Below are positions 1 through 42,348 of a stretch of DNA of 42,348 bases, piece by piece. Position numbers and translations under genes: made by a program. The DNA comes from Treponema sp. (GTDB lineage: Bacteria; Spirochaetota; Spirochaetia; Treponematales; Breznakiellaceae): positions 1 through 42,348 of the forward strand of contig JAISMC010000018.1 of assembly GCA_031276965.1 (NCBI GenBank), given 5' to 3'. The stretch's first letter is position 1, and each line of letters starts with the position of its first letter. A model generated the notes under the pieces. The model searched no databases and was not told the DNA's origin. It worked only from the letters and a program-made list of their open reading frames with translations.

Positions 1-86
1 CGCTTACAAAAATTTGGTAGTAAACCAGACGGTATAATAAACTTCCTATCGAACGAGCCTCCGTTCAAACAAAAGCGCAGCTTAAG

Positions 87-118
87 ATACCGCAGGGCTT
101 GCCCTGCGGAGGCTCATT
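87..118 (+). repeat. Dispersed palindromic repeat (module A), copy 1
   Basis: ataccgcag-ggcttgcc-ctgcggaggctcatt; shares 24 nt in two blocks with 21052-21079 in inverse orientation. Confidence 0.7.
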
Positions 119-284
119 CGCAGTGGGGTCTCATACCCAAGAACCCGCCTTTCGGCGGGGGGGCTTTAGGGCGGGGAGGTTCATTGGCGAAGATTTGAAA
201 GATCCATTCCACTGCAGCGCCGGGCGGCGTCCCGCAGGGCAGGGGGCTTTAGTCCGCCTGGCCGGATTTTCCGCATTGTGGTAC

Positions 285-290
285 TATAAT
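285..290 (+). promoter_or_regulatory. Probable -10 box (TATAAT) of rnpB
   Basis: Perfect TATAAT ending 4 nt before the P1 5' strand; no convincing -35 box seen. Confidence 0.5.
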
Positions 291-294
291 ATAG

Positions 295-756
295 GCGATG
301 AACCAGGCCGCCGCGGCTTATAACGGCTCTGTTTCGTTCATAAGCTGAGGAAAGTCCGGGCTCCGCAGGGCATGATGCCGGGTAACTCCCGGGCGGTCCT
401 TCCTCAAGGGGGGGCCGACAGCAAGCGCAGCAGAAAGCATACAGCCCCGGGGCGGTTCCGAAAGGGACGGTCCCGGCGGTAATGGTGAAAGGGCAGGGTA
501 AGAGCCTACCGCGGAACCGGTAACGGTTCCGGCACGGCAAGCCTCATCAGGAGCAAAGTCAAGCAGCGTCGCCGGGGGTTATCCCTTGGCATGGGGATTG
601 GGCTCCGGTCCGGTCTCCGGCGGCGGCCCGCCGCTTAGACGCGGGTAGACTGCACGGAAACGGCCGGCAACGGCCGTTCCAGACAGATGGCGGCAGTACG
701 GCCTCTAACCGCAGGGTTATGGGCCGTATTACAGAACCCGGCTTATGGTTCATCGC
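295..756 (+). ncRNA. rnpB: RNase P RNA (bacterial class A-like)
   Basis: Contains GAGGAAAGTCCGGGCTCC near the 5' end, AGGGTAAGAGCCTACCG in the middle and ACAGAACCCGGCTTAT near the 3' end. The ends pair as P1: gcgatgaacc (295-304) with ggttcatcgc (747-756), followed by a T-run. Confidence 0.96.
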
Positions 757-766
757 TTTTTTTGAA
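751..766 (+). terminator. Likely 3' end/terminator of rnpB
   Basis: P1 3' strand followed directly by a T-run (ttttttt). Confidence 0.45.
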
Positions 767-1000
767 AAATACTGCAAGAACGGTTTGTGAACCGGATCTG
801 CCTTGTATTCCATGAGGCTGCTCCAACACCAGCCGGATTTTGAAGCCGCCTCTCATATTATACGTTGGACTTATTCGACAAGCCGGTTGGTTGTTCCGGA
901 TGTTGGTCCGGCGAAAGTCTCCCGGGAAAATACGGATTTTTGATAAAATCCATGTTTTCCTGTTGTTTCTAAGTGGTTGTTGGCGAACTTTCGGTTTGAC

Positions 1001-1032
1001 GGAAACCTGAAGTTTCCAAACAACTCCGTTGA
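1001..1032 (+). repeat. Dispersed repeat (module C), copy 1
   Basis: ggaaacctgaagtttccaaacaactccgttga, near-match to 21148-21178. Confidence 0.6.
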
Positions 1033-1065
1033 CTTTTTGTATTAAAAGGTATACATCATTAAGAA

Positions 1066-2013
1066 ATGTTAACAGAACGGTTTCATTCCGATTACGGCGT
1101 TCAGATACATAGAAAACAGGTAATACATACGGCGGTTTTAGCCGTTCTTGTGGGCGTTCTCATTGCGGCGCTGGCCGTTTTTATTACGGGCTGGCGGAGC
1201 CGGTTTGGAACTGAAAGAAAGGAATTGCTGAGGCTTTGGGAAAAAGGCGTCTATGAGGAAGCTTTCAGGATGAGCAGGGAAAAGCTGGTCCGGAAACCCA
1301 TGGATTACTTCCTCCTCACCCTGAACGGTTTTTCGGCCTATCAGCTTGCCATTGCCCAGATAAACGCCTTTGATACCCTTACCTTTACTGACGACGCCAT
1401 CTGGTCCCTCAGAAAGGCTCTGCTGACCAAACGGGGCGCCTCCGACCCCAGGGTTTTCTATGTCCTGGGAAAGGCCTATTACTATAAAGGAAACGGTTAC
1501 GCCGATTTGGCGGTTAAATATCTGGAGAAGGCCCAAAGCGCTTCCTACAATGCCCGGGACATCCCCGAATATCTGGGGCTTGCCTATGCGGCGGTCCACG
1601 ATTACCGGAACAGCGTTGCCTCCTTTACCCGGGCATTGAATCCCGAAGGGGCCGGGGAGGAGCCTTCGGATCTGTTGCTCCTCTCCATAGCCCGGTCCTA
1701 TATGCAGCTGGAAGAGCCGGATACGGCCAAGGCTTACCTGCTGCGATGTATCGACACCACCAGGGACGCCGCCACAAAATTGAGCGCCAAGCTGCTCCTG
1801 GGGATCATCCTCGGCGGCGCCGGAGACTCCCGGGGCGCCGAGGCTCTGTATTTGGAGATTTTAGAGATTGACAGCGAAAATGCGGAAGCCCATTTTCAGC
1901 TGGGGGAATTATACGCCGCGGAAGGAGACGCCACCAGAGCCAGAGCTGAGTGGAGAAGGGCGTACCGTATTGATCCCTTCCATAGTCAGGTCAGGGCCCG
2001 GCTTAATATGTAG
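1066..2013 (+). CDS. Membrane-anchored TPR repeat protein
   Basis: One N-terminal TM helix (TAVLAVLVGVLIAALAVFI) followed by TPR-like repeats; directly upstream of mreB. Confidence 0.8.
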   Translation: MLTERFHSDYGVQIHRKQVIHTAVLAVLVGVLIAALAVFITGWRSRFGTERKELLRLWEKGVYEEAFRMSREKLVRKPMDYFLLTLNGFSAYQLAIAQINAFDTLTFTDDAIWSLRKALLTKRGASDPRVFYVLGKAYYYKGNGYADLAVKYLEKAQSASYNARDIPEYLGLAYAAVHDYRNSVASFTRALNPEGAGEEPSDLLLLSIARSYMQLEEPDTAKAYLLRCIDTTRDAATKLSAKLLLGIILGGAGDSRGAEALYLEILEIDSENAEAHFQLGELYAAEGDATRARAEWRRAYRIDPFHSQVRARLNM

Positions 2014-2037
2014 CCTGTTAATCAAAATGGAGGAAGT

Positions 2038-3066
2038 ATGTTCGGAATGAATTCATCGGATATCGGTATTGATTTAGGAACCTGCAATACCCTTATCTAT
2101 ATACGCGGAAAGGGGATTGTGATAAACGAACCTTCGGTGGTTGCGGTGGAACGGGGTACTAAGAAGGTCATGGCCGTGGGAGTGGAGGCAAAGCGGATGC
2201 TCTGGAAAACCCCGGGAAATATTATCGCCATCAGGCCCATGCGTGACGGGGTTATTGCGGATCTGGAATCCACCGAGAAGATGATCCGTTACTTCATTTC
2301 CAAGGTGCTTCCCCGTTACCGCTTTATTAAACCCAGGATGGTTATCGGTATCCCCTCGTGCATCACCGAAGTGGAACGCCGGGCGGTGGAGGAAAGCGCC
2401 TACAAGGCGGGGGCCAGGGAAGTAATTGTGATCGAGGAAAGCCGGGCCGCGGCCATAGGGGCGGACATCCCTATCTGGGAACCGGCGGGACACATGATCT
2501 GCGACATAGGAGGAGGTACCACCGAAATATCCGTCATATCCCTGGGGGGCATGGTGGTTACCAACGCCATACGGCTGGGGGGCGATGAATTTGATGAGGC
2601 TATCATAAAACATGTCAGAAATGTACATAATCTTATCATCGGGGAGCAGACTGCGGAACGGCTTAAGGTAGAGATCGGCAACGCTTCCCCGGACAAAACC
2701 ATCGAAAAAGTTGAAATTAAGGGGACCGACGCCATCACCGGACTGCCCCGGCGGCTGGAGATTGACTCGGTGGAAGTCAGGGAAGCCTTGAAAGATCCCA
2801 TCACCCAGATAATCGACGAAATAAAGGCAACCCTGGGACAAACCCCGCCGGAACTGGCCGCGGACATTGTGGAGCGGGGTATCGTAATGACAGGCGGCGG
2901 TTCCCTGCTCAAGGGCCTGCCCAGGCTTATATCAAAAGAGACGGGGGTGCCGGTCATACTGGCGGAACGGCCCCTGGACTGCGTCGCCCTGGGGGCGGGC
3001 AAGTACTTTGAGTATACCAAGAGCCATGACAATACTCTTAGCATGTATGATAATCTGAACGGATAG
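2038..3066 (+). CDS. mreB: Rod shape-determining protein MreB
   Basis: Actin-like motifs: [59 protein letters not shown]. Confidence 0.98.
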
Positions 3067-3070
3067 GACC

Positions 3071-3961
3071 ATGCGGATTAGAAAGGACCGGAAACAGGGC
3101 CGCGGTAATGTGGATCTCTATGTTTTCGCCGCCCTAAGTTTGGTTTCTTTTTCCGTTTTGCTTTTTTCAACCCGCAGTTTTGTGGCTAGCGTGAAGGATG
3201 CGGGGTTGTCCCTGTTTTCCGGTTTCCGGGGCAGTATTCATGAGGCCTCTTCCTTAGTATCCAATACGGTCCTGTCCATCCAGGAACTGGCTACTCTGCG
3301 GCGGGAATATGCGGAACTTGCCGGCCGCATGACCCGCTATGAACAGCTTGAACGGAGCGCCGCTGAGATCCGCCAGGAGAACAACCGCCTTCGGGAACAG
3401 CTGGGTTTTTCCGAAACCCTCCGTTACCGGCACATCCCCGCGGAACTTATAGGCCGGGATCCGGACAACCTTTTTTCAGCCATTGTGATCAACAAAGGAA
3501 AGCGGGAAGGGATCGCCAATAATATGCCGGTCATCGCTTACCAGAACGGCGTGCAGGCCCTGGTGGGCAAGGTAATCCAAACCGCTCAGTTTGAAAGTCT
3601 CGTCATGCCCCTTTACGACGGCAGCTCCTATGTTTCTTCCCGGCTTTCCGAATCCCGGTACGAGGGTATAGTGGAAGGGCGGGGGAGCCCCGATTTCCCT
3701 CTGGTGATGCGGCTGATCCGGAAACAGGCCCGGGACGAGATAAACTACGGCGAACTTATTATTTCCAGCGGCATAGGAGGGGTATATCCTTCGGGAATAA
3801 CCATAGGCCGGGTAAGTAATATCCTGTACCAGGAGGACGAGACTTCCATGGGGGTAGAATTGGAGGCGGTGGTGGATTTTTCCCGGCTGGAGTATGTCTT
3901 TGTGATTGACGCCGAGGACATGCGAAAGGCGGAAGCCGGAGAAGGGGAGGCGGATGGCTAA
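3071..3961 (+). CDS. mreC: Rod shape-determining protein MreC
   Basis: TM plus coiled coil, then MreC beta-domain features (AELIGRDPDNLFSAIVINKGKREGI); located between mreB and mreD. Confidence 0.93.
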   Translation: MRIRKDRKQGRGNVDLYVFAALSLVSFSVLLFSTRSFVASVKDAGLSLFSGFRGSIHEASSLVSNTVLSIQELATLRREYAELAGRMTRYEQLERSAAEIRQENNRLREQLGFSETLRYRHIPAELIGRDPDNLFSAIVINKGKREGIANNMPVIAYQNGVQALVGKVIQTAQFESLVMPLYDGSSYVSSRLSESRYEGIVEGRGSPDFPLVMRLIRKQARDEINYGELIISSGIGGVYPSGITIGRVSNILYQEDETSMGVELEAVVDFSRLEYVFVIDAEDMRKAEAGEGEADG

Positions 3962-4457
3962 AAATATCGTCTGGGGAACGATTTTTGCCCTTCTGGCGGC
4001 GGTGCTCCAGTCTACCCTGCTTGCCCGGCTTGCCCTGTACCGTGCAGTTCCCGATCTTGCCCTGGGCATCTTGGTGTTTACCGCCTATGTAAACGGTACT
4101 ATGACGGGGCAGCTTACCGGTTTCTGTTCCGGCATTCTTTTGGACTTTATTTCCGCCGCCCCCCTGGGGCTGAATACTTTTATTCGCACTATCGTGGGGG
4201 CCCTGGCGGGTCTTATGAGGGGGACCTTTTTTCTGGACATTATCTTTCTTCCCATGGCCCTCTGCGCTTCCGCCACCCTCTGCAAAGCGGCGCTGTGTTT
4301 TTTGCTGCACCTGCTCTTTGCCGACGCGGTGGCGGCCTATGCCCTTATGGATCCTACCCTTTGGGTTGAACTGCTCCTGAACACCCTTTCCGCGCCCTTT
4401 CTCTTCGGGTTATTGAAGCTGTTCAGTACGCTGTTGACGGGACGGAGAGAAAGCTGA
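3954..4457 (+). CDS. mreD: Rod shape-determining protein MreD
   Basis: Small polytopic membrane protein, MAKNIVWGTIFALLAAVLQSTLLARL. Start chosen at the ATG at 3954 rather than 3906 in the ORF track. Confidence 0.85.
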   Translation: MAKNIVWGTIFALLAAVLQSTLLARLALYRAVPDLALGILVFTAYVNGTMTGQLTGFCSGILLDFISAAPLGLNTFIRTIVGALAGLMRGTFFLDIIFLPMALCASATLCKAALCFLLHLLFADAVAAYALMDPTLWVELLLNTLSAPFLFGLLKLFSTLLTGRRES

Positions 4458-6316
4458 TGCCTCCGGGAGAAGAAAATTCTGAACTGCGGATCAGGATACT
4501 GCAGATCATTTTTATTCTGATATTTGCGTTCTACACCATAAGGCTCTTCAGCATGCAGATCTTAAGGGGCGACGTATATACGTCCAGGGCCAGGAACATA
4601 GCCCGGAGTACCACCGTTATTCCCGCACAGCGGGGGGAGATCTACGACCGCGCTATGGACGAAGCCCTGGTGCTTAACGCCGATTCCTTTGCGGTGAGTA
4701 TTACTCCCGGAGAGGTGCCCCAGGGACGGATCAACGAGATCATCACCAGGGTTGCGGAGATTGTGGGGCTCCCCCGGTACAGGATAGAGGAAAAGATACT
4801 CCCCCAGTATTACTATCTCTATCAGCCCCTGGAGGTTGCTTCCAACGTACCCTTTGATACCATTGCGGTCCTGGCGGAACAGGTGGATACCCTGCCGGGG
4901 GTTTCCTGGCAATCCAAGCCCATCCGGAGTTATAACGATATAGGCAGCCTCTCCCATATCATCGGGTATGTAGGAGACATTACCCGGGATGAACTGACCA
5001 TGCTCTACAACAGCGGGTATCAACAGGGCGACGTTATCGGAAAGACCGGCATAGAGCGAAAATACGACGAGGTGCTCCGGGGCAGGGACGGCCGGGAGAC
5101 AAGAACCGTAGATGTCCGGGGCAGGCGTATCTCCGGAGATGACACCAATACCAGGGTGCCTCCCGAAACGGGGAAGAACCTGGTCCTTACCATAGACCGG
5201 TCCATACAGGTTTTGACGGAAAAGGCTTTGGGGAAACGCATGGGCGCCGTGGTAGTGATGCGGCCCAACGGGGAAATTCTGGCCATGGTCTCTTATCCCT
5301 GGTACGATCCCAACCTCTTTAACAGCGTCAACATGGGGGTCCAGTATCAAGCCCTGATCAATGATCCCAATAAGCCCTTCCTGAACCGGGCCGTCCAATC
5401 CAGTTATCCCCCGGCTTCGACCTTTAAGATCCTTATGACCACGGGGATACTGGCGGAGAATCTCTTTAACCCGGAACAGACCATCAACTGTCCCGGAGAA
5501 ATTTTCTATGGGGAGCGGCTCTGGCGCTGCCATATCAGGAAACCCGGCCACGGGCGGCTTAATCTGCAGCAGGCCATGGCGCAGTCCTGCGATATTTATT
5601 ATTGGACCGTGGGAAGGGAACAGATGGGCATTGAGCGGATCATCAACTATGCCCACGAATTCGGCTTCGGTGAACTTACCGGCATCGACCTTCCCGGCGA
5701 GATCGACGGTTTTATTCCCACCCCCCAGTGGAAGGAAAAAAGTTTCCATGAACGGTGGCTTGCGGGAGATACGATGAACATGGCCATCGGTCAGGGTTTT
5801 ACCCTGGTTACCCCCATACAGATGGCGGATATGGTGGCCATGGTGGTTAACGACGGGGTTATTTACCGGCCCCATCTGCTTAAAGAAATCCGGGACCCCC
5901 TGTCGGGGGCTGTTGAAAAAAACATCGTCCCCGAAGTTATCCACGAGAGCGATATTTCCCCCGATGTTTTTAGCGCGGTACGCCGGGATATGCGGAGCGT
6001 TATCAACGCGGGGACTGCCCGGTTTCCCCTGAATATTCGTTCCGTGGAAATTGCCGGCAAAACCGGTACCGGCGAAGTTGGGCTGTCGAATCAGTGGCAT
6101 TCCTGGTTTGCCGCCTTTGCCCCTTACGAAACGGACAAACCCGGGGAACGGGTCATTGTTTCTATTATTGTGGAAGCGGTTAATCAGTGGGAATGGTGGG
6201 CTCCCTATGCTTCGGCTATTATCTTCCAGGGTATATTTGCGGGACAAAGCTATGAGGAGGCGGTGGCCTCTTTGGGGCTCCAGTATATTATGCCCATCCA
6301 GGGACGGCGGGAATGA
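4457..6316 (+). CDS. mrdA: Penicillin-binding protein 2 (elongasome transpeptidase)
   Basis: PBP dimerisation domain plus transpeptidase motifs SSYPPASTFK (SxxK), SCD (SxN) and AGKTGTGEV (KTG). Confidence 0.95.
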   Translation: MPPGEENSELRIRILQIIFILIFAFYTIRLFSMQILRGDVYTSRARNIARSTTVIPAQRGEIYDRAMDEALVLNADSFAVSITPGEVPQGRINEIITRVAEIVGLPRYRIEEKILPQYYYLYQPLEVASNVPFDTIAVLAEQVDTLPGVSWQSKPIRSYNDIGSLSHIIGYVGDITRDELTMLYNSGYQQGDVIGKTGIERKYDEVLRGRDGRETRTVDVRGRRISGDDTNTRVPPETGKNLVLTIDRSIQVLTEKALGKRMGAVVVMRPNGEILAMVSYPWYDPNLFNSVNMGVQYQALINDPNKPFLNRAVQSSYPPASTFKILMTTGILAENLFNPEQTINCPGEIFYGERLWRCHIRKPGHGRLNLQQAMAQSCDIYYWTVGREQMGIERIINYAHEFGFGELTGIDLPGEIDGFIPTPQWKEKSFHERWLAGDTMNMAIGQGFTLVTPIQMADMVAMVVNDGVIYRPHLLKEIRDPLSGAVEKNIVPEVIHESDISPDVFSAVRRDMRSVINAGTARFPLNIRSVEIAGKTGTGEVGLSNQWHSWFAAFAPYETDKPGERVIVSIIVEAVNQWEWWAPYASAIIFQGIFAGQSYEEAVASLGLQYIMPIQGRRE

Positions 6317-7623
6317 GGCTGCGGAATTTTTTGGATATAGATTTCCCCCTTTTTCTGGCGGCCCTCATTCTGACCATATTCGGCATACTTTTCATTTATT
6401 CCTCGGGGATAACCTCTACGGGGATGCTGGTTTCCCGGGAGTACCTGCGGCAGATTGTCTGGGCCGTAAGCGGGGTTATCATAGCCCTGGTAATCGCCAT
6501 GATAAATTACCGCCGCATCTATGATCTCTCCATTTATCTGTACCTGGGAACCTTACTGTTGCTGCTCTATACCTGTATCTTCGGACGGCCGGTCAACGGC
6601 GCCAGGGCATGGATAGGCATAGGCTCCTTCGGCATCCAGCCTTCGGAATTTTCCAAGATCACTACCATTCTTTTTTTAGCCTGGTATCTGGACAATACCC
6701 GGAGGAGCCAGAACAGCTTTATCCGTTTTTTACTCTCCTGCCTTATTGTACTGGTTCCCATGGGGCTTATCCTGATTCAGCCTGATTTCGGAACCTCCCT
6801 GGTATTTATTCCAATTTTACTGGTTATGACCTTTATTGCGGGCCTCTCCATCAGGTACGTTCTCTTCCTGGCTGCCAGTATAGGCCTGACCGGAACCTTC
6901 ATGGTACTTCCCCTCTGGCAGACCGCCATCCTGCGAAATTCCGTGCCCGCCATTATGGTGCTGAACAATACCCGTTTTGTTTTGATTACCATCCTCGCCC
7001 TGGCGGTGATTGTGGGTATAGCCCTTTTCGGTTTCAACAGGTATAAGAAGCGGTACTTCTACTGGATAGTTTATGCAGCAGTGGTTATTGCCATTTCTCT
7101 GGGGGTTTCCCTTATCTCCCACAAGGTGCTTCGGGATTATCAGATCATGAGGCTCATCGTGTTTTTGGATCCCAACGTCGATCCCCGGGGGTCGGGCTGG
7201 AATATCATTCAATCTATTACCGCCATAGGATCGGGGGGCTTTTGGGGAAAGGGTTATCTCCAGGGAACTCAAAGCCATTACCGTTTCCTTCCCCAGCAGA
7301 GTACGGATTTTATTTTTTCAATTTTTTCCGAGGAATGGGGATTTCTGGGGGGCATCCTGGTTTTTATTCTTTTTCTGATCATCAGCTTCAGGCTCATCAG
7401 AATTATGAAAGTTACCTCAGACCCCTTCGGGACCTATATCGGCGCCGGTTTGGCCGCTATGTACTCTTTTCATTTTTTAGTGAACGTAGGGATGACCATG
7501 GGAATCATGCCCATCACCGGGATACCCCTGCTCTTTATGTCCTACGGCGGTTCCGCCCTAATCTCCGCCATGACCGGAATAGGCCTGGCCATCAGCATCT
7601 ATATCAGAAGGTTTCAACATTAG
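6313..7623 (+). CDS. rodA: Rod shape protein RodA (SEDS glycosyltransferase)
   Basis: SEDS family: polytopic, IQPDFGTSLVFIPILL, FLPQQSTDFIFSIFSEEWGFLGG, GIPLLFMSYGGSALI; overlaps the mrdA stop. Confidence 0.96.
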   Translation: MRLRNFLDIDFPLFLAALILTIFGILFIYSSGITSTGMLVSREYLRQIVWAVSGVIIALVIAMINYRRIYDLSIYLYLGTLLLLLYTCIFGRPVNGARAWIGIGSFGIQPSEFSKITTILFLAWYLDNTRRSQNSFIRFLLSCLIVLVPMGLILIQPDFGTSLVFIPILLVMTFIAGLSIRYVLFLAASIGLTGTFMVLPLWQTAILRNSVPAIMVLNNTRFVLITILALAVIVGIALFGFNRYKKRYFYWIVYAAVVIAISLGVSLISHKVLRDYQIMRLIVFLDPNVDPRGSGWNIIQSITAIGSGGFWGKGYLQGTQSHYRFLPQQSTDFIFSIFSEEWGFLGGILVFILFLIISFRLIRIMKVTSDPFGTYIGAGLAAMYSFHFLVNVGMTMGIMPITGIPLLFMSYGGSALISAMTGIGLAISIYIRRFQH

Positions 7624-7663
7624 GCATGGAGTGGCGGCGGATATTGATTCCGGAAGAGGCGGC

Positions 7664-10129
7664 ATGACCGGTATCCGCTATATCGATCCCCTAAAAGATC
7701 TGGGCGGGGCCCTTCTGGGGGTCGAAAAGCCGGCCCGGTATACCGGCGGCGAATACGGTTCCCTGGCGGACCGGGACGGAAAACTCCGGATGGCCATAGC
7801 CTTTCCGGATCTCTATGAGATTGGCATGTCCAATCAGGCTCTAAGAATACTCTACAACGGCCTTAACCGGATTCCGGGGGTTTCCTGTGACCGGGCCTTT
7901 GTCCCTGCGCCGGATTTTGAAGCCCTCCTTAGGGAACGGGGGCTTCCTCTCTACGGCCTTGATACGGGGATTCCCCTGGGGAATTTGGACATCCTCTGTT
8001 TTACCCTGGGCTATGAACTGGGCATTACCGGCGTCCTTGCTATGCTTGATGCGGCGGGGGTTCCGCTTCGGGTCAGGGACCGGAAAAACGATCATCCCCT
8101 GGTCGTCATGGGAGGTCCCTGTGTTTCCAATCCTCTCCCTTATGCCCGTTTCATTGATGTCTTCTGGATAGGTGAGGCGGAGGCGGGCTTTTTTGAACTG
8201 ATCCGCCGTTCCGTGGAACTGAAAAAGGCCGGAAAGGGAAGGGCGGCCCTTGGGGATCTCTTTCTCTCCCATCCTTCGGTCTGGGCGCCGGGCAAAAAAG
8301 GAGCGGTCCGGGCGGTGGATGCCGGTTTCGCCCTCCGGGAGCCGGAGCCGGCGGTATTTCCCGTCCCCAGCATAAAGGTGATTCAGCATCACGGGGCGGT
8401 GGAAATTATGCGGGGCTGTCCTAACGGATGCCGTTTCTGCCACGCCGGAATCTGGTACCGGCCTATGCGGCAGAAAAGCGCCGGACAGGTATGCCGGGAA
8501 GCGGCGGCCTTTATCAAAACCGGAGGTTACCGGGAGATAAGCCTTTCCTCCCTTTCCTCGGGAGACTATGTTCATCTTGACGGCCTGGCCGCCTCCCTCA
8601 ACCGGGAGTACGCCCCCCTGCATGTTTCCTTTCAGCTTCCCTCCCTCCGGGTTTCCACCTTCTCCCTGTCCCTGCTTAAAGAGATCTCCGAAGTCCGCAA
8701 AAGCGGCTTAACCTTTGCGGTGGAAACCCCGGTAGACGCATGGCAGATGGCGATCAATAAAAGGGTATCCCTGGATACGGTAACCGCCATACTCCAGGAC
8801 GCCCGGAAACAGGGCTGGCGGGGGGCAAAATTTTATTTTATGGTTGGCCTGCCCCTGCCTCAGGAATCCGTTACCGAGGAGGATGCGATAAGCAAGTTTA
8901 TCATTGAGGCCGCCCGAAGAAGCGGCATGCATTTTAATGTAAACGTGGGGACCTTTGTTCCCAAGTCCCATACCCCCTATCAATGGTCCGCTCAAATTGA
9001 TGAAGAGACAGCCCGGATTAAGCTGGAGTATATACGGCGGAAGCTGAAACCCCTGGGTCATAAAGTGGGCATCCATGATCCTTTTACGGCGAAGGTCGAG
9101 GGGGTCCTCTCCCGGGGCGGCCAGGAGACGGGAGCGATAATAGAGGAAGCTTATCTGGGGGGCTGCCGTCTTGACGCATGGGACGAATATCTGAGGAAGG
9201 ATATCTGGAAATCCATTTTTGAAAAATATTCAGTAGAGACAGAAATAATTCTGGGAACGAAGGACCCCTCCAAACCCCTCCCCTGGGATGTGATTAATCC
9301 GGGTATTTCAAGTATTTTTTTACGACGGGAATCCGAAGCGTCAAAGGGCAATGAAATCACATCATCATGTATGGAAAAATGTACTCATTTATGCGGAACA
9401 TGCAAAGGGGATACGGGAATTGTATCTAATACCATACAGCTTGATGTTAAATCTAATACAAAAAGCCTTTCCGGGGCAAAAATGCCGCCCTGGGGGCTGC
9501 CGGAAGATCGGCGGAATACCGGATCCGCCATAAAACCGGGAACAATATGGCGGGACATTCCGGCCGGAACAAAAGATCCCATAACCCATAGAATACTTTT
9601 TTCTTTTTCCAAAGAGGGGAGGGCGGTTTTTCTGCCCCATCTGGGGGTAACCGAAGTCTTCTCCATGGCGTTTCTCCGGGCCGGACTGCCGGCGCTCTAC
9701 TCGCGGGGTTTTAATCCCCTGCCGAAAATAAGTTTTGCCTCGCCCCTTGCCCTGGGAATTGCCGGAGAAGCTGAAATAGCCACGGTCGACATGGAAGAGC
9801 CCGTTGAAGGGAACTTCTTTCTGGAGAGGATAAATCCGGCGCTGCCCCAGGGGCTTTGCGTCCGCCGGGCGATCCATGTCCTTATTCCACCGGGAGCGAA
9901 AAAGCATTCCGCATCCTCCCTGTTGTGGGGCTTTATCTACCGGGCCGGGAACCTGAAGCCTGAACGGGTTCCGTTTAAGGACGAAAGAGCCTACCGTGCC
10001 GGACTTGGCGGGACGATGGAAAGCCTATTTGACCTTAGGCGGACAGCGGTATTAGCTGCGGCTATCGGTTCCGGCATGCCGGATTCTTATTTTGATGTTT
10101 ATACTTCCCTGTATGATTCCCAGCCCTGA
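7664..10129 (+). CDS. TIGR03960-type radical SAM protein fused to DUF2344 (TIGR03936) domain
   Basis: Radical SAM motif MRGCPNGCRFCHAG; C-terminal RILFSFSKEGRAVFLPHLGVTEVFSMAFLRAGLPALYSRGFNPLPKISFASPLALG is DUF2344-like. Start inferred at MTGIRYIDPL; ORF track begins at 7631. Confidence 0.88.
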   Translation: MTGIRYIDPLKDLGGALLGVEKPARYTGGEYGSLADRDGKLRMAIAFPDLYEIGMSNQALRILYNGLNRIPGVSCDRAFVPAPDFEALLRERGLPLYGLDTGIPLGNLDILCFTLGYELGITGVLAMLDAAGVPLRVRDRKNDHPLVVMGGPCVSNPLPYARFIDVFWIGEAEAGFFELIRRSVELKKAGKGRAALGDLFLSHPSVWAPGKKGAVRAVDAGFALREPEPAVFPVPSIKVIQHHGAVEIMRGCPNGCRFCHAGIWYRPMRQKSAGQVCREAAAFIKTGGYREISLSSLSSGDYVHLDGLAASLNREYAPLHVSFQLPSLRVSTFSLSLLKEISEVRKSGLTFAVETPVDAWQMAINKRVSLDTVTAILQDARKQGWRGAKFYFMVGLPLPQESVTEEDAISKFIIEAARRSGMHFNVNVGTFVPKSHTPYQWSAQIDEETARIKLEYIRRKLKPLGHKVGIHDPFTAKVEGVLSRGGQETGAIIEEAYLGGCRLDAWDEYLRKDIWKSIFEKYSVETEIILGTKDPSKPLPWDVINPGISSIFLRRESEASKGNEITSSCMEKCTHLCGTCKGDTGIVSNTIQLDVKSNTKSLSGAKMPPWGLPEDRRNTGSAIKPGTIWRDIPAGTKDPITHRILFSFSKEGRAVFLPHLGVTEVFSMAFLRAGLPALYSRGFNPLPKISFASPLALGIAGEAEIATVDMEEPVEGNFFLERINPALPQGLCVRRAIHVLIPPGAKKHSASSLLWGFIYRAGNLKPERVPFKDERAYRAGLGGTMESLFDLRRTAVLAAAIGSGMPDSYFDVYTSLYDSQP

Positions 10130-10341
10130 TGGGGCGGATACAATACGGAATTTTAAGAAATTTACCACAAGGTCGAAAAGACGCATGAAATAAAGAATTA
10201 CCAATCTATGCGGTCCAAATATTTTAACCATGTGTAATAGTAGACAGAATATACATTATAGATAGTTAAGGGTGTAGGTGTTTTCGCAACGGGACAAGAG
10301 TTTGAGCCTTCCCTACTATAAGGTATTATCGTTTGACGGCC

Positions 10342-11094
10342 TTAGCTGGAGGTCTCGGGAAGTTTGAAAACCCCTACATGAGTAGGCCGGCTGTAAATGG
10401 GCGAATAATGATCGTCGATACCTTCGGCCATGATGTATAGGGAAACATAGGTGTAACGGAAGGAATCGGTCATGTTGTCTTTACCGGCCACGTCCGCATT
10501 TTTATTGGGATCGGTCTGGAAGGCGTTGGCGCCGTTGTTAAGGTCGGCGGTGTTTTGAAACAGGCGGTGCGAAGGGCTGGTACTGGGCGGCAGAGGAGTA
10601 AAGCCGTTATTCGAACGGTATAAGTTATATGAAGTTCCGGAATGCGTAAGGTTAGGAATACTACCAATGAGAATTGGAAAATTGAAAACGATCGTTGCCG
10701 GAAGTCCGGAAGAGAGAATAAAATCAACATTAGAAGATGCAAGTTCAAGCTTAAAATGGTGACGGCCCGAGAAAAGAGTTGAAGGGGGCGTCAGGTTCTC
10801 ATTTTCGGTATACCGCTTAATGGCGCTGTAGTCTTCGTACAGCAAAGGGTTAATACCGGTAAGCTGGGATTCGACAGGGACGCCGCTTATGGGCGTATCG
10901 CTGATATAGATGCGGTAGTAAACGGTATAGTGTAGAAAATATGATGGATTATTGGGAAGACGTACTGCGGCCTGATCTCCTGAAATGCTAAGACGTTCCG
11001 GGGGATCGAGGTATAAATATTCATCTATACCGCAGGTTGAACAGAAAAGAAGTACCAAAACCGCCGCGAACAGGGCATTTTTTTCTCCGTTCAT
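10342..11094 (-). CDS. Putative lipoprotein, function unknown
   Basis: N-terminal signal with lipobox-like LLFCSTC; no recognised domain. Confidence 0.7.
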   Translation of the reverse strand: MNGEKNALFAAVLVLLFCSTCGIDEYLYLDPPERLSISGDQAAVRLPNNPSYFLHYTVYYRIYISDTPISGVPVESQLTGINPLLYEDYSAIKRYTENENLTPPSTLFSGRHHFKLELASSNVDFILSSGLPATIVFNFPILIGSIPNLTHSGTSYNLYRSNNGFTPLPPSTSPSHRLFQNTADLNNGANAFQTDPNKNADVAGKDNMTDSFRYTYVSLYIMAEGIDDHYSPIYSRPTHVGVFKLPETSS

Positions 11095-11123
11095 CCGATC
11101 CCTTTTAAATCTTATTTTAAACC

Positions 11124-11801
11124 TTACTGGAGGTTTAATGCTATTATACGGTTATTTGCCAGATTTGTCCAAACCGTTGCATAGGGCCACTTCTCTATAA
11201 CGGTCCGGTAGGCTTCCAGGGCGGCGTCCTTGTTATGCCGCTCTTCCTCAAGCCGGCCGATATTTAACTGCGCCCGGGGGGCTGCGGGAAAATCCCCGTA
11301 AGAAACGCTCTCCTTGTAAAGACTGATGGCCCCCTCGATATTCCCCTGCTCTTCCGCCGCCGCCCCGGCGTTATACAGGGAGACCGGCGCAAGATAGATC
11401 TTCGGCGCCGTTTCGGCGGCCCGGGTCCAGGCCTTTTCCGCCGCCGCCCAGTCTTTTTTATCGGCATAAATATCGGCGATGATTACATAGGCCCGGGCCC
11501 CCGCATAGCCGGAATTTTTTTCCGCAAAGACTTTTAGTTCTTCCAGAAGGCCTTCTATCTCTCCCGCCTTTTCACTGTTATTTATATCGATCCTCAGGGC
11601 TTCAAAGCGGTCGCAAAGATCGTCAGCCTTGGCTACGGCCCTGGAAACCGCCGCATCCCGTATGCCTATTCCCGTTATAAAGGCCGCAGCCAGAACCAGA
11701 ATGCTCACCATACCGGCGGCAAGGGGTTTGCGGTTTTTTTGAATAAAACCGGCGACGGCCAGACCCGCATTTTGCTCCGCAACTTTCTCTTCAACTGCCA
11801 T
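11124..11801 (-). CDS. TPR protein with N-terminal TM segment
   Basis: TM segment PLAAGMVSILVLAAAFITGIG followed by TPR-like helical repeats. Start placed at MAVEEKVAEQ. Confidence 0.75.
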   Translation of the reverse strand: MAVEEKVAEQNAGLAVAGFIQKNRKPLAAGMVSILVLAAAFITGIGIRDAAVSRAVAKADDLCDRFEALRIDINNSEKAGEIEGLLEELKVFAEKNSGYAGARAYVIIADIYADKKDWAAAEKAWTRAAETAPKIYLAPVSLYNAGAAAEEQGNIEGAISLYKESVSYGDFPAAPRAQLNIGRLEEERHNKDAALEAYRTVIEKWPYATVWTNLANNRIIALNLQ

Positions 11802-11831
11802 GATCACTCCTCTAAGATCAATTCCAAAAAA

Positions 11832-13358
11832 TCAGTTTTCCGGTTCTTCTTTGGGGTTAACGATGCTTAATTCCCTAATAAGTCTGGACAAATAGGTCCT
11901 CTGTATATCCAGGGCCTTGGCGGCTTCGGTCTGGTTCCAGTTGTTTTCTTCCAGCACCTTTTGAATAAAGCGGGTCTTAAAAACATTAATTGCAGCTTTA
12001 AGGCTGCGGTTCCCCCCGTCCGCCTGTTCAGGGATGGTTACGCTTTTGAGGAACAAATCTTCCTGCTGTATCCACTTATTCTTTCCGATAACGCAGGCCC
12101 GCTCAATGCAGTTTTCCAGCTCCCGGATATTGCCCGGCCAGGAATAGGAAAGCATGGCTTCCATGGCCTTGTCTGAAAAACCGAGAAACTGCTTTTTGGT
12201 TTCCCATATACACTTCTTAAGAAAAAAATCCGCCAGCTCGGGGATGTCCTCGGGACGCTGCCTGAGGGGGGGGATATAAATAGGAAGTACGTTAAGGCGG
12301 TAGTAGAGATCGCTCCGGAATTCACCCTTCTCCACCAGGGCTTCGATATCCTTATTGGTTGCCGCCAGGATACGGACATTCACGGTAACCGAAATATCGG
12401 ATCCCACCTTTTCAAAGGTTTTCTGCTGAATTACCCGGAGCAGCTTTGCCTGAAGCGGCAGGGGAAGATCCCCTATTTCATCAAGGAAGATAGTCCCCCC
12501 ATCGGCTGCTTCAAAGCGGCCCTGCCTGGTTTGAAAGGCATTGGTAAAGGCCCCCTTTACATGGCCGAAAAGTTCGCTCTCCAGAAGGCCCTCGGGGATG
12601 GCGGCGCAGTTTACCCGGACGAAGGGTTCCTTGCTGCGGGGACTGCGAAGGTGTATCTGTTCGGCAAATATCTCCTTCCCTACCCCGCTTTCCCCCAGAA
12701 TGAGCACCGAAGAATCGGTCTTTGCCACCCGGTCGATAATGTCTATCTTTTCCAGCATGATGGGGCTTTTGGCGATAAGGGTGTGGTAGCCCTGATTGTT
12801 TATAAGCTGATCCTGGAGCAGCTGGATTTCACCCCGGACCCTTTCGAAACTCCGTACATTCTGAATAGCCAGGGCCGCCTGGTTGGCGAAAATCTCAAGC
12901 CACTCCAGATCGTCCTGGGTAAAGTATTTACCGTTTTTTTTATTCAGAAGCTCAATAACCCCAATGCACTCCCCCTTACTGCGCATGGGAACCGCTATCA
13001 TGGTTTTGGAGGGGTAGCCTATCTGATCGGAAATCGCGCTGAGGTGGCGTTTGTCGTTTTCCACATCGTTAACCATGATGGACTTATTGTGCATGGCCAC
13101 CCAGCCGGCGATACCCTCCCCCAGTTTGACGGTATAATTTTTAATCTCCGCCCCCTTGGAACCCAGGGCGACTTCAAAGTACAGTTCCTGATTTTCATGA
13201 TTTACCAGGAGGAGACTTGACGCCTCTCCCTCGCAGAGACGGGTTGCCGAATCCAGGATCTGGGCCAGGAGGGAATGGATGTCGGAATAGTTAGAGTTAA
13301 TAAGGGTATTGATCTCAATGAGGGTATTAAACTTTTGAAGGTCAATAACCGACAGCAT
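11832..13358 (-). CDS. Sigma-54-dependent transcriptional activator (GAF-AAA+-Fis HTH)
   Basis: GAF domain at N-terminus; AAA+ GESGVGKE, GAFTNA loop, GGTIFLDEIGDLPLPLQAKLLRV; C-terminal Fis-type HTH NNWNQTEAAKALDIQRTYLSRLIREL. Confidence 0.95.
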   Translation of the reverse strand: MLSVIDLQKFNTLIEINTLINSNYSDIHSLLAQILDSATRLCEGEASSLLLVNHENQELYFEVALGSKGAEIKNYTVKLGEGIAGWVAMHNKSIMVNDVENDKRHLSAISDQIGYPSKTMIAVPMRSKGECIGVIELLNKKNGKYFTQDDLEWLEIFANQAALAIQNVRSFERVRGEIQLLQDQLINNQGYHTLIAKSPIMLEKIDIIDRVAKTDSSVLILGESGVGKEIFAEQIHLRSPRSKEPFVRVNCAAIPEGLLESELFGHVKGAFTNAFQTRQGRFEAADGGTIFLDEIGDLPLPLQAKLLRVIQQKTFEKVGSDISVTVNVRILAATNKDIEALVEKGEFRSDLYYRLNVLPIYIPPLRQRPEDIPELADFFLKKCIWETKKQFLGFSDKAMEAMLSYSWPGNIRELENCIERACVIGKNKWIQQEDLFLKSVTIPEQADGGNRSLKAAINVFKTRFIQKVLEENNWNQTEAAKALDIQRTYLSRLIRELSIVNPKEEPEN

Positions 13359-13369
13359 ACGAATGCGGT

Positions 13370-15805
13370 CTAATCGCTGCCCGAAGTATCCCCGGGAATT
13401 TCGCCCTTTTCCGGGGCGTTTTTTGATTTTAAGAAATCTCCCAGGGTGAAGGTCGAACCATCGGATTCTTCCTCCGCCATATAACGGGAAATCTCATCCT
13501 GTTGAACCTTCTTCTTATAGTCCCGGATTGAGAAGGCGACCTTTTGCTTATCGGGCTGTATCTCCAGCACCGCCGCCTTGATCTTGTCTCCGGGTTTGTA
13601 CTTTTTAAGGGCGTCTTCGGGGCTTTCTTCCCGGTTCTCGGGAAGATTTGATTTATGGATAAGTCCCTCAATGCCGCCGGGAACTTTAACAAAAATGCCG
13701 AAATCGGTAACGGAGGACACCTCCCCCTCCACCAGAGAACCCGGCTTGTAGGCGCCGGCAAAATTCTGCCAGGGATCTTCGGAAAGCTGCTTGATGCCCA
13801 GGCGTATATTCCGGCTTACGCTGTCCACGCCGATAACCATGACCTCCAGCTCCTGGCCGGCCTGCAGTTCACTGCCGGGATGTTTTACCTTTTTGGTCCA
13901 GGAGACATCATCCCCGTGGAGGAAGCCGTCTATGCCGTCTTCAAGTTCAATAAAAGCCCCGGCATTAGTGATCTTAGCCACCTTTCTGGTAAGCCTGGTC
14001 CCCACGGGATAGCGCTCTTCAATGTCATTCCAGGGATTGGCGGTAACCTGTTTAAGCCCCAGGGATACCCTGCCCGCCTGCAGATCGTAACCCAGGATCA
14101 TACATTCCACCTCGTCGCCTATACCAAGCACCTCTTCCGGTTTCTGGATCTTTTTTACCCAGGAGAATTCGGAAATATGGGCCAGTCCCTCGATGCCCTC
14201 TTCAAGTTCGATAAAGGCGCCGAAGTCGGTCAGTTTGGTTACATTCCCCTTGATAATATCGTTGACATGATAGTGATCCTCGAAGTGAACCCAGGGATCA
14301 TCGGAAAAGTGTTTTAAGGACAGATTGATCCGCTTTTCTACCGGATCGATACGAATTACCTTGAGGCGAATTTCCTGACCTTTTTTTACAAAGTCCTTGG
14401 GCCGGGTTACGTGGCCCCAGCTCATATCGTTAATGTGGAGGAGCCCGTCAAAGCCCCCCAAATCGATAAAGGCTCCGAAGGAGGTAAAACTTTTGACTGT
14501 TCCGGTAACTTCCGTCCCGACTTCGGTCTTTTCAAAGAAATCTTTCCGCTTTTGTTCGATCTCTTCCTCAAGCCATTTCCGGCGGTTTACCACAATGTTG
14601 ACTTTGCCGTCGGAGTAGAGCCGTTCCACGTAAAACTGGGTTTTAAGGTCCAAAAGCTTTTCCGGCTTATCCACTTTTTGAGCGTCGGACTGACTGATTG
14701 GGAGAAAGGCATGCACCCCGGCGCCCAGATTAACGTCGTAGCCGCCCTTTACGAGCTTTTCGATAGTTCCGTTCACCACCGTATGGTCCTGGAAAGCCTG
14801 CCGGAGGTTCTTCCAAAACAGCTTGATATCGGCCTTTTGTTTGGAAACGATCACTTCCCCGTGCTTATTCTCTTTAGCAATGAGAATAACCGATACGGTG
14901 TCCCCTATCTTGGGAATTTCGGTAAATTCCCCAATGGGAATTTTACCCTCCGACTTGTATCCGACATCTATAAAGACCTGATCCGGGGTTACCTGAATGA
15001 CGCAGCCGTCTACAAGCTGTCCTTCTTCCAGTTGTTCAAGAGATTTAAGGTACTCTTCCTGTAACTGTGTCTGGATATTGCCGCTCTTTGTTTCATCTAC
15101 CGGACTAGTGTCCGATTCCACTTCCATCTGCCCCATGGTTAATCCTTTCATCTTTTTCCCTGCTATTTCTACTAATTTGTCATAAACTTGCTTAATGGTC
15201 AAGTCCGAGCTATCCAAATAAACTGCTTCCGGGGAGATTTTAAGGCTTCCTTCGGCTTTGTTTTTATCGATCTTGTCCCGTTCCAGGATCGAACGCCGGA
15301 TTTCTTCCAGACTGAGCCGGGAAACCCCCTGATCGTAGCGCCGTTTTGCCCGGGCTTCCACGCCGGCGTCCAGGTAGAAACGGCACTCGGCGCCGGGAAA
15401 GACCACGGTGGTCATATCCCGGCCTTCCACTACGATGTTCCGTTCTCCGGCGATACGGCGGATCATATCGTTAACCACGTGCCTGACGGGAACAATGGCG
15501 GAGAGGGGGGCGGAAAGACGGTCAATCTCATCGGTGTGGAGGAGGGAGCTTACCTCTTCACCCTCCAGATAGACCAGGCCGTCGTCTTTATAGTCGATTT
15601 TGGCTCTCCCGGCATAGTCCAGGGCGTCCTCAGGATCGGCGGGATCGACGCCGTTTCTAAGACACCCCAGAGTGATAGCCCGGTAGAGGTTTCCCGAATT
15701 GATATAAACGAAGGGAGCGCCGTCGGGCCCTGTAAGTCCCTCCGCCAAAAGCCCGGCGATGGTGCTCTTGCCGGTGCCCGCCGGTCCGTCAATGGCTATA
15801 ACCAA
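13370..15805 (-). CDS. Cytidylate kinase / 30S ribosomal protein S1 fusion
   Basis: N-terminal Cmk (MVIAIDGPAGTGKSTIAGLLAEGL, VVEGRDMTTVVFPGA), then about six S1 domains (e.g. VTGTVKSFTSFGAFIDLGGFDGLLHINDMSWGH) in one uninterrupted ORF. Confidence 0.96.
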   Translation of the reverse strand: MVIAIDGPAGTGKSTIAGLLAEGLTGPDGAPFVYINSGNLYRAITLGCLRNGVDPADPEDALDYAGRAKIDYKDDGLVYLEGEEVSSLLHTDEIDRLSAPLSAIVPVRHVVNDMIRRIAGERNIVVEGRDMTTVVFPGAECRFYLDAGVEARAKRRYDQGVSRLSLEEIRRSILERDKIDKNKAEGSLKISPEAVYLDSSDLTIKQVYDKLVEIAGKKMKGLTMGQMEVESDTSPVDETKSGNIQTQLQEEYLKSLEQLEEGQLVDGCVIQVTPDQVFIDVGYKSEGKIPIGEFTEIPKIGDTVSVILIAKENKHGEVIVSKQKADIKLFWKNLRQAFQDHTVVNGTIEKLVKGGYDVNLGAGVHAFLPISQSDAQKVDKPEKLLDLKTQFYVERLYSDGKVNIVVNRRKWLEEEIEQKRKDFFEKTEVGTEVTGTVKSFTSFGAFIDLGGFDGLLHINDMSWGHVTRPKDFVKKGQEIRLKVIRIDPVEKRINLSLKHFSDDPWVHFEDHYHVNDIIKGNVTKLTDFGAFIELEEGIEGLAHISEFSWVKKIQKPEEVLGIGDEVECMILGYDLQAGRVSLGLKQVTANPWNDIEERYPVGTRLTRKVAKITNAGAFIELEDGIDGFLHGDDVSWTKKVKHPGSELQAGQELEVMVIGVDSVSRNIRLGIKQLSEDPWQNFAGAYKPGSLVEGEVSSVTDFGIFVKVPGGIEGLIHKSNLPENREESPEDALKKYKPGDKIKAAVLEIQPDKQKVAFSIRDYKKKVQQDEISRYMAEEESDGSTFTLGDFLKSKNAPEKGEIPGDTSGSD

Positions 15806-16613
15806 GCCGTTCTCCTAAACCATGGAATTCCGTACCGGTTAAAGGGCGGGATTTCCCCTCCCCCAGTTCTCCCAGCAATACCGGCCCTATCCGGGTACGA
15901 AGGAGCTTTTCAGGATGGAGGTGAAAATGGGAAAAAACCCGGCGTATTTCCCGGTTTTTCCCTTCGATCAGCACCACCCGCAGAGCCTTTTTTCCCAGCC
16001 GTTTCACCGCCTCGGCTTTATAGAAAACCCCCTCGATGCTTATTCCCAGGCTGAACGCCTCCAGGACCATATCGGGGATAGGTCCAGAGGCTTCCACCAG
16101 GTATTCCTTCTCGATACCCGCCGAAGGGTGGCCGGCTCTGGCGGCAAAATTCCCGTCGTTAGTAAAGAGAATAAGCCCCGAAGAACGGTAGTCCAGCCGG
16201 CCCACCGTGTAGAGCCGTTCCCGAATGGCCGGGGGAAGCAGATCCCCCGCCAGGGCCCGGCCCTGGGGATCCGCGGCACTGCATATATAGAGAGGCGGCT
16301 TGTGAAGGACGATATAGTGCAGCCTCTTTTCGATCTTAACTGGTATACCGTCCAGGCGTACATCGTCTCCGGCCTCTACCTTTGTTCCCAGCACAGAAAC
16401 AGTCCGGCCGTTTACCGTTACCCTTCCCTGGGTGATAAGTTTTTCCGCCCCCCGGCGGGAGGCCGCCCCGGCGTGGGCCAGATATACCTGCAGCCTGAGC
16501 GCATTGCCGCCGGCCGGCGGGGCGTTTTCCGGTTCTCCGGCCCTTTCCCCCGTTCCGCCGGGGAAGGGGTTATTTTTGTCCATCAAGCTCAAACCGGTCT
16601 GTCTCGCTTTCAC
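15789..16613 (-). CDS. Pseudouridine synthase, RsuA/RluB family
   Basis: S4 domain (LRLQVYLAHAGAASRRGAEKLITQGRVTVNG), TVGRLDYRSSGLILFTNDG catalytic motif, EGKNREIRRVF. Confidence 0.93.
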   Translation of the reverse strand: MKARQTGLSLMDKNNPFPGGTGERAGEPENAPPAGGNALRLQVYLAHAGAASRRGAEKLITQGRVTVNGRTVSVLGTKVEAGDDVRLDGIPVKIEKRLHYIVLHKPPLYICSAADPQGRALAGDLLPPAIRERLYTVGRLDYRSSGLILFTNDGNFAARAGHPSAGIEKEYLVEASGPIPDMVLEAFSLGISIEGVFYKAEAVKRLGKKALRVVLIEGKNREIRRVFSHFHLHPEKLLRTRIGPVLLGELGEGKSRPLTGTEFHGLGERLGYSH

Positions 16614-17109
16614 TTAATTTGGGAAGATCCGCAATACTCTCCAGGCGGAAAAACTTTAAGAATTCCCTGGTGGTTCCGTACTGAATCGGTTTACCGGGTA
16701 TGTCTTTTTTACCCAGCTCCCGGATAAGATCTTTTTCCAGGAGCAGCCGTATCATGGTATCCGCCTGAACTCCGCGGATGGACTCAATTTCACTCCTGGT
16801 AATGGGCTGAGAATAGGCGATAATGGAGAGAGTCTCCAGAGCCGCCTTAGACAGTTTGGATTCGTTTTTTTTGCCGTACCGTTCCTTAAGATTGTCCCAG
16901 TATTCCTTTTTGGGAGAGATCATGACCCCCCCGCCGATACGGGCCAGTTCCACCCCGGATTCTTCCCGGGCGTAGCGTTCCTCCAGCTTGACCAGGGCCT
17001 GTTTAACGGCATCCCCGGAAAGTCCGGAGATCCGTACCAGGGTATGCTCCTCCAGGGGGTCCGCTTCAAGGTAGAGGATGGCTTCGATGAGGGCGGTTTC
17101 TTTTTCCAT
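16570..17109 (-). CDS. scpB: Segregation and condensation protein B
   Basis: ALIEAILYLEADPLEE...LSKAALETLSIIAYSQPITRSEIESIRGVQ. Start at 17109 (MEKETALIEA) overlaps the scpA stop (ATGA); ORF track start 17283 is too far upstream. Confidence 0.95.
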   Translation of the reverse strand: MEKETALIEAILYLEADPLEEHTLVRISGLSGDAVKQALVKLEERYAREESGVELARIGGGVMISPKKEYWDNLKERYGKKNESKLSKAALETLSIIAYSQPITRSEIESIRGVQADTMIRLLLEKDLIRELGKKDIPGKPIQYGTTREFLKFFRLESIADLPKLSESETDRFELDGQK

Positions 17110-17858
17110 CAAGATACGGCTCCGTTGGCGGCGTTTTCGCGGGGACGGATAAGAATATCCCCGAACATGCGGTTCTGAAAGATCGTTACCATCCGCATCT
17201 TTACCGCCTCCAGCAGGGCCAGGAAAGCGCAGACTATATCCATTACCGAACCGTTCCGTACCATTAAGTCGGTAAAACTGCATTCCCCCCGGGTTTCCAA
17301 AAGCTCCGTCATAAGGGTAAGTTTCTCGTTAATTGACACCTCTTCATAGAGGTCGATGATCTGCTCTCCGCTGATATTGGCCATGAGACCGGAAAAAGTT
17401 TTTAGGAGATCCCAGACATCCGCCTGTTCCCAGAGGGTATCCTCGACAAAAGGAAGGGGCCGCTGGAGTTTCTTGCGTTCAATTACCCACTCCGCTTCCC
17501 GCTCCTTTTCCTCCATGAGTTCGGTAAGCTTTTTGAAACGCTGGTACTCGATAAGTTTGTCCACCAGTTCTATCCGGGGATCTTCGATGTCATCGTCCCC
17601 CGCAAATTCTACGGGAAGGAGCATCCGGGATTTGATGTAGAGCAGGGTTGCGGCCATGCTGTGAAATTCGGTTAACTCCTCCAAATCTACGGCGGAAACA
17701 TAACTGATATATTCCAGATACTGTTCGGTGATTTGGGCTACCGGAATATCGTACATGTTTACTTCATTTTTTTTGATTAAAAAGAGAAGCAGATCCAGGG
17801 GGCCCTCGAATTCCTTTAGTCTGAAACTATAAGCGGCATTGCTGCTCGTACTGTCCAT
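17109..17858 (-). CDS. scpA: Segregation and condensation protein A
   Basis: FRLKEFEGPLDLLLFLIKKNEVNMYDIPVAQITEQYLEY, AATLLYIKSRMLLP. Start taken at MDSTSSNAAYS. Confidence 0.95.
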   Translation of the reverse strand: MDSTSSNAAYSFRLKEFEGPLDLLLFLIKKNEVNMYDIPVAQITEQYLEYISYVSAVDLEELTEFHSMAATLLYIKSRMLLPVEFAGDDDIEDPRIELVDKLIEYQRFKKLTELMEEKEREAEWVIERKKLQRPLPFVEDTLWEQADVWDLLKTFSGLMANISGEQIIDLYEEVSINEKLTLMTELLETRGECSFTDLMVRNGSVMDIVCAFLALLEAVKMRMVTIFQNRMFGDILIRPRENAANGAVS

Positions 17859-17878
17859 CCGGCTTATTATACCTGGTT

Positions 17879-18466
17879 TCACCGGTCCAGGTAAAGGGCG
17901 GAAGCGGACCCGCAGGACGGGAAAGATTCCCGGACCCTGGAGAAGAATCCTTGGGAAGGAAGGGCGTCGCAGTAACTCCGGTAGGATGCGCCGGAGCCGG
18001 GTTCTCTGGCTCCGGGAAGCAGTTCCAGCAGGGGGACAAGGGCGAAACGGCGCTCCCGCAGGCGGGGATGCGGTATTTCCAGGACCGGATCGGAGAAGAC
18101 CATGTCTCCAAAGAGGAGTATGTCGATGTCCAGGGTCCGTTCTCCCCAGCGCCGTTCCTCCGCCCGGTTCCGTCCAAGGGAGGCTTCTATTTCCTGGGTA
18201 CGGACTAAAAGCCAGCGGGGATCGTTCCGGCAAAAACCTGCCACGGCGGTATTGAGGAAACGGCCCTGACCGGCGACATGGAGGGGATCCGTTTCATAGA
18301 AAGAAGCCCTGCGGAGATCCTCCAGGATCTCCGCCAGAGCCTTACAGGCAGCCTCCAGGATGTCCCGGCTTTCCATGCAGCCAAAGGACCGGTTTGATCC
18401 CAGCCCCAGGACAACCGGTCCTTTACGCTCCCTTCCCGGAGGAAGAAGCGTAAAACTGGCTTTCAT
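17879..18466 (-). CDS. folK: 6-hydroxymethyl-7,8-dihydropterin pyrophosphokinase (HPPK)
   Basis: VVLGLGSNRS, FLNTAVAG, RWGERTLDIDILLFGD, LEIPHPRLRERRFALVPLLEL. Confidence 0.95.
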   Translation of the reverse strand: MKASFTLLPPGRERKGPVVLGLGSNRSFGCMESRDILEAACKALAEILEDLRRASFYETDPLHVAGQGRFLNTAVAGFCRNDPRWLLVRTQEIEASLGRNRAEERRWGERTLDIDILLFGDMVFSDPVLEIPHPRLRERRFALVPLLELLPGAREPGSGASYRSYCDALPSQGFFSRVRESFPSCGSASALYLDR

Positions 18467-19777
18467 TCAGAAGAGGCCGTCCCCGCCGGGAACCGGCGTC
18501 TTCCTGGGCCGGCCCGGTCCCCGGTGTTCGGCGGGACGGGCCGCCGCGGTAAGGCCCTCGCCCTCCGGGGGGATCCCTTCCGTGGAACCCGCCGTTTGAG
18601 CCGGCGTACCGGAACCCCCTGCCTGCGGCGCGGCGGAAACGGGCCCGGTCCGGGGAACCGCAGATTGGACGCCGGGATCCGCTGCAGCCGGTTCCGGGGG
18701 CCGGACCGCAGTCTTCTGGACGGCGGGGGGGAATTCTCTGTTGGGGAACATAAGCTTCCGCAGTTTTGCCTCTAGTTCCCGGGTAAAGCCGGGATTATTT
18801 TCCAGATATTCCCGGGCGCTGTCCCGTCCCTGGGCGATTTTGTCTTCTCCATAGGAATACCAGGCCCCCTTCTTGTCGATGATATTGTACTTTACCGCTG
18901 CGTCCAGGATACTGCTGATGGCGGAGATCCCCTTGCCGAACATGATCTCCATCTCCGCCCGGCGGAAGGGAGGGGCTACCTTATTTTTGACCACCTTGAC
19001 CCGGACCCGGTTGCCCACGGCGTCGGAATCCTTCCCCGCCTCGATGGTTTCCGTCTTACGGACCTCCAGGCGTACCGAAGCGTAGAATTTAAGGGCATTG
19101 CCCCCGGTAGTGGTTTCGGGATTACCAAACATGATCCCGATCTTCATACGGATCTGGTTGATAAAGATAAGAATAGTCCGGGATTTGCCGATGATGGCGG
19201 TAAGCTTCCGCATAGCCTGGCTCATAAGCCGGGCCTGGAGGCCCATCTGGGCGTCCCCCATGTCTCCGTCGATTTCCGCCTGGGGAGTCAGAGCCGCCAC
19301 GGAGTCCACCACGATCACGTCTACCGCTCCGGAACGGACCAGGCTTTCGGCAATTTCCAGGGCCTGTTCGCCGGAATCGGGCTGGGAGACGTAGAGATTA
19401 TCCACGTCTACCCCCAGATTTTTAGCATAGGCCGGGTCCAGGGCATGTTCAGCGTCTACGAAGGCGGCGATACCCCCCAGCTTTTGGGCCTCTGCCACGG
19501 CATGGAGCGCCAGGGTAGTTTTCCCCGAAGATTCGGGACCGTAGATCTCGATAATCCGTCCCCGGGGATAACCCCCTATGCCCAGGGCCTCATCCAGCAG
19601 GATGGAACCTGACGGGATCACTTCTATGCCCGCCGCCTTACTGTGATCCCCCAATTTTATCAGAGAACCGGAACCAAATTGTTTTTCAATCTGAAGTCTG
19701 GCCGCTTCCAGGGCCTTCTCTTTTTCTTCGGCTGACGCCAGGGGATTACCCCTGGGTTTTTCGTTTTCCTTTGCCAC
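18467..19777 (-). CDS. recA: Recombinase RecA with long C-terminal extension
   Basis: [73 protein letters not shown]; Pro/Ala-rich tail ending [18 protein letters not shown]. Confidence 0.98.
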
Positions 19778-19952
19778 GTTTTACCCTCCCCTTCTCTATG
19801 GCCGTATGGCTGCGTTCCGCTTTAATTACGATACAAAATAGCATATTTTTTTATTTCTGTCGAAGGGTTTCCGGAGGATTGGAACCGTTTCACCCTCTGC
19901 GGCGAGAAACAACGGCTTTTCTTTTATGGCGGCATGGTGTAGACTGGTAGCG

Positions 19953-21056
19953 ATGAATGAATTTGTCATTACCGCCACCCGGTCCATGGGAACCTATGCT
20001 GCCCGGGTAGCCGACTATTTGATCAAATTCCCCAGTTTTGCTTCCTTTTCCGGTACGATTAACGGCATCAATTTACTCAAAACCGATCGCTTTGCCGACG
20101 GAGAGATGGAAGTGGTGGTGGAGTCTTCAATCAGAGGCAAGGATATCTTTCTCTTTACCAGTTGTGCCCGGAACGAAGCGGGGATCGATGTGGAAGAGGC
20201 GAAGATTGAACTGTACCATACGGTGGATGCCCTGAAACGGGCTCAGGCGGAACGGATCACCGTTTTTGAACCCTTTGTTTCCTGTTCCCGGTCGGACCGT
20301 ACCACCCGGCGCAGTTCCGTGGGGCTCTGGGTGCATTTCAAGATCCTCGCCAGCCTGGGAACCAGGCATATACTGACCTATCAGCTTCATTCGGATAAAT
20401 CAAAATCCATGATAGATCCCGCCATCTGTGCCATGGATGATATTCCCGCCCTAACCCTTTTGAAGCGCCGTCTCTGCGATGTGTATATCCGGAATTTGGA
20501 AACGCTGGAAAAGGTTGTCCGTCCCCACTGGGTTTTTTGTTCCGTGGATGCCGGAGGGGAAAAGCTGGCCCGCCGTTTTGCCAATTCATTCGGAGCGCCC
20601 CTGGTGGTAGCCCATAAACAGCGGGATTATTCCAAATCCAATACCATCGAGTCCATCAATATCCTCTCGGCGGATCCCATCGATGGAAAGGTCCTGTGGA
20701 TTGTGGACGATATGATAGACACCGCCGGTTCCGTGGAAAGCCTGATCCGGGCCCTGGCTCCCCTAAAACCTGCCGAAATAAACCTCATAGCGGTCCATTC
20801 GCTCTGTTCGCCCCCTGCGGCGGACCGGCTCAACCGGCTTTCCGCCGCAGGCCTTCTGAAGCATATTATGGTTACCGATACGGTTTTTTGTCCCTGCTCC
20901 TGTACCGGAATTGTCGATAACCTGGAAGTGGTCCCTTCGGCGGAACTTTCCGCCAAGATCATCAGGACTATTGCCACCAACAGTTCTCTAAGTAAGATGA
21001 TGCGAAGCTTCAACGCGGAAATCTATCTAAAATCACCGAATCTTTTTAATCAATGA
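19953..21056 (+). CDS. prs: Ribose-phosphate pyrophosphokinase (divergent PRPP synthetase)
   Basis: TDRFADGEMEVVVESSIRGKDIFLF flexible-loop region, PRPP loop IVDDMIDTAGSV, HSLCSPPAADRL. Start inferred at MNEFVITATRS. Confidence 0.87.
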   Translation: MNEFVITATRSMGTYAARVADYLIKFPSFASFSGTINGINLLKTDRFADGEMEVVVESSIRGKDIFLFTSCARNEAGIDVEEAKIELYHTVDALKRAQAERITVFEPFVSCSRSDRTTRRSSVGLWVHFKILASLGTRHILTYQLHSDKSKSMIDPAICAMDDIPALTLLKRRLCDVYIRNLETLEKVVRPHWVFCSVDAGGEKLARRFANSFGAPLVVAHKQRDYSKSNTIESINILSADPIDGKVLWIVDDMIDTAGSVESLIRALAPLKPAEINLIAVHSLCSPPAADRLNRLSAAGLLKHIMVTDTVFCPCSCTGIVDNLEVVPSAELSAKIIRTIATNSSLSKMMRSFNAEIYLKSPNLFNQ

Positions 21057-21079
21057 GCCTCCGCAGAGCTCTGCGGTAT
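21052..21079 (-). repeat. Dispersed palindromic repeat (module A), copy 2, overlapping the prs stop
   Basis: Reverse complement ataccgcag-agct-ctgcggaggctcatt; the prs TGA (21054-21056) lies inside it. Confidence 0.7.
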
Positions 21080-21147
21080 TTGGAACGCAGAGTAATTTCT
21101 TTACCGGAGGCCCGGTCGAAGGGAAATTGCGGACCTTCAGGCCGGCG

Positions 21148-21178
21148 GGAAACTGAAGTTTTCGAATAACTCCGTTAA
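21148..21178 (+). repeat. Dispersed repeat (module C), copy 2
   Basis: ggaaactgaagttttcgaataactccgttaa, near-match to 1001-1032. Confidence 0.6.
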
Positions 21179-21209
21179 AGTAAATGCCTGGCTAATCGGG
21201 GCGGGGAAT

Positions 21210-21686
21210 TCATGTTTCGGGGTTTCGGCTCCGCAGCCGTGAATCCAAAAGTATGGTAACCGGACCGTCGTTGGTATAGCTTACCCGCATGTGGGCCTGG
21301 AAGACCCCGCCCGCACAGGGGAGACCCCGAAGCCGGATCTGTTCTATAAAATATTCGTAGAGGGGCCGGGCTTCTTCCGGCTGGGCGGCGCCGCTATAAG
21401 AGGGACGCCTTCCCTTGCGGGCGTCCGCAAGAAGGGTAAACTGCGAAACCGCCAAAACGGAGCCTCCGGTGTCTTTAACCGAAAGGTTCATCTTCCCTTC
21501 CCCGTCGTCGAAAATACGGAGGCCCGTAACCTTTTCCGCCAGATATGCCGCATCTTCCCGGCGGTCCCCCCGGGCCACTCCAAGGTAGACGAGAAGTCCC
21601 GCCGGGACGGTTCCGGTTACTACCGTCCGTCCACCGCCGGCAACCGAAACCGATGCGTTGAGGACACGCTGAACCACGGCCTTCAC
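21210..21686 (-). CDS. dtd: D-aminoacyl-tRNA deacylase
   Basis: [76 protein letters not shown]. Confidence 0.97.
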
Positions 21687-22801
21687 GGCTGCCTGCCGCT
21701 GCCCAGGGAGGAAGCCTGGTGGACCGCAATACCCTCAAGCCTGAGACTTTCTTCTCCGGCGGATACAACGGGGATTACCCTGCCCAGGATCTCCAGGGGC
21801 CGCTCCGGGTCCACCGCCACGGAGACCTCAAAGCGTACCGGAACCGTTCCCAGCAGGGTGGTCCTGGTATCGTATCCCACCAGAAAGTCCAAAAGGACCC
21901 CCTGATCAAGCTGTTTCACATTGGCGGCCATACCCCGCCATATTACATAACAATCCCGGTACAGGGGCGGATCGGCCTTTACCTCCTGGTAACTATACCG
22001 GTCCTTGAGGGTATCGAATCCGGGAAGTTCCGTATAAGAGAGAAGGAGCCGGGCCTTGTTCTTAACCGGTTCCGAGGCATTGGATTCCAGAATGCGGTTT
22101 AGAGCAACCTTGGCGGCCTCGTCCCGGCCCTCCGCAAAGAGTTTCCGGCCCCCGGCGTAGGTATCAAGAACCTGCTTTCCGGTAAGGATGTACCGGTAGC
22201 TCCCCCCTGTTTCCACGGGACTGTTCCGTTCCTCCCGCTCGAGAACGCTGAGCTCAAGGCCGTTACGCTGGGACCGGTTCGCTGTGGAGACCCGGCTCCT
22301 GGCGAAGATCCCCCCGGTAATGATGACCGCCGCCAGAATTCCCGCCAGGGGAAAGACCATACGGTTCCAGGAAGGGGCCGCCCTGGGAAGGGGGGGATAG
22401 AGCCTGGGCAGTTTTCCCGAATCTACCCAGTCGGAAAGATCTTCCCCCCCGTATTTCCGTATTATGTTAAGAGCCCGCCGGGCCATGCTATTATTCCGGT
22501 CCAGATCCTGCACCTCCAAATACAGGTCCAGGGCCCGGTCGGTTTGTCCCCGGCGGAGAAAAAGCGCCGCCAGTCCCAGCAGTACCGAAGGATCCCGCAT
22601 CTTAATATCCCTGGCCCGCTTAAGGTAATCGAAGGCGCCGGAGAAATCCCCCAGGTGGAGACAGCAGACTCCCATAATATAGTGATAGCGGAACGAATCA
22701 TGGTATCTGACTACCTCGGGCAGGAGGCTGTCTATGGCCTCCCCGTATTTTCGCCGCCGGGCAAGACGGGCGGCCCTTGTTAAAACCGGATCAAGTTTCA
22801 T
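21683..22801 (-). CDS. TPR repeat membrane protein
   Basis: N-terminal TPR motifs ([28 protein letters not shown]), central TM segment [19 protein letters not shown]. Confidence 0.75.
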
Positions 22802-22810
22802 CGGCGGGAT

Positions 22811-23926
22811 TTACGGTCTATGCCGCCCCTTAATTCTGGAGAGAACCAGTTCGATGGTCATCAGCTCTTCATCGCTTACGGCGCCGGCGGCAAGGTACTC
22901 GTCGATACGGGCTGTCAGATCTTTGAGTATGATCAGATCCTCCCGGGTATAATCCGCGGGATTCATCGCCGAAGCGGGACCCGCCGGAACGGTTTCGCCG
23001 CTCCGCCGCAGGATCCGGGTCAGTTCGCTGCCGGAGCCGGTATTGTACTGGGCAAATCCGTTAGGATCCTCTGCGGCAAGGAGCAGGGACAGGGTCCGCC
23101 GCTCTCCCCTTCCCAGGGGAACGGGATCGAAGTAATAGCAGACCGCCGAATCATTGATAGAATAAGGCAGAAAGTTAAAATTCCTCCCCGAAACATAGGG
23201 CGTTTTCCAGGGAATATCGTTCAACCGTTTCCAGTTGGCAAAGTGGATGAGATCCGGGTTAGTGATGCCCCCCACAAATATATTCCCCATAAAGCCGAAT
23301 TTGCCGTTCCGGGTTATCCACCAGCGGTCGCTGCTTCCGCCGTCAATCGCCGCCTCCGAGGTGAAGGACCGGGTATTGGTCATAAAGTGGGGCGCATGTC
23401 CGCCTTCACCGAGGCTTGTATCCAGAAGGAAGCGAAGCCCCACCATGTTCTGCTGTTCACCCTTATTTTCCACGGTAAGGTACATGCGGACGCCGTTGGT
23501 CAGGGAGGAATCTACGGTCCGAATAAAGGAAAATTCCTGGGTTACCGAGAGAAAGGGAGATTCAAAGATGAAGGCCGGCCGGCTTGAACTTCCCCCCAGG
23601 CGGAACTTAAAAACGGAAGCTTCCCCCAAGCGATAGGTTCTGTCCCCCGCCATGATCGTGATGAAACTGGTACGGGGGTCCCTGTCAACAAAGAGGGGCT
23701 CGTACTGTTCCTTGACGATATCGGTCATATAGTAGAGGGAGAAGCGTCCGGTATTTTCGTGGAGGACCAGCTTGATGCGGCCCTCGGCATATTCCGCCGC
23801 GCCCAGACGGGAAAGGGCCATAAAACAAAATAGGATGGATATGAGCTTCACCTGCAGGCGGGTCCATGTTCCGTCATTCCGGGCGGGGAAGGTTATTTTA
23901 GGGTGTTTCACGGGGTCCTCCGGCAT
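22811..23926 (-). CDS. Conserved hypothetical, probably exported protein
   Basis: Hydrophobic signal-like N-terminus (LISILFCFMALSRLGAAEYAEG); overlaps the upstream TPR gene; no domain recognised. Confidence 0.6.
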   Translation of the reverse strand: MPEDPVKHPKITFPARNDGTWTRLQVKLISILFCFMALSRLGAAEYAEGRIKLVLHENTGRFSLYYMTDIVKEQYEPLFVDRDPRTSFITIMAGDRTYRLGEASVFKFRLGGSSSRPAFIFESPFLSVTQEFSFIRTVDSSLTNGVRMYLTVENKGEQQNMVGLRFLLDTSLGEGGHAPHFMTNTRSFTSEAAIDGGSSDRWWITRNGKFGFMGNIFVGGITNPDLIHFANWKRLNDIPWKTPYVSGRNFNFLPYSINDSAVCYYFDPVPLGRGERRTLSLLLAAEDPNGFAQYNTGSGSELTRILRRSGETVPAGPASAMNPADYTREDLIILKDLTARIDEYLAAGAVSDEELMTIELVLSRIKGRHRP

Positions 23927-24911
23927 TAAGGGATCTTGAAAGCTCGTTGGTCAGTTCCAGAGCCTCGGCTTTAAGGGAGAGGAGCCGGATTATCCGTTCC
24001 GAAGGCAGGGCGGAGACCGGCGCGGGAACTGCGGCGGGCGGTTCCTCCGGAATGTCCTCCACGGGAACCGCGGAGGCGATGCGGCTTTCCGTCCCGGAGA
24101 GCTGCCGCTGGTAATCGGCGTTGGCCTTTTCCAACTCCGCAACCCTGGGATCTTTGAGCAGCTCCGCGATACGTTTCTGATAGGCAATAATGGCCTGATC
24201 ATAGGAACGTTCCCGCCGCTGGTATTCCTCCACTGTTTTAAGCGACTCCTCGTGGCTCCACCGCAGTATGGCAAGGAGTTCCGCCTCAATCTTCTTTTGA
24301 TTGATCAGGGCTATGCGGTAGGAGGCCGCTTCGTATTTGACGCTGCCGGGGTATTGTTCGGTGATAATGGTGAAAACCTCAAAAGCCCGGTCCAGCTGGC
24401 CCAGGGCAAAGAGACATTCTCCAATCCAGTAGAGGGCCGCCGCCTTCCGGGAAGCGCCGCCGGGGCCGTATTCGCCGGTTCCATCCGCATAGGAACGGAG
24501 GATCACTATGGCTTCGTCGTAGCGGCCCAGATAGAAAAGGGCCCTTCCCTTTTGGTAGGACAATTCCCCTATGCGGTTGTACCCGGGATCTTGCAGTTCC
24601 AGGGTTTCCATATCCTGTATTGAAGCTTCGTATTCCCCGGCGGCAAGCTCCGCCAGGGCAATCCAGTAGAGAGCCTCGGAACGGACGGCAGGATCCGCCG
24701 CTTCGGCCCGGCGCAGTTCTATCACCGCTTCCCGCCAGCGGCCCTTTCCATAGAGATCAATACCGTATTGCAGGGAGGTCTGGGCCGCTGCAGCGGCGGC
24801 TAAAATCGTAAAGAGGATAAGGAAAAATAAAAGCCGGGCCGGGCCCCTTGGGTTAAGGCGCCCGCCGGTCTTATTTTCCCCGCCGATCCTGTTTTTGTTT
24901 TTATTGATCAT
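23898..24911 (-). CDS. Exported TPR repeat protein
   Basis: Signal LLFFLILFTILAAAAAAQTS and successive TPR motifs (YGIDLYGKGRWREAVIELRRAEAADP). Confidence 0.78.
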   Translation of the reverse strand: MINKNKNRIGGENKTGGRLNPRGPARLLFFLILFTILAAAAAAQTSLQYGIDLYGKGRWREAVIELRRAEAADPAVRSEALYWIALAELAAGEYEASIQDMETLELQDPGYNRIGELSYQKGRALFYLGRYDEAIVILRSYADGTGEYGPGGASRKAAALYWIGECLFALGQLDRAFEVFTIITEQYPGSVKYEAASYRIALINQKKIEAELLAILRWSHEESLKTVEEYQRRERSYDQAIIAYQKRIAELLKDPRVAELEKANADYQRQLSGTESRIASAVPVEDIPEEPPAAVPAPVSALPSERIIRLLSLKAEALELTNELSRSLNAGGPRETP

Positions 24912-24993
24912 ATTTTCAATCCTTAGAACCTCTCCGGAAAACCCCTCCAGGTTAAAACAGAGGAATGCTTAATTTTCGGCGGAAAGGGAACTT

Positions 24994-25143
24994 CTAATTA
25001 GTGTCTGTCCGCAAAGACGGCTGCTTTGCGGACAGATTGCGGACTTTAGTCCGATGCATTTTCGCAGCCTAAAGGCTGCGAAAATGCGCTTTTTATGGAA
25101 GTCTGTCTATAATGTGTCTACATTACAGACAGACACTAATTAG
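24994..25143. repeat. 150-bp MITE/REP-like element with 16-bp terminal inverted repeats
   Basis: Ends ctaattagtgtctgtc (24994-25009) and gacagacactaattag (25128-25143) are exact reverse complements; the interior is four consecutive hairpins. Confidence 0.85.
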
Positions 25144-25796
25144 GCTCTACCCTTCAAACGCTTAACAAAGAGGGCCTTGTCGGGGGCGCCGAAGAAGGCG
25201 GAACCCGCCACCAGCACATCCGCCCCGGCGCTCCGGGCGGCGGCGGCGGTTCCTTCGTTGATTCCCCCGTCTACGGAGATAAGATACTTCCCCTTTCCCC
25301 TTTCCCGCCGATCCTTAAGATCCCTGACCTTGTCGAAACATTCGCCGATAAGGGCCTGTCCGCCGTAACCGGGGTTTACGGTCATCACCAGGATAAGATC
25401 CGTAAAGGGCAGCAGAGGCTCAATCTGGCATACCGGGGTCGAGGGGACTATGCTGATGCCGGCTTTTTTCCCCAGCCTGCGGATTGCCTCCAGAATACGG
25501 TGGGAGTGGACCGCCGCCTCGGTATGGAAGGTGATATAATCCGCCCCGGCCCTGGCAAAGCCGTCAATCAGGCTGTCCGGCCCGCAGACCATAAGGTGAA
25601 CGTCAAAAACAGCCTGGGAATGGGGACGGAGATCCGCCACCATCTTGGGGCCAAAGCTAAGGGAAGGAACAAAATGACCGTCCATCACATCCAGATGGAC
25701 CCACTCGGCGCCGGAACGGCCGATTTCCGCAAGCCCCGCGGCGGTATTGGAGAAATCCGCCGAAAGCACCGAGGGCGCAACAATAGGATCTGCCAT
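25140..25796 (-). CDS. rpe: Ribulose-phosphate 3-epimerase
   Basis: APSVLSADFSN, WVHLDVMDGHFVPSLSFGP, DVHLMV, VMTVNPGYGGQ, SVDGGIN. Start at MADPIVAPSVL. Confidence 0.96.
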   Translation of the reverse strand: MADPIVAPSVLSADFSNTAAGLAEIGRSGAEWVHLDVMDGHFVPSLSFGPKMVADLRPHSQAVFDVHLMVCGPDSLIDGFARAGADYITFHTEAAVHSHRILEAIRRLGKKAGISIVPSTPVCQIEPLLPFTDLILVMTVNPGYGGQALIGECFDKVRDLKDRRERGKGKYLISVDGGINEGTAAAARSAGADVLVAGSAFFGAPDKALFVKRLKGRA

Positions 25797-25833
25797 ATTC
25801 TGATGATAATCTCCGGACCGGCGCTTGTAAAGA

Positions 25834-26892
25834 TCAGGCCGGAGCAAGAAAGAGATCGAGCTCCCGGCGGATAAGTCCGGCGGGATGCTCCGCGGCGGGA
25901 ATCCGTTTTATCCCGGGCATAGAGGCGAAGTAAGCAAGCTGCCGCTTGGCGTAGCGCCGGCTGTTTTGGGCGACCAGGGCCTCCACCGCAGCGGAATCTT
26001 CGGATATCCGCCAGGCTCCGGTTTCTCCGGTAAAAAATTCCCGGTACCCTATGGCCCGCATTCCCGGATCATCCGGGCTGTAACCGGCGGCGTGTAGCCT
26101 GCGGACCTCGCCGGGAAGGCCCCGGCGAAACATCTCCGCGCAGCGCCCGTTAATGCGGCGGTAGACCTCCTCCCGGGGCCGGTCCAAAAACAGGATGAGG
26201 AAACGGTACCGGGGCCGCCCTTCCCCGCCGGACCGGCGGGTATTACCGTCCTCCGCAGCGCCGGCCGTTCCGGGCCGGGGATAGGAGCTGAGGGGGCGGC
26301 CCGCGGTACGGTATACCTCCAGCGCCCTTAAGAGCCGGTATTCGTCGTGGATATGGATACGGCGGGCGCTTTCGGGATCGCAGCGGGCCAATTCCTCCGC
26401 CAAAGCTTCGATACCCCTGCTCCGCCGCTCCTCCCGCAGATCCCGCCGTATGGCGGGATCCGAAGGGGGGGCCCCGGAGAGGCCCAGGATAAAGCTGGAG
26501 AGGTAAAAGCCTGTCCCCCCGGAGATCACCGGGAACCTTCCCCGGCGGGCTATATCCACACAGGCCTGGTCCGCCAGCCGGACGAATTCACCGGCGTTAA
26601 ACTGTTCGCGGGGATCGCGGATATCAATCAGATGATGGCGAAGCGCAGCGCGAAGCTCCGGCGGGGGTTTGGCGGTCCCTATATCCATGCCCCGGTATAC
26701 CTGCATGGAATCGGCGGAGACTATCTCCGCGGGGTACGCCGCGGAAACAGCCCCTGACGGCGAGGCCGCGCCCAAAGGGCCGCTCCGGCGGGGATCGGCA
26801 AAGAGCTCCTCCAGAATTCCGGTTTTACCCGAGGCGGTGGGGCCGCAGAGTAATACCGCCGGAATAGGCGGATCTCCGGTTTGCGCCGGCAT
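25834..26892 (-). CDS. miaA: tRNA dimethylallyltransferase
   Basis: LLCGPTASGKTGI, EIVSADSMQVYRGMDIGTAKP, HHLIDIRDPREQFNAGEF, ISGGTGFYLSSFILGL, QNSRRYAKRQLAYF. Confidence 0.96.
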   Translation of the reverse strand: MPAQTGDPPIPAVLLCGPTASGKTGILEELFADPRRSGPLGAASPSGAVSAAYPAEIVSADSMQVYRGMDIGTAKPPPELRAALRHHLIDIRDPREQFNAGEFVRLADQACVDIARRGRFPVISGGTGFYLSSFILGLSGAPPSDPAIRRDLREERRSRGIEALAEELARCDPESARRIHIHDEYRLLRALEVYRTAGRPLSSYPRPGTAGAAEDGNTRRSGGEGRPRYRFLILFLDRPREEVYRRINGRCAEMFRRGLPGEVRRLHAAGYSPDDPGMRAIGYREFFTGETGAWRISEDSAAVEALVAQNSRRYAKRQLAYFASMPGIKRIPAAEHPAGLIRRELDLFLAPA

Positions 26893-26978
26893 CGTTTACT
26901 GTAGGGCGGGCTTAACGCCCAGCCGGAACGCCGGGCCCGGAACGTGCGGCAAAGGGCCTGCGCCCTGTCCCGGAAGAT

Positions 26979-27170
26979 TCATGCTTCCATGCGGAATTCA
27001 ACTTCTTTGGTGAAAACCTGCTGGGCCGCCAGGGAAACCATCTTGCTGTCGCCGTCGTCAATTTCAGGGTCCCTCAGCATGGAAAGCTGAAAGGATCTGC
27101 GGACGGCGGCGCAGGTGATCTCGTACATATTGCTGTCATACTCAATGAGTTCTTCTAAGGGGAATATCAT
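26979..27170 (-). CDS. Small RNA polymerase omega (RpoZ)-like protein
   Basis: MIFPLEELIEYDSNMYEITCAAVRRSFQLSMLRD...KMVSLAAQQVFTKEVEFRMEA; the Y..T.AA..R..QL and KMVS.A..Q pattern matches omega conserved region 1, diverged. Confidence 0.6.
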   Translation of the reverse strand: MIFPLEELIEYDSNMYEITCAAVRRSFQLSMLRDPEIDDGDSKMVSLAAQQVFTKEVEFRMEA

Positions 27171-27349
27171 AGATGCTACTCTATAAAAAACAGCCCCGTA
27201 TGTAAAGAGCGTCCCTCCGCAGGGCCGGCGGTTTTGCGGACCGGCCGCCCTCCCCGCCCCCGTGCGGCCCGGTTCCTCCGCCGCCGCGGCGCCGGAGATA
27301 CCCGCTCAAACAGGACGATGCGGCCGTTTCCGCAGGCAGCGGCCTGATG

Positions 27350-27664
27350 CCTCAAGACAATGACCCGTTGCCTCAAAACAATGACTTGTTGTCCCAAAAC
27401 AATGACTTGCCGCCTCAAGACGACGGCCTGATGCCTTAAGAAAACGCCCCGTTTTCTTAAGAAAACGGGATGGATTCTTAAGAAAACGCCCCGTTTTCTT
27501 AAGAAAACGGGATGGATTCTTAAGAAAATGACTCAGATTCTTAAGAAAATGACTCAGATTCTTAAGAAAATGACTCAGATTCTTAAGAAAATGGCCCGGA
27601 TTCTTAAGAATCTGACTTGGATTCTTTAGACAACGGGATGGATTCTTAAGAAAACGGGAGCTTG
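27350..27664. repeat. Tandem array of fifteen 21-bp units, no indels
   Basis: Units divide exactly every 21 nt, e.g. TCTTAAGAAAATGACTCAGAT three times and TCTTAAGAAAACGGGATGGAT twice; units 1-4 are diverged (CCTCAAGACAATGACCCGTTG etc.). Confidence 0.95.
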
Positions 27665-27742
27665 TCAGGACCCTTCGGGACGGCGGCCGTGCCGCGGGGT
27701 TCCGGTATGGAAAAGCGGCCTGATAGGTTGTAGCATGGGGAT

Positions 27743-29392
27743 ATGCTGATTAATCATCTTGTTGAGGAAGCCTTTGGTTCCGCCGAATTCGTTCCGCTGG
27801 AGGGAACGGGCCGGGAGCTGCGGGCGGAGGACGGGAGTCTTGTCATAGCCCCGGGCCTGCTCCGGCGGCTTGCCGGGGAGGGTTTCAGGCGGCTCTCCTT
27901 TTATTTGAGGCGGAGCCATCTGGCATTGCTGGCCGGCGTCTGCGCCGATCCCGGCGCTTCGGCCAATGACAAGCTGGTGGTCAGGACCCTGCTGGAGAAC
28001 GCGGTTACCGCCGCCCGGGGGGAATTTGCCCTCTGCCAGGACACGGGAACCGCCGTAGTCTACGGCTGGAAGGACGAGGGGGTCCGGACCGGCGGCGGCG
28101 ACGGGGCGGAGCTTTCGTCGGGAATCGCCGCCGCCTACGGGAATAACTTTCTCCGCGCCTCCCAGCGGGTCCCCCTGTCTTTTTTTGACGAGGCCGATTC
28201 GGGAAACAATCTTCCCGCCCAGATACGGCTGGAAGCTTCGGATAGCCGGGGCGATCCCGCCTACCGCTTTCTTTTTATCGCCAAGGGGGCGGGATCCTCC
28301 AATAAGACCGCCTATTTTTCCATGACCAAGGCGCTGCTTGAAGCGGAGGCCTTTGAACGTTTTCTTGAGGAGCGGATCCGCGCCCTGGGAACCGCCGCCT
28401 GCCCTCCCTACCGGCTGGCGGTGGTGGTGGGGGGAAGCAGCCCGGAGCACAACCTGGAGGTCCTGAAACTGGCCACTACGGAAATACTGGACGCCGCCCC
28501 CCGGACCGGCGCCGTCCTGTCCGGCGCCGCCGGCGCCGCCCCGGATGGCGGCGTTTTGTTCAGGGATCCCTATTGGGAAAGCCGGGTCCTGGATATAAGC
28601 CGCCGTACCGGCCTGGGGGCCCAGTTCGGCGGAACCGCGCTGGCCCTGGACGCCAGGGTAATCCGCCTGGGCCGTCATGCCGGATCATGCCCCGTGTCCA
28701 TCGGGGTATCCTGTTCGGCCCACCGGAATCTGCTGGCCTTTATCGACGCCCGGGGGCTGTATCTGGAAAAGCTTGAGGAGGATCCCGCGGCTTTCCTGCG
28801 GAGCCGGGGCGTCGATCTTTCCTCCGGGCCGGACCCTTCCGCTGGAACCGCCCCCGCTCCGTTGAGCCTCGACCGTCCCATGGAAGAAATCCGCCGGGAT
28901 TTAAGCCGTTTCAGCCCCGGGGACCGGCTCCTTCTTTCGGGAAAACTCCTGACGGCCCGGGACGCGGCCCACCTTAACTGGCGCCGGCTTCTTGCGGAGG
29001 GAAGGCCCCTTCCCCCCTATCTTTTCAAGTACCCCGTGTATTACGCCGGACCTTCGGCGGCTCCTCCGGGCAGGATCATGGGGAGCCTGGGGCCCACCAC
29101 GGCCCAGCGCATGGACCCCTACGGCGAAGAACTGATGTCCCGGGGCGCCTCCCTCGTTACGCTGGCCAAGGGGAACCGGAGCCCCGCCTGGACCGCCGCC
29201 TGCAAAAAATACGGAGGCTGCTACCTGGGAGTTGTGGGGGGCGCCGCCGCCTTACAGGCGGAGAGGAATGTGGCCGCCTCGGAAATAGTCGATTATCCCG
29301 AATTGGGCATGGAGGCGGTACGGCTGGTGGAAGTCCGGGATCTGCCCGCCTTCATCGTTACCGGCGGCGGGGGCGGAGATCCGTACCGGTAG
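27743..29392 (+). CDS. Fumarate hydratase, class I (alpha and beta regions fused)
   Basis: FALCQDTGTAVVYGWK, GAGSSNKTAYFSMTKALL, VVGGSSPEHNLEVLK, VYYAGPSAAPPGRIMGSLGPTTAQRMDPY. Confidence 0.93.
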   Translation: MLINHLVEEAFGSAEFVPLEGTGRELRAEDGSLVIAPGLLRRLAGEGFRRLSFYLRRSHLALLAGVCADPGASANDKLVVRTLLENAVTAARGEFALCQDTGTAVVYGWKDEGVRTGGGDGAELSSGIAAAYGNNFLRASQRVPLSFFDEADSGNNLPAQIRLEASDSRGDPAYRFLFIAKGAGSSNKTAYFSMTKALLEAEAFERFLEERIRALGTAACPPYRLAVVVGGSSPEHNLEVLKLATTEILDAAPRTGAVLSGAAGAAPDGGVLFRDPYWESRVLDISRRTGLGAQFGGTALALDARVIRLGRHAGSCPVSIGVSCSAHRNLLAFIDARGLYLEKLEEDPAAFLRSRGVDLSSGPDPSAGTAPAPLSLDRPMEEIRRDLSRFSPGDRLLLSGKLLTARDAAHLNWRRLLAEGRPLPPYLFKYPVYYAGPSAAPPGRIMGSLGPTTAQRMDPYGEELMSRGASLVTLAKGNRSPAWTAACKKYGGCYLGVVGGAAALQAERNVAASEIVDYPELGMEAVRLVEVRDLPAFIVTGGGGGDPYR

Positions 29393-29422
29393 GGCACGCC
29401 GGCAGCTTGTTGCGCCCTTGCA

Positions 29423-29462
29423 GGTTTTGATGGCTTTTTTCGTTGAAAAAGCCATCAAAACC
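29423..29462. repeat. Perfect 17-bp stem, 6-nt loop hairpin
   Basis: ggttttgatggcttttt-tcgttg-aaaaagccatcaaaacc, 30 nt after the fumarase stop; may act as a terminator. Confidence 0.8.
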
Positions 29463-29497
29463 ACGATTACCGGGCAGCTGCGGACCTTTGGTCCGGC

Positions 29498-29563
29498 GGA
29501 GTTTGCAGGGTAAAAAATCGCCTTACCGGCGTTTTTAAGGGTTTTACGCGCGAAGCAAACTCC
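29498..29563. repeat. Inverted-repeat element abutting the nudC stop codon
   Basis: ggagtttgc (29498-29506) and gcaaactcc (29555-29563) are exact reverse complements; inner gtaaaa/ttttac also pairs. Confidence 0.65.
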
Positions 29564-30384
29564 TAGAGTTTCCCTTCGATCCACCGGTCGATAATGTACC
29601 GGGATACCGAACCCTTGCCGGGAAGCTCGGGCAGCTTGTCCCGGCTAAACCACCGGGCGTCGGCAATCTCCTCTCCGTCGGGCTTGATCCCGCCCCCGGC
29701 ATAGCGGGCGGTAAAGCCTATCATCAAAGAGTTGGGAAAGGGCCAGGGCTGGGATCCGGCATACCGGGTATCCCGTACCCGGAGGCCCACCTCCTCTTCC
29801 ACTTCCCGGGCTACGGCGGCCTCCAGGTTTTCCCCCGCCTCGGTGAATCCGGCGATAAGACTGTAGACATTGTTATTGAACTTTTTGTTGTGCGCCAGGA
29901 GGACCCTGCCGTCATCCCGGATCACCAGCACGATGATGGCCGGAGCGATCCGGGGGAACTCCAGCCGGCCGCAGACAGGGCAGAGCCGGGCAGGCTCTCC
30001 CGGCGCATCCCCGTTGGCGCTGCCGCAGGAACCGCAGAAGGCCGAATCTTTCCGCCACTGGAGGATATGATAAGCCCGGAGCAGCCTTCCCGCCCCGCCC
30101 CGCCCATCCGGGAGGCTGTCTCCGGCCGCGGCGGATACCGCCTGCCGCAGGGGAATGGCCTGCCAGGGAGGAGGAACGGACGCCTCCCCTTCCAGGGTAT
30201 AGACAGGTATGGTTTCTCCGCCGCCGAAACCGGGGATCCGGCAAAAGGAAAGGCCGGCTCCTCCGAAGGACGCCTCCACCGCTTCCGGTTCAAGCCCCCG
30301 GACTATTTCCTCCCAGCCGGGACCGCCGGGAATCACCAGGGAACTTCCCCGGAAAAGATAGGCTCCGTTTTCAACTTTCCCCAC
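29563..30384 (-). CDS. nudC: NAD+ diphosphatase / NADH pyrophosphatase
   Basis: Zn ribbon CGSCG...CPVCG, Nudix box GFTEAGENLEAAVAREVEEEVGL, followed by SQPWPFPNSLM. Confidence 0.95.
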   Translation of the reverse strand: MGKVENGAYLFRGSSLVIPGGPGWEEIVRGLEPEAVEASFGGAGLSFCRIPGFGGGETIPVYTLEGEASVPPPWQAIPLRQAVSAAAGDSLPDGRGGAGRLLRAYHILQWRKDSAFCGSCGSANGDAPGEPARLCPVCGRLEFPRIAPAIIVLVIRDDGRVLLAHNKKFNNNVYSLIAGFTEAGENLEAAVAREVEEEVGLRVRDTRYAGSQPWPFPNSLMIGFTARYAGGGIKPDGEEIADARWFSRDKLPELPGKGSVSRYIIDRWIEGKL

Positions 30385-30525
30385 CGTATTCCTCCCCTGT
30401 TACCATAGCCGCTTCCCCGTTGATTCGCAACCGGGCCTATGCCCGCCATAAAGCGGCGGAACCTTCCCTGAGGATAAGCTTGCGTCCGCGGGGGGCTTCA
30501 TTTTATAATAGGCGAAGGAGATCTT

Positions 30526-30891
30526 ATGGGTATCAGTTATCTTGAAACCTTGCCCCTTAACGGAATCGCCAAATTACCCGAGGGGCCTCCCCCTAATACG
30601 GTGCCCTTTACGGGTTATCCCCAGCAGCATCCGTCGGAAAAAAACAAGCTGCTCCTGATCTACGATCCTCTGGGGGTTAATCCCGCGCTGATGGAATTTA
30701 TGGTAGAGGATGTCCTCTATGCGGAGGATATTTCCCAGGCGGTTACCGAATCCGGCGAGGGAATCCCCCTGGTAAAGATCTGGGTCCGCAAAGGCGCCCG
30801 GGGGGTGCTGCTGGAACCCTTTGAGGTCCAGGACCCCATTCAATTTGTCAACAAAGGCCGGGACACCCAGGGCAGAATACTTCTGGAGTAA
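30526..30891 (+). CDS. Conserved hypothetical protein
   Basis: Good RBS (gaaggagatcttatg) and length; no domain recognised. Confidence 0.65.
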   Translation: MGISYLETLPLNGIAKLPEGPPPNTVPFTGYPQQHPSEKNKLLLIYDPLGVNPALMEFMVEDVLYAEDISQAVTESGEGIPLVKIWVRKGARGVLLEPFEVQDPIQFVNKGRDTQGRILLE

Positions 30892-30893
30892 CA

Positions 30894-31985
30894 ATGCCGG
30901 CAGATGAGGAAAGCGGCGCCGGGGGGGCGCAAAACGCCGGTCCCCGGTTCTTTGATTCGCTGCGAGGGGTCCATACCCCGGCCCCTTGCGGCGGGCCTGT
31001 TGATTCCACCGGGGATGGGTCTATCCGCTGCAGCCTCTGTCCCCGGCGCTGTTTAATACCGGAGGGGGCCTTTGGAAGCTGCCGGGTCCGGGGTAACCGG
31101 AACGGCGCGGGGATCATTCCCTTCTACGGTTTTATTACCGCCCTGGCGGAAGATCCCATCGAAAAGAAGCCGCTCTACCACTGGCGGCCCGGTTCGCCGG
31201 TTTTTTCCGCCGGATTTGCCGGCTGCAATCTCCACTGTCCCTTTTGCCAGAACTGGTCCATTTCCCAGACCACCGGCGTTTCCGGCCGCCGTCTTTCCCC
31301 CCGGGAATTGATATCCGCCGTCCGGTCTTCGGGGGGCCTGCAAATCGCCTATACCTATTCGGAACCCCTGGTTCATATTGAATATCTTTTGGACTGCATG
31401 ACCCTGGCCCGCCGTGCGGGGATTGCCAATATTCTGGTCAGCAGCGGCTGTATCAATACCGGCGCGGCGGCGGAGATCCTGGCCCTGACCGATGCGGCCA
31501 ACATTGATTTAAAGTGTTTTTCCGAAGAACATTATGCCCGCATCCTTGGAGGAAACCTGGAAACGGTGCTGCACTTTATCTCCGCCGCCCATACCATGGG
31601 GGTACACCTGGAACTTACCACCCTTATTGTTCCCGGCCTCAACGACGGCGAAACGGAACTCCGCTCCGCCGCCGGCTTTATCGCCGGCCTTTCTCCCGCC
31701 ATACCCTGGCATCTTTCCGCCTATCGCCCCGGATGGCGGTGGAACGCTCCGCCGACGGATCCCGCAAAGCTTGCCGCCGCCGTCCGGGAAGCCCGGCGGG
31801 ACCTTTCTTATGTATACGCCGGCAATGTTCCCGGTGAAAAAAACGATACCCCCTGCCCCCGCTGCGGGAAATTTCTTGTAGAACGCCGGGGATACCGGAT
31901 CGATACCTCCGGCCTTGTTTCCGGCCCTTCCGGTTATCGCTGCGCCCATTGTGGAGGGCCGGTTCCCTTTATACGCGGCAGCTAA
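30894..31985 (+). CDS. Radical SAM protein, COG1180 / AmmeMemoRadiSam-type
   Basis: CSLCPRRCLIPEGAFGSCRVR, GFITALAEDPIEKKPLYHWRPGSPVFSAGFAGCNLHCPFCQNWSIS (CxxxCxxC), C-terminal Cys pairs. Confidence 0.88.
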   Translation: MPADEESGAGGAQNAGPRFFDSLRGVHTPAPCGGPVDSTGDGSIRCSLCPRRCLIPEGAFGSCRVRGNRNGAGIIPFYGFITALAEDPIEKKPLYHWRPGSPVFSAGFAGCNLHCPFCQNWSISQTTGVSGRRLSPRELISAVRSSGGLQIAYTYSEPLVHIEYLLDCMTLARRAGIANILVSSGCINTGAAAEILALTDAANIDLKCFSEEHYARILGGNLETVLHFISAAHTMGVHLELTTLIVPGLNDGETELRSAAGFIAGLSPAIPWHLSAYRPGWRWNAPPTDPAKLAAAVREARRDLSYVYAGNVPGEKNDTPCPRCGKFLVERRGYRIDTSGLVSGPSGYRCAHCGGPVPFIRGS

Positions 31986-32121
31986 CGGCTTTCGTACAAG
32001 CGTATCCCGGCCCCCGATTAGGTTTCATAAAACAAGAGCGGACTTGTTAGAGAACGCGGCCGGCCCCCGAATAAGTCCGGTATCTAAAAACATACAGGTA
32101 AAAGTGATTCGTCATGTTAAA

Positions 32122-32436
32122 TTAACGGCGGACAGAAAACAATAGGGCGGCGCAGACCGCCACAAGGGCTAAACCGGTCAGAGCATATACCCAGAAGGGC
32201 AGCTTTCCCGCCGTTTCCTGCTTTACCGGAGACGCTTTTTCCGGCACAGGCCCGTTCTCCGAAGGGGCGGAATAACCGCAGACCGGACAACCCCCTGTAA
32301 AGAGGGCCTCTTCTCCGGCAAAGCCGCAGGCGGGACAAAGTACCGACGCAAAGAGGCGCCCGCACTTCGGGCAGCTCTTTGCGCCTTTGAAAACTTCGGC
32401 GCCGCAGTTTTCACAAAAAAAATGGGGATGTTTCAC
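32122..32436 (-). CDS. Zinc-ribbon protein with C-terminal TM helix
   Basis: CENCGAEVFKGAKSCPKCG, CPACG, CPVCG; TM FWVYALTGLALVAVCAALLF. Confidence 0.8.
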   Translation of the reverse strand: MKHPHFFCENCGAEVFKGAKSCPKCGRLFASVLCPACGFAGEEALFTGGCPVCGYSAPSENGPVPEKASPVKQETAGKLPFWVYALTGLALVAVCAALLFSVRR

Positions 32437-32479
32437 GCCGGACCGGTCTTGTCCGCCGGATCGCTCCGCGGCGGAACCA

Positions 32480-32791
32480 TTATTTTGCCGCGGCGGCGGG
32501 ACAGCTTCCGGCTTCGGCCTTGGAACAGGAAGCGCAGGCGGAACCAGCGTCCGGTTTAGCTTCGGTCTTGACGTTTTCGGCTTTAGAAGAACCGGTCTTG
32601 GCCCCGCTGCTCTTATCGGTTACATAAAAACCGGAACCTTTAAAGATAACGCCGCCGCCGCCGTGAATAAGCCTGCGGATTTCCCTGCCGCATTCGGGAC
32701 ATTCCTTAAGGGGGGCTTCGATCATACTTTGAATGGCCTCGAAGACATGGCCGCAGCTTTTACATTCATACTCGTAAGTAGGCATACCCAT
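32480..32791 (-). CDS. FmdB-family zinc ribbon protein
   Basis: MPTYEYECKSCGHVFEAIQSM...CPECGREIRRLI; start chosen at or just before MPTYEYEC. Confidence 0.9.
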   Translation of the reverse strand: MGMPTYEYECKSCGHVFEAIQSMIEAPLKECPECGREIRRLIHGGGGVIFKGSGFYVTDKSSGAKTGSSKAENVKTEAKPDAGSACASCSKAEAGSCPAAAAK

Positions 32792-32909
32792 TCCTTTGAT
32801 AGTGTTTTAACTTTAGGGAACCCCTAAAAACCCTGCCTGATTTTTAGAAGTTTTCTTTAATTAGAAAGGCTTTCCCCAAAACTAACCGGGTTTTGGAAAA
32901 TGCTCCAGA

Positions 32910-32938
32910 GTTTGTCTATTAATGCAGACACTAATTAG
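32910..32938. repeat. Partial copy of the 25-kb MITE-like element end
   Basis: gtttgtctattaatgcagacactaattag matches the right end of the 24994-25143 element with an internal deletion. Confidence 0.7.
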
Positions 32939-33854
32939 AATATAGCGAGAACATATTCAAAAGTAAAGCAATTCCGTCCTCGTCCATGATCCCGGTACGG
33001 ATGATCAGGTTTGTTCCTTCCTGGACGGGAGTATTGGCGAAGAAGATGAAAGCCAACGCCGCGGGCCCGCCGGGGTCGATGTCCGAATTGGCAAGAAAGA
33101 TCCGGGCCATGGAAAAGATTGAAACCAAGGCCCTGGCCTGGCTGATCGAGGGGGTGGCGATATTCAAAACGGCATCGTACTTTTTACCTTCCGCAGCATA
33201 GACACCGAAGAGGAGCCGCTCCGCCGGAATCTGCAGGGGCAGCGCCAGGGACTGAATGAACTGATTAATGGGAACCGCCGCGTCATCAACCCAGCCTGCC
33301 AGCACCGCGTCCCGGCGGAGTTCTTCCAAGCCTCCGGGGCTTTCGGTTCCCGGCGCCGGTATAAAGGGCGGGCCGTCCGAAATATAAGCCCGGTCGCTGG
33401 TTATCGCAACGGAGAGTCTGTTCTTTTCCGAACGCCAGTAGGAACCGGCGCCGGAACGGATCTTCTTCCAGTCCCGGCTGAAGGCGAAAGAAAGTCCCGC
33501 CCTGGAACCGGGATACCTGCCCCGGGCCGCGGCAAGAAAACGCCTGCCGCTTCCTTCGGGGTACAGCGCCGCCACTAATGATTCGGTTCTGTCCAGGGCT
33601 TCCCGGTTTCTTGCCGGAGAAAAGCCCGCCGGGGAGATTTTTTCCAGAAGGGACCGGGCCCGGGAAACATCATCAATAGAGAAATAGATAAGGCCCCCCG
33701 GCGCAATGGGGGCAAACTCATCATCTCCTTCAATATAGGGAGCCTGGGCCTTGGGACCGGAGGCGCAGGAAAGAAAACCTGTCAGGGCAATGCAGCCCAG
33801 CACAAACAGGGATCCGGGATTAAGCTTTCTCAATTTGTACCATCCATTGTTCAT
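32931..33854 (-). CDS. Putative lipoprotein
   Basis: Start at MNNGWYKLRKL; lipobox-like LTGFLSCASG; overlaps the ileS 3' end by about 35 nt. Confidence 0.7.
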   Translation of the reverse strand: MNNGWYKLRKLNPGSLFVLGCIALTGFLSCASGPKAQAPYIEGDDEFAPIAPGGLIYFSIDDVSRARSLLEKISPAGFSPARNREALDRTESLVAALYPEGSGRRFLAAARGRYPGSRAGLSFAFSRDWKKIRSGAGSYWRSEKNRLSVAITSDRAYISDGPPFIPAPGTESPGGLEELRRDAVLAGWVDDAAVPINQFIQSLALPLQIPAERLLFGVYAAEGKKYDAVLNIATPSISQARALVSIFSMARIFLANSDIDPGGPAALAFIFFANTPVQEGTNLIIRTGIMDEDGIALLLNMFSLYSN

Positions 33855-36800
33855 TCCCCGCTTCCAGGGGAACCTGTCCTTCGGTTCTGCCCCACTCCAC
33901 CGAGACCGCCAGGGTTTCGCTGGAGACATAACCGGCAAAGGCCTCCCAAGCCGCTTTGAGCCGGTCCGGGCCCGCCAGGCGGAGTATGATCCGGTCGGTA
34001 ACATCCAGACCCGAATCCTTCCTCAAATTCTGCACTCCCCGGACCAGATCCCGAATATCCCCTTCCCGGGACAATTCCCCGGTAAGCTCCGTATCAAGTC
34101 CCACCGTAAGGGTTCCCTCATTCAGCACCTTGAGATTGGCCTTTTCGATGCGCCGTATGTCAAGCTTATCCGCAGTAAGCGCTATGGTCCGTTCCCCCAT
34201 ATCCAGCGTCAGCGCCGCTCCGTCCAGAAGCCCTTGAATTTCCCCATGGGTCAGGGCGGCGATGCGATCCGCCGCGGCCTTCATGTCCTTGCCCAGTTCC
34301 CGGCCCAAGACCCGGAAGTTCGCCTTGGCCTCGTACTCCACCAGATCTTCTTCGTTGTCCCGGAAGATGACATGCTTCACGTTGAGTTCTTCCTGAATGA
34401 TGTCCTCCATTTCCAGGAGCGCCTTTTTTTCTTCGGGATTCCGGGTTACCAGTTCCACGGTTTTAAGGGGCTGGCGGATCTTGATATTGTACTGGGAACG
34501 AAGGGACCGTCCCATGGAAACGGCATGCTGTACTGCGGCCATTTTGTATTCAAGCTTACGGTCCCGGCGGTTTTCTCTGGGTATGGGAAAATCCGCCAGG
34601 TGCACCGATTCAGGTTCGCCGGGAAGTTTTAAGTTCTGCCAGACGGCGTCGGCGGTAAAGGGCATAAACGGCGCCGCCACGGTAATCAGGGTCTTGAGAA
34701 CATCGTAGAGGGTGCCGTAGGCCTCGGCCTTGTCGGCATCGTTTTCGCTTTTCCAGAAACGGCGGCGGGAACGGCGTATATACCAGTTATTGAGGAGGTC
34801 GATGAATTCCAGAATGGGATCCACCGCCCGGGAAAGATCGTAGCCATCCAGGGATTCCCCCACCCTCTCCGCCAGGTTCTCCGCCGCAGAAAGTATCCAT
34901 TTATCCAGAGGATTGGAGGGATTATCCGGCGCCTTTTCCGGTTCGGCCTTGTCGATATTGGCATAGGTAACATAAAAACTATAGGCGTTCCACAGGGGGA
35001 TGAGGATACTCTTCATCACCTCCCGGACCCCCTCGTCGCTGTAGCGGAGATCCTCGGCCTTGACCACCGCCGAGTGAATCAGAAAGAGCCTCAATGCGTC
35101 GGCGCCGAAGCTGTTTACCACCTCCATGGGATCGGTATAGTTCTTGAGACTCTTGCTCATCTTCTTACCGTCCGGGGCAAGGACCAGTCCCGAGACTATG
35201 CAGTTTTTGAAGGCGGGCTTTTTGAAGAGGGCGGCCCCTAATATCGTAAGGGTGTAGAACCATCCCCTGGTCTGATCCAGTCCTTCGTTGATAAAGTCCG
35301 CAGGAAAATGGCTGTCGAAGAATGCTTTGTTCTCGTAGGGATAGTGATTCTGGCCGTAGGGCATGGCCCCCGACTCAAACCAGCAGTCAAGTACCTCGGG
35401 GATTCTGGTCATGGTCCCGCCGCAGCTGCAGGGAATGGCGATCCCATCCACAAAATGTTTATGGAGATCCTCAGGATAGATTCCGGAAAGTTCCTTCAAT
35501 TCCGCCCTGCTTCCGACACAGACGGTCTTGCCGCAGTCAGGACATTTCCAAATGGGCAGGGGATTTCCCCAGTAGCGGTTGCGGCTGATGGCCCAGTCCC
35601 GGGCTCCCTCCAGCCATTTGCCGAAACGGCCCTCTTTAATGTGTTCCGGCACCCAGCGGATCCGGCTGTTGGCATCCAGCATGTCCTGTTTGATCTTCTG
35701 CACATCCACAAACCAGGAACCCACCGCCCGGTAGATAAGGGGGCTGCCGCACCTCCAGCAGTGAGGATAGGAATGGAGGATCTGCTCCCGCTTGACGATC
35801 TTCCCCTCCGCTTTGAGCCGTTCCATGATGGCCTTGTCCGCATCCTTGACAAAGAGGCCCTGGTAATCGCTTACCTCCGGGGTAAAGCGGCACTCCGCAT
35901 CCACGGGACAGATTACGGGAACCCCCGTCCCCTTGAGGACCCGGGCGTCGTCCTCGCCGAAGCCCGGAGCGGTATGGACTATGCCGGTTCCGTCTTCGGT
36001 GGAGACAAAGTCCCCCCCATAGGTTCTAAAGGCATTCTGTTCCGCCGCTTCCTTAAAATAGGGAAAGAGGGGCTCGTATGTAATGCCGGTGAGGTCCGCC
36101 CCCTTCTTTTTCCAGATGATCCCGTAACTGCCGGAGGCCGCTTCGGGACTTTCATTGGGATTCCTGTAATACGCCGGAAGCCGCGCCTCCGCAAGAATGT
36201 ACCGGTCCCCGCCGTCCTGGACCATCACATAATCAATCTCAGGCCCCAGGGTAAGGGCCAGGTTAGACGGCAGGGTCCATGGAGTGGTGGTCCAGGCCAG
36301 AAGATAGGTCCGTTCATCCAGGGTGGAAGACAGGAGCGGATCTGCGGATGCGGGACTTCCCGCAGCGGTTCCCGTTACTTTAAAACGCACGGTGATGGCC
36401 GGATCATGGACATCCCGGTAGCCCCCCAGGTTAAGTTCATGGTTGGAAAGCACCGTGGCGCAGCGGGGACAGTAGGGCAGAATGTAATGCCCTTCATAGA
36501 GGAGACCCTTTTCCCGGAGGGACTTCATCACCCACCAAATAGTCTCCATGTAGTCCGGCTCCATGGTTTTGTAATCGCGGTCAAAGTCCACCCATCGGCC
36601 CAGCCGGGTAATAACCTGCCGCCATTCCCGGGTATAACGGAGCACCGAAGCCCGGCAGGCTTCGTTGAATTCCGCCACCCCGTACTTTTCGATATCGGTC
36701 TTGGAGTTAAGCCCCAGTTCCCGCTCAATAAGGTTTTCCACAGGAAGGCCGTGACAGTCCCAGCCGAAACGGCGCTCGACCTTCTTCCCCTTCATGGTCT

Positions 36801-37026
36801 GATACCGGGGGATAATGTCTTTTATGGTACTGGGCACAAAGTGGCCGAAATGGGGCATTCCGGTGGCAAAGGGGGGGCCGTCATAGAAAACATACTCCTC
36901 CGCTCCTTCCCTCCGGCTGACGGATTTTTCAAAAATTTTATTTTTTTCCCAAAGGGCCAAAATTTCTTCTTCCAGTTTAGGGAAGTTCACCTTAGGATCC
37001 ACGCTTTTATACACAAATTCCTCCAT
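33820..37026 (-). CDS. ileS: Isoleucyl-tRNA synthetase
   Basis: FATGMPHFGH (HIGH), GWDCHGLPVE, GKKMSKSLKNYTDP (KMSKS), WTTTPWTLPSN editing domain. Start at MEEFVYKSVDP. Confidence 0.97.
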   Translation of the reverse strand: MEEFVYKSVDPKVNFPKLEEEILALWEKNKIFEKSVSRREGAEEYVFYDGPPFATGMPHFGHFVPSTIKDIIPRYQTMKGKKVERRFGWDCHGLPVENLIERELGLNSKTDIEKYGVAEFNEACRASVLRYTREWRQVITRLGRWVDFDRDYKTMEPDYMETIWWVMKSLREKGLLYEGHYILPYCPRCATVLSNHELNLGGYRDVHDPAITVRFKVTGTAAGSPASADPLLSSTLDERTYLLAWTTTPWTLPSNLALTLGPEIDYVMVQDGGDRYILAEARLPAYYRNPNESPEAASGSYGIIWKKKGADLTGITYEPLFPYFKEAAEQNAFRTYGGDFVSTEDGTGIVHTAPGFGEDDARVLKGTGVPVICPVDAECRFTPEVSDYQGLFVKDADKAIMERLKAEGKIVKREQILHSYPHCWRCGSPLIYRAVGSWFVDVQKIKQDMLDANSRIRWVPEHIKEGRFGKWLEGARDWAISRNRYWGNPLPIWKCPDCGKTVCVGSRAELKELSGIYPEDLHKHFVDGIAIPCSCGGTMTRIPEVLDCWFESGAMPYGQNHYPYENKAFFDSHFPADFINEGLDQTRGWFYTLTILGAALFKKPAFKNCIVSGLVLAPDGKKMSKSLKNYTDPMEVVNSFGADALRLFLIHSAVVKAEDLRYSDEGVREVMKSILIPLWNAYSFYVTYANIDKAEPEKAPDNPSNPLDKWILSAAENLAERVGESLDGYDLSRAVDPILEFIDLLNNWYIRRSRRRFWKSENDADKAEAYGTLYDVLKTLITVAAPFMPFTADAVWQNLKLPGEPESVHLADFPIPRENRRDRKLEYKMAAVQHAVSMGRSLRSQYNIKIRQPLKTVELVTRNPEEKKALLEMEDIIQEELNVKHVIFRDNEEDLVEYEAKANFRVLGRELGKDMKAAADRIAALTHGEIQGLLDGAALTLDMGERTIALTADKLDIRRIEKANLKVLNEGTLTVGLDTELTGELSREGDIRDLVRGVQNLRKDSGLDVTDRIILRLAGPDRLKAAWEAFAGYVSSETLAVSVEWGRTEGQVPLEAGNEQWMVQIEKA

Positions 37027-37117
37027 GTGGAACACGCCCTTTGACGCGAATGAGATTTTTACCAGTACGGCCGGCAGACTGAACGGAATCAAATTTCAGA
37101 CAGGTATTACCGGAAAG

Positions 37118-37138
37118 ACACCCGCCTAGGGCGGGTGT
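37118..37138 (-). terminator. Intrinsic terminator after the sugar ABC operon
   Basis: acacccgcc-tag-ggcgggtgt perfect 9-bp stem between the permease stop and ileS. Confidence 0.6.
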
Positions 37139-37144
37139 TTCCAT

Positions 37145-38131
37145 TCATTTTATAATCACATCCTTGCTGCCCGAACGATCCGCATTAATGTAAATAGCCC
37201 CTAAAAGTACTATCCCAAATACGATTTCTTGCCAATAGGCGTCCAAGCCCAGTACTTTAAGGGCGGTCTGAAGCATAACCATGGTGATAACACTGGGCAG
37301 GGTGGTGGCCACGGTTCCTTTCCCCCCTGCCAGCGATGTTCCTCCCATAACTACGGCGGCCATGGCAAGCAGGTTTAGGGTGTCGCCGACGCTGGGGTTG
37401 CTGGACCGGGTCCGCAGGGCGTAACAGGCGCCGCAGAGGGCGCTTCCGATGCCGCACATAAGATAGGCCGCAATCTGGGCCTTGACAATGCTGATACCGG
37501 CCATCCGGGCCGCCTCCACATTAGCCCCTACTGCGTAAATGCCCTTTCCCATGGTGGTATAACGTTCGATAAAAAGGGCAATCAGGTAGATTCCCAGGGC
37601 GATCAGGTAGGTGGCGGGAAACAAAAACAAGGTTACCCTTGACCATGCAATAACGGGCAGCTTATCAATGGGGATGGCCTTGTTAAAGGAACCGGAGAGC
37701 ACCAGGGCAACGCATTTCCAGATACTGTAGGTACACAGGGTTCCAATAAAGGAAGGGATCCTGAGCAGGGAGATAAGCAACCCGTTGAGCAGACCCGCGC
37801 CAATGCCCACCGCCAGGGCGACCCAAAGGATTTTGTTACCCGCCTCGCCAATGTACAGCCCCACAATCACGCAGGTACAGGAAGCGACGGCGCCGGTGGA
37901 AAGATCGACGCTGCCGGTCAAAATAACAAAGGAAAGGCCGGTCACCACAAGAAAAAGAGGCGCCGCGGAGGAAAGGATATTGTTGATATTACGGACGCTT
38001 AGAAAATTGCTGCTCAACAGCGTAAAAACAAAAAAAATCAGGAGCATCCCCAGCACGGAAGAGTACCTTCCCACATACTTGACTGTAGTCCTTAAATATT
38101 TATTTGCATTAAAAATGTTTGTGTAGGTCAC
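37145..38131 (-). CDS. Sugar ABC transporter permease, ribose type
   Basis: Polytopic; VILTGSVDLSTGAV, GANVEAARMAGISI, AAVVMGGTSLAGGKGTV. Confidence 0.92.
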   Translation of the reverse strand: MTYTNIFNANKYLRTTVKYVGRYSSVLGMLLIFFVFTLLSSNFLSVRNINNILSSAAPLFLVVTGLSFVILTGSVDLSTGAVASCTCVIVGLYIGEAGNKILWVALAVGIGAGLLNGLLISLLRIPSFIGTLCTYSIWKCVALVLSGSFNKAIPIDKLPVIAWSRVTLFLFPATYLIALGIYLIALFIERYTTMGKGIYAVGANVEAARMAGISIVKAQIAAYLMCGIGSALCGACYALRTRSSNPSVGDTLNLLAMAAVVMGGTSLAGGKGTVATTLPSVITMVMLQTALKVLGLDAYWQEIVFGIVLLGAIYINADRSGSKDVIIK

Positions 38132-38148
38132 TTGTTTCTCCTCTCCCG

Positions 38149-39681
38149 CTACATCATATATTTGACAATATCGATCTGTTCAGGCTTTGCATTGCCGGGA
38201 CACTGGAATTCCTTTTGTATAAGTCCGTCCTTCATAATCAGGATTCTGCTGGAAAGACCGATACACTCGTCCAGGGTATCGCCCAGGAGGATAACCGACT
38301 TTCCGCCATTGGTTATTTCCCGGATAGCCTTGTAGAGCTCTTCTTTGGCCCCCACATCCACCCCGCGGGTGGGATGATTCAGAATCAAAATTTCCGAACC
38401 GCTGGAAATGACCCGGGAGAAAATGGCCTTTTGGGCGTTTCCTCCGGAGAGGTGATCCATCCGGTCTTCGATGCTGCCGCACTTGACCCCCATTTTAGAG
38501 ATCCAATGGAGGCTTATGTTTTTAATGTTCTTTTTAGAAAGGACATTAAACTTGGAGATTTTCTTGAGGCTGGAAGCGATGATGTTATCCCTCAGCGGGA
38601 GGGTGCCTATCATCCCCTCCAGTCTGCGGTCTTTGGGGATTGAGAGAATACCGCTGTCCAGGGCTTTGGCGGGAGACTTAAAGCTCCGCATCGGCCTGCC
38701 ATTAACCTTTATAGTACCGGCAGTAAAAAGCTCGTCCCCGCAGAGTACCGAACAGAGCTCCTCCTTTCCGGAGCCTTCGACGCCGCAGAAACCAAGCACC
38801 TCGCCCCGCTTGAGCCGGAAGCTGACATCCTTGAAATAGCCGTACTTACCCAGGCCCTCTACCTCAAGCACCACCTCGTCCGCAGGGACGGTCTGTTCGT
38901 TAACCAGGTAATACCTGCCCGATGTGGTCCGTCCGACCATCTTCTCGTAGAGCAGCGTAATATTCGCCTCTGCGGTATTTACCACCCCCGTTTCTTCACC
39001 GTCCTTAAAAATATAGATCCGGTCGGTTATAGCCAGAACTTCGTCCAGGCGGTGGGAGATAAAGATAACCGACACCCCCTTTTCCTTGATCCGCTTTATT
39101 TCCTTAAAGAGCACTTCGATCTCGTCGTTGGAGAGTACCGTGGTCGGTTCGTCAAGGAGCAGCAATGCGCCGGTATCGCTGACTTTTAATATGATATCAA
39201 GGACTTTGGCAATTTCCACCATCTGCCGGTGAACAAAGTTAAGATCATAGACCCGTTTATTGGGCTGAATGGAGTCGACCCCAAGACGGGCCAGCACCTT
39301 TTTCGCGTCGGCGTTCATCTTTGCCCAGTTGATAATCTTTCCGGTGCTGTAGGGCTTTTCCCTTCCCAGAAAAATATTCTGAGCCACCGTAAGGTTGAGG
39401 ATGAGGGACTGTTCCTGGAAGACCATGCCTATTCCCTGGCGGTTTGCGTCCACCACGCTTTTGGCGCTAAAGGGGACGCCCTTCATCAGCATGGTCCCGG
39501 TCGTAGGCTGCTCGACCCCGGCGATAATCTTGAGGAGGGTTGATTTCCCCGCTCCGTTTTCGCCTATAAGGCCGATGACCTCGCCCTTATAGATCTGCAT
39601 GTCAATGTTTTTCAGAACCTCGGAGGTCCCGTAGGTTTTGCCTATACCCTTCATATCAAACAGGAGTTCTTTGTTCATCAC
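38149..39681 (-). CDS. Sugar ABC transporter ATPase with two nucleotide-binding domains
   Basis: GENGAGKSTLLKII, LLLDEPTTVLSNDE, GVEGSGKEELCSVLCG, LSGGNAQKAIFSRVI, LNHPTRGVDVGAKEELY. Confidence 0.95.
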   Translation of the reverse strand: MMNKELLFDMKGIGKTYGTSEVLKNIDMQIYKGEVIGLIGENGAGKSTLLKIIAGVEQPTTGTMLMKGVPFSAKSVVDANRQGIGMVFQEQSLILNLTVAQNIFLGREKPYSTGKIINWAKMNADAKKVLARLGVDSIQPNKRVYDLNFVHRQMVEIAKVLDIILKVSDTGALLLLDEPTTVLSNDEIEVLFKEIKRIKEKGVSVIFISHRLDEVLAITDRIYIFKDGEETGVVNTAEANITLLYEKMVGRTTSGRYYLVNEQTVPADEVVLEVEGLGKYGYFKDVSFRLKRGEVLGFCGVEGSGKEELCSVLCGDELFTAGTIKVNGRPMRSFKSPAKALDSGILSIPKDRRLEGMIGTLPLRDNIIASSLKKISKFNVLSKKNIKNISLHWISKMGVKCGSIEDRMDHLSGGNAQKAIFSRVISSGSEILILNHPTRGVDVGAKEELYKAIREITNGGKSVILLGDTLDECIGLSSRILIMKDGLIQKEFQCPGNAKPEQIDIVKYMM

Positions 39682-39689
39682 CGCAGCCC

Positions 39690-40712
39690 TTATTTAACGA
39701 TTCTTTTTCTGTTTCTGGTAGCGGAAAGCGCCACCGCCACCAGGATGATAATTCCCTGGATGGCTTGTTTATAAAAGGTATTAACCCCCATCAGGGTAAG
39801 GTAATTTGAAAGCTCCGTATAGATGAGCACGCCGATAATAGTTTGAAACATGCCGCCGGTTCCGGGATAAATGCCCCCCACGGTAACCGCCGCAATGGTG
39901 GGAAAGAGCTGGTTGTAGCCGATCTCAACGTTGCCTATCTTCAAACGGACAGCGCCCAAAAGGCCGGCGATGCTGATCATCACGCCGCAGAGGGTAAAGA
40001 CCCCGATTTTCACCCGGTCTATATTGATGCCCGCCGCCCGGGCGCTCAGTTCGTTGTCGCCGATGGCGTAAACCGCCCTGCCGAAGGCGGTATAGTTAAG
40101 AATAATAACCCCCACAAAAAAGATCCCCATGGCTATAAGAGTCATGTAGGGAACAAGACCGAAGAGGGAACCCCGGGAGAGGGCGATGATCGATTCGCTC
40201 CGGATAGTTGCGGGGATACTCCGGTAACTGAGAACGCCGAATCCTTTGGCTATGCTGGCCATGGCAAAGGTTATCATAAAAGAAGGTATCCGCAGTTTTA
40301 CATGCAGAATTCCGTTAGTCGCTCCGATGACAAAACCCAGGGCGACCACGATAAGCACGGCCACAAATCCCAGATTATTGCTGTTTTTTGAATTAAGCAC
40401 CAAAAGAGTAAAGATGGAACCGGAAAATCCCATAACTCCTTCCAGGGAAAGATCGATTCCGCCAATCAGCAGTACGAAGGTCAGGCCCGTCGCCAAAACC
40501 AGGGGCAGGGTCATTTGATAGAGCAGATTATTTAAATTTTTCCAGCTCATAAATCCGGGAACGAATATCATGGAAAAGAGGGTCATCACCACAAGTACAA
40601 TGGTAGGAGCATATCTGCGGACTACGCCCATTTTGGCGTCATCCTTAATTTTCTGCACAAACTGGCTTGCTACTGTTTCATCCGCTAAATTACTAGTTCC
40701 GGCAATCCGCAT
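39690..40712 (-). CDS. Sugar ABC transporter permease, ribose type
   Basis: Polytopic; VLLIGGIDLSLEGV, GDNELSARAAGINID, AAVTVGGIYPGTGGM. Confidence 0.92.
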   Translation of the reverse strand: MRIAGTSNLADETVASQFVQKIKDDAKMGVVRRYAPTIVLVVMTLFSMIFVPGFMSWKNLNNLLYQMTLPLVLATGLTFVLLIGGIDLSLEGVMGFSGSIFTLLVLNSKNSNNLGFVAVLIVVALGFVIGATNGILHVKLRIPSFMITFAMASIAKGFGVLSYRSIPATIRSESIIALSRGSLFGLVPYMTLIAMGIFFVGVIILNYTAFGRAVYAIGDNELSARAAGINIDRVKIGVFTLCGVMISIAGLLGAVRLKIGNVEIGYNQLFPTIAAVTVGGIYPGTGGMFQTIIGVLIYTELSNYLTLMGVNTFYKQAIQGIIILVAVALSATRNRKRIVK

Positions 40713-40749
40713 TTTGCCTCCGTTTTTATGTAAAAATTATCCGGTATCG

Positions 40750-40875
40750 AAACAGGGACGGATCTTCCACCCCTGTTTAGGATTTAGACGGGACTGCATG
40801 CAAAACGATCCGCAGACAGTCCCGAAGGAAGCTCCCGTCCGGGATTTTCCCGCCGGAAAGCGGAAAATCCCCGGA
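40750..40875 (-). promoter_or_regulatory. Three consecutive hairpins between the binding-protein and permease genes
   Basis: aaacaggg/ccctgttt (40750-40778), cgggactg/cagtcccg (40789-40824), gtccgggattttcc...ggaaaatccccggac (40837-40875). Confidence 0.7.
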
Positions 40876-40883
40876 CGAATTGG

Positions 40884-41942
40884 TTAGAGCTTGGGATTGG
40901 GAATAATACCCACAATCGGGAAGTCCAGATTGTCGAAGTCGTAGGTCGGCACCGAATCAACGTAGGTGGCGATCATCTCATCCACATTAGCGGCCGTTAC
41001 CAGCTTGACGACGGAGAAGAACATCCGCTTTTTCTGATCCATGGTCTTAACGTCAAGCTTGCCGGTCTTGGCCGCCCACGCATACGCGGCACCGTAGCCG
41101 CCGACCGCATAACCGTCCTGGAACATGGTGCTGTACATACTGCCGTCTTTGATACATTCAAAGGCCGCCTTGGTACCGTCAAAGCCGCAGATATTGATCT
41201 TGCCCACCATGCCGGCGTTTTTCAGAGCTTCCGCAGCGCCTACCGCCATGCCGTCGGAATGGCAGAATACGGCTTTTAATTCATCGCCGTACTTGGCAAT
41301 CCAGTTCTCCATTACTACCATGCCTTCGGAACCGAGGTAGTTGGCGATCTGGGAATCCACCAGTTCGATTTCGGGGAATTCATCGAGGGCCCGCTTCATG
41401 CCGATATTCCGCTCCGCTGCGGCGTCATTGCCGGGGATGCCGTACAGTTCCGCAACCTTGCCCTTGCCGCCGATGGACTTAAAGAGGTCCACGCAGGCCT
41501 GATAGCCGAATTCGACGTTATCGTTGGCAAGGAAGAGGACAAAGTTTTCAAAGTCGGTGGGATACAAGCCCTTTTCCAGGGTAGTATAAATGGAGAGTTT
41601 TACCCCCGCTTCTTCGCACATTTCCACTACCGCAGGGGTAACCGAAGCGTTGTTCGGATCAAGGAAGATGATTCCGTTGCTTCCGTATTGATTAATAAAG
41701 GATTCGACGTTATCAATCTGTTTCTGAGGAGTATCGCCGGACATGACGACATAACCCAGGCCTTTGCTCTGGGCGAACAGTTCGGCGCCTTTTGCCAGGG
41801 AAGCCCAGTACTCGGACTCCATGGAAATATTCATAACACCAACCGTGATCTTCTCCGAAGACTCCGCCGCCTTCTTTCCTTTACAGCCCGTCAGGGCAAA
41901 GAGTACGGCCAGCGCCGCCGCAAGGATCATTACCTTTTTCAT
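40884..41942 (-). CDS. Sugar ABC transporter substrate-binding lipoprotein, RbsB-like
   Basis: Lipobox FALTGCKG; periplasmic-binding fold features (KITVGVMNISMESEYWASLAKGAELFAQ, CGFDGTKAAFECIKDGSMYSTMFQD). Confidence 0.94.
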   Translation of the reverse strand: MKKVMILAAALAVLFALTGCKGKKAAESSEKITVGVMNISMESEYWASLAKGAELFAQSKGLGYVVMSGDTPQKQIDNVESFINQYGSNGIIFLDPNNASVTPAVVEMCEEAGVKLSIYTTLEKGLYPTDFENFVLFLANDNVEFGYQACVDLFKSIGGKGKVAELYGIPGNDAAAERNIGMKRALDEFPEIELVDSQIANYLGSEGMVVMENWIAKYGDELKAVFCHSDGMAVGAAEALKNAGMVGKINICGFDGTKAAFECIKDGSMYSTMFQDGYAVGGYGAAYAWAAKTGKLDVKTMDQKKRMFFSVVKLVTAANVDEMIATYVDSVPTYDFDNLDFPIVGIIPNPKL

Positions 41943-41996
41943 TCTTCTCTTCCTCCATTAAAATAGAATTCCCAACGGAATTCAAAATTACTTTAA

Positions 41997-42015
41997 TACC
42001 GGTTCCGGACCGGTA
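41997..42015. promoter_or_regulatory. Candidate operator: inverted repeat upstream of the sugar ABC operon
   Basis: taccggt-tccgg-accggta, perfect 7-bp arms, about 55 bp upstream of the binding-protein ATG. Confidence 0.4.
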
Positions 42016-42348
42016 CACAAAGTTCCGGTTACAAGCGAAAATAACAGATCATTGTCTAACCGGGCGGTCTTACCGGCGAACGAATATAGGAATAAACGGA
42101 CTGTCCTGGTTTCAAAGCTGCCGCAGCCTTTGTCCTGCCCTTAAACATGGCCTATTATAGATTTTCCTGGGTATTCACTTCATACAGGTAATGCTATCTA
42201 CTGTCCTTGTAAATCTCCAAAAAACTAATATTTTTCTGAATTTTACTGCCTTTTCAACGAAATTACGAAATTCCGAGGGAAATTTGTACCCACTTTTGAG
42301 GAAAATAGCATTCGCTAATCTTAGACCTGCGTCAAGTACATACCCATG

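Follow-up and report, generated by a model that had tools for sequence, protein, structure and literature searches.

A 21-bp palindromic array in a Treponema genome belongs to a dispersed repeat family of termite-gut spirochetes

We identified the 21-bp tandem array between the rpoZ-like and fumarase genes of a Treponema sp. genome as a member of a dispersed repeat family of termite-gut spirochetes, not a local curiosity. The window is the whole stretch of DNA analysed here, 42,348 nucleotides, and forms contig C69 of a 2.7-Mb draft genome (85.6% complete, 6.4% contaminated). Its array is most likely a lineage-specific solo, non-coding copy of the repeat family, most simply a relic, that hairpin-mediated mutation most likely keeps palindromic. 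Related arrays stand upstream of the members of an undescribed, lineage-specific multicopy gene family, here called DWLPG. The relevant features of the window are:

26979..27170, - strand: rpoZ-like gene, 63 aa, divergent
27178..27206, - strand: promoter-like site TTTACA-N17-TAGAGT, leading into rpoZ and pointing away from the array
27206..27436, + strand: 77-codon open stretch that enters units 1-4 from the left flank and ends at a TAA
27343..27657, + strand (the sense strand of gene-linked arrays): 21-bp tandem array of 15 units
27343..27426, + strand: diverged units 1-4, in which the S/P-Q-[DE]-N frame has kept its glutamine codon (CAA): PQDND, PQNND, SQNND, PQDDG
27427..27657, + strand: uniform palindromic units 5-15 with TTCTTAAGAA, most with TAA replacing CAA in the same frame
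27448..27469, no strand assigned: first copy of the perfect 22-bp palindrome, which on the - strand resembles a terminator hairpin
27490..27511, no strand assigned: second copy of the perfect 22-bp palindrome, again resembling a terminator hairpin on the - strand
27743..29392, + strand: two-domain class I fumarase gene (Pfam PF05681/PF05683), 83 nt downstream of the array

The period of 21 is unbroken by any indel from 27334 to 27659. The fifteen indel-free units of the original prediction, given there as 27350-27664, are the identical units in a different phase, and its other structural observations hold as well: the array contains nine copies of TTCTTAAGAA, of which the rest of the window has a single further copy (at 12214), the perfect palindrome CCCGTTTTCTTAAGAAAACGGG lies at 27448 and at 27490, and units 5-15 are more uniform than the diverged units 1-4. 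Palindromy is stronger than chance would give a tandem array: complementary bases occupy 0.71 of the arm positions, versus 0.50 in a control that applied one and the same permutation of the 21 columns to all units (z 3.7, p 0.002). The fold of the eleven uniform units as single-stranded DNA has an energy of -53.3 kcal/mol, compared with -20.9 in shuffles (z -9.2). Of the two flanking genes named earlier, the fumarase is confirmed by both Pfam domains and the rpoZ is plausible, as its 63-aa product matches PF01192 with 20.4 bits, below the Pfam cut-off of 26.

The window genome contains more than ten arrays of 21-bp period, array counts per genome being lower bounds. They are located on contigs C55, C80, C119, C93, C135, C87 (two), C138, C122, C51, C1, C34 and C70, and contig C144 carries an array with a different core, GGCGTTAYAACGCC. 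The window array is similar to other arrays of the genome, with E values of 7e-44 (C55), 2.6e-30 (C80) and 1.1e-23 (C93). The core sequence varies by locus and the arms are mostly still complementary. Solo arrays were found in divergent, tandem and convergent gene gaps, those at convergent gene ends being on C80, C138, C51, C55 and C87b. By one strict pattern, arrays are present in 22 of 59 genera and in 32 of the 121 genomes of the bacterial family, probably Breznakiellaceae. Literature searches for 21-bp repeats returned nothing on the system. In genome G009, three matches of the reversed control pattern AAGAATTCTT at 21-bp spacing hint at further palindrome types with the same period, and at one locus (L072 2558-3320, G086:C28) a separate array with a 42-bp period (TATTCGGAGGTCTGTCCC...) lies upstream of the 21-bp array.

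DWLPG proteins have 221-240 aa and start with M-x-Q-[KR]-T-D-W-[LMF]-P, and several arrays lie just 5' of their genes. There are twelve copies or fragments in the window genome. Matches occur in 84 of the 121 genomes of the bacterial family; a search of 149 further genomes sampled from the phylum, few of them members of that family, found none. Where relatives are named, nearly all are Treponema MAGs from termite guts; contigs with Planctomycetaceae and Azoarcus labels also carry DWLPG genes (L221, L225, L256), and these are probably mis-binned contigs of termite-gut Treponema. We detected no Pfam or NCBIfam match for the family, and an AlphaFold2 model (pLDDT 88, pTM 0.51) comprises N-terminal helices and a C-terminal FN3-like sandwich. 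A role as DNA-binding protein or transposase was rejected on the missing matches and on the similarity of the model to FN3 domains.

Of the 77 DWLPG genes with enough upstream sequence, 73 are preceded by an array of 21-bp period at a distance of up to 900 nt and one has an array downstream, by a threshold (matches minus mismatches at lag 21) that we set ourselves and applied identically to both flanks. A second set, which replicates the result in the same lineage and partly the same genomes and is not a fully independent sample, gave 32 of 36 upstream versus 2 of 36 downstream; the best upstream period was 21, 42 or 63 in 30 of the 33 loci with any period. Genome G046 carries one DWLPG copy, at L154, with an array of 8.5 units.

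No DWLPG gene and no significant remnant of one adjoins the window array. The peptide ENGSLSGPFG resembles the DWLPG C-terminus, but the match is not significant and it was dismissed as a remnant. All three + frames of the array are closed (7, 10 and 3 stops); on the - strand one frame is open, without a start codon that would give an ORF of at least 30 aa. None of 26 fumarase homologues has an array upstream or a neighbouring rpoZ, which rules out an array site conserved together with fumarase. Similar arrays, whose absence from relatives the original prediction took, together with a lack of transcription and protein binding, as the mark of a neutral local expansion, are thus found at the family level and not at the window locus. 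Given the lack of a DWLPG gene, the closed + frames and the fumarase homologues without arrays, we place the window array as a lineage-specific solo copy. It was probably left behind in, or copied into, the rpoZ-fumarase interval, and is probably not essential for either neighbour; as no significant DWLPG remnant lies beside it, origin by gene loss is a possibility at most. The only clear DWLPG remnant was found on contig C70 (L069 192-393, genome G000), where a clear internal deletion has fused a 21-bp array to the last ~38 DWLPG codons (E 4e-18). Such deletions could be a route by which solo arrays arise. In the homologous frame, window units 1-4 keep CAA and units 5-15 mostly have TAA, a change that both completes the palindrome and closes the frame. 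The 77-codon open stretch is possibly a relic of an upstream reading frame. The heptamer or poly-C tract of the gene-linked loci described below is absent at the window.

About 16 gene-linked loci have, on the gene strand, a -35/-10 pair (for example TTGACA-N16-TACAATATTCCCATGCTT), an ATG within a few bases, and then a tract of tandem heptamers or poly-C, which a linker separates from the 21-bp array and the DWLPG gene beyond it. Tests of coding capacity gave mixed answers. Against coding, third codon positions are not enriched in differences between units, and the synonymous share of single-base changes is, if anything, lower in only-open frames (0.255 versus 0.304); purifying selection on a repeat peptide is thus not apparent. 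Some gene-linked arrays lack an open sense frame, including that on C135 in the window genome. For coding, an open sense frame exists in 65 of 69 gene-linked arrays, compared with 49.9 expected from column permutation (z 4.6), and an open antisense frame in 52 of 69 (46.0 expected); these statistics count paralogous loci as independent although they are not entirely so. Upstream of the array, open frames continue for a median of 190 nt (only-open frames) or 117 nt, closed frames for 40 nt and antisense frames for about 40-50 nt (p~1e-12), and the second set agrees (p=3e-5 versus closed, 1.6e-3 versus antisense). The open-frame and extension tests overturn, for gene-linked arrays, the reading from flat codon-position variability that the arrays are non-coding everywhere. 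As the open frame continues far upstream of the array, 21 bp most likely represents seven codons and not two helical turns. A repeat-peptide gene, one option of the original prediction, therefore fits the family, with its long sense frames upstream of DWLPG, and does not fit the window copy. The predicted heptapeptides include SKDFTST and LTAHGSR.

The frames of the arrays often stop near the DWLPG start, where chance stops past the array would fall too. From the ATG just after the -10 element, the array is in frame (on) at 4 loci and out of frame (off) at 12 at the present tract lengths; all loci are from draft assemblies in which repeat and poly-C lengths may be wrong, poly-C being unreliable. 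Near-identical paralogous leaders differ in the number and order of units, which agrees with the earlier suggestion of a fast-evolving VNTR. We infer that the gene-linked loci are frame-switch contingency loci subject to phase variation.

Coding alone does not predict palindromes, which counts against the codon explanation: palindromy exceeds the control in 46 of the 69 gene-linked arrays, again with paralogous loci counted as independent. Across 51 arrays of the TCTNNAGA type, neighbouring units differ most often (29 cases) by a flip of the centre from AA to TT, and the single-step intermediates TA and AT are rare in arrays holding both AA and TT centres (12 versus 145). The flips support hairpin-mediated inversion, short of proof, and coding may also disfavour TA, which can create a stop.

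Exact-consensus promoters upstream of arrays number 17 antisense and 4 sense; downstream there are 0 and 1. At L076, L047, L073, L080, L082 and other loci, exact TTGACA-N15-19-TATAAT promoters face away from DWLPG just upstream of the array, 220-650 nt upstream of the DWLPG starts and opposite the sense promoter across the heptamers. The antisense promoter bases read HYTL...VKY on the sense strand, so that promoter and peptide conservation are confounded. The reading of a conserved motif beside the heptamers as a small RNA was discarded: the motif is the sense promoter and start seen in reverse, and no Rfam match reached threshold.

Among the options of the original prediction was an array for cooperative protein binding. 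A dimeric protein bound to palindromes two helical turns apart, controlling the DWLPG genes and, in the window, rpoZ and/or fumarase, would account for the excess palindromy of the gene-linked and window arrays, for the position of the latter between divergent genes, for the outward-facing promoters upstream of arrays and for the phasing of extra cores, which within 210 bp is exact in 34 of 39 cases. The half-sites, however, are wholly different between loci (TCTNNAGA, GGGNNCCC, AACGCC and others), the arms varying by locus with no half-site shared across arrays. In about one third of the arrays palindromy does not surpass the control, solo arrays also occur at convergent gene ends, and the fumarase homologues have no array. 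That all palindromes face one side of the helix is correct as arithmetic and is not evidence of binding: seven codons or unit-wise duplication would account equally well for the strict 21-bp phase, and the exact phase of the cores is compatible with codons, helical phasing or unit-wise duplication. With unit sequences almost completely different between loci, cooperative binding finds no positive support, and we judge a DNA-level binding array unlikely.

If the arrays were instead transcribed and folded into successive hairpins with a role in termination, attenuation or stabilisation, the strong folding of the uniform units (computed with DNA parameters), the two terminator-like hairpins on the window - strand and the several solo arrays at convergent gene ends would be expected. 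Yet the sense RNA is the more stable strand in only 18 of the 69 gene-linked arrays (Wilcoxon p=2.7e-5), the opposite of what selection for sense hairpins would give, and selected sense RNA hairpins were rejected. No Rfam family reaches threshold in 14 array loci, and sub-threshold matches on the window array are to miRNA models, at chance level. This makes an RNA leader element very improbable. A neutral or selfish palindromic VNTR, functionless everywhere and with period and position inherited by descent, is consistent with the mutational engine evident from centre flips and unit turnover, with the many solo arrays and with the absent synonymous bias; against it stand the near-universal location upstream of the DWLPG family and the open frame that linker and array share on the sense strand only, and we doubt that it accounts for the family.

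The explanation that we prefer, and consider reasonably probable as a whole, is that the solo window array derives from a family whose usual array forms the heptapeptide-repeat part of an ORF preceding a DWLPG/FN3-like gene. As the locus comparison shows, this upstream frame lies directly ahead of the gene, begins with an ATG almost at the predicted transcript start, and stops near the DWLPG start; the length of the heptanucleotide or poly-C tract sets the downstream frame. Slippage in the tract may switch the frame between on and off, whereas the repeat number may change when whole 21-bp units slip. Units may turn palindromic through hairpin-templated mutation and small inversions. In the window genome, hairpin-templated change would have converted TCTCAAGA to TCTTAAGA and inserted stop codons.

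Cyanobacterial STRRs are intergenic heptanucleotide repeats. They are, like the heptamers of the DWLPG loci, seven-base tandem repeats in several copies per genome; the DWLPG-locus heptamers differ in lying between a promoter and a 21-bp array, upstream of one gene family. The same likeness and difference apply to the intergenic heptanucleotide TAACTGA sets of the Beggiatoaceae (PMC4679880). The promoters of hmw1A and hmw2A in Haemophilus influenzae contain 7-bp repeats and are contingency loci (PMC2424069, PMC8262952). In both systems tandem 7-bp repeats lie near a gene promoter and repeat number is expected to change expression. At the DWLPG loci, in contrast, the tract is inside a predicted reading frame, so that the expected effect is a frame switch, a palindromic 21-bp array follows, and the genes encode an FN3-like family and not HMW adhesins. 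REP, BIME and REPIN elements, which are associated with RAYT (TnpA_REP) transposases (PMC3116915, PMC3733652, PMC8266576), are likewise palindromes scattered outside genes in many copies, and some of them lie where genes converge. The 21-bp arrays, however, are tandem at a fixed period, have locus-specific sequences and are linked to DWLPG and not to Y1 transposases, and the listed array units of the window genome have no fixed tag of the REPIN type (GTAG or CGTC at the palindrome foot). Among 20 sampled Y1 (PF01797) genes, an array lies upstream of none and downstream of three, and the window genome has only one Y1 gene; with Y1 genes rarely beside arrays, a RAYT-driven REP system is unsupported. 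Some relatives have more than 30 Y1_Tnp genes, and at L074 3382-3906 (G044:C21) a Y1_Tnp (IS200-like) gene adjoins a short array, the link of Y1 genes to arrays being weak.

The odd-looking window array is a fragment of a many-copy system in one lineage of gut symbionts, and annotators should not take such 21-bp arrays for operators or ordinary genes. In palindromic repeats with flipping centres, hairpin-mediated mutation would have left its own natural record. Should the frame switch prove real, these spirochetes would possess dozens of phase-variable loci, of a design that we did not find in the papers searched. We tentatively speculate that a large set of two-part contingency loci in termite-gut spirochetes might each encode, in a frame that opens almost at the transcript start and is switched by heptamer or poly-C slippage, a fast-diversifying heptapeptide-repeat protein, its DNA rewriting itself via palindrome hairpins, and a co-transcribed FN3-like protein; together these could provide individual cells with differing surface or interaction repertoires.
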